The notes under the pieces: model-generated
Told to the model about the DNA's origin: nothing
Database searches by the model: none
The model's input: the letters and a program-made list of their open reading frames with translations, nothing else
NCBI GenBank assembly: GCA_902620585.1
Contig: CACNJC010000009.1
Span: 1 to 55,647 of the forward strand
Length of the DNA stretch: 55,647 nucleotides
Direction of reading: 5' to 3'
From: an uncultured Pelagibacteraceae bacterium
GTDB lineage: Bacteria > Pseudomonadota > Alphaproteobacteria > Pelagibacterales > Pelagibacteraceae
Position numbers and translations under genes: made by a program
Shown here: positions 1 through 55,647 of the stretch, one piece after another
Layout of the letters: every line of letters begins with the position of its first letter
Position numbering within the stretch: the first letter of the stretch is position 1

Positions 1-289
1 TAGGGATAGCTTTCTTAGGATTATTACCTGGCTTTGGCATTGGTATTAATTGCATTTCACCTAAAATCCGCGAAACTCTTAAAGTTGGCTGAGCGCCTTT
101 ACTCATCCAATATTTAACCCTTTCGAATTCAACTTTAATTCTCTCTTTTTTATCCTTTGGTAATAAAGGATTATATGATCCAAGTTTTTCTATAAATTTA
201 CCGTCTCTTGGATATCTTCCATCAGCAACCACTATCTTATAAATAGGTCTTTTTCTCACGCCGCCCATTGATAATCTTATTCTTAACAT
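1..289 (-). CDS. rpsP: 30S ribosomal protein S16 (3' end outside window)
   Basis: Small-subunit ribosomal protein S16. The first 96 codons are visible and the C-terminus runs off the window. The N-terminus reads MLRIRLSMGG followed by RKRPIYKIVVAD, which is the S16 signature, and the downstream GSYNPLL and YWMSKGAQPT segments also fit the family. The ATG is preceded by an AAGGAA ribosome binding site. It lies about 10 bases downstream of ffh on the same strand, matching the common ffh-rpsP-rimM-trmD order, so it is probably co-transcribed with ffh and under the ffh leader. Confidence 0.95.
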   Translation of the reverse strand, partial: MLRIRLSMGGVRKRPIYKIVVADGRYPRDGKFIEKLGSYNPLLPKDKKERIKVEFERVKYWMSKGAQPTLRVSRILGEMQLIPMPKPGNNPKKAIP

Positions 290-299
290 ATTTTTCCTT

Positions 300-1652
300 T
301 CATTTTAGTTGATTAAGCATTTCATCTGGTATCATTCCAGATGGAATTTTTTGTCCTTTGGACATTTTTTTCATCATATCTGACATCATTTTAAATTGTT
401 TAAGTAACTTATTAATCTTAGTAACGTCTACGCCTGATCCTATTGAAATTCTTTTTCTTCTAGATCCGCTTATGATTTTTGGATTTTCTTTTTCTTTTTT
501 AGTCATTGATAGTATTATGGCTTCATTTTCAACCAACATCTTTTCATCAATATTTGCTTGATCCATTTTATCTTTCATTTTATTCATACCTGGAAGCATA
601 GACATAACTCCTTCCATCCCTCCCATTTTTTTCATTTGTCTCAATTGAGCTAGGTATGAGTCCATAGTAAATATTCCTTTTTTTAATTCTTCCTCAGTTT
701 CTTTGATTTTTTCTTCACTTAAATCTTGTTGTGCTTTTTCGACTAAAGTAACAATATCTCCCATACCTAAAATTCTATTTGCAAATCTTTCAGGATGAAA
801 AATTTCTAAATCTGTAATTTTTTCACCTACACCAACAAACTTAATAGGTTTGCCTGATATATGTTTCATGCTTAATGCAGCGCCTCCTCTAGAGTCACCA
901 TCAACTCTCGTAAGAATAATTCCTGAAATGTTAACTGAGCTATCAAATTCTTTTGCCACATTAACTGCTATCTGACCTGTTAAAGAGTCGGCTACTAAAA
1001 TAGTCTCAGATGGATTTATAATTTCTTTGATTTGTTTTATCTCCGTCATCATTGGTAGATCGATCTGTGTTCTTCCGGCTGTATCAAATATAATTACCTC
1101 AGAGCCATTTAAATTTGCTGTATTAAGTGCTCTTTTAGTTATGTCTATTGGCTGTTGCTTTTCCACAATTGGTAGACATTGAATGTTATTAGTCTCGGCT
1201 AATAACTTAAGTTGTTCTTGCGCTGCAGGTCTGTAGACATCTAGACTTACCAACATCACTTTCTTTTTGAAATTTTTTTCTATTGTTAACGCTAATTTTG
1301 CAGCGGAAGTTGTCTTTCCTGAGCCCTGCAACCCAACCACTAATAAAGAAACTGGAGGAACTGCTTTTAAATTTAATTTTTCATGCTTTGAGCCCAAAAT
1401 ATTTACTAACTCATCGTAAACAATTTTCACTATCATTTGCCCAGGAGATGTAGATTTAATAATTTCTTGTCCTAAAGCTTTCGGTTTTATATTAGTAATA
1501 AATTCTTTAACCACCTGAAGAGCTACGTCTGCTTCTAACAAAGCTAGCCTTATTTCTTTTAGCCCAGATTCAACTTGGTCCTCTGTTAAAGATGGGGCAT
1601 TTTTCAGTTTAGAAAAAATTTTTTCTAATTTATTTGTCAAATTTTCAAACAT
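300..1652 (-). CDS. ffh: Signal recognition particle protein Ffh
   Basis: GTPase that, with 4.5S RNA, binds signal sequences of nascent inner membrane proteins and docks with FtsY. From the chosen ATG it is 450 residues, normal for Ffh. The N-domain spans about 1-90. The G-domain has the P-loop GLQGSGKTT (about 107-115), DVYRPAAQ (about 138) and DTAGR (about 190). The methionine-rich M-domain follows, with GGMEGVMSMLPGM and the RKRISIGSG RNA-binding helix region. An upstream in-frame GTG at 1679 would add 9 residues but lies inside the leader hairpins, so the ATG giving MFENLTNK is preferred. ftsY lies 1 kb away on the other strand. Confidence 0.97.
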   Translation of the reverse strand: MFENLTNKLEKIFSKLKNAPSLTEDQVESGLKEIRLALLEADVALQVVKEFITNIKPKALGQEIIKSTSPGQMIVKIVYDELVNILGSKHEKLNLKAVPPVSLLVVGLQGSGKTTSAAKLALTIEKNFKKKVMLVSLDVYRPAAQEQLKLLAETNNIQCLPIVEKQQPIDITKRALNTANLNGSEVIIFDTAGRTQIDLPMMTEIKQIKEIINPSETILVADSLTGQIAVNVAKEFDSSVNISGIILTRVDGDSRGGAALSMKHISGKPIKFVGVGEKITDLEIFHPERFANRILGMGDIVTLVEKAQQDLSEEKIKETEEELKKGIFTMDSYLAQLRQMKKMGGMEGVMSMLPGMNKMKDKMDQANIDEKMLVENEAIILSMTKKEKENPKIISGSRRKRISIGSGVDVTKINKLLKQFKMMSDMMKKMSKGQKIPSGMIPDEMLNQLK

Positions 1653-1760
1653 TTTTATAACGTCCAACACCAATCGCACTAGTGGGCGAACCTTCGCTGA
1701 CTAGTGTCGACGCTCTTGTTTTCAAGAGCACCGCAAAAACTTGAGTATTTGCGGAAAGTT
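1653..1760 (-). promoter_or_regulatory. Structured 5' leader RNA of ffh (three hairpins)
   Basis: Three near-perfect inverted repeats lie back to back directly upstream of the ffh start: CCGCAAA/TTTGCGG (1731-1737 with 1748-1754, with inner ACT/AGT), GCTCTTG/CAAGAGC (1712-1718 with 1723-1729, four-base loop), and CACTAGT/ACTAGTG (1677-1683 with 1700-1706) enclosing GCGAA/TTCGC. The region is clearly GC-richer than its surroundings. Comparative work on Pelagibacter ubique intergenic regions (Meyer and colleagues, 2009) reported a likely cis-regulatory RNA preceding the gene for the SRP protein; this element fits that description by position. No ligand is known to me. Autoregulation of SRP synthesis is a possible role, by inference. 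Confidence 0.75.
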
Positions 1761-1815
1761 GTGAAAAGTACAATTTAGGGTTTTAAAAGTCAATGAATAA
1801 ATATACTAATTAATT

Positions 1816-2634
1816 ATGACTAAGGTTAACGCTTATAAAATGGACGGACTAGGTAATGATTTTATCATTATAGATAGAAGAGAAGTCCAAATAAATTTAA
1901 GTAAGGAAAAAATAATCGAATTAGGCGATAGAACAAATGTTGGATTTGATCAAATAATATTTATTGAGAAAAAAATTAACAATTATTTTCCTATCACGAT
2001 TTTTAATTCTGATGGGGGAGAAATAAGTGCTTGTGGAAATGGAAGCAGATGTGTTGCATATCTTTTAAGTGAAAAAGTTAATTCGAAATTAATTAAGATT
2101 AAAACAAACAATAGATTACTTGATGCTGAAGTAGTGAGTGAGTCCAGTGTAAAGTTGAATATGGGTAAACCCATATTCGATATAGAAAAAATTCCCTTAT
2201 CAAAAGAAATAAAAGATAATAGAGTAGACTTAACGATTGACGGTAAATCTTTTAAAAATGGATTTTGTTTAAATGTTGGAAACCCACATATAATTTTTTT
2301 CGTAAAAGACTGTTTTGCTTATGACTTAAAAAACATTGGTCCAAAAATAGAGAATTATTCTATTTTTCCACAAAGAATCAATGTCACACTTGCTCAAGTA
2401 GAAAATAAAAGACTAATCAAAGTAAATGTGTGGGAAAGAGGTGCGGGACTTACAAAAGCGTGTGGAACTGCTGCATGTGCTACAGCAGTAGCTGCATTAA
2501 AAAATAAACTAACAAGTAACAAAGTTGAAATAAAGTTTAATGAAGGAGTTTTAGATATAGAGATCGATAATTCTCAAAATATATTTATGACTGGACCTGT
2601 TTCAAAAGTAAAAACTTTACAGATAGATATTTAA
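1816..2634 (+). CDS. dapF: Diaminopimelate epimerase
   Basis: Interconverts LL- and meso-diaminopimelate in the lysine and peptidoglycan precursor pathway, in the cytosol. The 272 residues match the family length. Both catalytic cysteines are visible in their expected motifs: Cys73 in SACGNGSRC and Cys216 in KACGTAAC. The N-terminal KMDGLGNDF is also characteristic. It is divergent from ffh, and its stop is one base from the ftsY start, so the two are probably one transcript. In many alphaproteobacteria a miaB/mtaB-type gene sits between dapF and ftsY; none is present here. Confidence 0.97.
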   Translation: MTKVNAYKMDGLGNDFIIIDRREVQINLSKEKIIELGDRTNVGFDQIIFIEKKINNYFPITIFNSDGGEISACGNGSRCVAYLLSEKVNSKLIKIKTNNRLLDAEVVSESSVKLNMGKPIFDIEKIPLSKEIKDNRVDLTIDGKSFKNGFCLNVGNPHIIFFVKDCFAYDLKNIGPKIENYSIFPQRINVTLAQVENKRLIKVNVWERGAGLTKACGTAACATAVAALKNKLTSNKVEIKFNEGVLDIEIDNSQNIFMTGPVSKVKTLQIDI

Positions 2635-2635
2635 T

Positions 2636-3556
2636 ATGGGATTATTTGATAAATTTAAATCAGGACTTGGAAAAAGTTCCTCTAGTTTGTCTGAGGGATT
2701 TAAAAATATTTTTTCAAAAAAGATAATTAACGAAGATGTTTTAAATGAATTCGAAGAATTAATTATTTCATCTGATGCAGGTATTGATGTTGCAAAAGAT
2801 CTTAGAAAAGATTTTGAAAATTTCAAAATTGATAAAAAACTAAATGACCATAGAGAAATTTTAAAATTATTAGCTGAAAAAATAGCAATCGATCTACTGA
2901 AATATGAAAAAGATTTAAGTTTAATGGGTAATGCAAGTTCATCTGTAATTGTTGTTTCTGGAGTTAATGGAGTAGGAAAAACAACTACAATCGGAAAACT
3001 TGGAAAATATTTTAAAGATAATAATAGATCAGTAGTTTTTGGTGCAGCTGATACTTTTAGAGCAGCTGCAATTGATCAATTACAAGTTTGGGCGGCAAAA
3101 GTTAAAGTTGATATAATAAAATCAGAAATAAATAGTGATCCTGCATCAGTTGCTTTTAAAACAGCAGAATTTGCAAAAAAAAATCAAATAGATGTTGCTT
3201 TAATAGATACTGCCGGCAGATTACAAAATAAAAAGAATTTAATGGATGAATATAAGAAAATTATTAATGTTTTAAAAAAAATTGATGAAAAATTTCCTAA
3301 TGAAGTTATTTTAGTCTTAGATGCAACAACTGGACAAAATGCACTGAATCAAGTTGAAGAATTTAGTAAAATTCACAATATTACAGGATTAGTTATTACA
3401 AAACTTGATAGCACTGCAAAAGGTGGAATAATTTTAGCTATTTGTAAAAAATATAATTTACCAATAGTTGCTGTAGGAATGGGGGAAAAGGATACAGATC
3501 TACATCCTTTTAAATCTGAATTTTTTGCTAAAGCGTTATTAGGTTTAAATATTTAA
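2636..3556 (+). CDS. ftsY: Signal recognition particle receptor FtsY
   Basis: Membrane-associated SRP GTPase that receives ribosome-Ffh complexes and hands them to SecYEG. The 306 residues comprise only a short N-terminal amphipathic/NG region, without the long acidic A-domain of E. coli FtsY. Motifs seen: P-loop GVNGVGKTT (109-117), DTFRAAAIDQL and DTAGRLQNK, with TKLDSTAKGG near the C-terminus. It is tightly coupled to dapF. Its stop overlaps the stop of the convergent hydrolase gene inside a single TTAA tetramer. Confidence 0.97.
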   Translation: MGLFDKFKSGLGKSSSSLSEGFKNIFSKKIINEDVLNEFEELIISSDAGIDVAKDLRKDFENFKIDKKLNDHREILKLLAEKIAIDLLKYEKDLSLMGNASSSVIVVSGVNGVGKTTTIGKLGKYFKDNNRSVVFGAADTFRAAAIDQLQVWAAKVKVDIIKSEINSDPASVAFKTAEFAKKNQIDVALIDTAGRLQNKKNLMDEYKKIINVLKKIDEKFPNEVILVLDATTGQNALNQVEEFSKIHNITGLVITKLDSTAKGGIILAICKKYNLPIVAVGMGEKDTDLHPFKSEFFAKALLGLNI

Positions 3557-4353
3557 TATTTTTTGATAAATTTTTCTATCTCGTTCAGTAACTTAGAATT
3601 AAATTCCATCATGTGATCGTCATCAGGTGTAAAATAAAAGTGTTTTGGATTGTTCGCTTTTTCAAATAATTCTTTGCCCATATAAAAAGGTACAACATCA
3701 TCCTTTTCTCCGTGCATAATCAATATTGGTGAATTTACCATCTTTATCTTGCTAATCGAGTCATACCTATCTTTTAGAAGAAGACTTACTGGCAAATAAG
3801 GATAATAAATTTTTGCTGAATTTTCTATAGATGTAAATGGTGACTCTAATATAATACTATTAAAATTAAATTTTTTACCCATTTCAACTGCTACTCCAGT
3901 TCCCAGTGACTCACCGTATAAAATAATTTGTTCATTTTTAACTTGTTTTTCATTAAGCCATTTAATTGCTGTTTCTGCATCTTTATATAAATTTTGTTCT
4001 GTGGGGGATCCTTTGTTGTTGCTGAAACCTCTCCATGAAATTAATAAAATATTTAAGTCTAGTTTATTTAATTCGTTTAGTTTGTATATTCTGTTAGATA
4101 AATCTCCCGCATTACCATGAAATATCAATAGGGTTTTATATCTCTTTAAATCTTTTTTTATTAGCCATGATTTTAGTTTTATCTCATCATTTACTTTTAA
4201 AAAAACTTCATCATAGTTAAATTGAATTTTATCATTTTGATAATTATTTTCTGAAGGAAGATAAAGCAAATTTCTCTGATAAAAATATATAAATATAATA
4301 ACTATTATGTAAGCAATTATTAAAGACGATAAAGTAAGATATATATATTTCAT
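3553..4353 (-). CDS. Membrane-anchored alpha/beta hydrolase
   Basis: Alpha/beta-hydrolase of unknown substrate, 266 residues. A hydrophobic N-terminal helix (about 5-25) likely anchors it to the membrane, with the catalytic domain on the other side. The nucleophile elbow is GESLG (Ser149), the oxyanion region is HGNAGD (79-84), and the candidate acid and base are an Asp in HGEKDD (about 218) and His247. The layout resembles the ABHD13/YfhR-type family of serine hydrolases. It overlaps the preceding DMT transporter gene by four bases (ATGA type), so it is translationally coupled to it. Confidence 0.85.
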   Translation of the reverse strand: MKYIYLTLSSLIIAYIIVIIFIYFYQRNLLYLPSENNYQNDKIQFNYDEVFLKVNDEIKLKSWLIKKDLKRYKTLLIFHGNAGDLSNRIYKLNELNKLDLNILLISWRGFSNNKGSPTEQNLYKDAETAIKWLNEKQVKNEQIILYGESLGTGVAVEMGKKFNFNSIILESPFTSIENSAKIYYPYLPVSLLLKDRYDSISKIKMVNSPILIMHGEKDDVVPFYMGKELFEKANNPKHFYFTPDDDHMMEFNSKLLNEIEKFIKKY

Positions 4354-5255
4354 CGGATTACTTTTCTTGCTAGATAAACTCCTAAAAAAACAAAGGCAGC
4401 GCCATAATAATGAAAAAATAAAAGTGGTTCGTCAAATAATATTATTCCATATATAGCTGAGTATATTGAAAAAATGTAGAGTGTAAATCCTGCAAAAGAC
4501 GCTCCAACATATTTCTGAACTTTTGTATATAAAGTAAAAGCAATTATCCCAGGTGAAATAGCTGCGAACAAAATCCAAAACAAAAAATTATTATTAAACT
4601 CAGTATTAAAAAAATAAAATTCTTCAATTATGTAAAAGGGGAATAAAGAGATTGCTCCAAAGAAGGCTATCAAAGTAAATCTTGACATTAAACTAAAATT
4701 ACTTTTCCAATTTATGAGAAGAATAGAGTAGACTGCCCAACCTATTGCTGCTCCTAGCATCCATAAGTCTCCTGATGTAAAAGTAAAATTTAATAAATAC
4801 GCAATATCACCTTTACAAATAATTATTAAAACACCGGAAAGACATAAAATTAAGCCAATAATTCTTGAAAAATTAATTTCATCTTTAAAAAAAAAAACTG
4901 ATAACAAAATTATAAATATAGGAGATGATGTATAAATTATTCCCATATTTGCCATAGTGGTTGACATGCCGGCAATGAATGGGAATGCGCCACAAACTCC
5001 GCAACCCATAAGTCCTAAGAAAAAAAGTTGAAAAGATTCTTTTTTAAATTGTTCTTTTTTTGAAATAATTTCGTTAAAGAAAAAAGGCATTAAAATTATA
5101 AATACAGTGAGCCATCTCCAAAATGCCAATGAAACTGGTGGAACGTACTCTACACCGCCTCTTGCAACAATAATATTTGATGCCATAAAAATTGGCTGAA
5201 TAAATAATAGTATATAAGGATAGTAACTATTCTTTTTTGTCACCGAAGGCTTCAT
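4350..5255 (-). CDS. DMT-superfamily (EamA) transporter
   Basis: Inner membrane transporter of 301 residues with about ten predicted hydrophobic helices and two EamA repeats. The first repeat starts near PIFMASNIIVARGG and the second near SGDLWMLGAAIGWAVYS. The substrate cannot be told from sequence; the family exports or imports small metabolites, including amino acids. The start codon lies inside the 3' end of the upstream 59-codon gene (29-base overlap), suggesting translational coupling. It overlaps the following hydrolase gene by four bases. Confidence 0.85.
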   Translation of the reverse strand: MKPSVTKKNSYYPYILLFIQPIFMASNIIVARGGVEYVPPVSLAFWRWLTVFIILMPFFFNEIISKKEQFKKESFQLFFLGLMGCGVCGAFPFIAGMSTTMANMGIIYTSSPIFIILLSVFFFKDEINFSRIIGLILCLSGVLIIICKGDIAYLLNFTFTSGDLWMLGAAIGWAVYSILLINWKSNFSLMSRFTLIAFFGAISLFPFYIIEEFYFFNTEFNNNFLFWILFAAISPGIIAFTLYTKVQKYVGASFAGFTLYIFSIYSAIYGIILFDEPLLFFHYYGAAFVFLGVYLARKVIR

Positions 5256-5406
5256 ATAACATCATTACTATTACTAAGCCCATCAATATGTAAACCGGCA
5301 AAACGTCTAAAAAACCGATCATCATTGATCTAGTTAAGGTTGTTGCTAATCCAACCAGAAATGCAATACAAAATAAGCATCCAATAATTGAAGTCAATTT
5401 ATTCAT
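5227..5406 (-). CDS. Small two-helix membrane protein, 59 residues
   Basis: A short gene with an ATG start that overlaps the end of the amidase gene (shared ATGAATAA) and itself overlaps the DMT transporter start by 29 bases. The product has two hydrophobic stretches, about residues 6-23 (IIGCLFCIAFLVGLATT) and 36-52, separated by a short polar turn, and a charged C-terminus ending GDKKE. I do not recognise a family. The tight overlaps on both sides argue that it is translated. It could be an accessory subunit of the neighbouring transporter, but nothing in the sequence proves that. Confidence 0.6.
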   Translation of the reverse strand: MNKLTSIIGCLFCIAFLVGLATTLTRSMMIGFLDVLPVYILMGLVIVMMLYEAFGDKKE

Positions 5407-6730
5407 CTTTACAGTTTTTCTCTAACCAATTAGCTGTCCCCAAAAATCTTAAATCATCAAGTTTGTTCCCAACTAGTTGAACTCCCAATGGTAAGTCATT
5501 TTCTCCTGTTAGTAAAGGAAGTGAAATAGTTGGCAAACCTAGATAAGTCCACGTTTTTTGGAAATCAGCACTTCCTGTAGATTTAAGGCCCTTATCAGCT
5601 ACTCCACTTGAGGAGGGAGTAATTATACCGTGATAATCCTCAAAAACTTCTTTGTAAGATTCATAACTTTGTTTCATAAAATCTATTGCATCTGTATATT
5701 CTTTTGCTGAATATTTCATTCCCCTTTCAATAGCATCTCTCATTTCTTTTGAAAGTTTATTTTTATCTTTTTTATAATAAACCTGAAAATTATTAGCTAA
5801 ATCTGTTTCGTGTATAATCTGATGATATTTGGGTATTTCGTTGAAATAAGAAGGAGTATCGAAAACTTCAATATTTTTTTTAAAACTTTTAATTAAAAAT
5901 TCAAAAGCTTTTTGTGATTCTTTGCCAATATTTTTCCACTTATTAGTCTTATAAAAAATAAATTTTGGATCAAAAACTGGACCTTCATCACAAACTTTTA
6001 GCATGTCGTCGGCAGCGAAATGGATTGTTGCAGGATCATATAAATCTTTTTTAATTAATGTTTTAGCTAATAGTGCCACATCTTTAACAGTTTTTCCAAA
6101 TACACCCATTGTGTCTAGTTTCTCAGAGGTTTTTAAAACTCCGCTTCTTGAAATTAACCCATAAGATGGTTTGTATCCTACAACTCCGCAGTAAGAAGCA
6201 GGTCTAACAATCGACCCTCCTGTTTGAGAACCTATTGACAAGTGTGCCATGTGTGATGCGACTACTGCTGCCGATCCACTTGATGAACCTCCAGGAGTTC
6301 TGGAGTAATCATGTGGATTTTTTGTTTTACTTGGATGAATGTATGCTAGCTCACAAGTAACTGTTTTTCCCATAATGATTGCACCAGCGTTTTTAAGTAA
6401 ATTAACTATTTCTGAGTCCTGAGAGCTAGACATTTTTTTTCTAAAAACTGTTCCACATTCAGTTGGCATGTCATATGTTCCGATTATATCTTTTACAGCG
6501 ATAGGAAGGCCATGTAACGCTCCTAATGGTTTGCCAGACTTTCTGTATTCGTCTGCCTCTTCTGCTTTTTCTAAAAGAATCTTTTTATCTAAAAAAGCCC
6601 ACGCTTGAACATCTTTCTCAAATTTTTCAATTCTTTTAATATAAGCTTTACATAAATCTACGGATGAAATATCGCCAGATTTTAGTTTAGAAACCAATTC
6701 ATTGGCACTTAAAGAGGCTGTATCTATCAT
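5399..6730 (-). CDS. Amidase signature family hydrolase
   Basis: Hydrolyses a C-N amide bond; the specific substrate is unknown. The Ser-cisSer-Lys triad context is visible: AVKDI near residue 80, GGSSSGSAA near 147-155 and SQTGGSIVRPAS near 168-178. From the ATG at MIDTASLS it is 443 residues, normal for GatA-like amidases. An in-frame TTG at 6751 would add 7 residues but overlaps dctM, so the ATG is preferred. No gatB or gatC is adjacent, so it is a metabolic amidase rather than the tRNA amidotransferase subunit. It is likely the last catabolic gene of the TRAP operon. Confidence 0.9.
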   Translation of the reverse strand: MIDTASLSANELVSKLKSGDISSVDLCKAYIKRIEKFEKDVQAWAFLDKKILLEKAEEADEYRKSGKPLGALHGLPIAVKDIIGTYDMPTECGTVFRKKMSSSQDSEIVNLLKNAGAIIMGKTVTCELAYIHPSKTKNPHDYSRTPGGSSSGSAAVVASHMAHLSIGSQTGGSIVRPASYCGVVGYKPSYGLISRSGVLKTSEKLDTMGVFGKTVKDVALLAKTLIKKDLYDPATIHFAADDMLKVCDEGPVFDPKFIFYKTNKWKNIGKESQKAFEFLIKSFKKNIEVFDTPSYFNEIPKYHQIIHETDLANNFQVYYKKDKNKLSKEMRDAIERGMKYSAKEYTDAIDFMKQSYESYKEVFEDYHGIITPSSSGVADKGLKSTGSADFQKTWTYLGLPTISLPLLTGENDLPLGVQLVGNKLDDLRFLGTANWLEKNCKDE

Positions 6731-6740
6731 TTTAACCTTA

Positions 6741-8102
6741 TTAATTTGCAAATAGCGTATCAGGTAACCACAAAGCGATACCAGGGAATAGATACATTAA
6801 AACCATTGCAAATATTACAATTCCAAGGAATGGCATTATTCCTCTAAAAATATCTAAGAGTTCAACATTTTTTGTTTGAACACCTTTTAAGTAATAAGCC
6901 GACATTGCCATAGGTGGAGTTAAAAAAGAAGTTTGCAAATTTAACGCAATCAACATAGCAAAGAAATACGGATTTACTCCAAAAAATTCTACTAATGGTA
7001 AAAATATTGGAACAAAAATTATCAATATTTCTGTCCACTCCAACGGCCATCCCAATAAAAAAATTATAATCTGTGTAATTACTAAAAACTGCCATGGAGC
7101 AAGCTCCATAGATTTGAAGAAATGTTCAAAAACTTCGTGACCTCCTAAATAAGAAAAAACAGATGAAAATGTCCAAGACCCTATAAATAACCACATTATC
7201 ATAGCTGTAGTTTTAGCTGTAAGAAAGACTGACTCTTTAAAGTTTTTCCATTTTAACGTCTTGTAGAAAAATGAGAGAACAATCGCACCGAATGCACCAA
7301 CCCCTGCTGCCTCAGCGGGTGTCGCTAAACCTCCCAAAATTGTACCAAGAACTAAAATAATAAGAGAGAATAAAGGAAGAAAAGAAACAAGCACTTCCTT
7401 CATAATTTCAGATCTTGGGGGAATCTCTTCCTCTGGCGGTCTAGGTGCTATTGATGGATTAAAGTATGCTCTTGTAACAGCATAACCTATGTATAGTCCT
7501 GCTAATAATAGTCCAGGAAATATCGCTGCAGCAAAAAGTCTTAAAGGAGACAATTGAGCAATTACTGAGTAAACAATTAACATAATACTTGGTGGGATAA
7601 GTATTCCAAGACATCCGCCAGAGCAAATAACACCTGAAGCGAATTTTTTGTCGTACCCGGCTTTAATCATAGCTGGCCAAGCTAACAAACCCATTAAAGT
7701 AACAACTGCCCCGATAATCCCTGTAGCGGTAGAAAAAAGTGCGCAAGTAATTAAAGCTGCAACCGCCATAGAAGCTGGCAATCTGTGAGAGGCTAATCTA
7801 ATTGCAAAAAACAATCTAGAAACTATCCCAGCTCTTTCTACAAGATATCCCATAAATAAAAATAAGGGGACAGCGGTTAACACTGTGTTATCCATTACTG
7901 TGTATGTATTTTGAACAAATAATTGAAAAATTCTGTTGTCTAGTAAGTGCTCCATTCTAGTCGGGTCGAAGTAAGCGTAATAACCAAAACCAACTCCCAT
8001 TGCCATTAAAGTAAATGCAATTGGGAATCCAAGAAGAACTGCAAATAAAAATATCGACATCATTAAAATAGCAACTTCTGGATTTGTTAAACTAAATAAC
8101 AT
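6741..8102 (-). CDS. dctM: TRAP transporter large membrane subunit
   Basis: The 12-helix-type subunit of a tripartite ATP-independent periplasmic transporter, which moves substrate using the sodium gradient. It has 453 residues, almost wholly hydrophobic. It shows family features such as LFLFMGYLVERAGI in the N-terminal half, GGCLGILIPPSIMLIVY, and PAEAAGVGAFGA. It overlaps dctQ by 11 bases. The comparatively large DctM and DctQ fit the TRAP branch that includes 2-oxo acid and mannitol/chloroaromatic-type annotations, but the substrate is not established. Confidence 0.93.
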   Translation of the reverse strand: MLFSLTNPEVAILMMSIFLFAVLLGFPIAFTLMAMGVGFGYYAYFDPTRMEHLLDNRIFQLFVQNTYTVMDNTVLTAVPLFLFMGYLVERAGIVSRLFFAIRLASHRLPASMAVAALITCALFSTATGIIGAVVTLMGLLAWPAMIKAGYDKKFASGVICSGGCLGILIPPSIMLIVYSVIAQLSPLRLFAAAIFPGLLLAGLYIGYAVTRAYFNPSIAPRPPEEEIPPRSEIMKEVLVSFLPLFSLIILVLGTILGGLATPAEAAGVGAFGAIVLSFFYKTLKWKNFKESVFLTAKTTAMIMWLFIGSWTFSSVFSYLGGHEVFEHFFKSMELAPWQFLVITQIIIFLLGWPLEWTEILIIFVPIFLPLVEFFGVNPYFFAMLIALNLQTSFLTPPMAMSAYYLKGVQTKNVELLDIFRGIMPFLGIVIFAMVLMYLFPGIALWLPDTLFAN

Positions 8103-8676
8103 CTTTTTGATCCTCGTCTTGTGAAGTTCTCATCAACATTTTTTCTGTTTCTTCTGCTACAACCATTCTTGCTGGCCAGTGTCCAGTTTGAATACAAATT
8201 ATTGATCGAAATACTTCACTTATACCTTGAATGATTAAAAGAACCCCTGCTGATGGTATTAATGCTTTTGCCATATAAATTTGGATTTGAGCAGGACTAT
8301 TCCAACTTGTTTCTTTAATTTTCCAGGCCAACGCAGCATATTCATAACCATAAAATGCTAAGGCTAACACGCCAGGAAAGAAAAATATAAAGTATAAAAC
8401 TAAATCTATGTAGCCTTGTGTTCTAGGTTTGAATAATCTGTAAATTACATCTCCCCTTACATGAGCTTCTGTAGATAAAGTGTAAGCTCCAGCCATCATA
8501 AAAATAGCTCCATACATTTGTAAACTAAAATCAAAATTCCATAATGTAGGTGCATTAAAAGCATAAGCCATTACAACTTCGTAACATGTTCCACCCATTA
8601 ATATTACGATACACCATGAGAAAGCTTTTCCCACTGAAGTGCTTAGATGATCTGCAAAGCTGATAAATCCTCTCAT
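8092..8676 (-). CDS. dctQ: TRAP transporter small membrane subunit
   Basis: Four-helix DctQ subunit of 194 residues that partners DctM. Hydrophobic segments lie near residues 15-38, 48-68, 88-108 and 130-155. The TEAHVRGDVIYRLF stretch is typical of the family (AHVRxD). Its start is separated from dctP by 86 bases containing a GC-rich hairpin, and it overlaps dctM at the other end, so dctQ and dctM are coupled while dctP can be expressed at a different level. Confidence 0.92.
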   Translation of the reverse strand: MRGFISFADHLSTSVGKAFSWCIVILMGGTCYEVVMAYAFNAPTLWNFDFSLQMYGAIFMMAGAYTLSTEAHVRGDVIYRLFKPRTQGYIDLVLYFIFFFPGVLALAFYGYEYAALAWKIKETSWNSPAQIQIYMAKALIPSAGVLLIIQGISEVFRSIICIQTGHWPARMVVAEETEKMLMRTSQDEDQKDVI

Positions 8677-8715
8677 AAAAATAAACTATTCTAAAATTTT
8701 ATTCTTTTCCATAAA

Positions 8716-8743
8716 AAAAAGGGGGCCAAAAAGCCCCCTTTTT
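8716..8743 (-). terminator. GC-rich hairpin between dctP and dctQ
   Basis: AAAAAGGGGGC (8716-8726) pairs with GCCCCCTTTTT (8733-8743) around a loop of C and five A. In the direction of transcription the stem is followed by a U-run, as in a rho-independent terminator. Its place inside the operon suggests partial termination or 3' end protection, giving more of the binding protein mRNA than of the membrane subunits. The symmetric A/T flanks mean it could act in either direction. Confidence 0.75.
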
Positions 8744-8762
8744 AAAATTATAAAAAAGTTAA

Positions 8763-9911
8763 TTAAATTTTAACTTTTGCAATACTTCCGAACTCATTTT
8801 CATAAGCCAGCTTGTAATTTGGCTGATTCATCAGCAAGTATTTCATTACTCTTTTAGCGTATTTTTTCTGAGAATCTACAATTTTCTTAAAGAAAGGATC
8901 TTTCTTATTGAAATCACCTATTACTTTATCCCAACCTTTTAATTGTTGAGCTAAGATTTCATCAGATGTTTGATACACATTAACTTTATGTTGATTCATC
9001 AATTTTGATAAATCAGCTGAGTATCTCACTAACGCTTTGAAGTAGTTGTCTGTATTCGCAGCATAAGCAGCATTTTTTAGTATCGCTTGGTGTGCAGGCG
9101 ATAAACCATTAAATGTCTTTTTATTTACTGGAATTTCAAACATCTCTTGAGATTGGTGGAAGCTTCCTAAGTGATAATGCTTAGAAACATCTTGCATACC
9201 AAACTGAGAGTCTGATGTTGGGTTGTTAAACTCAGCAGCTTCAATTAATCCTGTTTTCATTGCAGGTTGAATTTCACCGCCTGGTAATTGTCTAACTACC
9301 ATTCCCATTGCTGTTAATACGTTAGTCGCTAAACCAACTGTTCTGTACTTCATTCCTTTAACATCAGACACTTTAGTTACGTTCTTTTTGAACCAACCAA
9401 AAGGCTGAGCAGGCATCGGCATATGGAAGAATCCAATATAGTCGAAACCAACTTTTGCAAGTGTTTCGTCGTATAGTTTTCTACCTCCACCGTACTCCAT
9501 CCATCCCATTACTTCTTGAGATGACATTCCGTATGATGGACCTGTACCAAATAATGAAGCGGCAGCGTTTTTACCATACCAGTATGCAGTTACCCAGTGT
9601 CCCATATCTAGTACACCTGAACTTACTGCTTGTCCTATCTCACCAGTTTTTACAACTGATCCAACAGGCTGAAGATCAATCTTCAACTCACCACCTGACA
9701 TGTCGCTAACCATTTTTGCATAGTCGCCAGCCATTTCGAAGAATATATTTGCTCCTGAAGGCCAAGCTGCTTGCATCTTTAAAGTTTTCGGAGCACCGAA
9801 TGCAATGTTTGGCATTGCAACTGTTGCTGCCGCTGCTGCACTTGTTACTGCAGCTGCTTTAAAGAACTTACGTCTTGAAGGAGTTTTAACTCCTTTTATT
9901 TTTTTAGACAT
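8763..9911 (-). CDS. dctP: TRAP transporter periplasmic solute-binding protein
   Basis: Binds substrate in the periplasm and delivers it to DctQM. It has 382 residues. The N-terminus has a twin-arginine motif SRRKFFK followed by an Ala-rich hydrophobic stretch ending near AFGA, so Tat export is likely. The mature part starts TLKMQAAWPSGANIFFE. The AAEFNNPTSD segment and the total length resemble the 2-oxo acid/TakP-like branch, but this is a weak assignment. A strong Shine-Dalgarno (AGGGGGAAAT) sits right before the ATG, fitting high expression. It is first of the dctPQM unit. Confidence 0.93.
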   Translation of the reverse strand: MSKKIKGVKTPSRRKFFKAAAVTSAAAAATVAMPNIAFGAPKTLKMQAAWPSGANIFFEMAGDYAKMVSDMSGGELKIDLQPVGSVVKTGEIGQAVSSGVLDMGHWVTAYWYGKNAAASLFGTGPSYGMSSQEVMGWMEYGGGRKLYDETLAKVGFDYIGFFHMPMPAQPFGWFKKNVTKVSDVKGMKYRTVGLATNVLTAMGMVVRQLPGGEIQPAMKTGLIEAAEFNNPTSDSQFGMQDVSKHYHLGSFHQSQEMFEIPVNKKTFNGLSPAHQAILKNAAYAANTDNYFKALVRYSADLSKLMNQHKVNVYQTSDEILAQQLKGWDKVIGDFNKKDPFFKKIVDSQKKYAKRVMKYLLMNQPNYKLAYENEFGSIAKVKI

Positions 9912-10030
9912 ATTTCCCCCTTAATTATTAATAATTAACTAATTATTTAAACATATAAAATTTTGAGAGTCCCACTAAAATTATATTATTTTGACGCTTA
10001 CAACTTGAGATAGAATTTACAAATAATTGT
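9912..10030 (-). promoter_or_regulatory. dctP upstream region with 18-base palindrome
   Basis: A 119-base gap, large for this window. TTAATTATTAATAATTAA at 9921-9938 is a perfect 18-base palindrome directly next to the GGGGGAAAT ribosome binding site. Further upstream a TATAAT-like hexamer occurs on the minus strand (about 9983-9988), with no convincing -35. The region probably carries the dctP promoter and possibly an operator; the palindrome could arise by chance in such AT-rich DNA. Confidence 0.4.
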
Positions 10031-10984
10031 TTAATTTACTTTGTTTTTGCAGCTTCCTGTTTTAAAAAACTCATCGATATTGTCTATAGCTAGGTTACCC
10101 ATTGCCGTTCTGGTTTGTTTTGAAGCGCTACCAAGATGTGGGAGGATAAAAGCACTCTTATGTTTTAAATAACCTGGATTTAAATTTGGCTCTCCCTGAT
10201 AAACATCTAATCCAACAGCATAAACCTTTCTAGAATTAAGAGCTTCGATTAAAGCTTCGTCATCAACAATATCACCTCTTGCAACATTAGTTACGACAGC
10301 TCCAGTGGGTAGGTATTCAAGAGTTTGTTTATTAATCAAATTTGTAGTTTCCTTCGTTGCAGGACAACAAACTGACAATACATCAGCAACATTCATTAAG
10401 CTTTTTAAATCCTTGTGAAAAGTTGCGCCATTTTCTTTATCATCACTTAGTTTTGATCGATTGTGATAATGTATTATCATTCCTAAAGATTTTGCTATTT
10501 TTGCTATTTTTTGACCTATTCTTCCCATCCCTAAAATTCCTAATCTTGTACCTGTTAATTGCTTACCTATTAAATAATCCGCGGACCATTTCCAATTAGA
10601 CGCTTTGGCGGCTTCAATTCCTTCTGGTGCTCTTCTGCAGGCACCTAATATTAATAAAATTCCAATTTCAGCTGTAGCATCAGTCAAAACGTCAGGGGTG
10701 TTGGTTACAATTATATTTCTTTTTTTTGCTGCGTCTAAATCAATATTTCCAAATCCTACTGCAAAGTTTGATAATATTTTAATACTGTCTGGTAATTTGT
10801 TAATAGTTGCAGCATCCAATTTATCCGTAAGAGCAGATAAAATTCCGTCACATCCTTCACTTAGCTTAATCAATTTTTCTTGTGAATGTAACTCATCATT
10901 AGAATTAAATTTCGCATCGAAAATTTTACCAGCCTTATCTTCGCAAGATCTAAGCAATCTTCTAGTGATAAGAATTTTTTTCAT
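10031..10984 (-). CDS. D-2-hydroxyacid dehydrogenase (glyoxylate/hydroxypyruvate reductase type)
   Basis: NAD(P)-dependent enzyme interconverting a D-2-hydroxyacid and its 2-oxo acid; glyoxylate or hydroxypyruvate are likely substrates by family resemblance. It has 317 residues. The Rossmann motif is GILGMGRIGQ (149-158), and the catalytic set is Arg236 (NVARGDIV), Glu265 (YQGEP) and His283 (LPHLGSA). It sits between dctP and the GlcD-like oxidase on the same strand, inside the 2-hydroxyacid gene block, with only 8 bases to its upstream neighbour. Confidence 0.9.
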   Translation of the reverse strand: MKKILITRRLLRSCEDKAGKIFDAKFNSNDELHSQEKLIKLSEGCDGILSALTDKLDAATINKLPDSIKILSNFAVGFGNIDLDAAKKRNIIVTNTPDVLTDATAEIGILLILGACRRAPEGIEAAKASNWKWSADYLIGKQLTGTRLGILGMGRIGQKIAKIAKSLGMIIHYHNRSKLSDDKENGATFHKDLKSLMNVADVLSVCCPATKETTNLINKQTLEYLPTGAVVTNVARGDIVDDEALIEALNSRKVYAVGLDVYQGEPNLNPGYLKHKSAFILPHLGSASKQTRTAMGNLAIDNIDEFFKTGSCKNKVN

Positions 10985-10992
10985 TTAGATTA

Positions 10993-12366
10993 TTAGTTTA
11001 AATCAAAAATCTTCCCAGGATTCATTATATTATTGGGATCTAGAGTTCTTTTTATAGATTTCATAACTGGGATATTATCTCCATGTTCTTTCATAAGATA
11101 TTCTTTTTTATGAAGTCCTATTCCATGCTCACCAGTAATAGTTCCTTTTAATTCTAATGTCTTCTTAATTAGTAAATCGCTGAACTCTCTAATCTTTTTG
11201 TAAGTCTCTTTTTTTTGAGGATCATAGGGCAAAATCACATGAAAATTCCCATCTCCCAAGTGTCCAACCATTGGAGCTCTTAGCCCAAATTTTTTTGTTT
11301 CCTTTTCAGCAAAATTTACACACTCGGTTATTTTTGAAATCGGAAGACATACATCTGTTGAATAAACTCTTCCATTTTTAATCAATGCTTTTACTGAATA
11401 ATAAACATCCCATCGAGCTTGCCATAATTTGTTTCGCTCAGCTAAATCTTTAGCCCACTTGAAAGAGCTTCCGTTGTTGTCATTAGATATTTCTTCAACA
11501 ACTTTTATATTTTCTTTATTAGAAGACTCTGATCCATGGAATTCAAAAAACAAAGTTGGTAAAACTTTAAGATCCTTTAATTTCGAGTAGTTGATGCTTA
11601 TATCCATTTGATCTTTATTTAACATTTCAATCCTTGCAATAGGCACACCGTATTGAATAATTTGTTGTGCAGTTTTAACTGCATCTTCTAATGATTGGAA
11701 ATGGCAAACCGCACTCATAATACTCTCTGGTATAGGGGATAATCTTAATTGTATTTCAGTGATTATTCCAAGCGTACCTTCTGAACCAATAAACAAATTT
11801 GTTAAATTATATCCTGCTGAAGTTTTTTTGGTTCTACTTCCAGTATTAATTATATCGCCATTAGGAAGAACAACGGTTAAACCTGTAATTACTGTTTTCA
11901 TAGTTCCATATTTTACAGCCATCGTTCCAGAAGCTGAGGTGGAGGCCATACCTCCAATTGCAGCGTTGGCGCCAGGGTCAATTGGGAAAAAAACTCCGTC
12001 CTCTCTTAAATAGTCATTTAATTGTTCTTTAGTCACACATGCTTGAACTCTACAATCAAAATCTTCAACGTTTACACTTAAAATTGTATTCATCTTCTCT
12101 AATGAAATAGTAATGCCTTTGTCATTTCCTACAACATTGCCCTCTAAAGAGGTTCCTGTTCCAAATGGTACGACTGGAACTTTATGATGATTACAAAGTT
12201 TTAAAATTTTTGAGACTTCTTCGTTCGTTTCTGGAAAAACTACTGCTTGAGATAAAACAGGGTCAAAGGTGTCCTCGCCTCTAGCATAATTTGACCTTGT
12301 CGAGACAGATGTAGAAAATCTACCATTAAAAATTTTTTTTAGTTCTGATTGAACTTGTTCATTCAT
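10993..12366 (-). CDS. FAD-linked 2-hydroxyacid oxidase/dehydrogenase (GlcD/D-lactate type)
   Basis: FAD-dependent oxidation of a D-2-hydroxyacid such as glycolate or D-lactate. It has 457 residues. The N-terminal PCMH-type FAD-binding domain contains VVPFGTGTSLEGN (66-77) and later NLFIGSEGTLGIITE. The C-terminal cap has VGHLGDGNFH and GEHGIGLHKKE, which are typical of GlcD/LDHD enzymes. No glcE or glcF is adjacent, so it may work as a single-subunit dehydrogenase like D-lactate dehydrogenase. It is co-directional with the dehydrogenase and aminotransferase genes. Confidence 0.9.
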   Translation of the reverse strand: MNEQVQSELKKIFNGRFSTSVSTRSNYARGEDTFDPVLSQAVVFPETNEEVSKILKLCNHHKVPVVPFGTGTSLEGNVVGNDKGITISLEKMNTILSVNVEDFDCRVQACVTKEQLNDYLREDGVFFPIDPGANAAIGGMASTSASGTMAVKYGTMKTVITGLTVVLPNGDIINTGSRTKKTSAGYNLTNLFIGSEGTLGIITEIQLRLSPIPESIMSAVCHFQSLEDAVKTAQQIIQYGVPIARIEMLNKDQMDISINYSKLKDLKVLPTLFFEFHGSESSNKENIKVVEEISNDNNGSSFKWAKDLAERNKLWQARWDVYYSVKALIKNGRVYSTDVCLPISKITECVNFAEKETKKFGLRAPMVGHLGDGNFHVILPYDPQKKETYKKIREFSDLLIKKTLELKGTITGEHGIGLHKKEYLMKEHGDNIPVMKSIKRTLDPNNIMNPGKIFDLN

Positions 12367-12404
12367 AAAGAGAGATATTAATTGAAATTTGAAGAAAATA
12401 CAGC

Positions 12405-13571
12405 CTATTTAGCTAACATTTTTTTTATATTTTCAAGAGCTTGTGAAATATTAGCTTGCGACGCAGCAAAACTAAATCTCACGTAATCTTTTGCAGTCTT
12501 TCCGAATGCAGTTCCAGGCACTATGGCAACACCAGCTTCATGCATGCATTTTTTTGCAAATTCCGCACCATTCATCCCTGTGCCGATAACCTTTGGAAAA
12601 GCATAAAAAGCTCCGCCAGGCAAACTACATTCTACGCCTGGAAGATTGTTTAAGCCTTCATGAATAAGTTTTCTTCTAATTGTAAACTTATTCATCATAT
12701 GATCTATCGATTCGTCAGAACCATCCAAAGCAGCAATACCTGCAAATTGTGCAGCTGCATTTACACAGGAAACACTATTAATTAGTAATTTATTTACATG
12801 TTCAACTAATTTTTCTGGCCAGAAACTCCAACCAAGTCTCCATCCTGTCATAGAGTAAGCTTTACTCCATCCCTCAAGAACAATTAACCTTTCTCTAAGT
12901 TCAGGGTAATTAAAAAATGTTGGCATCTCTTTTCCGTCAAATATTTGTCTACTGTAAATCTCATCACTTAAAATAGTAACATGTGGATGTTTTTTGAGTC
13001 CTTCTGCCAAAACATCGATGTCAGATTTATCAACAAAACTTCCTGTAGGATTATTTGGATTGATTAAAACTAATAGTCTAGTTTTATCAGTTATTAGTGA
13101 TAAAATTTTTTCTGGATTAAATTTCAAATCTTTATCCTCAGTTAAATCGTAAGGAACAGGTTTTGCTCCTGTGAAGTTGATCATAGATTCATAGATTGGA
13201 AATGCTGGTGTCGGATGAATTATTTCTACACCGGGTTCACCAAAACATTGAATTGCATAACTCATCGTTGGCTTTCCGCCTGGCATTATGATAATTCTTT
13301 CTGGATCAATATCCTGATTGTATAATTTTTTAATCTTTCTGGTAACTGCCTGTCTACATTCAAGAATTCCATTTGATAAAACATAACCATGATGACCGTC
13401 ATCCAAAGCTTTCTTCGCTGCATCAACAATGTGTTGTGGAGTTTTAAAATCTGGCTGGCCTAGTCCGAGGTGTATCATCGGCTTTCCTGTTGCTTCTAAT
13501 TTCTTTGCTTCAGCAAGCACGCTAAAAGCTGTTTCAGTTCCTAATCTATCTAAACTTTTTGCTAATTTCAT
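12405..13571 (-). CDS. Class I/II pyridoxal-phosphate aminotransferase
   Basis: PLP enzyme moving an amino group to a 2-oxo acid; 388 residues, aspartate aminotransferase superfamily. Motifs: HLGLGQPDF (34-42), NPNNPTG (171-177), SDEIY (202-206) and the Schiff-base lysine Lys237 in GWSKAYSMTGWRLG. The exact amino acid cannot be told. Its place among 2-hydroxyacid oxidases suggests it aminates the 2-oxo acids they produce or feeds amino acids into that pool. Confidence 0.9.
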   Translation of the reverse strand: MKLAKSLDRLGTETAFSVLAEAKKLEATGKPMIHLGLGQPDFKTPQHIVDAAKKALDDGHHGYVLSNGILECRQAVTRKIKKLYNQDIDPERIIIMPGGKPTMSYAIQCFGEPGVEIIHPTPAFPIYESMINFTGAKPVPYDLTEDKDLKFNPEKILSLITDKTRLLVLINPNNPTGSFVDKSDIDVLAEGLKKHPHVTILSDEIYSRQIFDGKEMPTFFNYPELRERLIVLEGWSKAYSMTGWRLGWSFWPEKLVEHVNKLLINSVSCVNAAAQFAGIAALDGSDESIDHMMNKFTIRRKLIHEGLNNLPGVECSLPGGAFYAFPKVIGTGMNGAEFAKKCMHEAGVAIVPGTAFGKTAKDYVRFSFAASQANISQALENIKKMLAK

Positions 13572-13590
13572 AAGACATAGTTTACTAATT

Positions 13591-14748
13591 TTAATTTTTT
13601 TTTCTATAAATTAATTTTGTACTATTCAATTCTTTTAGATTTTTACAACCCATTAAAACCATATTTCTGTTAATTTCATCGTGCATATTTTGAAGTAAAC
13701 GTTCAACTCCTTTTTGACCGCCTGCGGCCAAAGAGAACAAGAACATTTTACCAAAACTACATGCCTTAGCTCCTGCAGCAATAGCTTTTAACACGTGTGT
13801 ACCTCTTCTAACACCTCCATCTAAAATAATTTCTAATTTATCTCCAACTGCATCAGATATTACTTTAACTTGATCGAAGGGAGATCTAGATCCATCCAAT
13901 TGACGTCCTCCGTGATTTGATATCATGATAGCGGTACAACCAATATCAATGGCTCTTTTTGCGTCTTCAACAGACATAACCCCTTTTAAAGCAAAAGGTC
14001 CGTTCCATTTTTTTGCACAATACTCTGCATCTTTCCATCCCATAGCAGGGTCATATTGTTCATTAATATATTCAATAACTGATTTTGCTATATTTGTTCC
14101 TTTGTCAGTTTTCTTTTTGACATTAGATAACTCAAATTTTTTTCCAGTTAGATAATTAAATACCCATCTTGGTCGCATCGCAAAACTCATCAAGCTGTGA
14201 AAAGTAAGTTTTGGTGGAGTGGTAAATCCTGTCCTATGATCTTTCTCTCTATTTCCAGCAACTAAAGTATCTACTGTTAAACACATTGCATCAAAACCTG
14301 ATCTTCGAGATCTTTCGATCAAATCATCAGAGATTGATCTATCTTTGTGAACATAGAGTTGAAATAGCTTAGGTCCGCTTGAAATGTTTGAAACTTCTTC
14401 AATGGTGTTATTCCCCATAGAAGACATGCTATAGAAAGTATTAAATTTTTCCGCTGCACGTGCTGAAGCTCTATCTCCCTCAGGATGGTATAGTCTTTGC
14501 ATTGCCGCTGGTGAAAGAAAAATTGGCATATCAATTTTTTTTCCGAATAATGTAGTTGATAGATCAGGTTTACCTACACTAGCAAGAATATTGGGAACTA
14601 AATCACATTCATTAAAAGAATCAGTGTTTCTTCTTAAAGTCGACTCATCATCGGCTCCGCCATCAATATAATGAAAAATTGGAGATGGTAATTTTTTTTT
14701 AGCAAGTTTTCTAAAATCTTCAAAATTGTAGCAATCACGTAAATTCAT
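13591..14748 (-). CDS. FMN-dependent alpha-hydroxyacid oxidase, copy 1 (LldD family)
   Basis: Oxidises an L-2-hydroxyacid such as L-lactate or glycolate with FMN. It has 385 residues. The catalytic His279 lies in SNHGGRQLDGS with Arg282 beside it; Lys255 (ALKGV) and the phosphate-binding DGGVRRGTHVLKA also match the family. It is a clear paralogue of the next gene upstream (same N-terminal FRKLAKKKLPSPIFHYIDG), with the two reading frames overlapping by one base, so this is a tandem duplication. Confidence 0.93.
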   Translation of the reverse strand: MNLRDCYNFEDFRKLAKKKLPSPIFHYIDGGADDESTLRRNTDSFNECDLVPNILASVGKPDLSTTLFGKKIDMPIFLSPAAMQRLYHPEGDRASARAAEKFNTFYSMSSMGNNTIEEVSNISSGPKLFQLYVHKDRSISDDLIERSRRSGFDAMCLTVDTLVAGNREKDHRTGFTTPPKLTFHSLMSFAMRPRWVFNYLTGKKFELSNVKKKTDKGTNIAKSVIEYINEQYDPAMGWKDAEYCAKKWNGPFALKGVMSVEDAKRAIDIGCTAIMISNHGGRQLDGSRSPFDQVKVISDAVGDKLEIILDGGVRRGTHVLKAIAAGAKACSFGKMFLFSLAAGGQKGVERLLQNMHDEINRNMVLMGCKNLKELNSTKLIYRKKN

Positions 14749-15899
14749 TAACGTCTGAATCTTAAATTTTTTCTACTTAAATCTTTAATAGATTTACATC
14801 CCATCAGTTTCATGTCTCGCTCTAATTCTGATTTATACTGACCCAATGCTCTCTCTACTCCTGCTTGTCCCGCAGCTGCTAGAGCATATAAATATAGCCT
14901 GCCACCTGAACAGGCTTTTGCACCTAATGACAATGCCTTAAGCATATGAGTCCCTCTGTGTATTCCACCTTCACAAATTACATCGAGTTTATCTCCAACT
15001 GCATCAACAATTTCTGCTAATTGATCGAAAGGAGATCTTGATCCATCAAGCTGTCTTCCTCCATGGTTTGAAACCATTATTCCTGTGCAGCCAATATCTA
15101 CAGCTCTCTTGGCGTCTTCTACACTCATCACCCCTTTTAGAGCAAAATGACCACCCCATTTGGAGCAAAGTTTTTCAGCATCATTCCAATTCATAGATTG
15201 ATCCAGCATGGTAGAAAAATAATTTCCAATCGAAGAATTAGTACTTGTCCCCTCTTTCACAAAATCTTGTAAATGAGGCAATTCAAATTTACCTTTTGTT
15301 AAATAATTTATTCCCCACATTGGTTTTGTAGCGAAACTAAATAAACTAGCTAATGTCAGCTTTGGAGGTGATGTAAAGCCGGTTCGTAAATCTCTTTCAC
15401 GATTTCCTCCAGTAATAGTATCTACCGTTAAAGCCATCACATCAAATTTTGCTGCTTTAGCTCTTTCTAAACATGAGTCATTCAAACCTCTATCTTTATG
15501 GAAGTAAAATTGAAACATTTTTGGGGTTTTAACCATTGATGAAATTTCTTCAACACTTACTGTCGCTAATGCGGAAACACCGAACATAGTATTAAATTTT
15601 TGAGCAGCTTTTCCCACCGCTCTTTCACCATCATAGTGGAAAAGTCTTTGTAATGCAGTTGGAGCAAGATAAAAAGGTAAGTCAAGTTTTTTGCCAAATA
15701 TTGTAGTCGATAGATCTACATTTTCTACTCCTCTCAAAACATTCGGAACTAAGTCAACATCATCAAATGCACTTGTATTTCTAGCATAGGTGATTTCGTC
15801 ATCAGCGGCTCCATCTATATAATGAAATATTGGAGATGGTAATTTCTTTTTTGCTAGTTTTCTAAAATCGCTATAATTATGACAGTCTTTTAAATTCAT
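14748..15899 (-). CDS. FMN-dependent alpha-hydroxyacid oxidase, copy 2 (LldD family)
   Basis: Second member of the tandem pair, 383 residues. It has the same catalytic core (SNHGGRQLDGSRS with His279), while the phosphate-binding segment reads EGGIHRGTHMLKA rather than DGGVRRG. Substrate-channel residues differ between the copies, for example FYFHKDRGL against LYVHKDRSI, so the two may prefer different hydroxyacids. It is probably the first gene of the block. Confidence 0.93.
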   Translation of the reverse strand: MNLKDCHNYSDFRKLAKKKLPSPIFHYIDGAADDEITYARNTSAFDDVDLVPNVLRGVENVDLSTTIFGKKLDLPFYLAPTALQRLFHYDGERAVGKAAQKFNTMFGVSALATVSVEEISSMVKTPKMFQFYFHKDRGLNDSCLERAKAAKFDVMALTVDTITGGNRERDLRTGFTSPPKLTLASLFSFATKPMWGINYLTKGKFELPHLQDFVKEGTSTNSSIGNYFSTMLDQSMNWNDAEKLCSKWGGHFALKGVMSVEDAKRAVDIGCTGIMVSNHGGRQLDGSRSPFDQLAEIVDAVGDKLDVICEGGIHRGTHMLKALSLGAKACSGGRLYLYALAAAGQAGVERALGQYKSELERDMKLMGCKSIKDLSRKNLRFRR

Positions 15900-15904
15900 C
15901 TTGA

Positions 15905-16408
15905 CTAAAAATTTTTAGAAAATGAAATTTGTTGATTGTCCGTACCAGGATTTGTGTCACCCCAATCGTTATTAGAAATATGACTGTAGCTGTAGCCAAT
16001 TTTTGTATTCTCAAAAATGTCTAAACCTACTTTTATTTCACTTTTAAATTCTAAAGCACTTCCTAGATCTTTGCCGCTGCCTTTTTCATAGTAGCCTGGA
16101 GAAAAACTTGGCAAAATTTTTAAGGGACCAATACCATATTGACCCTCTATACCAGTGTAAAAATAAACTGAATTTTTTCCAGTTAAAAATCCCCCAGATA
16201 TTGGAGAAAATTTTCCTAAAATTGTATTTCGGAATAGATCTGGATTTTTATGCTCTACTCCAAATAAAGTGGTCTGGTCATCGCCTTCTTTATCTATAAG
16301 GTCAAACGTTCCAGCGTAAAATGACAAATCATTGTTTGTTTCTTCCGCAGATGCGTTGCTTAAAATAAAACTTATTAAAGCTAAATATATTACAATTTTA
16401 AATTTCAT
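15905..16408 (-). CDS. PagL-like acyloxyacyl hydrolase / outer membrane beta-barrel
   Basis: Probable lipid A 3-O-deacylase-like outer membrane protein, 167 residues. An N-terminal signal peptide ends near SNASAEE, followed by alternating beta-strand sequence and a terminal aromatic (SFSKNF). PagL's catalytic His and Ser are matched by His143 and Ser145 in YSHISNN. The position 14 residues after the His, normally Glu, is Asp157 in NPGTD. The in-frame TTG at 16453 would add 15 residues without a signal-like start, so the ATG before KFKIVIYLALI is chosen. Function is inferred from the motif; it could be catalytically altered. Confidence 0.65.
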   Translation of the reverse strand: MKFKIVIYLALISFILSNASAEETNNDLSFYAGTFDLIDKEGDDQTTLFGVEHKNPDLFRNTILGKFSPISGGFLTGKNSVYFYTGIEGQYGIGPLKILPSFSPGYYEKGSGKDLGSALEFKSEIKVGLDIFENTKIGYSYSHISNNDWGDTNPGTDNQQISFSKNF

Positions 16409-16453
16409 AGTTAAAAATAACTTTAATATCTCATAAGTAAAGATATGTTTCAA

Positions 16454-16828
16454 CTAATGATTGTTACTTTTTTTCAAAAATAAAATTATTATCGTCCCAC
16501 CTGCGACAAAAACTAAATAAGGGAATAGCCATAACAGAAAATTAACTTTATTAAATAGGGGTTTATATACAATCCACTCTCCGTACTTTTCTATTAAAAA
16601 TTCATAAATCTCTTTTTCTGATTTTCCCTCTTTAATTTGATCTTTTACTACTAATTTTATTGTTTGAGCAAATTCCGAGTTTGAGTCACCAACTGATTGT
16701 CCTTGGCAAATTAGGCATCGAAGATTTTTAAAAATTTTATTTGGGTTAATAGAAAATTTTTCCGCTTGAGCAACACTTTGAACAAAACTTAAGTTAAATA
16801 ATATCAATAAAGTTATAATTATTCTCAT
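16454..16828 (-). CDS. ccmH: Cytochrome c maturation protein CcmH
   Basis: Periplasmic thioredoxin-like factor that handles the apocytochrome c CXXCH cysteines. It has 124 residues, with a signal peptide (about 1-21), the LRCLICQ motif holding the redox pair Cys38 and Cys41, and one C-terminal transmembrane helix (about 98-118). It is the short CcmH form, without the TPR (CcmI) domain. Its start overlaps the ccmG stop by four bases. Confidence 0.95.
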   Translation of the reverse strand: MRIIITLLILFNLSFVQSVAQAEKFSINPNKIFKNLRCLICQGQSVGDSNSEFAQTIKLVVKDQIKEGKSEKEIYEFLIEKYGEWIVYKPLFNKVNFLLWLFPYLVFVAGGTIIILFLKKSNNH

Positions 16829-17349
16829 TTTTTTTCTATTATATTTTTTATTAAACTATAATCATTTCTTAAGATTGGTCCGATAAATTTTTTTACAACT
16901 ATTAAATCTTTGTCAATTAATAAACTTTCTGGAATACCATAAATTCCAAACGTAACTGAATGTTTTCCTAATTTGTCTGATGCAACTTCAGCATAGGGAT
17001 TACCAAGTTCGTCCAAAAAATTTTTTGCTCTACTTTTTTTGTCCTTAAAGTTTACTCCGATAATTTTTAAATTTTTTTCATTGCTCAATTTAAGTAAATA
17101 TGGATGCTCATCTCTACATGGTGCGCACCAAGATGCCCAAAAATTTATTAAAGTAAAACCGTTTTTTTTGAAATCTTTTTCAGATATTTTTCTATTTTCA
17201 AAAAAATGTTTTATCTGAACTTTTGTTATTTTCTGACCAATTAAATCTTTTGTATCATAAGTTTTGTCTTTGCTTAGGCCAATAAAAAATACCCCAATGA
17301 TAAATATAATAGTTAAGATTATAGATGTTCTAATAATTTTTTTTTGCAT
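16825..17349 (-). CDS. ccmG: Cytochrome c biogenesis thioredoxin CcmG/DsbE
   Basis: Membrane-anchored periplasmic thioredoxin that reduces apocytochrome c or CcmH. It has 174 residues, with an N-terminal anchor (about 8-26), the active-site WCAPC (Cys75, Cys78) and the cis-Pro loop FGIYGIPES. It overlaps the ccmF 3' end by 20 bases. Confidence 0.95.
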   Translation of the reverse strand: MQKKIIRTSIILTIIFIIGVFFIGLSKDKTYDTKDLIGQKITKVQIKHFFENRKISEKDFKKNGFTLINFWASWCAPCRDEHPYLLKLSNEKNLKIIGVNFKDKKSRAKNFLDELGNPYAEVASDKLGKHSVTFGIYGIPESLLIDKDLIVVKKFIGPILRNDYSLIKNIIEKK

Positions 17350-19216
17350 TATGAAAGAGTCTTAAAAAACCTCCTAATGAAATGAAAATTGCTGATATCC
17401 ATATCCACATCATAAATGGTTTTTTTTGAAATTTGATATTATAGTAATCTGATCTATCAACATTACTCATTGTTATATAATAATCTTTTAAAAAACTTGA
17501 TCTTATAGAAGCTTCATAGGTTATTGTTTTTGGATTATCATAAATTCTTATTTCTGGATAAAGAAATTGATTTAGATTTTTTTTTAAATTATTTATTTGA
17601 AATTTGCCTATAACTGCCTTGTAATTTTCAAAATCTTTTAATTTTAAATCTGTGAATTCTATAGAATAATTATCAAATTTTTTTTTTTCACCTAACTTTA
17701 GATTAAAATCTTCTTCTAAAGAAAAATTATGATTTAATCCAATGAAGAGTATCAAAAATCCAAAAGCAAGATGTGATGTAACCCTTGAAGAGTTAATTTC
17801 CTTTTTTTTAAATGATTTATTTAAATCAAGTAAGGATGAAATTATGAGAAATAATGCTGATATTATAATAAAATTTGATAGAAAGCTGTAACTGTTAAAA
17901 AAATAAGTTATAAGAAAATTTATTAGGATTGAGGCTAGTAAAATCTTGAATAACAAATTTAAATTGTAAGACTTATTTTTAATCCATTTTATCCTTGGTC
18001 CAATCGACATAAAAAATAAAAATAATACAACGATAGGAATTATTACTGTGTTGTAAAATGGTGGTCCTACCGAAACCTTATAGTCTGTTAGAACTTCTGT
18101 AAAAATTGGGTAAATTGTTCCTAATAATATTGTGATTAGATAAAAAATCATAAACCAATTGTTTATAAGAATAAAAGTTTCCCTACTATTAGAGTAAAAG
18201 CCATAGTTGCTGTTTTTAAACTTATTAAAGAAAAGAAAAACTGAGGCAAATATCATTAAACTTAAAAATATTAGAATGTACAAACCTCTTGAAGGATCAT
18301 TTGCAAAAGTATGAACTGAATTTAAAATTCCTGATCTTACCAAGAAGGTACCAGTTACACTTAAGATAAAAGTTAAAAGACAAAGAATTATAACCCAGAA
18401 ATAAAGTTGGTTTCTTTTTTCTAACACCATAATAGAATGTAATAAGGCAGACATTGCAAACCATGGTAAAAGAGATGCATTTTCAACTGGATCCCAAAAC
18501 CAGAATCCTCCCCAGCCTAATTCATAATAAGCCCATATAGAACCAGCAAGAATTCCAAGCGTTTGAAAAGACCAAGAAATTAAAACCCAATTCTTAATTG
18601 ATTGAGCAAATAATTTTCCTGAATAATTAGTTATTAAAGATGACATAGCCGCTGAAAAATAAATAGATGACCCCACAAAACCTATGTAAAGTAATGGCGG
18701 ATGTATAGCTAATGCAGGATCTTGCAAAATAGGATTTAAACCTAAACCTTCTTTTGGTGTTGGTGCAATTATACTAAAAGGATTCGAATTAAATATAAGA
18801 AAAAATAAGAATCCAAGAATTAAAATATTTTGTATTATTAAGCTTATAATCCTATAATTTTTTTGATGATTTTTGCTGTATATTAGAAAGAAAAAGGAAA
18901 AAATTGTTAGAATAATTACCCATAATAATAAGCTGCCTTCATGATTACCCCAGGTCCCAGAAATTTTGTAGAGTAATGGTTTTAGTGAATGAGAATTTTG
19001 ATAAACAGTAATTATTGAAAAATCAGAAATTATAAAAGCTGTTATTAAAGTTAAAAAACTAATTATTACGAATGTAATTTGAAATAAACAAAGTTGATAA
19101 ATTTTTTTACTAATTGTTATTTTTGAATTTTGAAATTCACCAACTGAAAAGTAAATTATTAATACTCCAAGTAATAAATTTAAAAATAGTAGTGTATTTC
19201 CAAAATTACTTAACAT
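17330..19216 (-). CDS. ccmF: Heme lyase subunit CcmF
   Basis: Polytopic inner membrane protein that transfers heme from holo-CcmE to apocytochrome c. It has 628 residues with many hydrophobic helices. The tryptophan-rich WWD signature is [12 protein letters not shown] (about 235-246), and [13 protein letters not shown] near residue 87 is also typical. It overlaps ccmE by 11 bases and ccmG by 20, so the whole ccm run is one tightly coupled operon. Confidence 0.97.
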
Positions 19217-19634
19217 TTTTCTTAATTATATTCTTTAACTCTGGTGGCATGTACTTTTCATCATGTTTAGCTAATATTCTATCTGCAATGAAAAAATTTT
19301 TATCTTTTAAAATCCCTTCAGCAACTACCCCTTTACCTTCAGAAAATAGATTTGGAACTGTTCCGCTATAACTGACAAAAAGTTCGTTTTTAAAATCTGT
19401 TATAATAAAGTTTATTGCTTTGTCATTTATATTAATAGAATTTTTTTTTACCATTCCACCAACTCTCATTTTTTTACTTAGAACAATATCTTGATTTAGT
19501 TGAATATCTGTTGGCGATTTAAAATAAAGAATATTATTTGTTAAAGATTTCAAAATGAAAAAAACTGCAATCACTAAAGAAATGAGTAATAAACTAAGAA
19601 ATGATACTCTCTTTTGAACTTTTTTTGTAAGCAT
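19206..19634 (-). CDS. ccmE: Heme chaperone CcmE
   Basis: Periplasmic heme chaperone of 142 residues with an N-terminal membrane anchor (about 10-29). The heme-attachment signature is [11 protein letters not shown], with His124 as the covalent heme ligand and Tyr128 as axial ligand in known homologues. MRVGGMVKK is the usual start of the beta-barrel OB fold. Confidence 0.95.
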
Positions 19635-19643
19635 TAAAATGCT

Positions 19644-19877
19644 TTAGATTGATTTGTTGGACGAGGCTAAAACCTGAGAGGCTATCTTAGATTTTTCTAG
19701 AACTAACTTTCTCTCTGCTTCTGATAGCTCGCTCAACTCTTTTGCAAATTCTTTTTCGTATTTCTTCAAGGTCTTATTAGTTTTATAATAAACTATTGCG
19801 CATACTATAAAAGTAGCGAAAAATGATGACCATACATAAATGCCGTATCCATTCATTGAAATAAAATTTTGAATCAT
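19644..19877 (-). CDS. ccmD: Heme exporter protein CcmD
   Basis: Small membrane protein, 77 residues, with one transmembrane helix (about 12-32) and a charged cytoplasmic tail. It releases holo-CcmE from CcmC in known systems. Identification rests on size, the MNGYGIYVWSSF start and its place between ccmC (four-base overlap) and ccmE. Confidence 0.85.
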   Translation of the reverse strand: MIQNFISMNGYGIYVWSSFFATFIVCAIVYYKTNKTLKKYEKEFAKELSELSEAERKLVLEKSKIASQVLASSNKSI

Positions 19878-20581
19878 AATCTTTTAATATTTTTTTTCTT
19901 TATTCTAATGATTTCTGTCTTGTATTTCATTAGGAAAATTAACGCACAATATAGTAATAAAACAAATAACATCAACATTAATGGTAATAACATTGAAGAA
20001 TGTACATAACTATCTCCATAAACATTTATACTTGAAGGCTGATGAAGTGTATTCCACCAGTCTACTGAATATTTAATAATTGGAATATTTATTGCTCCAA
20101 TAATTGCAATTAAGCTAGAAATTTTATTAGCTTTATATTCATCCTCAATTAATTTGTGTGCAAGAATAAATAAAACATAAAATAATGCAAGAATGACCAT
20201 AGAAGTTATCCTGGCATCCCAGGCCCACCAAGTTCCCCAAGTTGGTTGTCCCCATAAAGATCCTGTTAAAACTGCTAAACAGGTAAACATCAATCCAATT
20301 GGTGCAATACTTTTTGTAATTAGGTTTAAATTTTTAATTTTAAAAATAAAACTTAATATTGATAAAAAAGCTAAACATGTAAAAGATAATAGTCCTATCC
20401 AAGCAGAAGGAACATGTACATACATTATTCTCACACTATCACCTTGTAAATAATCTGGGGGTGATAGTACTAAGGCAAATGTCATCGCAATTATCAAAAT
20501 AATAAAAAAAATTGAATTGATAAAATTTATTAATTTCTCTATCCAGTAAAAAATTTTGCTAGGATTTATTAAGTCAAACAT
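19874..20581 (-). CDS. ccmC: Heme handling protein CcmC
   Basis: Six-helix inner membrane protein that loads heme onto CcmE. It has 235 residues, with the WWD signature WGQPTWGTWWAWDAR (about 110-124) and flanking histidines (HVPSAW, about 56-61). ccmA and ccmB, which often precede ccmC, are not in this window; the upstream gene is hspQ after a 182-base gap holding a structured element. Confidence 0.96.
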   Translation of the reverse strand: MFDLINPSKIFYWIEKLINFINSIFFIILIIAMTFALVLSPPDYLQGDSVRIMYVHVPSAWIGLLSFTCLAFLSILSFIFKIKNLNLITKSIAPIGLMFTCLAVLTGSLWGQPTWGTWWAWDARITSMVILALFYVLFILAHKLIEDEYKANKISSLIAIIGAINIPIIKYSVDWWNTLHQPSSINVYGDSYVHSSMLLPLMLMLFVLLLYCALIFLMKYKTEIIRIKKKNIKRL

Positions 20582-20624
20582 ATCTTCTGACTACTATAAT
20601 ATTATTTTTATGTGAAGTATGAAT

Positions 20625-20690
20625 TTAAGCCTAATTGAGAATTGAGAGGGAGTTAAGAAGTATGAGTTAATCCCCAATTAGGCGAGAACG
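20625..20690 (-). ncRNA. Candidate structured RNA upstream of ccmC
   Basis: GCCTAATTG at 20629-20637 pairs perfectly with CAATTAGGC at 20675-20683. Inside, GGG(A)GTTAA (20648-20656) pairs with TTAATCCC (20667-20674) around a ten-base loop, with a ten-base one-sided internal loop between the stems. The stretch is GC-richer than its surroundings and lies in a gap between two minus-strand genes. It contains no ORF longer than eight codons. It may be a ccmC leader or a small RNA; I know no family that matches, and the strand is assumed from the flanking genes. Confidence 0.35.
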
Positions 20691-20763
20691 ACTAACGTTA
20701 ATGAAAATCTTTGTCATAGATTTGAATGAATATTGTTAAATTTGAGGCAAAATCAAATTGCTA

Positions 20764-21087
20764 TTAATTTGATATTTTAAAATAACTTGATCCTTTTTTC
20801 CCGGAGAAAACTTCTTCGATAAGGGGGTGTTTTACTGGCTCCTTGGACTTGTCCAACAGTAGGTTCTGTTCTGAAACATACGCCTCATAAGTTACGTCGT
20901 TACTTTCAGCAAGCAAATGATAAAAAGGTTGATCCTTCCTTGGTCTTACTTCTTTAGGTATTGACTGATACCATTCTTCTGAATTGTTAAACTCAAAATC
21001 AACATCATAGATAATACCCCTAAAGTCAAAGTGCCTATGTTTTACAACTTCGCCTATTGAGAATTTTGCATTGTTGCTGGATGCCAT
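20764..21087 (-). CDS. hspQ: Heat shock protein HspQ (YccV-like)
   Basis: Small protein of 107 residues with the hemimethylated-DNA-binding/YccV fold. In E. coli HspQ modulates DnaA stability and Lon specificity. Seen here: FSIGEVVKHRHFDFRGIIYDVD at the N-terminus and QPFYHLLAE followed by YVSEQNLL, all typical. The short N-terminal lead before the domain is normal. It is divergent from the YciB-like gene. Confidence 0.9.
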   Translation of the reverse strand: MASSNNAKFSIGEVVKHRHFDFRGIIYDVDFEFNNSEEWYQSIPKEVRPRKDQPFYHLLAESNDVTYEAYVSEQNLLLDKSKEPVKHPLIEEVFSGKKGSSYFKISN

Positions 21088-21163
21088 AACTAATAATTAA
21101 TAATTTTTTTGTTAAAATCAATATCTAATTTATAAAAAATTTATTATATGTTAAATATATTGT

Positions 21164-21709
21164 GTGAATAAGTCTTTTTTAAAATTTATTACTGATTTCG
21201 GACCATTATTAATTTTTTTTACTGTCTATTATAAAAGTGGAAATAACCTGATTGTCGCAATTCCTCCTCTAATTGTTGCAACTATTATTGCAGTTGGCAT
21301 TGTTTACTTTGTTGAGAAAAAGATACCTTATGTGCCTTTAATTGGAGGTATCATTATTACATTGTTTGGAGGATTGACTTTATATTTCAATAATCCAGTT
21401 TTTATTTATATGAAACCTACTATTGTAAATATAATTTTTGCTTTAATATTATTAGGAAGTAATATTTTTTTCGGCAAAAATTTTTTAAAGTTTTTTTTGC
21501 AAACCGCGTTTCAATTAAGTGAATCAGGATGGAATAAATTAAACTTTAGATGGGCTTATTTTTTTATTTTTTTGGCGATTTTAAACGAGATAGTTTGGAG
21601 AACTCAACCGGAGTCGACATGGGTAAATTTTAAAGTTTGGGGCATTTTGCCAATTACGTTCTTATTTACTGCTTTACAAATACCGTTAATCAATAAACAC
21701 AAATTATGA
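21164..21709 (+). CDS. YciB/IspA-type inner membrane septation protein
   Basis: Integral membrane protein of 181 residues with about five or six helices. FGPLLIFFTVYY at the start and the ESGWNKLNFRWAYFFIFLAILNEIVWR motif region (key residues G, W, N, L) identify the intracellular septation protein A family, involved in envelope synthesis and cell division. It begins with GTG; no ATG gives the conserved N-terminus. The stop overlaps the next gene's ATG (ATGA). Confidence 0.9.
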   Translation: MNKSFLKFITDFGPLLIFFTVYYKSGNNLIVAIPPLIVATIIAVGIVYFVEKKIPYVPLIGGIIITLFGGLTLYFNNPVFIYMKPTIVNIIFALILLGSNIFFGKNFLKFFLQTAFQLSESGWNKLNFRWAYFFIFLAILNEIVWRTQPESTWVNFKVWGILPITFLFTALQIPLINKHKL

Positions 21710-22053
21710 GAAATATTAAACTAGTTATAAATAACAGTTTTAAAAAAAATAATAAGGAAAGATTTTTTATAAAAAAGGAACTCCAAAGCATATTAAATCT
21801 TTATGCTAAAATGGTATCAAATGGTTCATGGAAGGATTATTCTTTTTCCTCTTGTGCAAGAGAAATTTCTTTTGACGTTTATCAAAGAGCATCGGAAAAA
21901 CCATTTTTGAGAATTACAAAAAATCTTAAGCCTAATTATTTAAATGAAAAATTTTTAATAAAAGATAGAAACGGAAACGTTATTAAAAAATCGGAAAACT
22001 TAAGTCAGTTAATTAATAAAACAAGCTGGAGTAAATTAAGATTAGTAAAATAA
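21706..22053 (+). CDS. DUF2794 family protein
   Basis: Conserved alphaproteobacterial protein of unknown function, 115 residues. Family features seen are FFIKKELQSILNLYAKMV, followed by GSWKDYSF and VYQRASEKPFLRI. It is soluble with no signal peptide. It is translationally coupled to the YciB-like gene and convergent with the Bax inhibitor-1 gene, whose stop begins on the next base. Confidence 0.8.
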   Translation: MRNIKLVINNSFKKNNKERFFIKKELQSILNLYAKMVSNGSWKDYSFSSCAREISFDVYQRASEKPFLRITKNLKPNYLNEKFLIKDRNGNVIKKSENLSQLINKTSWSKLRLVK

Positions 22054-22803
22054 TTATCTTCTTTGACCGAAAAGTCTAAGAAGCATTATGAATAAATTAA
22101 TGAAATCCAAATAAAGAGTAAGAGCGCCCATAACAGCTTTTTTGCCCATTAACTCACCGCTATCGCTAACTAAATACATGTTCTTAATCTTTTGAGTATC
22201 ATAAGCTGTGAGACCTACAAATATTAAAACTCCAATTATAGAAATAACAAAATACATCATCGTAGATTTCATGAAGATATTTACTAGCGAAGCAATTATA
22301 ATTCCAAATAGACCCATTATTAAAAATGAGCCTAATTTTGTTAAATCTCTTTTAGTTGTGTAACCATAAATACTCATCGCTCCAAATGTTCCAGCGGTAA
22401 TAAAGAAGACTCTAGTTATACTTGCTCCAGTGTAGATTAAGAATATTGATGAAAGTGAAGCTCCCATCAAAGCTGCAAAAACCCAAAAAGTTGTCTGAGC
22501 CTTTGCCGCAGACATTTTCGCTATACCAAAACTCATATAAAAGACTACCGCTAAAGGAGCTAACATTATAACCCACTTCAAGCCTGATGCATAAATTGTA
22601 TTCCCGAAATTAGTTAATCCAATTATTTGGTTACCTTCTGATACTACTGCCATCTTGAAAAAAGCTAGCGCGATAAATCCAGTTAATAAAACACCAGACG
22701 CCATATAGTTGTAAACTTTTAGCATGTAGGCTCTAAGACCTTGGTCTATTATAGCTTCTGAAGCTGATGATCTTACCGTGGTTGATTGTTTGTTAAATTC
22801 CAT
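22054..22803 (-). CDS. Bax inhibitor-1/YccA family membrane protein
   Basis: Seven-helix inner membrane protein of 249 residues. The N-terminal soluble segment (about 1-25) is followed by the first helix in the YNYMASGVLLTGFIAL context, and the family hallmark TAYDTQKIKN lies near the C-terminus. Relatives include YccA, an FtsH modulator, and calcium-leak channels such as BsYetJ. Specific function is unknown. Confidence 0.9.
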   Translation of the reverse strand: MEFNKQSTTVRSSASEAIIDQGLRAYMLKVYNYMASGVLLTGFIALAFFKMAVVSEGNQIIGLTNFGNTIYASGLKWVIMLAPLAVVFYMSFGIAKMSAAKAQTTFWVFAALMGASLSSIFLIYTGASITRVFFITAGTFGAMSIYGYTTKRDLTKLGSFLIMGLFGIIIASLVNIFMKSTMMYFVISIIGVLIFVGLTAYDTQKIKNMYLVSDSGELMGKKAVMGALTLYLDFINLFIMLLRLFGQRR

Positions 22804-22879
22804 AGTAACAATATATGAATTTTTATTAACTTTTCAATAGACAATAATTACTTTAAATATTCAATTATATAACATTTTT

Positions 22880-23917
22880 ATGAAATTCAAAAAATTAGGA
22901 AATACCGATCTAAGCGTAAGTTTAATTTGTCTTGGAACTATGACTTGGGGAACCCAAAATACTGAAAAAGATGCTTATGAGCAAATGGATTATTCCATTG
23001 ACCAAGGTGTGAATTTTTTTGACACAGCAGAGTTGTACTCAGTTCCGCCTACGGCTGAGTCTTATGGAAAGACAGAAATAATAATTGGCAATTGGTTTGA
23101 AAAAAGAAAAAATAGAGATAAAATTATCTTAGCGTCTAAAGTTGCCGGCCCTGGTTTAGATTGGATTAGAGGTGGCAAGAAAAACTATAATGAAAAAGGT
23201 TTAGCTGAGGCAATTGATGGAAGTCTTAAAAGACTAAAAACAGATTATATAGATTTATATCAGTTACATTGGCCAGAAAGATCTACAAACACCTTTGGCA
23301 GACGAGAGTATTCGATAAATAAGAATGAAGGAACTTGGAACGATTTTGAAAATATTTTACATGCTTTGGAAAAGTTTATTAAAAGTGGAAAAATTAGGCA
23401 CGTAGGTCTCTCTAATGAAACTCCATATGGTCTTTCAAAATATTTAGAATTATCAAAGCATAAAAACTTACCTAGAATGGTTTCAGTGCAAAATCCTTAT
23501 AGCTTAGTAAATAGAACCTACGAAGTAGGTATGTCAGAAATATCTATTAGAGAAAAATGTGGTTTACTAGTTTACTATCCTTTAGCTTCAGGAGCTTTAT
23601 CCGGAAAATATAGAAACGGCCAAATGCCGAAAAATGCAAGGATGTCGTTATTTAAAGGTTGGGAAAGAATGATAAATCCTTTAGCAATGAAAGCATATGA
23701 CGAATATTACAAATTAGCTAAGGAAATCAATATTACTATGGTTCAACTTGCTCAGGCTTTTGTAAATTCTAGGCCTTTTGTAACAAGCAATATTATTGGA
23801 GCTACAACTATGGATCAGTTAAAAGAAAATATCGGAAGTATAAATATCAAATTAAATGAGGAAGCATTGGAAAAGATCAATATTATACATAATAACAATC
23901 CCAATCCTGCTCCTTAA
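22880..23917 (+). CDS. Aldo/keto reductase (Tas-like)
   Basis: NADPH-dependent carbonyl reductase of the AKR superfamily, 345 residues. The TIM-barrel active-site set is visible: Asp and Tyr in FFDTAELYSV (about 47-56), Lys in ILASKVAG, and His in YQLHWPER. The length and FKKLGNTDLSVSLICLGTMTWG opening (key GTMTWG) match the Tas subgroup. The substrate is unknown. Confidence 0.9.
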   Translation: MKFKKLGNTDLSVSLICLGTMTWGTQNTEKDAYEQMDYSIDQGVNFFDTAELYSVPPTAESYGKTEIIIGNWFEKRKNRDKIILASKVAGPGLDWIRGGKKNYNEKGLAEAIDGSLKRLKTDYIDLYQLHWPERSTNTFGRREYSINKNEGTWNDFENILHALEKFIKSGKIRHVGLSNETPYGLSKYLELSKHKNLPRMVSVQNPYSLVNRTYEVGMSEISIREKCGLLVYYPLASGALSGKYRNGQMPKNARMSLFKGWERMINPLAMKAYDEYYKLAKEINITMVQLAQAFVNSRPFVTSNIIGATTMDQLKENIGSINIKLNEEALEKINIIHNNNPNPAP

Positions 23918-23961
23918 TTCAAACCATTGAAATAGCTTATTTTTAGTATAAAAATAAATTT

Positions 23962-24462
23962 ATGTTATTAAAAAAAATTTTTGTATTATTTTTTCTCATC
24001 ACTTTCTCTTTAAGCGCTTTAGCTAATACTCCTAGATCGACAGGTAAATATAAAAATTGGGAAAGTTTTACAGTAGAAACTGACAAAGGAAAAATTTGTT
24101 TCGCCCAAACTTTGCCAACAAAAAGAGCTCCGGCTTCTATAAAAAGAGACAAATCGAAATTATTTGTGACTTTCAGACCATCAGAAAACATCACAGATGA
24201 AGTAAGTTTAACCAGTGGACATGTTTACAAATCCTCAACAGTTACTGCTAGTTCTGGAAAAAAAAGATATTCATTTTTCTCTCAGAAAAACTTCGCTTGG
24301 TTGCTTGATGATCAGGAAGAGAAAAATTTTATTAAATTGATGAAAAGAGCAACTAATCTAATTGTTAAAGCGAGAATGGCTAATGGAGCTGAAACTACTG
24401 ACCATTACTCAATGATGGGATTTACTAAAGCATACAACACTGCAAAAAAAACTTGCAACTAA
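23962..24462 (+). CDS. Invasion-associated locus B (IalB)-like secreted protein
   Basis: Periplasmic or secreted protein of 166 residues. It has a signal peptide (about 1-21, ending near SALANT), then YKNWESFTVETDKGKICFA, which resembles the IalB domain start (W..C pattern), and the domain's later AWLLDDQEEKNFIKLMK region. Cysteines near positions 52 and 165 could form a disulfide. IalB relatives are widespread in alphaproteobacteria and not specific to pathogens. It directly abuts argG. Confidence 0.7.
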   Translation: MLLKKIFVLFFLITFSLSALANTPRSTGKYKNWESFTVETDKGKICFAQTLPTKRAPASIKRDKSKLFVTFRPSENITDEVSLTSGHVYKSSTVTASSGKKRYSFFSQKNFAWLLDDQEEKNFIKLMKRATNLIVKARMANGAETTDHYSMMGFTKAYNTAKKTCN

Positions 24463-25644
24463 ATGAAAAAAATTGTTTTAGCCTACTCTGGCGGACTTGA
24501 TACATCAATAATTCTTAAATGGCTTCAAGAAAATTATAAAGCTGAGGTAATAGCTTATACCTCAGATATTGGTCAGGTCATGAACAAAAGAAAAATTATT
24601 GAGAATGCAAAAAGATTAGGTGTAAAAAATATTATTATTGAAGATCTCAAGAATGAATTTGTGAAAAATTATGTATTTCCAATGGTGAGGGCACATGCAG
24701 TTTATGAGGGTGTCTACCTACTTGGAACTTCCATCGCTAGACCTTTAATTGCTAAAAGACAAATTGCTATCGCAAAAAAATTTAAAGCATTTGCTGTTTC
24801 TCATGGAGCAACTGGTAAAGGGAATGATCAAGTAAGATTTGAATTAGGGTACGCTTTTTTTGGAAAAAAAATTAAAGTAATTGCTCCTTGGAGAAAATGG
24901 AAATTACAATCCAGAACTGATCTAATTCAATATGCTAAAAAAAATAATATTCCTATCCCAAAAGATAAAAAAGGTGCTCCACCATTTTCAGTTGATGATA
25001 ATATCTTTCATACTTCCACTGAAGGAAAAGTTCTAGAAAATCCAAAAAATTCTGCTCCAGAATTTATTTTTCAAAGAACAGTTTCACCAGAAAAAGCTCC
25101 GAATAAAAAAACTAAATTAAAAATTTCTTTTAAGAATGGAGATCCAATCTCAATAAATGGCAGAAAATTAAAACCTGAAAAACTTTTAGAAAAATTGAAT
25201 TTATTGGCTGGAAAAAATGCTGTGGGTAGAGTTGATTTAGTAGAGAATAGATTTATAGGTATTAAATCAAGGGGTGTTTATGAAACTCCAGGCGGTACAG
25301 TATTATATATAGCTCATAGAGCTATTGAATCAGTTACATTAGACAAAGATACAGTTCATAACAAAGAAAGAGTAATGCCTGAGTATGCAGAATTGGTTTA
25401 CAACGGTTATTGGTTTTCTAAAAAAAGAATAAAACTTCAAAAAATAATTGACAAAAAAAGAGGCCAAGTGTCAGGTGATGTGGTGTTAAGTCTGTATAAA
25501 GGGAACGTAACAATTTTATCTAGAAGGACAAAAAATAAAGCTTATTCAATGAAAAAAGTTTCTTTTGAGGAAAATAAATCTTTCAATAAGTCTAAAGTGG
25601 AAAAGTTTATTAAATATCACTCTAAACAGTTATATAAATCTTAA
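24463..25644 (+). CDS. argG: Argininosuccinate synthase
   Basis: Condenses citrulline and aspartate with ATP in arginine synthesis. It has 393 residues. The ATP-binding P-loop is AYSGGLDTS (6-14), with GATGKGNDQVRFE (about 126-138) for citrulline/aspartate binding. Length and motifs are standard. The start codon immediately follows the stop of the IalB-like gene. Confidence 0.97.
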   Translation: MKKIVLAYSGGLDTSIILKWLQENYKAEVIAYTSDIGQVMNKRKIIENAKRLGVKNIIIEDLKNEFVKNYVFPMVRAHAVYEGVYLLGTSIARPLIAKRQIAIAKKFKAFAVSHGATGKGNDQVRFELGYAFFGKKIKVIAPWRKWKLQSRTDLIQYAKKNNIPIPKDKKGAPPFSVDDNIFHTSTEGKVLENPKNSAPEFIFQRTVSPEKAPNKKTKLKISFKNGDPISINGRKLKPEKLLEKLNLLAGKNAVGRVDLVENRFIGIKSRGVYETPGGTVLYIAHRAIESVTLDKDTVHNKERVMPEYAELVYNGYWFSKKRIKLQKIIDKKRGQVSGDVVLSLYKGNVTILSRRTKNKAYSMKKVSFEENKSFNKSKVEKFIKYHSKQLYKS

Positions 25645-25665
25645 AATTCTGATAATATTTATCAA

Positions 25666-26052
25666 ATGAATTCAATGATTCGAAATATTCAATTAGTAGC
25701 AGTTATATTTGTATTGGTTGCAACAGTGATTGCATTTTTTCTTGAAATAAGAGATATGTATATTGATCAAGACATAGAGCTAGCTGATCTTTTACTTCTT
25801 TTTATTTATATAGAAGTAATCGGTTTGGTAAGATCTTATTGGGAAACCCGATCAATAAGAATTTCTTATCCTTTGGTGATAGCAATAACTGCACTAGCAC
25901 GTTTCATAATTCTTCAAGATAAAGAGGGAGATCCAACAAATTTACTTTATATTTCAGGAGCAATTTTAATTGTTGCTTTAGCTACTGTAGTAATAAGATT
26001 TAGAAATAGTAAATTTTTGAACCTTGATAAGTCTAAATCAAACGAGCTTTAA
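25666..26052 (+). CDS. PsiE-family membrane protein
   Basis: Small inner membrane protein, 128 residues, with about four hydrophobic helices. LADLLLLFIYIEVIGLVRSYW and the arginine/isoleucine segment ITALARFIIL fit the phosphate-starvation-inducible PsiE family. The name does not prove phosphate control here. Its 3' end overlaps the convergent folD gene by 20 bases. Confidence 0.75.
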   Translation: MNSMIRNIQLVAVIFVLVATVIAFFLEIRDMYIDQDIELADLLLLFIYIEVIGLVRSYWETRSIRISYPLVIAITALARFIILQDKEGDPTNLLYISGAILIVALATVVIRFRNSKFLNLDKSKSNEL

Positions 26053-26875
26053 AACACTCTAGAGTATTTTTTAGCAAACAGGCAATTGTCATCGGACCAA
26101 CTCCTCCTGGTACAGGAGTAATTGCTTTTGCTTTTTCTTTTACTTCCTCAAATTGTACATCACCAACAATTTTGTTTTCAAATTTATTTATACCTACATC
26201 TATTACTATAGACCCCTCTTTAACCCAGTCTTTTTTGACAATATTAGGAACACCTATCGCAACAACTAAAATGTCGGCTTTAGAACATTCTTCTTTAATA
26301 TTTCTTGTCTTTGAATGAACTATAGTAACTGTACAATTTTCTTTAAGTAAAAGTTGAGCCATAGGTTTTCCGTTTAAGTTGGATCTGCCCACTATTACAG
26401 CGTGTTTTCCAGACAAATTTTTCTCAATTTTTTTAATTAGTAAAGAGCATCCAAGGGGAGTACAGGGAGTAATAGCGTGATAGCCTGATGCTAAATTCCC
26501 AACATTAACTGGATGAAATCCGTCAACGTCTTTTGAAGGGTGTATTAAATTTATAATTTTTTCTTTGTTAATTTGTTTTGGAAGAGGAAGCTGGACTAAA
26601 ATTCCAGATACTTTGCTATCTTCATTTAACTCAATAATTTTTTTTAGTACTTCATTTTCAGACACATCTTCAGGATATCTTATTATATTTGAGTCTATTC
26701 CAACTTCTTTAGAATTTTTTACTTTATTTTTAACGTAAATCTCACTTGGAGCATAATTTCCAATTAATATTACGGATAGTGTAGGAATTTTTTTAGTTTT
26801 TTTTTGTAATAAACTTATTTCTTCTTTTATTTTATCTCTTAAAACTTTTGCCTCTGTTTTTCCATCAATAATCAT
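26033..26875 (-). CDS. folD: Bifunctional methylenetetrahydrofolate dehydrogenase/cyclohydrolase
   Basis: Converts 5,10-methylene-THF to 10-formyl-THF in one-carbon metabolism. It has 280 residues. Family motifs: VGIDSNI near 50, VQLPLPKQIN, KDVDGFHPVNVG, the NADP site GRSNLNGKPMAQLL and the C-terminal PGGVGPMTIACLL. One-carbon metabolism is prominent in SAR11, which oxidises methylated compounds. Confidence 0.96.
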   Translation of the reverse strand: MIIDGKTEAKVLRDKIKEEISLLQKKTKKIPTLSVILIGNYAPSEIYVKNKVKNSKEVGIDSNIIRYPEDVSENEVLKKIIELNEDSKVSGILVQLPLPKQINKEKIINLIHPSKDVDGFHPVNVGNLASGYHAITPCTPLGCSLLIKKIEKNLSGKHAVIVGRSNLNGKPMAQLLLKENCTVTIVHSKTRNIKEECSKADILVVAIGVPNIVKKDWVKEGSIVIDVGINKFENKIVGDVQFEEVKEKAKAITPVPGGVGPMTIACLLKNTLECFKARLI

Positions 26876-26877
26876 AA

Positions 26878-27168
26878 TTAAAATAATGTTGGTGCTAAAA
26901 ATTCAAATACTAAATTTCTTAAGAACATTAACCCCAAAATTAATACTACAGGAGATATGTCTATTGAGCCTAGATTTGGAAGAAATCTTCTAATATAATC
27001 TAAAGGTGGGCTTGTTAATCTATGAGAAACATCCAATAAAGAGTAAACAAATCTATTTGATGTATTTAAAATATTGAATGCTACAAGCCAGCTAATTATA
27101 ACGTGAATTATCAAAACCCAAATATAAAGATTTATAATATTATCAAATAATATAAGAACTGATTTCAT
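26878..27168 (-). CDS. YggT family membrane protein
   Basis: Small inner membrane protein of 96 residues with two hydrophobic segments (about 12-32 and 70-90). The intervening SHRLTSPPLDYIRRFLP is the YggT-family motif (P-L-x-x-I-R-x-x-L-P). The function is unclear; relatives act in envelope or osmotic processes. It lies two bases from folD and one base into the MscS gene. Confidence 0.85.
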   Translation of the reverse strand: MKSVLILFDNIINLYIWVLIIHVIISWLVAFNILNTSNRFVYSLLDVSHRLTSPPLDYIRRFLPNLGSIDISPVVLILGLMFLRNLVFEFLAPTLF

Positions 27169-28250
27169 TAATTTTTTTCCACATATATTGATGTGCTTGG
27201 AAAAGCGAACGAAGCTTTATTTTTTTCAACTATAGTTTTTATTGCAATAGCTAAAGTGTCTTTAACACTCATCCATTCCAAATAATGTTTTGTTTTTGTA
27301 AAACAAATTAGTCTTATATCTATAGAACTAGCGGCAAATTGCTCAATTTTTACATTTAAAAACGTATCCCCAGTTTTAGAAAACAATTCACTATTTTTAA
27401 TGTACTGTTCAATTTCATCTTTAATCTTTTTTAATTGATCACTTGTTGTCCTGTACTCTAAACCTATAACCCAATTTATTCTTCTATTTGTTGTTAGAGA
27501 ATTATTGATCACTGCGTTTTCGGCAAATTGAAAGTTTGGAATAGTTGCTAAGGATTTATCAAATCTCCTGACCACAGTTGATCTAAAACCAATGCTTTCT
27601 ACTGTTCCCTCGATTACACCTTCTACAAATATCCAATCGCCAACTTGAAATCTTCTTTCTACCAAAACTAGTATACCTGAGATCAAATTTTTAAATAAAT
27701 CTTGCGCTCCTAGAGCTACTGCCACTCCAAATAATCCAAGTCCAGCTATTATTGGCCCAATTTTAATTCCCCATAGTTCTAGTACTGCAGCTGCACCCAA
27801 TATTAAAATTAAAACTTTTATGGCTTTAATAATCCAGTTGACTAAGTCCTTAGATAATAAACCACCTACAGACTTAATAACAACAGATAAAGGGCCAATG
27901 ATTTGATGGAAAGTCCAAAAAATTAATATAGTTATTAAAGATCTATTGATTAATTCTATCGCGCCATGTTCCACAGATAAATAACTTGTAGAAACGAAAA
28001 ATCCCAAAACTATTGGGAAAAACTTTGCTGGACCCTCCATAGAGGAAACTAAGGAATTATCAAATTTATTAGTCGTTTTAGAAACATATTTTTCCAATCT
28101 CTTGATTACAAATTTAGAAAAAATTCCTCTTAAGAAAAGAAAGAAAATAAATATACTTAAAGCTATTATAATTTCTGAAATATTAATTCCAGAAATACCT
28201 TCTTTCCAAACATCTAAGAATAAATCTTTAAAATTTCCTAATACATCCAT
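27168..28250 (-). CDS. Small-conductance mechanosensitive channel (MscS family)
   Basis: Inner membrane channel opening under turgor stress, 360 residues. Several N-terminal helices are followed by the pore-lining glycine/alanine-rich helix (GPIIAGLGLFGVAVALGAQ region, residues about 160-185), then the soluble beta domain with VGDWIFVEGVIEGTVESIG. It is larger than E. coli MscS because of additional N-terminal helices. Confidence 0.9.
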   Translation of the reverse strand: MDVLGNFKDLFLDVWKEGISGINISEIIIALSIFIFFLFLRGIFSKFVIKRLEKYVSKTTNKFDNSLVSSMEGPAKFFPIVLGFFVSTSYLSVEHGAIELINRSLITILIFWTFHQIIGPLSVVIKSVGGLLSKDLVNWIIKAIKVLILILGAAAVLELWGIKIGPIIAGLGLFGVAVALGAQDLFKNLISGILVLVERRFQVGDWIFVEGVIEGTVESIGFRSTVVRRFDKSLATIPNFQFAENAVINNSLTTNRRINWVIGLEYRTTSDQLKKIKDEIEQYIKNSELFSKTGDTFLNVKIEQFAASSIDIRLICFTKTKHYLEWMSVKDTLAIAIKTIVEKNKASFAFPSTSIYVEKN

Positions 28251-28954
28251 TATTTATCTACTTCCAATTGTAATAGTTCTTCTCCTTGATTAAAAATTTC
28301 TACTTTTTTCCATTCACCAGTTGAAAAAATATCTGCAACTTTTTTACTTATACACTTTACTTTTGACTCTGTCATTAAAGGATACAAAGAGTGATTTTTT
28401 ACTATTTCTAAGAAACTTAATGCGCTTCGAGCTGAATAGACAAAAATTATGTCTGGAGGATGACTTTCGATAATTTTTTTATTTTGGTCATTCAAATCGG
28501 TAATTTTTTCAGAAAAATAATTCACAATTTTATTAATACTTATGCCGTCTTTTTCAAGCTCTTTATCTAAATCAAAAGAAATATTATCTCCACAAAAATA
28601 AGCTATTTTTGACTTCTCATTAATTTGATCAGAATTAATAATCAAATTTTTCAAAGCATTAACAGTACCCCCCGCAGAAACAGTATTGTTGTATCCTTTA
28701 AGTCTAACAATTTTTTCTGTCATGGCTCCAACGCAAAAACATAACTTATTTTTATCTTGTTCTGTAACTTTTAAGTTTCTAATAGCGTTAGCACTTGTAA
28801 AAATAAAAGCATTATACTCTTTGGCGTCGATCGGTTCTAACTTAGCGGGAGTGATCTTTAAAGTTGGTATGTGGATTATCTTATGGCCTAATGAAAAAAG
28901 TTTTCCCATTAAGTCCTCAGCATCTATTAACGGTCTTGTTATTAAAATATTCAT
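28250..28954 (-). CDS. hemD: Uroporphyrinogen-III synthase
   Basis: Cyclises hydroxymethylbilane to uroporphyrinogen III. It has 234 residues and the family is poorly conserved. ILITRPLIDAEDL at the N-terminus, FTSANAIRN (about 52-60) and a late SARSALSF segment fit HemD. Overlap with the hemC 3' end by four bases and the same direction make the call firm. It feeds HemE, which is encoded 20 kb away. Confidence 0.85.
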   Translation of the reverse strand: MNILITRPLIDAEDLMGKLFSLGHKIIHIPTLKITPAKLEPIDAKEYNAFIFTSANAIRNLKVTEQDKNKLCFCVGAMTEKIVRLKGYNNTVSAGGTVNALKNLIINSDQINEKSKIAYFCGDNISFDLDKELEKDGISINKIVNYFSEKITDLNDQNKKIIESHPPDIIFVYSARSALSFLEIVKNHSLYPLMTESKVKCISKKVADIFSTGEWKKVEIFNQGEELLQLEVDK

Positions 28955-29862
28955 TTTTTTTTAAATTTATCTCCTGCTAAATCTAATAATTTTTGCCCAA
29001 CCGTTTTGCCAATAATTAAAGCATCTTTTTCTGGTCCGGTCATCTCAAAATTATAACTTTCCTCTCCGGAGTCCGAAAAAAGTTGAGCCTTAAGTTTTAA
29101 ATTATTATTAGATATTTCTGCTAGACCACCTACCGCAGTTTCACAATCTCCTCCAATAGTTTGAAGCATTTTTCTCTCCGCTGATGCACAAAGGCTGGTA
29201 TTTTTATCGTTAACCTTTTTAATTAAATCTAAGATAAAAATGTCATCCTTTCTACACTGAACAGCAATAATTCCTTGTCCGACTGAGGGTAAAATTTCCT
29301 TGCTTTCAAAAATTAGAGCAATTTTGCTTTGTAGGTTTAAACTTTTAATACCTGCTGCTGCTAAAATAATTGCATCAAATTTTTTTTCCTCTAGTTTTTT
29401 TATTCTAGTATCAATATTGCCTCTAATATCTTCTACATTAACTTCTTTGTTGATTTTTTTTAACTGAAGTTCCCTTCTTCTTGAGCTTGAACCAATTGTT
29501 ATTTTTTTGTTAAGATCACTCAATTTTTTAATTTTATTGCTTACAAGAATATCTCGAGGATCATTTCTTTTTATGTATGCGCCTATAGTTAAATTTTCAT
29601 GTTCTATCGACTCCATGTCTTTTAAAGCATGAATTGCAATATCAATTTTTTTATCTAATAAATTTTCCTCAATCTCTTTGCAAAACAAATTTTTTCCGCC
29701 AATCTCAGAAATTTTAATATTTTGGTGGATATCTCCAGAAGTTTTTACTATTTTTACTTCAAAATCAATATCTGCATTACTCTGAAGTATTAAATTTTTA
29801 ACTTTTGACACGTAGGCTAAAGATAGCTTGCTTCCTCTAGCGCCAATTATAATTTTTTTCAT
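28951..29862 (-). CDS. hemC: Hydroxymethylbilane synthase (porphobilinogen deaminase)
   Basis: Polymerises four porphobilinogens. From the ATG at MKKIIIGARGSKL it has 303 residues, normal for HemC. The dipyrromethane cofactor cysteine is Cys240 in GGDCETAVGG. The catalytic Asp context is HALKDME, and RRRELQL is the substrate-binding arginine cluster. A longer reading to 29934 would add 24 residues of non-family sequence and overlap tsaD, so it is rejected. It is divergent from tsaD with a 60-base shared promoter gap. Confidence 0.96.
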   Translation of the reverse strand: MKKIIIGARGSKLSLAYVSKVKNLILQSNADIDFEVKIVKTSGDIHQNIKISEIGGKNLFCKEIEENLLDKKIDIAIHALKDMESIEHENLTIGAYIKRNDPRDILVSNKIKKLSDLNKKITIGSSSRRRELQLKKINKEVNVEDIRGNIDTRIKKLEEKKFDAIILAAAGIKSLNLQSKIALIFESKEILPSVGQGIIAVQCRKDDIFILDLIKKVNDKNTSLCASAERKMLQTIGGDCETAVGGLAEISNNNLKLKAQLFSDSGEESYNFEMTGPEKDALIIGKTVGQKLLDLAGDKFKKK

Positions 29863-29922
29863 TATTAGTATGTATATTTTATAGATGTGTTTTATACTAC
29901 AATAAATATTTACGCATTTATA

Positions 29923-31002
29923 ATGAGAGAACAAATTACTTTTTTAGGAATTGAGACAAGCTGCGATGAGACAGCTGCAGCGGTTATTAGAGAAAATAAA
30001 AACGGAACTGCAGACATTTTATCAAATGTTGTTTCAAGTCAAATTGCTGAGCATGAAAAATTTGGTGGAGTTGTTCCTGAGTTAGCAGCTAGAGCACACT
30101 TAGAAAATATAGAATTTATAATTGATAAATCTTTAAAAGATGCAAAAATCAATTTAAATGAAATTGACGGGATCGCCGCTACAGCTGGACCAGGTCTAAT
30201 TGTTTGCCTTACAGTTGGGCTTAATATTGGTAAATCTATTGCAGCGTTTTCTAAAAAACCTTTTATAGGTGTAAATCATTTAGAGGGTCACGCTTTAAGT
30301 CCCGGATTAGAAAATAAAATTGAATTTCCATATTTGCTTCTTTTAATTTCAGGAGGACACACGCAATATTTAATTGTTAAAGATGTAAATCAATACGAGC
30401 AATTAGGTACAACAATAGATGATGCTCTTGGAGAAGCTTTCGATAAAACTGCAAAGATGTTAAATCTTGGGTTTCCTGGAGGACCGAATGTTGAAAAATT
30501 TTCTAAATTAGGCGATAAGAATTATTTTAAATTACCTGAACCAATTATAAATAAAGCGGGATGCAATCTATCATTTGCTGGGTTAAAGACTGCAGTGTTA
30601 AGGGAGTCTAAAAAAATAAACGGAGACGAAAAGATGAAATATAATCTTGCTGCCTCTTTTCAAAATACAATTAATAAAATACTTTTTAAAAAAACTAAAG
30701 TTGCGATTGAAATTTTTAAAGAGAAAACTAAAAAAAAAGAGGTTCGACTTATAGTCGCTGGGGGTGTGGCCGCTAATAAATCAATAAGAGAAAATTTATC
30801 TAATTTGGCTAAAGAAATGAATTGTAAAACTATTTATCCCGACTTAAAATTTTGTGGAGATAATGCAGCGATGATAGCTTGGGCAGGAATAAAAAGATTT
30901 AATAAAGACTTAATTGATAAAATAGATATTTCTGCAAAATCAAGATGGCCACTGGATAGTACTGCTCCTTACATGAAAGGACCTGGTTTAAAGTTAGACT
31001 AA
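29923..31002 (+). CDS. tsaD: tRNA N6-threonylcarbamoyladenosine synthase subunit TsaD
   Basis: Catalytic subunit for t6A37 modification of ANN-decoding tRNAs, acting with TsaB, TsaE and TsaC. From the ATG at MREQITFLGIETSCDET it has 359 residues. The metal-binding histidines are His119 and His123 in NHLEGH, followed by LISGGHTQYL and the ATP-binding VAGGVAANKSIR. The in-frame GTG at 29887 would overlap the hemC start region and is not preferred. The hemC-tsaD divergent pair is common in alphaproteobacteria. Confidence 0.96.
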   Translation: MREQITFLGIETSCDETAAAVIRENKNGTADILSNVVSSQIAEHEKFGGVVPELAARAHLENIEFIIDKSLKDAKINLNEIDGIAATAGPGLIVCLTVGLNIGKSIAAFSKKPFIGVNHLEGHALSPGLENKIEFPYLLLLISGGHTQYLIVKDVNQYEQLGTTIDDALGEAFDKTAKMLNLGFPGGPNVEKFSKLGDKNYFKLPEPIINKAGCNLSFAGLKTAVLRESKKINGDEKMKYNLAASFQNTINKILFKKTKVAIEIFKEKTKKKEVRLIVAGGVAANKSIRENLSNLAKEMNCKTIYPDLKFCGDNAAMIAWAGIKRFNKDLIDKIDISAKSRWPLDSTAPYMKGPGLKLD

Positions 31003-31086
31003 AAATTTAACCTGAGTTGTTGTAAATAATCTTTAAGCTAAACTTGCAATATAATAAGAATAATGATAAAGTGACGAATCATTAAA

Positions 31087-32322
31087 ATGAAAAGAAATAA
31101 ATTAAAAGTTTTGTCATTATTTGCTGGTGCAGGTGGAATGGATCTCGGTTTTAAAAACGCTGGTTATGAAATTATTTGGGCCAATGACTTTGATCCTGAC
31201 TCTGTCAAAACATATAAAAGAAATTTGGGCAACCACATCGTTTTGGGTGATATTGAAAAAATAAAAACAAATCATATGCCAAATAATCCAGATGTGGTCA
31301 TCGGAGGTTTTCCTTGCCAGGGTTTTTCAATAGCTAATCTTAGTAGAAGAGTGGATGACAGTAGAAATAAACTTTATAAACAAATGTTAAGAGTTATCCG
31401 CGCTAAAAAACCTAAATATTTTGTTGCAGAGAATGTAAGTGGAATCTTAACTTTAGGGAAAGGTGCAGTTATAGAAAAGATTATTAAAGATTTTAAAAGT
31501 ATTGGTTATAAAGTTGATTACAAACTATTAAATGCTGCTGATTACGGAGTACCTCAGTCTAGGAAAAGAGTTATTATACTTGGTAATCGACTAGACTTAG
31601 AAAATCCTTATCCAAAACAAACGCATCAAATATCTACTAAACAAAAAAACTTATTTGACATGTTTGAAAAACAGATTTCGACAAAAGAAGCTATAAATTT
31701 TTTAGCCAAAGTCCCTCTTACGAATAAAACTATTTATGTGAATAATAGAGTCATTCATAATCATGTAGGCGATACAAATGTTCACGATGAATTTTGGGGA
31801 AGAAAATATCCAGTCAACCAATTTGATATTTGTGATTATTTAAAAAAATGGAGAAAAAAAGCTGGCATTTCTACTAAAAAGGTTGATGAACATTTTGGTT
31901 ATGCTCATACGGCTGGTCACTGGTTTAGAAAAGATAATAATTCAGGAAGTATTCCAAACCCAGATGATTGGAGAGGTTTAAAAAAGCTTTTAGGATTTGA
32001 TAATAAATATGACAAACAAGTTACCACTATGGTAAAGAAAAAAATTCAGTTTGAACAATCTTTAAGAATTACTAATTGGAAAACACCGAGTGATACTTTG
32101 ACTGCAACTAGTCCTGAAATTCATGTAAATTTGAAGAGAAGATTATCTGTTAGAGAATGCGCCATACTTCAAACGTTTCCAGATGATTTTATATTTGAAG
32201 GCGCAACTTATAGAAGTATGCATAAACAGATTGGAAATGCAGTACCTGTTTTATTAGCAGAAAAGATTGCAAAAGAGATCAAAAAAATGATTCAGTCTAA
32301 ATCTTTAAGAAGAGCTGCTTAA
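31087..32322 (+). CDS. DNA (cytosine-5) methyltransferase
   Basis: Type II modification enzyme making 5-methylcytosine. It has 411 residues with all main C5-MTase motifs in order: I, LFAGAGGMDLG (11-21); IV, GGFPCQGFS with catalytic Cys77; VI, AENVSG (114-119); VIII, QSRKR (157-161); IX, LSVRECAILQTFP; X, QIGNAVP (381-387). The variable target-recognition region lies about 190-340; the sequence specificity cannot be read from it. It is convergent with the endonuclease gene, overlapping it by 18 bases, as in a compact restriction-modification module. Confidence 0.95.
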   Translation: MKRNKLKVLSLFAGAGGMDLGFKNAGYEIIWANDFDPDSVKTYKRNLGNHIVLGDIEKIKTNHMPNNPDVVIGGFPCQGFSIANLSRRVDDSRNKLYKQMLRVIRAKKPKYFVAENVSGILTLGKGAVIEKIIKDFKSIGYKVDYKLLNAADYGVPQSRKRVIILGNRLDLENPYPKQTHQISTKQKNLFDMFEKQISTKEAINFLAKVPLTNKTIYVNNRVIHNHVGDTNVHDEFWGRKYPVNQFDICDYLKKWRKKAGISTKKVDEHFGYAHTAGHWFRKDNNSGSIPNPDDWRGLKKLLGFDNKYDKQVTTMVKKKIQFEQSLRITNWKTPSDTLTATSPEIHVNLKRRLSVRECAILQTFPDDFIFEGATYRSMHKQIGNAVPVLLAEKIAKEIKKMIQSKSLRRAA

Positions 32323-33318
32323 TTTTTTTTCAATAAGTCCTGACCATTTGCCCTGGGAAGAGTTTCTATCAATTTTTTTTACCAATCTAATACCTTGTAT
32401 GCCATAAATAAGCTTATAACTCCCAGGTTTACCTTTACTGCCTCTAATTTTTGTCCATGCCATATTAAATTTTTGATTAAATGGATCTTTTAAATTTTTG
32501 TCTAAAAATAATTTTCTTTTACTGGTATTAAGACTCCAATCGAATTCGATTTTATTATCTTTTTTAAATTTTTTATCATTTATTGAATAATATTTTCTTT
32601 GCTCAGCTTTCGGTAAATTAATAAAGAACGGAGTGTCTTCAAAATATTTATAAAACTTAACAGTTTGAACAATATTTTCCTCGGGCCATTCAGTTTCATA
32701 AACTTTTATATTTGGTACGTTTGTTAAAACTACTTTATCTAATTTGAATTTTTTGCTGTTTAAATCTGCGTTATAAAGACATTTAAGAAAATAAGTTAAT
32801 ATTGGTACCTTGTGTTTTAATGAATAATGAAAATCACAATAATCTAAGGTTGATTTAAAAGTTATACCACTAAAATTATATCCAGAATTTTTAATGTTAT
32901 CATCTGATTTTTGTCTATTAACAGAAACTGTTACTTGATCCTCTCCAACAATCAAATCATCTTTGTCTACAATATTTGCTTTTGGATTAATATTAACAAC
33001 TTTTGCATCGATCATTAAAATGCAATCTTCATCTTCAGGATAGAAAGCTAAATCACTTTGAAGTGGATTAGGATAAGGAACTTTAGCCATTTTTTTTGGA
33101 ATGTGATATCTAACCACATTTTCAAAAATTACATTGTAAAAACTGTGATCATCATAATTTTTAGATATTACAGACCACTTTTCTTTAAGATATTTTTCAA
33201 TAAATTTTACGTTATCTAAAAATTCTGTTCCTGATGTAACCTCCCAGATCTTTTCCATATATTTTTTTTCAAGATCTTGGATGTGTTTAGGATCTGAGTA
33301 AGAGTCCGCTTCAGTCAT
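32305..33318 (-). CDS. Probable type II restriction endonuclease (PD-(D/E)XK type)
   Basis: 337-residue protein facing the C5 methyltransferase. I recognise no close family, but a PD-(D/E)XK-like core is visible: Asp89 in PLQSDLAFYP, then a hydrophobic strand CILMIDAKVV with Asp104-Ala-Lys106. That spacing fits a nuclease active site (D...DxK). The rest is rich in Lys, Asp, Asn and Tyr, with no membrane segment. The endonuclease call rests on this motif plus the adjacent methyltransferase. It is five bases downstream of the 111-residue gene, so the two are co-transcribed. Confidence 0.75.
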   Translation of the reverse strand: MTEADSYSDPKHIQDLEKKYMEKIWEVTSGTEFLDNVKFIEKYLKEKWSVISKNYDDHSFYNVIFENVVRYHIPKKMAKVPYPNPLQSDLAFYPEDEDCILMIDAKVVNINPKANIVDKDDLIVGEDQVTVSVNRQKSDDNIKNSGYNFSGITFKSTLDYCDFHYSLKHKVPILTYFLKCLYNADLNSKKFKLDKVVLTNVPNIKVYETEWPEENIVQTVKFYKYFEDTPFFINLPKAEQRKYYSINDKKFKKDNKIEFDWSLNTSKRKLFLDKNLKDPFNQKFNMAWTKIRGSKGKPGSYKLIYGIQGIRLVKKIDRNSSQGKWSGLIEKKLSSSS

Positions 33319-33323
33319 AGTTT

Positions 33324-33659
33324 TTATAAATCAGAATTATGCCAGGTAAATAGGTCAGCTTCAAAAGGAATATTTCTAAATTTTAATAAAGCTTTATATT
33401 TTTGAAGTCTAACCTCTTTTTTAGAGCTTTTAAGAAAACTGAGTATTTGATCATAAGTCAGTTCTTTCAATTTATCTTTTTTAACGTCAACATAATCTTC
33501 ATACTCCATTCCAGCTATCGCATAACCTTTATTAGGATCAATATGTTCCGCATAACTAATAGTATCTTTTGTTTCTTTTAAAATATCATAATAGTGAGCA
33601 ATTTGATTTTTAAAATCACAAAGATAATCTCTCCTATAATCAAATAGTTCTAATTGCAT
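33324..33659 (-). CDS. Unknown 111-residue protein in the restriction-modification module
   Basis: Small acidic, Tyr- and Lys-rich protein without signal peptide, membrane segment or obvious helix-turn-helix. The N-terminus MQLELFDYRRDYL is followed by a likely helical region, a YAIAGMEYEDYVDVKK stretch and a C-terminal KALLKFRNIPFEADLF. I do not recognise it. Its place just ahead of the endonuclease gene suggests an accessory subunit, an inhibitor or an unusual controller protein; this is inference from position only. Confidence 0.6.
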   Translation of the reverse strand: MQLELFDYRRDYLCDFKNQIAHYYDILKETKDTISYAEHIDPNKGYAIAGMEYEDYVDVKKDKLKELTYDQILSFLKSSKKEVRLQKYKALLKFRNIPFEADLFTWHNSDL

Positions 33660-33753
33660 TTGTCGGATGTTATTAAATAGTTTTTTGAATCAAAAACTTT
33701 AACAATTACTAATTTATTTAAAAAAGATGGCGTATTTATGATAGAAGATTTTT
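33660..33753. promoter_or_regulatory. Divergent promoter gap with inverted repeat
   Basis: 94 bases between the restriction operon (minus) and the EVE gene (plus). AGTTTTTTGA at about 33677-33686 and TCAAAAACT at about 33688-33696 form an inverted repeat with a single extra T. It may be an operator shared by both directions or a chance AT-rich repeat. No clear sigma-70 hexamers could be assigned. Confidence 0.3.
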
Positions 33754-34176
33754 ATGGGTAAAAATTATTGGTTGATGAAATCTGAGCCTGATGTTTGGTC
33801 AATTGAACAGCAAAAAAAGGCTGGTATTAAGGGTGCCACGTGGGATGGTGTAAGAAATTATCAAGCAGCCAATAATTTAAAAGCGATGGAGGTTGGTGAT
33901 CTTTGTTTTTTTTATCATTCAAATATTGGAAAAGAAATCGTTGGGGTTGTCAAAGTTATTAAAAAAGCTTTTATTGACAAAACAGATAAAGATAAAAGGT
34001 TTGTAGCTGTTCAAGTCAGGTTTATGGAACAATTTAATTCACCTATTTCACTGGAAATTATTAAAAAAACTAAGGCTATTTCTCATTTACCACTTATTAA
34101 ACAAAGCAGGCTTTCGGTCATGCCTATTGATTATAAAAGCTGGAAAATTATATATAAGATGGGTAGAATCAAATAA
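33754..34176 (+). CDS. EVE-domain protein (modified-base reader family)
   Basis: Standalone EVE domain of 140 residues, PUA/YTH-like fold. MGKNYWLMKSEPDVWSIEQ and WDGVRNYQAANNLKAM with GDLCFFYHSN are the family hallmarks, shared with human THYN1. EVE domains bind modified bases in DNA or RNA in characterised cases. The gene is common in proteobacteria as a standalone housekeeping protein, so its adjacency to the C5 methyltransferase module may be coincidence. Confidence 0.92.
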   Translation: MGKNYWLMKSEPDVWSIEQQKKAGIKGATWDGVRNYQAANNLKAMEVGDLCFFYHSNIGKEIVGVVKVIKKAFIDKTDKDKRFVAVQVRFMEQFNSPISLEIIKKTKAISHLPLIKQSRLSVMPIDYKSWKIIYKMGRIK

Positions 34177-34194
34177 ATTTAATTGGGGGAACAA

Positions 34195-34362
34195 GTGGCA
34201 AAAAAGAAAAAGAAAAAAAAGTCTAGAAAGTCTAGAAAAAAATCTAGAAAAGCGAAGAGAGCGAAAAAAACTAGAAAGGTTAGAAAATCTAGAAAAAGAG
34301 CTAGAAAGTCTAAAAGATCTAGAAGAAAGTCTAGAAAAGTAAAAAGATCGCCCAAAAGACAA
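34195..34362 (+). repeat. TCTAGAAA-type degenerate repeat encoding the basic tail
   Basis: Within this stretch TCTAGA occurs six times, usually followed by AAA or AAG, giving Ser-Arg-Lys units; the variants GCTAGA, ACTAGA and GTTAGA give Ala, Thr or Val in place of Ser. The pattern suggests expansion and drift of a short in-frame repeat. Length may vary between strains. Confidence 0.7.
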
Positions 34363-36336
34363 ATCTTAAAATCACCAACTTTATCTAAGGATAGTGATGG
34401 AAATGCTTTAATTAAAGTTTCAGATAGTTGGGCAAATCACGCGTACGCAAACGAATCTAAATACAAAAAAAAGTACAAGTTATCAATTAAGGAAAATGAA
34501 AAGTTTTGGGCTAAAGAGGGAAAAAGAATTACATGGATTAAAAAATATTCAAAAGTAAAGGATGTAAAATATAGTAAAGAAGAAGTTAAAATTAAATGGT
34601 ATTATGACGGAACTTTAAACGCGTCTGCTAATTGTATAGATCGCCATTTAAAAAAGAATGCTAATAAGACTGCCATCATCTGGGTAGGTGATGACCCCTC
34701 AGACTCGAAAAAAATTTCATATAAAGAACTCCATCAAAATGTCTGTAAAGCTGCTAATGGTTTAAAGAGCATTGGTGTTCAAAAAGGAGACAGAGTAACA
34801 ATTTATCTAACGATGATACCTGAGTTAGCTTACATAATGTTAGCTTGTGCAAGAATAGGGGCGGTTCACTCAATAATATTTGGTGGTTTTTCTCCTGACT
34901 CGATAGCGACTAGAATTAATGATTGTGAGTCTGATTATCTTATAACAGCTGACGAAGGAATTAGAGGTGGAAAAATAATTCCATTAAAAAAAATAGCTGA
35001 TGAAGCTTTAACACAATGCCCAGAGGTAAAAAAGTGTGTCGTGGTTCAAAGAACTGGTAATCAAGTGGATTGGGACAATGAAAGAGACATTTCATACAAG
35101 GAAATGATCTCATCAGTCCCAAACAGGTGTGAGCCAGAGGAAATGAATGCTGAAGATCCATTGTTTATACTTTACACATCTGGTTCTACGGGTAAGCCAA
35201 AAGGAGTTCTGCATACTACTGGGGGGTACATGGTTTACGCGTCGATGACTCATCAGTATATTTTTGATTATAAAAGTAATGACATATATTGGTGTACAGC
35301 TGATATTGGTTGGGTAACAGGTCATAGTTATATCATTTATGGTCCATTAGCTAATGGTGCTACAACAATTATGTTTGAAGGAGTTCCTAACTATCCTGAC
35401 AGCTCACGTTGGTGGCAAATAGTTGACAAATATAAAGTAAATACTTTCTACACAGCTCCAACCGCTATTAGAGCTTTGATGAGAGAAGGAGATAAACCTG
35501 TTAAAAAGACAAGTAGAAAATCTTTAAAACTGTTAGGCACTGTTGGTGAACCAATTAATCCAGAAGCTTGGATGTGGTATTATAGAACAGTTGGAGATTC
35601 CAGATGCCCAATAGTTGATACATGGTGGCAAACTGAAACTGGAGGCATACTTATAGCCCCCCAACCAGGTGCGATCGATCTCAAACCTGGATCAGCAACA
35701 AAACCTTTTTATGGAATTAAACCACTTATAGTGGATAATGATGGAAAAATAATAAAAGGCGAAGGTAAAGGAAGGTTGTGTATGGCACACTCATGGCCTG
35801 GCCAAATGAGAACAGTATACGGAGACCACCAAAGATTTATTGATACATATTTTTCTCAATATGATGGTAAATATTTTACAGGTGATGGTTGTAGAAGAGA
35901 CAAAGACGGCTATTATTGGATAACTGGAAGAGTGGATGATGTAATTATTGTATCAGGTCATAATCTTGGTACAGCAGAGATAGAAAGTGCATTCGTAGCC
36001 CACTCCAAAGTTGCAGAAGCTGCAGTCGTTGGTTTTCCACATAGTATCAAAGGTAATGGTCTATACTGTTATGTAACCTTAAATGTTGGAGAAAAACCCA
36101 ACGGTGATTTAGAACGAGAACTAAAACAATGGGTAAAGAAAATTGTAGGTGCTCATTGTTACCCAGATGTAATACAGTTTGCTCCTGGTCTACCGAAAAC
36201 ACGTTCTGGAAAAATTATGAGAAGAATTTTAAGAAAAATTGCAGCTAATGAACCTAATAATTTAGGAGACACTACAACTCTAGCTGATCCAAGTGTTGTC
36301 GAGTCTTTAATTCAGAATAGACAAAATAAAGGTTAG
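34195..36336 (+). CDS. acs: Acetyl-CoA synthetase with Lys/Arg-rich N-terminal tail
   Basis: AMP-forming acetate-CoA ligase of 713 residues. The ligase core is full length: [11 protein letters not shown] (327-337), the WWQTETGG region, [18 protein letters not shown], and catalytic, acetylatable Lys673 in SGKIMRR. Residues 1-55 are an added tail with 38 Lys/Arg and no acidic residue, built of SRK-like triplets. The GTG start is chosen because GGGGGA lies five bases upstream; a TTG at 34183 overlaps that site. No ATG, GTG or TTG lies between the tail and the core, so the tail appears to be a true part of the protein. The Na+/acetate-type symporter is encoded nearby. Confidence 0.93.
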
Positions 36337-36974
36337 CTAAAATTTAAATCTTTAGTTAAATTTTTAAATTCATTTTCTACTATATTCCACTTCAATTTGA
36401 TTGAATTTAAAACTATTTCTTTATCTAGAACTTTAAGATCATCCGCTATTGGAGACCATTTATAAAGAGCTAAACCACTATTCTTAAATGGATCTTCCAA
36501 ATAGAACTTATGCCAATCAATAGATTTCATTCTTAAGGAAAACTCTTGCTTTGAACTTTCAGCAATATTGGTATCTAGTCCGTTATTTATTTCTTGGTCA
36601 ATAATTCTATTAAATATTTCCTCTGAATCATTTTGTGTTAGATTTTTTTGATCAACCAAATAAGAGAAGACATAAAGCGTTAAATCTGAGATAGCAGAAA
36701 CATATATATTCCATTTTGCAATATTCATTGATTCTGAAAACTTCTCATCTTCAACCATAGCTACAAATCTAGTTCCAATTCTAGTTTTCAGATAACCGTA
36801 AAGAGTTGTTTGGGTAACATGAGCGGATCTTTCTTGTATAAAATTCTTTAGATCTTCCTTTGAATTTATTTTTGAAAATTTATTAATGAACTTTTTATAT
36901 GGGAAAAGGTATTCACCCATAATTTTTAATGTTTTAAGGATTTTTTTAAGATTCAATTTCACGTTGTATTTCAA
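36333..36974 (-). CDS. Conserved protein of unknown function next to acs
   Basis: 213-residue soluble-looking protein, largely helical, without signal peptide. Conserved-looking core: [20 protein letters not shown] followed by [11 protein letters not shown] and later [23 protein letters not shown] believe related proteins occur in many alphaproteobacteria, but I know no established function. The listed start is TTG; ATG at 36920 ([11 protein letters not shown], 195 residues) is a good alternative. It is convergent with acs, sharing four bases at the stops. Confidence 0.65.
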
Positions 36975-37116
36975 AAACCTTTATTTTACTTAATTTGTAG
37001 CACTTCAAAGTGGTTTTGTGAGGGGTTTTTTCCCTTTTAATTCAACTCATAATGAGTATGCTTCGCTCAAACAATAAGACTTTTTACGTAAAAAGTTAAA
37101 AATAATAGGGGGAAAT
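36975..37116 (+). promoter_or_regulatory. Symporter upstream region with two dyads
   Basis: 142-base gap before the symporter genes. ACTTTTTACGTAAAAAGT (37079-37096) is a perfect 18-base palindrome, and ACTCAT-A-ATGAGT (37045-37057) a perfect 13-base dyad. A third short repeat, CACTT/AAGTG, lies near 37002-37013. AGGGGGAAAT directly precedes the ATG as a strong ribosome binding site, the same sequence as before dctP. The dyads could be operators or leader hairpins; the regulator is unknown. Confidence 0.45.
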
Positions 37117-37374
37117 ATGTCAAATAAAGACGCATATTGGAATAAGACCAAAAACCATATGATAGTAACATTGGTTCTTTGGGCTTTTTTCTCATTAGTC
37201 ATATTCATGTTTGGTTCAGAACTAAACACGATGTCTTTTCTTGGGTACCCATTAGCATATTACATGACAGCGCAAGGTTCTCTTCTTGCATTCGTGATAA
37301 TGTTGTTTTGGACTGCCAATAAACAAGAAAAAATTGACGAAGAACATGGTTACTCTGAAAGAGAGGAGGACTAA
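37117..37374 (+). CDS. DUF4212 small subunit of sodium/solute symporter
   Basis: 85-residue membrane protein with two helices (about 15-35 and 45-68) and a highly charged C-terminal tail. YWNKTKNHMIVTLVLWAFFS and the YPLAYYMTAQGSL segment are typical of DUF4212 proteins, which are encoded immediately before sodium:solute symporters of the acetate-permease-like group. Its stop shares one base with the symporter start codon. Confidence 0.9.
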   Translation: MSNKDAYWNKTKNHMIVTLVLWAFFSLVIFMFGSELNTMSFLGYPLAYYMTAQGSLLAFVIMLFWTANKQEKIDEEHGYSEREED

Positions 37375-39230
37375 TGTTTAAAGGAAATTTTATCGAAAAC
37401 CTTCCTAAAATATACGGTACCTACACTGGTGGCTTCGTAGTTTTCATCATTTTGATGGCAATTGCAGAGCAAGCAGGTGTTTCAGCTAAAAACATCGGAG
37501 TGATGTTTGTAGCTTTCACTGTATTGATTTATGCCTTAATCGGTTATTTATCAAGAACCATACAAGTAGATGCTTACTATGTTGCGGGAAGACAAGTGCC
37601 AACCGTTTTTAACGGAATGGCAACAGCAGCTGACTGGATGTCAGGTGCATCATTCGTAGCCTTAGCGGGTGGAGTTTACTTTGGTGGTTATACTTATATG
37701 GCCTTCTTAGTAGGTTGGACAGGTGGATACGTGCTTGTGGCAACTTTAATGGCTCCGTACCTAAGAAAATTTGGATGTTACACAGTTCCTGATTTTATCG
37801 GAACACGATACGGTGGTAATCTCGTAAGAGCATGCTCGGTATTTGTGCTTTTCATAGCTTCATTTACTTACGTAACAGCGCAAATTAACGCTACGGGAAC
37901 AATTGCTTCTAGAGCTCTTGGAATTCCGTTTGAAGCAGGTGTATGGGTAGGATTAATAAGTATCTTAATCTGTTCAATGCTTGGTGGAATGAGAGCCGTA
38001 ACTTGGACACAGGTTGCTCAGTACATTGTATTAATCGTTGCTTATCTAATACCAGTTTTCTGGATTAGTAGTAAAGTAGGTGGGGGTATATTCCCACACT
38101 TAATGTTAGGTGACGAGGTTGCAAGACTTGGTGAACTTGAACAACAATTTGGACTAGTTAAAAACAGCGCAGCAGATATGAAAGCAGCTGGGGTACCAGG
38201 AGGATTGAAATATATCTCTGGAACTCACTCTGGAGTACCTGAAGGCGGTATGGCTGTCTGGAAATACTTATCGCTTGCGATTTGTATGATGGTGGGAACT
38301 GCATCGTTGCCTCATATTTTAATGAGATACTTTACAACTCCTACAGTTAGAGCAGCAAGAAAATCAGTAGCTTGGTCGCTATTCTTTATATTCTTGCTTT
38401 ACTCTTCAGCGCCAATGTTAGCAACATTGTCTAAACTTGCTTTAATGGATCCTAATTTACCAACCGGAATTATCGGAAAATCAATTGCAGAAGTTCAGCA
38501 AATTGAGTGGTATCAAAGATGGTCTGAAGTTAAGCAAGTATTCATCGCAGACTTTAATGGTGACGGTATACTTCAGTTGAACGAATGGTTCATGAGAGGT
38601 GACGTTGTAGTATTAGCTACTCCAGAAGTAGCGGGACTACCGTTTGTAATCTCAGGACTTGTGTTTGCTGGTGGTATGGCTGCTGCCATGTCAACTGCGG
38701 ATGGTCTTGTACTAGCGATATCAAATGCTTTATCTCATGATATTTACTACAAAATCATAGATCCAAAAGCTGATACAGCTAAAAGACTATTAGTTGCTCG
38801 TGTACTTCTAGTAATAATCGGAGCTGCAGGTGCTTACATAGCCTCATTTAGGTTAACAAGTATCTTAGGTTCGGTTGCTTGGGCATTCGACTTTGCGATG
38901 TCAGGTTTATTCTTCCCACTTGTACTTGGTGTATGGTGGAAGAGAGCTACTAGAGCTGGTGCTATAGCTGGTATTATGTCTGGAATACTTTCAGGACTAT
39001 TCTACTTACTATGGGTATATCCTAAATTCTCAGTGCCAATTTTTGGTGGTGTGAATACTCCTTTCTTAGGTATCGATCACTTAAGATTTGGTTTAATAGG
39101 TGCTCCAGTTTGTTTAGTTGTAATGGTGGTAGTCAGTTTAATGACTAAAGAGCCTGATGCTGCTACTCAAAAAATGGTAGATGATACTAGAATACCTACA
39201 GGTAAAGCTATCTTAGGTAAACAACACTAG
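37374..39230 (+). CDS. Sodium:solute symporter (acetate/carboxylate permease type)
   Basis: SSS-family Na+-coupled transporter, 618 residues with about 13 helices. AADWMSGASFVALAG near residue 90 and GGMAAAMSTADGLVLAISNALSHD near 435 are family signatures. Compared with the usual 480-550-residue SSS proteins it has an insertion near residues 260-410. This contains a canonical EF-hand loop, DFNGDGILQLNE (393-404). The DUF4212 partner and the nearby acetyl-CoA synthetase suggest acetate or a related short carboxylate as substrate, by inference. Confidence 0.92.
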   Translation: MFKGNFIENLPKIYGTYTGGFVVFIILMAIAEQAGVSAKNIGVMFVAFTVLIYALIGYLSRTIQVDAYYVAGRQVPTVFNGMATAADWMSGASFVALAGGVYFGGYTYMAFLVGWTGGYVLVATLMAPYLRKFGCYTVPDFIGTRYGGNLVRACSVFVLFIASFTYVTAQINATGTIASRALGIPFEAGVWVGLISILICSMLGGMRAVTWTQVAQYIVLIVAYLIPVFWISSKVGGGIFPHLMLGDEVARLGELEQQFGLVKNSAADMKAAGVPGGLKYISGTHSGVPEGGMAVWKYLSLAICMMVGTASLPHILMRYFTTPTVRAARKSVAWSLFFIFLLYSSAPMLATLSKLALMDPNLPTGIIGKSIAEVQQIEWYQRWSEVKQVFIADFNGDGILQLNEWFMRGDVVVLATPEVAGLPFVISGLVFAGGMAAAMSTADGLVLAISNALSHDIYYKIIDPKADTAKRLLVARVLLVIIGAAGAYIASFRLTSILGSVAWAFDFAMSGLFFPLVLGVWWKRATRAGAIAGIMSGILSGLFYLLWVYPKFSVPIFGGVNTPFLGIDHLRFGLIGAPVCLVVMVVVSLMTKEPDAATQKMVDDTRIPTGKAILGKQH

Positions 39231-39249
39231 TAAGAAAACTTTAAAAATT

Positions 39250-39280
39250 AAAAGGGGCGATTTTTTCGCCCCTTTTTTTT
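39250..39280 (+). terminator. Rho-independent terminator after the symporter operon
   Basis: AAAAGGGGCGA (39250-39260) pairs with TCGCCCCTTTT (39266-39276) around five T, followed by more T, giving a strong GC stem and U-tract. It closes the DUF4212-symporter transcript. It is one of only two clear intrinsic terminators in the window. Confidence 0.88.
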
Positions 39281-39306
39281 TACCTAAATAATGATACTAT
39301 TCGATT

Positions 39307-39642
39307 ATGGTTCCTACTTGGGCAATTGTTTTAGATTATGTACTTGGGATGATCATGTGGACTTTGATAGGAAGGGCTGCAATGAACATTTTTCAGAGAG
39401 AAGACTCCACATTTTTCTTTATGAGAGTATTTGTAAAATATACCAATCCAATAATAAAAATATTTAGACCAATCACTCCTAGTTTTCTTTTTGGAGGATT
39501 TATTGCCTTATATGTTGCTTGGTTTTTCTACTTGTTTAGATTTTATGCAATGCCGTATTTATTAGGTTATGATGTATTAGGTATGCTATCTTTTCCGTTA
39601 GAAAGTGATTTTTCAAAACAACTTTACCAACTTTTTAATTAA
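39307..39642 (+). CDS. Small membrane protein, YggT-like
   Basis: 111-residue protein with three hydrophobic segments (about 6-24, 58-78, 80-95). YVLGMIMWTLIGRAAMNIF and FVKYTNPIIKIFRPITPSF resemble the YggT arrangement of a helix followed by a P-x-x-x-x-x-R-P-x-x-P membrane-surface motif. Function is unknown. It is followed 46 bases later by rpe on the same strand. Confidence 0.6.
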   Translation: MVPTWAIVLDYVLGMIMWTLIGRAAMNIFQREDSTFFFMRVFVKYTNPIIKIFRPITPSFLFGGFIALYVAWFFYLFRFYAMPYLLGYDVLGMLSFPLESDFSKQLYQLFN

Positions 39643-39688
39643 CATTTTATTTTTTTGACAAATTTATCCATTAAAATATAAGTAAAGA

Positions 39689-40351
39689 ATGAGTGGCCTT
39701 ATAAAAATATCACCTTCAATACTTTCAGCAGATTTTAGTAAGCTTGGGGAAGAGATTTCGGCTTTAGATAAAGCAGGAGCTGATTATATTCATATTGATG
39801 TTATGGATGGTCATTTTGTACCAAATTTAACTATCGGCCCAGAAGTAATAAAAAGGCTACGACCAATCACCAAAAAAGTTTTCGACGTTCATTTAATGAT
39901 ATCACCGGTTGATAATTTTATTAAAGATTTTTCTGATGCTGGATCTGATATTATAACTTTTCACCCTGAGGCTACAAAGGACGTTAGAAATACAATTAAG
40001 TTAATTAAAAAAGAAGGTAAAAAAGTTGGAATATCATTAAAGCCTAAGTCAAAAATTGATTTAATTGAGAAGTATATTGAAGAAGTTGACTTAATTCTTG
40101 TAATGAGTGTTGAGCCAGGTTTTGCTGGTCAAAAATTTATGCCCGAAGTTTTAGATAAAACTAAGAAAATTAGAGAACTTATAAATAGTAAAAATTTAAA
40201 AACAGAGATAGAAATTGATGGTGGAATCAATTTTGAGAATTGTAATGAGGCAAAAAAGGCTGGCGCAAATGTACTCGTATCTGGCTCTACAATTTTTAAG
40301 GAAAACCAAGGTAACCTAGAAAAAAATATAGGAATACTTAGAAAAAATTAG
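39689..40351 (+). CDS. rpe: Ribulose-phosphate 3-epimerase
   Basis: Interconverts ribulose 5-phosphate and xylulose 5-phosphate in the pentose phosphate pathway. It has 220 residues and a TIM barrel. Metal and catalytic residues are in SPSILSADFSKLG, HIDVMDGHFVPN, VHLMI and DGGIN, all intact. It lies three bases before the heparinase-like gene. Confidence 0.96.
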   Translation: MSGLIKISPSILSADFSKLGEEISALDKAGADYIHIDVMDGHFVPNLTIGPEVIKRLRPITKKVFDVHLMISPVDNFIKDFSDAGSDIITFHPEATKDVRNTIKLIKKEGKKVGISLKPKSKIDLIEKYIEEVDLILVMSVEPGFAGQKFMPEVLDKTKKIRELINSKNLKTEIEIDGGINFENCNEAKKAGANVLVSGSTIFKENQGNLEKNIGILRKN

Positions 40352-40354
40352 TAG

Positions 40355-42001
40355 ATGTTCAACTTAAAAAGTATTTACTATTACTTTTTAGCTCTACGGG
40401 TAAGTCTACTCAAATTTATAAAAAAAATTTATTTTTCAACAAATTACTACAATAAATCTTTAATATCAAAAACACCCCAACAATTCTATTTTCACCCTAA
40501 TCCTTTTTTACTTTCTTCAATAGCAAACTATAAAAAAAATTCATTTAAAATAAGTGAAATTGATCCAAATATTTTTTGGGTAAAACAAAAAAATATCAAA
40601 GGAGAAAAAGATAAAAATAGTTTTTTGTGGCTCAATCTGATGGACAGAAAAAATGATGGAAAATCTTTACAAAAAATTATTAGTATATGGATAATAAAAT
40701 ATTCAAAGTACAAAAATATAATATGGGATAGTTCAGTTATTAGTAAAAGAATTATAAGCTGGATATTAAATGTAGATATAATTCTCAAAGATGGATTATT
40801 TGAATTTAAAAAAAATTTTTTAAATAGCCTAATTTCTCAATCTAACCACTTAAAAAAAAATATAAAATTTGAGAGAGATTATTCAAAAAGGGTCGAAATT
40901 CTATCTGCTTTACTCCTATCTGGTTTAGTTTTTAAGGAATATAAAGAAAACTTTAATATTGCTTTAAAAGAACTCGAGAAATTAGTGAAGGACTTTTTTG
41001 ATGATGATGGCTTTCCTCTATCAAGAAACCCCTCTGATTTAATCTTTTTTGCTAAATATTTAATACTTTGTCGAGAATGTATTAAAGACGCCCAAGAATA
41101 TATGCCTGAATTTTTAGAGGATATAATTGATAAAAATCTTATTTGTATAAAGAATATTTTGACACCAACAAATCAAGTGCCTCTTTTTAACGGCGGTACA
41201 GAAGAAAATTTAACACAATTTAATAAGTTTATTGAAAGTTTAGATTTCAAACTGAAAAATAAAAAAAATATTGTTGGTGGAATTCAGGTTTTTAGATTCA
41301 AAAATAATTCAATATTTTTTGATGTAGGCAATCCACCTAATAAAGGTTTTTCTAAAAGCTACCAATCAGGGCCACTATCTTTCGAGTATTATTTAGATGA
41401 TAAAAAAATCATTACTAATTGTGGCTTTGGGATTAATATTTCTTCTAAGGCAGAGCTCTTAAGTCGTTTAACATCTGCACAGTCCACTCTTACTTTAAAT
41501 GATACTTCTGTCACAAAATTTGAGAGAAGTAAGATCATAAATAAAGTTTTTGGAAATTCTATTCAAAATAGTTTTAAAATTTCAGAATTAAATTTCACAG
41601 AAAATACAAGTCATATGAAATCTTCAGCATTACATAATGGCTATGAAAAAAAATTCAATTGTGTTTATAAGAGAACCATAACTCTAGATAAGCAAACTAG
41701 CCAATTAACTGGTTGCGATGAATTAATAAAAAGAAAAGATGGAAAACCAATTAGTTACAGTTTAAGATTTCATTTGTACCCAGGGTTAACTGCAGTAAAA
41801 ACTATGGGAGGTAATAGTATTTTGATACAATTATCTAGAAATAAATCATTAATATTTACAATTAAAGACGAGTCTATTCTTGTTGAAAAAAGTATATTTC
41901 TCGGGGGAAACAAAATAATAGATAGTGCTTGTATAAATGTTTCTGGTAATTTAGTTAATAAAAATAAGATTATCCGTTGGAAAATAAGAAAAAATATTTA
42001 A
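40355..42001 (+). CDS. Heparinase II/III-like family protein
   Basis: 548-residue protein with an N-terminal helical (alpha/alpha toroid-like) half and a C-terminal beta-sandwich-like half. GPLSFEYYLDDKKIITNCG near residue 340 and the following STLTLNDTSV are the family's core strand motifs. No obvious signal peptide is present. The rpe, heparinase-like, purH order recurs in alphaproteobacteria. Its true substrate is unknown; relatives cleave uronic-acid polysaccharides by elimination. Confidence 0.85.
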   Translation: MFNLKSIYYYFLALRVSLLKFIKKIYFSTNYYNKSLISKTPQQFYFHPNPFLLSSIANYKKNSFKISEIDPNIFWVKQKNIKGEKDKNSFLWLNLMDRKNDGKSLQKIISIWIIKYSKYKNIIWDSSVISKRIISWILNVDIILKDGLFEFKKNFLNSLISQSNHLKKNIKFERDYSKRVEILSALLLSGLVFKEYKENFNIALKELEKLVKDFFDDDGFPLSRNPSDLIFFAKYLILCRECIKDAQEYMPEFLEDIIDKNLICIKNILTPTNQVPLFNGGTEENLTQFNKFIESLDFKLKNKKNIVGGIQVFRFKNNSIFFDVGNPPNKGFSKSYQSGPLSFEYYLDDKKIITNCGFGINISSKAELLSRLTSAQSTLTLNDTSVTKFERSKIINKVFGNSIQNSFKISELNFTENTSHMKSSALHNGYEKKFNCVYKRTITLDKQTSQLTGCDELIKRKDGKPISYSLRFHLYPGLTAVKTMGGNSILIQLSRNKSLIFTIKDESILVEKSIFLGGNKIIDSACINVSGNLVNKNKIIRWKIRKNI

Positions 42002-42003
42002 TT

Positions 42004-43554
42004 ATGAATAAAAAAATTAAGACTGCACTTATTTCTGTATCAGATAAAACAGCATTAACTTCCATACTTAAGGTTTTAAAGAAATTTAAAGTAAAAATAT
42101 TAAGTTCAGGTGGAACATATATCGCAATAAAAAAACTTGGATATAAATGTGAAGAAGTATCAAAATATACAGGGCAAAAGGAAATGCTTGATGGGCGTGT
42201 TAAAACACTTCATCCTAAAATTCATGCCGGAATACTTTATGATAGAGGCAATAATAAACATAAAAGAGAGATGAATAGAGAAAATTATAACGCCATAGAT
42301 TTAATTATTGTTAACTTTTACCCTTTTCAAGAAACATTAACTAAATTTAAAAGCCCAAAAAAGATAATTGAAAATATTGATATTGGCGGACCTGCAATGG
42401 TTAGATCGGCTGCGAAAAACTTTAATAATGTTACTATTATTACTAGCCAGGACGACTACCAAAAATTCATAAAAGAAATAAAAGACAATAATGGCAAAGT
42501 TTCTTTAAAATTTAGAGAATTAATGTCTTCAAAAGCATTTGGAATAACTGCCTATTACGACTCTATTATCGCCAATTGGTTTAATGAAAAATTAAAAATA
42601 GAATTTCCAGAGAGAAAGACTATTTTTGGAAAAAAATTTAAAAGTCTTAGATATGGAGAAAATCCTCACCAGAATAGTTCAATTTATATAAATAATTATA
42701 ATGATAAAGATATTGGCTTAAACCAGTTAAATGGTAAAGACTTAAGTTATAACAATTTTAATGATATTTTTGCAGCATTAGAAATTTTATCATCTTTAAA
42801 AAAAGATCCTTCAACTGTTATCATTAAACATGCTAATCCATGTGGTGTTGCAAAAAATAAGTCGCCATTAATATCATTCAAGAAAGCATTCGATAGCGAT
42901 CCAATTAGTGCTTTTGGCGGAGTAGTGGCTTGTAATTATAAAATTAATAAAAAAATTGCAGCAGAAATCAGTAAGATTTTCTTTGAAGTTATCTTAGCAA
43001 AGAGCTTTGACCATGATGCTCTTAAAATTTTAAAGAAAAAAAAGAATTTAAGAGTTATTGATATATCAAAATTCGAAATCAAAAACTTATTGTCTATTAG
43101 GTCATTCAATAATTCTTTTTTAGTTCAAAATAAAGATGTTCAAATAATGGATAAAAAGAAGTTAAGATATGTGACCAAAAGCAAACCAACTAAAAAAGAA
43201 ATTGCTGAACTGGAATTTGCTTTTACTATTTGTAAGCATGTAAAATCTAATGCAATTGTCTTGACAAATGATTTTGCTACTATTGGAATTGGTGCAGGTC
43301 AATCAAGCCGTCTTGACAGCTGTAAGATAGCTTCTCAAAAAGCTAAGCAATTTCAACCTTCTAAGGTTAGAAATTCTATAGCAGCATCAGATGCTTTTTT
43401 TCCTTTTGCTGATGGAATAAAAACTTTAATCAAAGCTGGAGTTAAGATTATAGTTCAACCCGGGGGATCTATGAGAGACCAGGAGGTTATTGATGCTGCT
43501 AACAAGGCTAAAATCAAAATGGTATTTACGGGTATTCGTCATTTTAACCACTAA
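42004..43554 (+). CDS. purH: Bifunctional AICAR transformylase/IMP cyclohydrolase
   Basis: Last two steps of purine synthesis to IMP. From the ATG two bases after the heparinase-like stop it has 516 residues. The N-terminal IMP cyclohydrolase domain has SVSDKTAL, SSGGTY and DGRVKTLHPKIHAGIL. The C-terminal transformylase domain has the catalytic KHANPCGVA and GAGQSSRLDS. An in-frame TTG at 41977 would add 9 residues inside the upstream gene and is not preferred. The stop abuts the convergent dehydratase stop. Confidence 0.97.
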   Translation: MNKKIKTALISVSDKTALTSILKVLKKFKVKILSSGGTYIAIKKLGYKCEEVSKYTGQKEMLDGRVKTLHPKIHAGILYDRGNNKHKREMNRENYNAIDLIIVNFYPFQETLTKFKSPKKIIENIDIGGPAMVRSAAKNFNNVTIITSQDDYQKFIKEIKDNNGKVSLKFRELMSSKAFGITAYYDSIIANWFNEKLKIEFPERKTIFGKKFKSLRYGENPHQNSSIYINNYNDKDIGLNQLNGKDLSYNNFNDIFAALEILSSLKKDPSTVIIKHANPCGVAKNKSPLISFKKAFDSDPISAFGGVVACNYKINKKIAAEISKIFFEVILAKSFDHDALKILKKKKNLRVIDISKFEIKNLLSIRSFNNSFLVQNKDVQIMDKKKLRYVTKSKPTKKEIAELEFAFTICKHVKSNAIVLTNDFATIGIGAGQSSRLDSCKIASQKAKQFQPSKVRNSIAASDAFFPFADGIKTLIKAGVKIIVQPGGSMRDQEVIDAANKAKIKMVFTGIRHFNH

Positions 43555-43890
43555 CTAAAGTTTATCAATTTTTGCTGCTAATATAAAATCACTTTCAGCT
43601 AGCCCTTGAATGGCGTGAGTAAAAATTTTTATTTTACAGTATCCCCAACCAAAAGAAATATCTGGATGGTGTCCTTCTTTTTCTGCGATTTCGCCGACTT
43701 TATTTACAAAATTTTGACTTTCAATAAAATTTGAAAATTTAAATTCTTTTGTTAGAAAATAACTTTTGCCATCATCATTTTTTACATCCCACCCATCTAC
43801 TTTTTTTAAATACTTGTGTATTTCACTTTTATCAAAAGGCGGGATATTACCTTCACAAGGAATACACTTTTTGTCTGACAATTCACTCAT
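43555..43890 (-). CDS. Pterin-4a-carbinolamine dehydratase
   Basis: Small enzyme of 111 residues that dehydrates 4a-hydroxytetrahydropterins. The signature EKEGHHPDISFGWGYCKIKIF with its active-site HHP and the terminal HAIQGLAESDFILAAKID (H, G, L, D) are clear. No phenylalanine hydroxylase gene is in view, so its role here may be in another pterin or folate pathway. It is followed closely upstream by the tRNA-Gly gene on the same strand. Confidence 0.93.
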   Translation of the reverse strand: MSELSDKKCIPCEGNIPPFDKSEIHKYLKKVDGWDVKNDDGKSYFLTKEFKFSNFIESQNFVNKVGEIAEKEGHHPDISFGWGYCKIKIFTHAIQGLAESDFILAAKIDKL

Positions 43891-43897
43891 AATTTTT

Positions 43898-43972
43898 TGG
43901 AGCGGGCAAAGGGACTTGAACCCTCGACCTTCTCGTTGGCAACGAGACGCTCTACCACTGAGCTATGCCCGC
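43898..43972 (-). tRNA. tRNA-Gly (GCC anticodon)
   Basis: 75 bases including an encoded 3' CCA. The acceptor GCGGGC (43967-43972) pairs with GCCCGC. The D-arm is GCTC/GAGC, the anticodon stem CTCGT/ACGAG with loop TTGCCAA gives anticodon GCC (complement at 43938-43940), and the T-arm contains GGTTCAAGTCC. All arms are intact. Confidence 0.97.
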
Positions 43973-44025
43973 TTGTATTAAAGATTATAACTAGACAAAT
44001 TTTTAAAAACAAGCAATATCAAATT

Positions 44026-44847
44026 ATGAAAATTATTGATTGTTTTAACTATTTTGAAGAAGATTTAATCTTAGAGATTAGATTAGCTACATTATTTAAT
44101 TATGTAGATAAGTTTGTGATTTGTGAAGCAACTTTGGATCACGCTGGGAACGAAAAGAATTTAAACTTTAATATTGATAAATTCAAAAAATATGAAGAAA
44201 AAATAGAATACATCGTCATAGAAGATTTACCCAAAGTTGTAACGAAGTTTAAGAAACATTGGCATACAGCACATGCTAGAGATCAATTTCAAAGAAATGC
44301 ACTTATCAGAGGTTTGTCTAAGTGTGACCCAAATGACCTCATAATGATATCTGATTTAGATGAGATACCTAATCCTGAAAAAATATCTGACTTCAAAGAG
44401 GAAGACAAATATGTATGCTTCGAACAAAAAAATTTTTTACTTAAATTTAATCTGCTTAACACTACTGAACCTAATTGGTATGGAACAAGAATGTGCAGAA
44501 AAAAGGATCTAAAGTCTCCTCAGTGGTTAAGAGAGATAAAAGCGAAGAAAATACCATTTTATAAATTTTACAAGCCCAGATTTGACAAGTTTATTAGTGA
44601 TGGCGGATGGCATTTTAGCTCTGTTAACACTGCTGAAGGAATTTATAATAAGTTGAATTCGTACTCTGAACAACAATTTAACAATGATAAATTTAAAAAT
44701 ATGGAAATTATTAGAAAAAAAATAGCTGAAAAAAAAGATTTATTTAATAGAAATTACAATTTTAAAGTATTGAAAATTGATAATACTTTCCCTAAATATA
44801 TTTATAATAACAAAGAAAAATTAAAAGAGCTTATATATGAAAACTAA
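44026..44847 (+). CDS. Glycosyltransferase family 17 protein
   Basis: 273-residue protein resembling bacterial members of GT17, the family of eukaryotic beta-1,4-mannosyl-glycoprotein N-acetylglucosaminyltransferase. Seen: IDCFNYFEEDLILEIRLATL, VDKFVICEATLDHAG and the DxD-type ISDLDEIPN, followed by GGWHFSS. The start is the ATG before KIIDCF. Upstream extension would read antisense through the tRNA and is spurious. Its sugar and acceptor are unknown; a role in surface polysaccharide is plausible. Confidence 0.8.
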   Translation: MKIIDCFNYFEEDLILEIRLATLFNYVDKFVICEATLDHAGNEKNLNFNIDKFKKYEEKIEYIVIEDLPKVVTKFKKHWHTAHARDQFQRNALIRGLSKCDPNDLIMISDLDEIPNPEKISDFKEEDKYVCFEQKNFLLKFNLLNTTEPNWYGTRMCRKKDLKSPQWLREIKAKKIPFYKFYKPRFDKFISDGGWHFSSVNTAEGIYNKLNSYSEQQFNNDKFKNMEIIRKKIAEKKDLFNRNYNFKVLKIDNTFPKYIYNNKEKLKELIYEN

Positions 44848-44865
44848 GATAAAATAATTTGATAA

Positions 44866-45486
44866 ATGACAAAAAAATTTCCTAACCAAATACCAATTTT
44901 TCCACTCTCTGGGGTTATCTATTTTCCAAATACTAACTTGCCTTTAAATATTTTCGAGCAAAGATACCTTGATTTAGTTAATGATACTATGCGAAAAGAT
45001 AAGTTGATGGGCATGATTCAATCGAGCAAGCAGAATGAAACTGTTTATAAAGTTGGTTGCTTGGGAAAAATAAGTGACTTCAGAAAAAGCGAGGACGGTC
45101 GTATCCTAATTAACTTAACAGGATTAATTAGATTTGAGGTGTTAGAAGAAATAAAAAATTCGAAATTATACAGAGAATTCAAAGTAAACTATAACAAATT
45201 CAACTCAGATTTAAAACCATCTTCTGAAGATGTTGATACTGAAAACTTAATGAAAATAGTTAAAATATTTTTTAAAAAAAATGGAATTTTATTAAATTGG
45301 AAAGAATTTGATAAACTAGATAAAATACAAAAAATAAATACCTTAGCAATGATTGCTCCTATTACTAACGAAGAAAAACAAAAACTTTTGGAGTCTATCA
45401 CTTTACAGGAAAAAGCAAAAAATTTACAAGATATAATGGGTTTTTATCTTCACGAAACAGATTCTAACAATCAAACTATTCAATAA
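44866..45486 (+). CDS. LON substrate-binding (N-terminal) domain protein
   Basis: 206-residue cytosolic protein containing only the Lon N-terminal domain. PIFPLSGVIYFPNTNLPLNIFEQRYL near the start and MGMIQ are characteristic. There is no AAA+ or peptidase domain. Standalone LON-domain proteins are common in alphaproteobacteria with unknown function. It ends four bases from the convergent rho gene. Confidence 0.9.
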   Translation: MTKKFPNQIPIFPLSGVIYFPNTNLPLNIFEQRYLDLVNDTMRKDKLMGMIQSSKQNETVYKVGCLGKISDFRKSEDGRILINLTGLIRFEVLEEIKNSKLYREFKVNYNKFNSDLKPSSEDVDTENLMKIVKIFFKKNGILLNWKEFDKLDKIQKINTLAMIAPITNEEKQKLLESITLQEKAKNLQDIMGFYLHETDSNNQTIQ

Positions 45487-45489
45487 GGA

Positions 45490-46764
45490 TTAGTTAGTCG
45501 ATTTATTCATAGAGTCAAAGAAATCAGAATTGTTTTTAGTATTTTTTAGTTTTGAAATTAGAAATTCTATACCGTCCATAGTTCCCATTGGACTTATAAT
45601 TCTTCTTAGGACATTCATTTTCGATAAATCGTCTTTTTCAAAAAGAAGTTCCTCTCTTCTTGTTCCTGATCTAGTTATGTCGAGAGCAGGATAAATCCTT
45701 TTATCTGCAACTTTTCTATCAAGGATTAACTCAGAATTTCCAGTTCCTTTAAATTCCTCGAAAATAACTTCGTCCATTCTACTTCCTGTGTCAATAAGGG
45801 CTGTAGATATAATTGTTAAAGAGCCTCCTTCTTCAACATTTCTTGCCGCTCCAAAAAATCTTTTTGGCCTTTGTAAAGCATTAGCGTCTACTCCACCTGT
45901 CAAAACTTTACCGGAACTCGGTATCACCGCATTATATGCTCTGCCTAATCTTGTAATAGAGTCTAGTAAGATAACGACGTCTTTTTTGTGCTCTACTAAT
46001 CTTTTTGCTTTTTCTATTACCATCTCCGCAACAGCGACGTGTCTTGATGCTGGTTCATCAAAAGTTGAAGCAACTACTTCTCCTTTTACAGATCGCTGCA
46101 TGTCAGTCACCTCTTCGGGTCTTTCATCAATTAATAATACCATCAGATAACATTCCGGGTGGTTAGCAGTTATTGATTGAGCAATATTTTGAAGTATAAT
46201 TGTCTTTCCAGCTCTTGGTGGTGATACAATTAGTGATCTTTGTCCCTTCCCTATTGGGCTGACTAAATCAATTAGTCTAGCAGTATTGTCTGGTTTTTTT
46301 TCAACTTTTGTTGTCTCTACTTCTAATTTAATTCTCTCATTTGGATAAAGCGGAGTTAAATTATCAAATGCAATTTTGTTTTTTCCCTTTTCTGGGTTGT
46401 CAAAGTTAATCTTGTTCACCTTTAAAAGTGCAAAATATCTCTCGGCATCTTTTGGGCCTCTTATTTCACCCTCTACTGAATCACCTGTTCTTAAACCAAA
46501 TCTTCTAATTTGGCTTGGGCTAACATAGATATCGTCTGGACCAGGTAGATAGTTGGACTCTATGGCTCTTAAGAAACCAAACCCGTCCTGAAGAACTTCT
46601 AAAACACCTGTTGCAGTAATCTGCTCATTTTTTTCAGCTAGTTTTTTTAAGATTGCAAAAAGAATCTCTTGCTTTCTTAAAGTGCTTGGATTTTCTATAC
46701 CCAATTTTTCAGCTTCACTAATAAGCTCTGCAGGGTTCTTTTGCTTTAATTCTTGTAAATTCAT
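45490..46764 (-). CDS. rho: Transcription termination factor Rho
   Basis: Hexameric RNA helicase ending transcription. It has 424 residues: an N-terminal helical domain, the RNP-like GFGFLR (about 61-66) in the cold-shock fold, the P-loop SPPRAGKT (181-188), Walker [16 protein letters not shown], and Q- and R-loop sequences downstream. Length is normal, without inserted disordered regions. Given how few intrinsic terminators are visible, Rho probably does most termination in this genome. Confidence 0.97.
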
Positions 46765-46832
46765 GAAATTAATATTTGACTTGTAGGTAAGTACTATAAA
46801 TATAGATATTTATTTAAATAATTCAACCCCCC

Positions 46833-47264
46833 TTATAAAGGTTTAAAAACAACAACAAATACTATGATAATTAATAATATTGTTGGTATTTCGTTAATAA
46901 TTCTGAAGAATTTAGATGATTTATTGTTCTCGCCTGAGGAAAAAAGCCTTAAGTGCTTTCTTAGATAAAAATGGTAATGAGTCAAAAGTAAAACAGCTAC
47001 TATTTTAATTTGCATCCATAGTTCAAGAAAAACTGAATGTCCCAATGAATGGATTAGTAAAATTCCGAACAACCAAGATAGGCCCATAGCAGGCATCATA
47101 ATGAAGTTGTAAAGTTTCTTTTCCATAGTAATAAATATCTCTTTCTGTGAATCGTGTGTAGCCTCAGAATGATATACAAAAATTCTTGGTAAATATAATA
47201 GTCCAGCCATCCAAGAAATAACTGCCACAAGATGTAAAGATTTAAATAATAAATAAAAATTCAT
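46833..47264 (-). CDS. hemJ: Protoporphyrinogen IX oxidase HemJ
   Basis: Membrane protein of 143 residues with four helices. It oxidises protoporphyrinogen IX. The first helix KSLHLVAVISWMAGLLYLPRIFVYH carries the conserved His and the WxxGLxYLPR signature; HYHFYLRKH is the later conserved block. It lies between rho and hemH, five bases from hemH, giving a run of heme genes. Confidence 0.92.
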   Translation of the reverse strand: MNFYLLFKSLHLVAVISWMAGLLYLPRIFVYHSEATHDSQKEIFITMEKKLYNFIMMPAMGLSWLFGILLIHSLGHSVFLELWMQIKIVAVLLLTHYHFYLRKHLRLFSSGENNKSSKFFRIINEIPTILLIIIVFVVVFKPL

Positions 47265-47269
47265 ATTGT

Positions 47270-48265
47270 TTAAACTAAGTATTTTTTAATAAGCATCTCA
47301 AGAAGATTAATATGATCTGGATTGTCATTTAAACATGGTATTAAGTCAAGGTTTTTTCCCCCATTTTGCAAAAAGCTTTCTTTGCCCTGAATCTTTATTT
47401 CTTCTAATGTTTCAACACAATCGGATGCGAATCCAGGACATATTACTAAAACATTTCTTATTCCCTGGTTGGGTAAAGACTCTAGTGTTTTGTCTGTATA
47501 AGGTTGTAACCATTCTTGTGGACCGAACCTTGACTGAAATGTAGTTTGAATTGAAACATCAGAAAATTTTTCTTTAATTAATCTTGAGGTTTTTTGACAA
47601 TAGCATTGGTATGGGTCTCCCTTGTTAAAGTAGGATTTTGGAATTCCGTGATATGAAGCAATAATTAAATCTGGTTTCCAGTTTATTTCTTTTATTTTTT
47701 TTTCTATGGATTTGACCAAAGCTTCTATATACATTGGCTCACTTTCATAGTGCGGTATTATTTGTAGACTTGGTTGCCACCTCATTTTCATTAATGTTCT
47801 ATAGACTTCGTCACAAACTGTGGCTGTTGTTGCCGCTGCATATTGTGGGTATAAAGGTAAAACAATTAAATTTTCGCATCCTTTCTCTTTCAACAGATTT
47901 AGACGGGATTTAATGCTTGGATTTCCATATCTCATCGCAAAATCAACAATTATATTTTCACTAGCAATTTTTTCTTTTAATTTTTTAGACTGACTTCTTG
48001 TGTAAAATAATAATGGGGATACATTTTTTTCTTTAAACCAAATTTTTTTGTATGCGTGCGCTGTCTTAGATGGTCTAAAAGTTAAAATAAAAAGGTTAAG
48101 AATTATTTGCCAGATTATAGGGTTAACTTCTATTACTCTTCTATCTGAAAGAAATTCTTTAAGATATTTTCTGATATCCCACCAGCTTGTTGAGTCTGGT
48201 GTTCCTAAATTAACTAACAATACTCCTGTTTTGCCAAACTTTACCTCTGGATGTCTTTCGTTCAT
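47270..48265 (-). CDS. hemH: Ferrochelatase
   Basis: Inserts iron into protoporphyrin IX. It has 331 residues. LLVNLGTPDS at the N-terminus, the active-site His in IIASYHGIPKSY, and FQSRFGPQEWLQPYTD with the glutamate-containing CVETLEEI downstream are standard. No C-terminal membrane anchor is evident. Its start shares one base with the hemE stop. Confidence 0.97.
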   Translation of the reverse strand: MNERHPEVKFGKTGVLLVNLGTPDSTSWWDIRKYLKEFLSDRRVIEVNPIIWQIILNLFILTFRPSKTAHAYKKIWFKEKNVSPLLFYTRSQSKKLKEKIASENIIVDFAMRYGNPSIKSRLNLLKEKGCENLIVLPLYPQYAAATTATVCDEVYRTLMKMRWQPSLQIIPHYESEPMYIEALVKSIEKKIKEINWKPDLIIASYHGIPKSYFNKGDPYQCYCQKTSRLIKEKFSDVSIQTTFQSRFGPQEWLQPYTDKTLESLPNQGIRNVLVICPGFASDCVETLEEIKIQGKESFLQNGGKNLDLIPCLNDNPDHINLLEMLIKKYLV

Positions 48266-49272
48266 TAGTAGTTCCTATAAAATTCAATTAGCCTTTTTAC
48301 TTTATCAGGGTCTGTTTCTGGAAGTAAACCGTGTCCAAGATTAAAAATATAAGGAATATCTTTAAATGTCTGAATATATTTCGTCGCCCCTTCAAACATT
48401 TTCTCATCGTTTTCTAATAAACTTTTAGGGTTTAAACCGCCTTGTATTACCACATTTGTTAAATTATGTTTTGCCCACTTAGGCTCTATTTCATAATCTA
48501 TATTTATACCGTTTGGTTTGACAAACTCATTAAAATTCTTAAATTTTTCTTTAATACCTTTTGGAAAACAAATATTAAGAATTTTATTTTCTTTACAAAA
48601 ATCTACTATCTTTGCATTTGGTTCATAACAGAAATTTTTTATTTTTTTATCTGGCAATAAGCCAGCCCAAGAGTCAAATATTTGGACTACGTCTGCTCCT
48701 GCTTTAATTTGATTATCAATGTGTAAACAAAGAAATTTAATTAATTTATTTAATATTAGTTTAATCTTACCATCAAATTTTTCCAATTTTTTTAAATCAA
48801 TTTTTTTTTCGTCTTCTTTAATATTAAGCATGTATACCATTAAAGTCCAAGGAGCACCTATAAAACCAATTAATGATTTATTACTACTTAGATTTTTCTT
48901 TGTAATTTCAATTGCTTTGTAGACAGGATTTAGTTCGTTCAAAAATTCCATTTCATTTGTATCTAAAAATTTTTCTAAATTAAAGTCATCTAACTTTGGC
49001 CCCTGATCTTTTATAAACTCAACTTTTTGACCAAGCGCATGTGGTATTATCAAAATATCTGAAAAGATAATTGCTGAATCTAAATTAAATCTTTTTATAG
49101 GTTGAAGAGTTATTTCAGAGCTTAATTTACTATTTAAGCAAAGTTTAATGAAATTTTGATTATGAGATCTTATTTTTTGAAATTCTGGAAGATAACGTCC
49201 TGCTTGTCTCATAAACCATATTGACTTGCAAGTATTATCTTTTTTTAACAAGATTTCTTTCAGAGTATTCAT
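48265..49272 (-). CDS. hemE: Uroporphyrinogen decarboxylase
   Basis: Converts uroporphyrinogen III to coproporphyrinogen III. It has 335 residues. The N-terminal signature SIWFMRQAGRYLPEF with the substrate-binding arginines and FSDILIIPHALG are present, as is NLGHGLLPETDPD at the C-terminus. It is first of the hemE-hemH-hemJ-rho run pointing away from the putative origin. Confidence 0.97.
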   Translation of the reverse strand: MNTLKEILLKKDNTCKSIWFMRQAGRYLPEFQKIRSHNQNFIKLCLNSKLSSEITLQPIKRFNLDSAIIFSDILIIPHALGQKVEFIKDQGPKLDDFNLEKFLDTNEMEFLNELNPVYKAIEITKKNLSSNKSLIGFIGAPWTLMVYMLNIKEDEKKIDLKKLEKFDGKIKLILNKLIKFLCLHIDNQIKAGADVVQIFDSWAGLLPDKKIKNFCYEPNAKIVDFCKENKILNICFPKGIKEKFKNFNEFVKPNGINIDYEIEPKWAKHNLTNVVIQGGLNPKSLLENDEKMFEGATKYIQTFKDIPYIFNLGHGLLPETDPDKVKRLIEFYRNY

Positions 49273-49546
49273 AATATATATAATAAGTTTAAAATTATAG
49301 AATTTGTAGTAGGTCCTGTTGGTTACTAATATAACTATTTATACATGTTTTATACAATTGCATTTTAATAAATTCTGAAATTAATGCTATAATTTCAACG
49401 TTTTTAGTAAGATTATAAACAATATTGGATTTATAATATCAACAACTAATTAAATGTTAAGATGATGTTAGTTATTGTTAGTCTTTTTTTATAAGGTTTT
49501 ATAATTATGTAGAAGAGTGTTTTATTAAATATTTATTAACAAACAT
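49273..49546. other. Putative chromosomal replication origin (oriC)
   Basis: 274 bases without a gene, among the largest gaps in the window, between divergent hemE and the PPDK-regulator gene. This is the same junction as the Caulobacter origin (hemE and the RP001-type gene). DnaA-like 9-mers: TTATACATG (49339-49347), TTATACAAT (49350-49358, 11 bases on) and TTATAAACA (49413-49421, one mismatch to TTATNCACA). TTAA-N7-TTAA at 49525-49539 matches the CtrA box. A near-IHF sequence TATCAACAACTAA is at 49437-49449. No perfect DnaA box occurs, and chance matches are expected in such AT-rich DNA. Confidence 0.5.
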
Positions 49547-50368
49547 ATGAACGAAAAATACAATGTATATCTTGTTTCAGATTCAACTGGTGAGACACTA
49601 GATAGAATATTTTTATCTTTAAAATCTCAGTTTGCCAATTTTGATTATGAAAAAAGGGAATATGCTTTTGTCAGAACTGAACAACAAATAGATAAAATTA
49701 TTAAGGAATGTTCAAATTTACAAAATTCAATAATCCTTTATACAATTGTTGAAACAAAATTAGCAAAATACATATCTAATATGAGTGAAAAAAACAAAGT
49801 ACCTTGTTTTGGAATTCTCGGTAATCTTATTTTAAATTTTTCAAAACTATTAAATCAAAAAGCAATACATAAACCAAGCGCTCAACATGTTCTAGATGAT
49901 GATTATTATAAAAGAATAGAAGCAATTCAATTTACAATGTCCCATGATGATGGAAAAAAATTAGATGATGTATCAAACTCAGACATTGTTCTTTTGGGTG
50001 TAAGCCGAACAAGTAAAACTCCCACATCGATTTATCTAGCTAATAGAGGATACAAAACTGTTAATATTCCATTAGTAATGGATCAAAAAATACCTGATGA
50101 TTTAAAATCTGTTAATAACAAAACATGCATAATTGGTTTAGTAGCCGATCCAGGTCGTTTAGCTGACATTAGAAGAAACCGTGTAGCTATAATGAAAGAA
50201 AACAGAATTAAGGAGTATACAAGTTTAGACGCAATTAAAGACGAGATTGACCAATCAAAAAAGCTTTTTAAGAAATACAATTGGCCAATAATTGATGTAA
50301 CTAGAAAATCTGTTGAGGAGACCGCTGCTTCAATCCTAAAAATTTATGAAATTAAAAAAAATAAATGA
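49547..50368 (+). CDS. Pyruvate, phosphate dikinase regulatory protein (kinase/phosphotransferase)
   Basis: DUF299-type bifunctional serine/threonine kinase and phosphorylase acting on PPDK or PEP synthase. It has 273 residues. LVSDSTGETLDRI at the N-terminus and the P-loop GVSRTSKTPTS (about 151-161) are diagnostic. In alphaproteobacteria it is the RP001 homologue next to hemE. It begins a co-directional run with maf, aroE, coaE and dnaQ, overlapping maf by four bases. Confidence 0.95.
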   Translation: MNEKYNVYLVSDSTGETLDRIFLSLKSQFANFDYEKREYAFVRTEQQIDKIIKECSNLQNSIILYTIVETKLAKYISNMSEKNKVPCFGILGNLILNFSKLLNQKAIHKPSAQHVLDDDYYKRIEAIQFTMSHDDGKKLDDVSNSDIVLLGVSRTSKTPTSIYLANRGYKTVNIPLVMDQKIPDDLKSVNNKTCIIGLVADPGRLADIRRNRVAIMKENRIKEYTSLDAIKDEIDQSKKLFKKYNWPIIDVTRKSVEETAASILKIYEIKKNK

Positions 50369-50949
50369 AAATAATTTTAGCTTCTAAAAGTGGTGTAAGA
50401 AAGAAGATCCTAGAAAAAAATAATGTTGATGTTGAAGTTGTCATATCAGGATTAGATGAAGACCAAGCAAAAGAGTCATTACTTGCTGAAGGAGCTAATC
50501 CGTTAGTTATATCAAAAAATTTAGCTGAGCTTAAATCTTTGAAGATAAGTACTAAATATCCTGATAAGCTAGTTTTGGGAGCCGACAGCGTAATATCATT
50601 AAACAATGAACTTATTAATAAACCAAAATCAAGGGAAGAGGCATTAAAGATTTTAAAAAAATTAAATAACTCGAAGCATTATTTAATAAGTTCCGTTTGT
50701 ATATCAAAAAATGGCGCAATGGTTTGGAATCATTCTGATCAATCAGAGCTTAAAATGAAAAATTTTAATGAGGGAGAGCTAAAAAAGTATTTGAGTAAAA
50801 TTAAAACTGAAACTCTACTGGCTTACGGGGTTTACCAAGTAGAAGCCCAAGGCCTTGATCTTTTTGAATATATTAAAGGTGATCAAGACTCAATTATGGG
50901 TTTGCCTATAAAGCAAATTTTAAATTATATTAAACAATACAGCATATGA
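50365..50949 (+). CDS. maf: Maf-family nucleotide pyrophosphatase
   Basis: House-cleaning nucleoside triphosphate pyrophosphatase, 194 residues. ILASKSGVRKKILE at the start, GADSVISLNNELINKP in the middle and GDQDSIMGLP at the end fit the family. The exact nucleotide preference (dTTP/UTP or m7GTP subtype) is not clear. It is coupled by four-base overlaps to both neighbours. Confidence 0.93.
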   Translation: MKIILASKSGVRKKILEKNNVDVEVVISGLDEDQAKESLLAEGANPLVISKNLAELKSLKISTKYPDKLVLGADSVISLNNELINKPKSREEALKILKKLNNSKHYLISSVCISKNGAMVWNHSDQSELKMKNFNEGELKKYLSKIKTETLLAYGVYQVEAQGLDLFEYIKGDQDSIMGLPIKQILNYIKQYSI

Positions 50950-51770
50950 AGAAAAAATTATTTGCAGTCATCGGAAATCCTATAACCCACTCGCTCTCAC
51001 CAGTCTTACATAATTATTGGTTTAAGAAATATAACATTCTGGCCGATTACACATTGTTAAATACAGAAGAAAAAGACCTCAAGGGTGTAATTGAAAAAAT
51101 TAGAGACGGAGAATTAAATGGTATAAATGTAACTTTACCTTTTAAACAAAAAGTAATTCCATTGGTTGATAAATTAATTAATGACGCACATCATACAAAC
51201 TCGGTTAATACAATTTATTTAGACGAAACCAATGCTATTGTAGGTGAAAATACAGATGTATTTGGTTTACAAGCAGCTTATTTAAAAGAGGTAAATGACG
51301 CGGAAAATAAGAAAGCGCTAGTAATTGGCGCAGGAGGAGTTTCACCATCAGTAATTTTTTCTTTAGAAAAATCAAAAATTAAAGACATATCGATAATAAA
51401 CAGAACACACGATAAATCTCTTTTCCTTAAAAAGAAATTTAGTTATTTAAATGTTTTAGAATGGAAATTATTAAAAGAAAAAATTAGAGAATATGATGTA
51501 ATAATTAATGCTACGAGTCTTGGATTAAAAAATAATAGTGATTTTGAATTTGAATTCGAGGGGTTAAAGCCCAATGCTATCTTTATCGATACTATTTACA
51601 ACCCCCTAATAACTAAATCAATTAAATATCTTAAAGAAAATAATATTAAAACTTTTAACGGTTTAGATATGTTAATTTACCAAGGGCAAAAATCTTTTTA
51701 TTTATGGAATAAGGTTAATCCAGAAATAGATAATGAGCTAATTGATTTATTAATCTCAAAATTAAAATGA
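50946..51770 (+). CDS. aroE: Shikimate dehydrogenase
   Basis: NADP-dependent reduction of 3-dehydroshikimate. It has 274 residues. NPITHSLSPVLHN binds shikimate, NVTLPFKQKV carries the catalytic Lys, NTDVFG the Asp, and GAGGVSPS is the nucleotide loop. FNGLDMLIYQGQ is the usual C-terminal motif. It is translationally coupled to maf and coaE. Confidence 0.96.
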   Translation: MKKKLFAVIGNPITHSLSPVLHNYWFKKYNILADYTLLNTEEKDLKGVIEKIRDGELNGINVTLPFKQKVIPLVDKLINDAHHTNSVNTIYLDETNAIVGENTDVFGLQAAYLKEVNDAENKKALVIGAGGVSPSVIFSLEKSKIKDISIINRTHDKSLFLKKKFSYLNVLEWKLLKEKIREYDVIINATSLGLKNNSDFEFEFEGLKPNAIFIDTIYNPLITKSIKYLKENNIKTFNGLDMLIYQGQKSFYLWNKVNPEIDNELIDLLISKLK

Positions 51771-52333
51771 TTAAAATAGGTATCACAGGTTCTTTGGCAT
51801 CAGGAAAAACAACTGCTAGTAAATTTATTTCAGGTAGAAACGGCCCACTTTTCAGCGCCGATTTAAATGTAAAAAAATTATATACAAATAAACGTTTTAA
51901 AAAACTTATTGCTAAAAAACTTAATATTACAATTAATTCTCAATTTACTAATAATATAAAGAAAAAAATTCTAGAAAATAAAGAAAATTTATTGAGATTA
52001 GAAAAAATAATTCACCCATTAGTGAGAAAAAAAATGATAGATTTTTCCAAAAAAAACAAAAACAGAAAATTTTTATTTTTCGAGATCCCTTTGCTAATTG
52101 AAAGCAAGCTTATTAAATATTTTGACGTAGTTATTTTTATTAAATCAAAAAAAAATTTAAGGCTAAAAAGATATAAATTAAATGGTGGTTCTGCTAACTT
52201 ATTTTCTCTATTAGATAAACATCAGATCAAAGATACTAAAAAGATGAAGTTTTGTGATTATACTGTTGTTAATAATAGTTCTTTTAGTGTTTTAAAAAAA
52301 CAGCTTTTAAATATAATTAAAAAATATGAGTGA
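51767..52333 (+). CDS. coaE: Dephospho-CoA kinase
   Basis: Last step of CoA synthesis. It has 188 residues. The P-loop is GSLASGKTTAS (about 8-18), followed by DLNVKKLY in place of the usual DADxxxH/L, IHPLVRKKM, and FFEIPLLIESKL. It is somewhat shorter than the typical 200 residues but complete. It overlaps dnaQ by eight bases. Confidence 0.94.
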   Translation: MIKIGITGSLASGKTTASKFISGRNGPLFSADLNVKKLYTNKRFKKLIAKKLNITINSQFTNNIKKKILENKENLLRLEKIIHPLVRKKMIDFSKKNKNRKFLFFEIPLLIESKLIKYFDVVIFIKSKKNLRLKRYKLNGGSANLFSLLDKHQIKDTKKMKFCDYTVVNNSSFSVLKKQLLNIIKKYE

Positions 52334-52991
52334 GATATTTTTAGACACTGAAACAACAGGCCTTTCCTTTGGAGATGGACATAGAATAGTAGAAATTGCT
52401 TGTATTGAGACAATAGATTTAATTCCCACTAATAAGATTTTTCATAAGTTAATAAATCCTCAGAGAGATGTGCCCGAGGAAGCATTTAAAATTCACGGAT
52501 TTTCAAGTGAGTTTCTTAAAGACAAAGAGACATTTGATAAAATTGCTGATGAGCTTTTAAATTTTATAAAAGGAAAAAAAATCATAATACACAATGCAAA
52601 CTTTGACCTTGGTTTTTTGAATGGTGAGCTAAGTAAAATTAATAAGGAAAATATAAACATAGCATCCGTAGTAGATTCATTAGAAGTAGCACGAAATAAG
52701 TTTCCTGGAACTTCAAACTCGCTTGATGCACTTTGTAAAAAATTTAACATTAATTTATCTAGAAGAAAAAAGCACAACGCTTTGCTTGATTGTGAATTAT
52801 TAAGAGAAGTTTACATTAACCTTTTGGATGTTAAAGAGCCAAAATTTAATCTTTCTTCAATAAATCAAGATGAATTTAAATCTTCAAATAAAGAAAAATT
52901 GTACAGCAAAACAATTATTGAAGTTTCAAATGAAGAATTAGAAAAACATAAACAATTTTTAAAAGCAGAAATTAAAAAAAATTTTTATTGA
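52326..52991 (+). CDS. dnaQ: DNA polymerase III epsilon subunit (proofreading exonuclease)
   Basis: DEDDh 3'-5' exonuclease, 221 residues. Exo I is FLDTETTGLS (Asp7, Glu9), Exo II HNANFDLGFL and Exo III HNALLDCELL (His, Asp). The C-terminal tail beyond residue about 170 would contact the alpha subunit. The coaE-dnaQ-secB order is typical of alphaproteobacteria. The 3' end overlaps convergent secB by seven bases. Confidence 0.95.
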   Translation: MSEIFLDTETTGLSFGDGHRIVEIACIETIDLIPTNKIFHKLINPQRDVPEEAFKIHGFSSEFLKDKETFDKIADELLNFIKGKKIIIHNANFDLGFLNGELSKINKENINIASVVDSLEVARNKFPGTSNSLDALCKKFNINLSRRKKHNALLDCELLREVYINLLDVKEPKFNLSSINQDEFKSSNKEKLYSKTIIEVSNEELEKHKQFLKAEIKKNFY

Positions 52992-53404
52992 GTTTTTCTT
53001 TTTTTATATAATTTTTGGAAATCAACAGTTTTATTAATATTAACATCTTTAAATCCTGAGTTTTCGAAAACGAAAATAAATATTTTTCTTAGTTCTGGAT
53101 AAATTTGTGTAGGAACATTCACTAATATAATTTTTTCTATTTCGGTTTTGTCATTAAGATTGTTGTCGAGTTCGACTATTGCAGAAAATATTATTTTAGT
53201 TTCAATTTTTTCAAAGTCATCTTTAATTGGCAAAAGATTTAAACTCGTTTCAACTTCAATAATTTTTTCTCTAATTTGATTACTCTTGATATCAATATTG
53301 ATCTTATAATTTGCAATATTTTTTGATAATAAAAAAAAAGATTTAGGATTAGGTATTCTAAAATTTATGTTTTTAATATATTTTCCAACTATTTTAAAAC
53401 TCAT
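52985..53404 (-). CDS. secB: Protein-export chaperone SecB
   Basis: Tetrameric chaperone keeping preproteins unfolded for SecA. It has 139 residues, divergent but recognisable: ENSGFKDVNINKTVDFQKLY at the end corresponds to the FPP/L-type C-terminal motif area, and VNVPTQIYPELRKIFIFVFEN (P, P, R core) matches the SecB segment around the usual LFPYAR. The position beside dnaQ supports the call. Confidence 0.85.
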   Translation of the reverse strand: MSFKIVGKYIKNINFRIPNPKSFFLLSKNIANYKINIDIKSNQIREKIIEVETSLNLLPIKDDFEKIETKIIFSAIVELDNNLNDKTEIEKIILVNVPTQIYPELRKIFIFVFENSGFKDVNINKTVDFQKLYKKRKTQ

Positions 53405-53813
53405 CTTTTTTATCCTCTATAATTTCTCCATCTAAAGTTTTATCCTTTTTTTTGCTATTTGTGGAAGCTCCTTTAATTACAAATAAATTTATTAGCACTT
53501 TTCTCGTAATAGGTATTAAAAGTAAAAAGCCAATTGCATCTGTAAAAAAACCTGGGACAATTAAAAGTAGAGCAGCAAATGCAATTGATGCGCCAGAAAT
53601 TAATTCGTAAATTGGTATTCTGTTTTGATATAAATTCGTGATCCCCGATCGTAAAGTTTTAATACCTTCTATTTTTGCAAAATAGATACCTATAATTGCA
53701 GTTAATAATATTAAGGATACCGTATTAAATGCTCCAATTTCCCCCCCAATTTTAATCATTAGAAAAACTTCTAAAGCAGGTATACCTATAAATAGTAGAA
53801 AAAATGAGTTCAT
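53394..53813 (-). CDS. fxsA: FxsA family membrane protein
   Basis: 139-residue inner membrane protein with about four hydrophobic stretches. IGIPALEVFLMIKIGGEIGAF and PGFFTDAIGFLLLIPITR are the FxsA signatures. In E. coli FxsA relieves F-plasmid exclusion of phage T7; its native role is unknown. The charged C-terminus ends EDKKDEF. It overlaps secB by 11 bases and is divergent from the Tim44-like gene. Confidence 0.92.
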   Translation of the reverse strand: MNSFFLLFIGIPALEVFLMIKIGGEIGAFNTVSLILLTAIIGIYFAKIEGIKTLRSGITNLYQNRIPIYELISGASIAFAALLLIVPGFFTDAIGFLLLIPITRKVLINLFVIKGASTNSKKKDKTLDGEIIEDKKDEF

Positions 53814-53857
53814 TTGTCTGATACAAAAATATAATATTAATGTATATTTATCAAATT

Positions 53858-54460
53858 ATGAGTAACAATTTTGGATATATAGACATCATTTTGCTTGGGA
53901 TGATAGCAGGGTTTATAATCCTAAGATTAAGAAACATCTTAGGAAGAAAAACTGGTCACGAGCCAAAGATTTATCCAAATTTTGCTGAAAAGAAATTTAA
54001 TGTACCCAATAACAACGTAAAGCCGCTAAAAGAAAATTATGAAGTTCTTGAAGGCAAAGAAAAAAAGGACTTTCTTAAAGGCGCCGAAATAGCTTATGAA
54101 ACTATCCTTACTTCTTTTGCAATTGGGGATAATAAAAAATTGAAAAGTTTACTAACTCCAGATATGGCTACAAATTTTGAGCAAGCTATAAAAACAAGAA
54201 ATAAAGAAAACATAAAATCTGAATTTACTTTTATAGGTGTTAAACAATCAAGTGTTGAAAAATATGAAAGAATTAAGAACGAACTCTTTGCATCAGTGAA
54301 ATTTGTATCTGAAGTAATCTCTGTAAAGAAAGATAAAGATGGTAAAATTATTGAGGGTAACCCCGATAAGGTTAAACAGGTAATAGATTATTGGAAATTT
54401 TCAAAAAATATATTAAAAAAAGGTCCAAATTGGTATTTGTCTGAAATCGTCAGCAAGTGA
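53858..54460 (+). CDS. Tim44/TimA-like domain protein
   Basis: 200-residue protein with one N-terminal transmembrane helix (about 8-26: IDIILLGMIAGFIILRLRNILG) and a Tim44-like domain. The domain has KGAEIAYETILTSFAIGDNKKLKSLL and VIDYWKFSKN..GPNWYLSEI. Bacterial relatives are inner membrane proteins of unclear role, ancestral to the mitochondrial import motor anchor. An in-frame ATG at 53840 would add six residues; the later one gives the usual short N-terminus. Confidence 0.88.
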   Translation: MSNNFGYIDIILLGMIAGFIILRLRNILGRKTGHEPKIYPNFAEKKFNVPNNNVKPLKENYEVLEGKEKKDFLKGAEIAYETILTSFAIGDNKKLKSLLTPDMATNFEQAIKTRNKENIKSEFTFIGVKQSSVEKYERIKNELFASVKFVSEVISVKKDKDGKIIEGNPDKVKQVIDYWKFSKNILKKGPNWYLSEIVSK

Positions 54461-54876
54461 CAAAAAAAAAAAATATTACCCAGGAAGATATTAATACCTG
54501 GGAAAACTACATTAAAGACCCCAAAGATATTTTTGACAAAGATAATTCTCATAAGAGTAATAGATCAAATAATTTAAGATATAAATATGATCTGCACGGT
54601 TATACCCTTGATGAGGCTAACAAAAAAGTAAAAAAGCTTATTTCATTTTGTTTAAGAGACAATTATAAAGAGATATTGTTAATTACAGGTAAGGGCATTC
54701 ATTCAAATACTGATGAAGATATTTATGTTTCAAGAGAATTAAGTAAACTTAAATATTCAATACCAGAATTTATAAAATCGGATTTAGATTTATCAAAATT
54801 TATATCATCGATTTCATCTGCTGATAAAAAAGATGGTGGTGAAGGCGCAATAATTATTAAACTAAAAAAACTATAA
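54457..54876 (+). CDS. Smr-domain protein
   Basis: 139-residue protein whose C-terminal half is a MutS2-type Smr domain: [15 protein letters not shown] (DLHG), [10 protein letters not shown] (TGKG) and [12 protein letters not shown]. Smr domains are nucleic-acid endonucleases in characterised cases. The start is GTG, overlapping the Tim44-like stop as GTGA. It overlaps the convergent hslU stop by six bases. Confidence 0.9.
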
Positions 54877-55647
54877 AATAAACTTAGATAAATCGGTATC
54901 TTTTACTAAATTTCCTAAATTATTATTTACATACTCTCTGTCAACTGTAATGGTTTCACCCGCTCGATCAGTCGCATTAAAACTAATATCATCTAAAACT
55001 TTCTCTATTATCGTATGAAGTCTTCTTGCTCCAATATTTTCAACAGATGAATTAACTTCAGCAGATATTTTAGCCAACATGTCTATGCCATCTTCGGTAA
55101 ATACAAGTTTAACATTTTCTGTTTTTAACAACTCTTTGTATTGTTTGATTAAGCTATTGTCGGGCTCTTTTAATATTCTTTTAAAATCATCTTCGTTTAA
55201 AGCATTTAATTCCACTCTGATAGGCAGTCTTCCTTGCAATTCAGGTAAAAGATCTGACGGTTTTGCTAATTGAAATGCCCCAGATGCAATAAAAAGTATA
55301 TGATCGGTTTTAATTGGCCCATGTTTTGTGCTTACAGTAGTACCCTCAATTAAAGGAAGCAAATCTCTTTGAACACCTTCTCGTGACACATCTCCGCCTG
55401 CTCTATCACTTCTTGCAGACACTTTGTCAATTTCATCTAAGAAAACAATTCCATTTTCTTCAGTAGATTTTTTTGCTTCTTTAATAATCTTATCTTCCTC
55501 AATCATTTTGTCTGATTCTTGTGCAACTAAAATATCATGGGTCTCCTTTACGAGCATTTTCTTCTTTTTACCTTTCTTATTTCCCATTGACTTGCCAAGA
55601 ATATCTCCAAGATTTACCATTCCAATATTTCCTCCAGGCATTCCTGG
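54871..55647 (-). CDS. hslU: HslU ATPase of the HslVU protease (5' end outside window)
   Basis: AAA+ unfoldase that feeds the HslV peptidase. Only the C-terminal 258 or so residues are visible; the Walker A part lies beyond the window. Seen: Walker [43 protein letters not shown] (pore-proximal and sensor 1 region), sensor 2 IGARRLH, and the C-terminal DLSKFIL that inserts into HslV. Between the visible start and the Walker B there is a Gly/Met/Lys-rich I-domain remnant. Confidence 0.96.

Follow-up and report, generated by a model that had tools for sequence, protein, structure and literature searches.

On the minus strand of the window, i.e. the whole 55,647-nucleotide stretch of uncultured Pelagibacteraceae DNA analysed here (contig CACNJC010000009.1), ffh is followed by rpsP, which is truncated by the window edge and whose start codon was taken from the sequence; dapF diverges from them on the plus strand (Table 1). 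The initial annotation had placed a leader of three adjacent inverted repeats with 7-base arms in front of ffh, and all three are indeed present in the window sequence at that place. Read 5' to 3' on the minus (ffh-sense) strand, the order is hairpin A, hairpin B, hairpin C, then 24 nt and the ffh ATG, in good agreement with the distance of about 25 bases given earlier for the proximal hairpin. An in-frame GTG at 1679, inside hairpin C, would add 9 residues to Ffh; we favour the ATG at 1652 because the MFEN start is conserved.

Table 1. Genes and leader elements at the locus (window coordinates)
Feature	Position	Strand	Details
rpsP (ribosomal protein S16), operon gene 2	1–289	-	Pfam PF00886 at 83–265, E 2.6e-27
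ffh, operon gene 1	300–1652	-	ATG at 1652; protein begins MFENLTNKL
Intergenic region	1653–1815		between ffh (minus) and dapF (plus)
Conserved leader tail	1663–1676	-	class-wide trend GCRWUUUUYGYUUGG (alignment A1, by eye); U-rich in many lineages, not in SAR11; also column and T counts
Hairpin C	1677–1706	-	arms CACTAGT/ACTAGTG (1706–1700 with 1683–1677); inner GCGAA/TTCGC stem
Bulge positions of hairpin C (core of Rfam RF01793)	1699/1684 and 1698/1685		C.C mismatch and adjacent A.C pair
Hairpin B	1712–1729	-	arms GCTCTTG/CAAGAGC (1729–1723 with 1718–1712)
Hairpin A	1731–1754	-	arms CCGCAAA/TTTGCGG (1754–1748 with 1737–1731), plus inner extension
-10-like hexamer TACTTT	1765–1770	-	17 nt from the -35; weak, 3/6 to consensus; conserved spacing
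-35 hexamer TTGACT	1788–1793	-	putative leader promoter, from sequence and conservation
dapF, divergent neighbour	1816–2634	+	not adjoining the motif in genomes G174 and G337

The minus strand from 1653 to 1762 folds with -41.2 kcal/mol (z -5.50), and none of 200 shuffled sequences folds as well. As the plus strand (1630–1800) also folds well (z -5.79), folding energy does not assign the strand, because inverted repeats fold on both strands. The leader has a G/C content of 45% (50% for 1677–1754) against a window mean of 31%; it is not, as had been claimed, the most G/C-rich non-coding DNA in the window, since the tRNA at 43901–43972 reaches 60%. A closing helix between a 5' CAAC and the GUUG of the tail is part of the lowest-energy fold, but its pairing was not clearly above the re-pairing control: for 37 Pelagibacterales loci, 84 of 1000 among-locus permutations were as good, and the helix was not accepted.

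Hairpin C and its 5' flank match the Rfam family RF01793 ('ffh sRNA' or 'ffh motif') on the minus strand at 1721–1669 with 42.6 bits (cut-off 35), which confirms the earlier identification with the candidate Pelagibacter RNA. Apart from this match, only tRNA reaches the cut-off in the window, and none of the SRP (4.5S) RNA models of Rfam does so. Meyer et al. (2009, PMC2704228) described the ffh motif, then of no known mechanism, as a single bulged hairpin with covariation and two near-invariant cytosines, found ahead of ffh in Pelagibacter, Rhodobacterales, Sphingomonadales and Rhizobiales. Reports on Bartonella (PMC7717549) and Mesorhizobium (PMC5596092) concern its expression or annotation and, as far as these sources show, give no mechanism.

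The expectation that SAR11 homologues would show compensatory base changes held for all three hairpins. In 50 distinct Pelagibacterales leaders (alignment A2, scored against A, B and C), 95.3% of the cells are paired overall. Three of the 7 pairs of hairpin A changed on both sides and three depart only by unpaired cells (94.3% paired); hairpin B has two-sided changes at 4 of its 6 pairs (94.2% paired). Hairpin C with its lower extension shows 2 of 14 such pairs; seven C pairs are invariant, and three of the four pairs of the lower extension are unpaired in 4 to 13 sequences. Class-wide, hairpin C was examined in alignment A1, i.e. 68 loci differing by at least 5 positions, taken from 161 and including lineage f41 (see below): both partners have changed in 11 of 12 pairs, and 94.1% of the cells are paired, compared to 26–47% in slid controls. 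None of 500 shuffles reached the covariation score of A1, 0.453 (shuffles 0.146). A measure of further pair types, by contrast, gave no excess over shuffles (445 of 500 as high for A2, 439 of 500 for A4). Of the two Rfam bulge positions, the second turned out to be a variable pair in A1 (C-G 11, G.U 5, U-A 2, A-U 1, G-C 1), non-standard in 48 of the 68 loci and there, judged by eye, mostly A.C. The first is a C.C mismatch. Its presence in 68 of 68 A1 loci is circular, as both C were demanded by the locus finder; among 75 motifs from loci chosen by their S16 protein (see below), in whose hairpin C stem 9 of 12 pairs covary, it is C.C in 69, U.C in 5 and C-G in one.

The strand of the leader was assigned to the ffh sense, because a conserved promoter element points that way (Table 1). 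Upstream of the motif, TTGAC is present in all 146 unique regions of the RF01793-selected loci (13.75 expected from shuffles), these regions being related sequences rather than 146 independent events, and TAnnnT follows it at 17–19 nt in 88 of the 146 (0.8 expected). In the rpsP-selected loci, TTGAC occurs within 140 nt in 59 of 75 (7.2 expected). For the window, the element would put the start of transcription at about 1758–1760, some 5 nt ahead of hairpin A, and give a leader of roughly 107 nt. A generic promoter scan did not list the TTGACT/TACTTT site among its matches; it gave another minus-strand site at 1829–1800 (9 of 12 matches, with 0.6 sites expected at random), which, if used, would lengthen the leader and leave its direction unchanged. 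One might also assign the element to the dapF side, as an antisense structure, or regard it as a DNA palindrome recognized by a regulator, for the genes on its two sides diverge and either strand can fold. However, the promoter element faces ffh and rpsP, and two genomes (G174 and G337, see below) have other divergent neighbours. Moreover, in the 11 pairs of A1 away from the bulge there is no unpaired cell, and the departures are wobbles that read G.U on the ffh-sense strand. We regard both variants as extremely improbable.

Of 101 relatives, 81 have an RF01793 match, and of 387 genomes of the class, 112 have one at E 0.001 (86 over the cut-off). A wider model, R1, matched 254 of the 387 genomes at E 0.01 and 250 at E 0.001, with no match in the other 133; as R1 was trained on the 68 loci of A1, this reach is partly by construction, and the E-values are rough. 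In order to see what the motif accompanies, we took the 112 RF01793 genomes and 77 more from weaker R1 matches, 189 positioned genomes altogether. Where a genome had two R1 matches, one was used: the better one in G135, G156 and G163, and in G106 the weaker one, which lies beside rpsP. In G106, whose assembly is listed as 7% contaminated, the R1 match on contig C595 is 1.5 kb before rpsP, and C63, a contig of 4.1 kb, has its match at the end.

A same-strand rpsP follows the motif in 109 of 112 RF01793 genomes and in 76 of 80 R1 genomes (three overlap), i.e. in 185 of 189 distinct genomes, at distances of 51–5078 nt. The four genomes without a linked rpsP (G293, G244, G138 and G156) are contig or assembly breaks or marginal matches: in G293 no S16 was found, and ffh continues into a recF-like gene of the opposite strand, a junction that we take to be an assembly join; in G244 the motif is at a contig end; and in G138 and G156 the R1 matches are marginal and away from their ffh-rpsP. 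A fairer test than these genome counts is provided by loci picked by the S16 protein alone. There were more than 585 S16 matches, of which we used the 80 most similar to the S16 of lineage f41; by title these belong to alphaproteobacteria or unplaced proteobacteria. Among these, 75 of 80 carry one R1 motif each upstream of rpsP on the same strand, and ffh precedes rpsP in 77. In the remaining five loci (L229, L247, L250, L254 and L274) R1 had no match at E 0.1; in L229 and L274 ffh starts at the very beginning of the contig, and with filters off weak R1 matches appear just upstream of ffh in L247 (E 0.0007) and L250 (E 0.009). Second, divergent rpsP matches were seen in G164 (contig C103) and G365 (contig C73), the one in G164 adjoining a second rplS match.

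The motif is directly before ffh in the window and in most lineages, and an Ffh match is present in 155 of 161 motif loci (160 fetched loci and the window). That it might take part in the regulation of ffh was suggested as a possibility by Meyer et al. (PMC2704228); Ffh (or SRP) would then bind the leader and control its own synthesis. Three lineages comprising 7 genomes (f41, f76 and f136) speak against this, as there the motif is placed before rpsP without an intervening ffh. In f41, rpsP directly follows the motif in 5 of 5 motif-bearing genomes (G326, G456, G394, G245 and G139), dapF is still divergent, and the motif lies 51–58 nt ahead of the S16 domain with RF01793 scores of 38.5–48.7 bits, above the cut-off. 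Judged by S16, the closest named relatives of f41 belong to the OCS116 cluster and the PS1 clade (loci L212–L214; 87–89% identity). The gene order of L212 is mtaB-dapF | rpsP-rimM-trmD-rplS, with ffh absent before rpsP; ftsY is not beside mtaB there, a position in which it was seen in 5 of the 80 named loci, most of which do not reach so far.

The five f41 genomes are 93–97% complete, and none of them matched the ffh model TIGR00959. The SRP GTPase domain PF00448 was likewise found in 0 of 5, compared to 23 of 23 other picked alphaproteobacteria and 14 of 14 controls. Judged by these protein models, a PS1/OCS116-like marine lineage appears to have lost both SRP GTPases, Ffh and FtsY. This is surprising, given that the SRP has been described as conserved throughout life (PMC7844537). 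An Rfam scan of G139, which covered 35 of 37 fetched pieces (without L331 and L332) or 698 of about 1266 kb, gave no SRP RNA, RNase P RNA or tmRNA in these pieces. Its matches include an rpsB leader (RF01815, just at the cut-off; L318, 18100–18172), a cobalamin riboswitch (L329, 4331–4509) and a Rickettsia sRNA47 (RF02800, just over the cut-off; L311, 5708–6014).

In the other two lineages, represented by G174 (f76; weak R1 match, E 0.0088) and G337 (f136; moderate match, E 2.9e-6), the motif precedes rpsP-rimM-trmD-rplS, in G337 308 nt ahead of the S16 domain. Neither ffh nor dapF adjoins the motif in these genomes, which have other divergent neighbours, and ffh is located elsewhere in the genome. 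No R1 match at E 1 was found upstream of the relocated ffh of G174; in G337 ffh is at a contig end, its upstream region being outside the reach of the assembly. The expectation that the motif serves ffh, via Ffh or 4.5S RNA, thus fails on several counts: the motif is kept before rpsP in three lineages without an operon ffh, all five f41 genomes are without detectable ffh and ftsY, R1 finds no motif at E 1 before the ffh that G174 carries elsewhere, and it is rpsP that follows in 185 of 189 genomes. A regulator of ffh is therefore disfavoured, and we consider it very unlikely. On this evidence, the name 'ffh leader' is right for the place and wrong for the purpose.

If the motif belongs to the operon rather than to ffh, its ligand could also be another operon product, i.e. 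RimM, TrmD or L19. All of their genes are behind the motif in G139 (f41), G174 (f76) and G337 (f136), in the order rpsP-rimM-trmD-rplS, and L19 leaders are known from Firmicutes and Flavobacteria (PMC7247131). Comparing the positions of rplS and trmD in 80 of the 189 motif genomes, we found units that keep the motif without these genes: rplS is about 2 Mb from rpsP in G338, trmD and rplS are both about 600 kb away in G214 and about 45 kb away in G267, and G192 carries the two on a different contig. The unit of G192 consists of motif-ffh-rpsP followed by convergent genes; neither by comparison nor by inspection of the frames was rimM found in it, and although this argues against RimM as well, it is one genome, in which rimM was not located elsewhere. 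G224 gave no match to rplS or trmD, and six genomes with the genes on different contigs (G437, G298, G115, G158, G200 and G101) were not counted as unlinked. In L034 (from G338) a short open frame with CPWSGKP...CNPDCRDKF seems, by eye, to lie between the motif and ffh. Since rpsP is the only gene common to all compared units, S16 becomes the candidate ligand by elimination, and a response to RimM, TrmD or L19 is unlikely.

A ligand-free, promoter-proximal element is a further alternative: the leader might stabilize the transcript, or the hairpin with a U-rich tail might pause or terminate transcription at a set rate and thereby give rise to an 'sRNA'. Such an element would fit the promoter element present upstream in nearly every locus, and leader RNAs are reported in metatranscriptomes and in Bartonella (PMC2704228, PMC7717549). 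It would also fit the tail, which is U-rich in many lineages: at least 4 T in the 8 nt after hairpin C occur in 40 of 81 unique non-Pelagibacterales loci, compared to 14.7% of 810 background windows, and 45 of 161 loci, a count that was not de-duplicated, have 5 or more T in 8. In L206 (from G267) a run of seven T after hairpin C gives the textbook shape of an intrinsic terminator. In the SAR11 leaders, however, a U-run is missing; the mean for 32 unique Pelagibacterales loci is 2.3 T in 8. Between 1600 and 1860 of the window, a search for an intrinsic terminator found no G/C hairpin directly followed by a U-run, and yet the same C.C hairpin is kept; furthermore, a plain terminator needs no near-invariant internal mismatch. 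We therefore consider an element without a ligand rather unlikely.

Taken together, the leader has a conserved RNA structure and occupies the 5' part of a ribosomal-protein transcription unit, and ribosomal-protein operons are commonly controlled by their own product binding the leader (PMC7247131). We consider it likely, though far from certain, that the leader is a cis-acting, S16-responsive feedback element of the [ffh-]rpsP-rimM-trmD-rplS operon. Free S16 would bind hairpin C, with its C.C mismatch, G/C stem and tail, and would thereby turn down the operon that encodes it. Hairpins A and B may be structured 5' parts that, by eye, vary between lineages; in SAR11 they would begin about 5 nt past the putative start. 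The initial annotation had held translational control to be possible, which the short distance between hairpin C and the ATG permits. In SAR11, control would indeed most likely be translational, because hairpin C lies 24 nt from the ATG and no U-run follows. In other lineages, where a U-run follows and the ATG is far off, hairpin C could instead serve as an intrinsic terminator or pause. Ffh would be a passenger, and the supply of SRP would follow S16, i.e. ribosome assembly.

A scan of SAR11 16S rRNA for a C.C hairpin gave 0 matches (10 shuffles averaged 2.5), so that imitation of the rRNA does not add to the case for S16, and a literature search for the S16 site on 16S rRNA returned nothing. 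A link of the motif, rpsP or S16 to an alphaproteobacterial leader was not found in the open-licence literature. With less confidence, we suggest that RF01793 might be a class-wide S16 sensor by which most carriers set their Ffh supply according to free S16, and which the PS1/OCS116-like bacteria kept for rpsP; this wider proposal is still tentative. If true, membrane targeting would be hard-wired to ribosome assembly, and the question of how ffh is regulated in these bacteria would have a possible answer, via a ribosomal protein. A family of RNAs that has stood as an orphan under the name of ffh since 2009 would gain a testable function, S16 feedback, and S16 leaders would extend to another phylum besides that of the Flavobacteria.

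Compared to RF01793 as described by Meyer et al. (PMC2704228), a single bulged hairpin, the Pelagibacterales unit consists of three covarying hairpins. Of the two-position bulge of the Rfam family one C.C mismatch is left, as the second position pairs variably (A.C, C-G, G.U, U-A), and the motif tracks rpsP although the family is named for ffh. A close parallel is the Flavobacterial S16 leader of Eckert and Weinberg (2020, PMC7247131), likewise a predicted leader of rpsP-rimM with S16 as the likely ligand; it belongs to another phylum, the likeness seen here is one of gene context, and 'ffh' does not occur in the main text of that paper. The L19 leader of Firmicutes, also present in Flavobacteria (PMC7247131), is similar in having an operon product as feedback ligand. 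It differs in that rplS is unlinked from the motif in the four genomes named above (G338, G214, G267 and G192). The leader of the E. coli S10 operon is subject to L4-dependent attenuation, with the ribosomal protein acting at a terminator-like hairpin. Where a U-run follows hairpin C, the leader described here would work in a like manner, by an analogy that involves a different protein and a different RNA.
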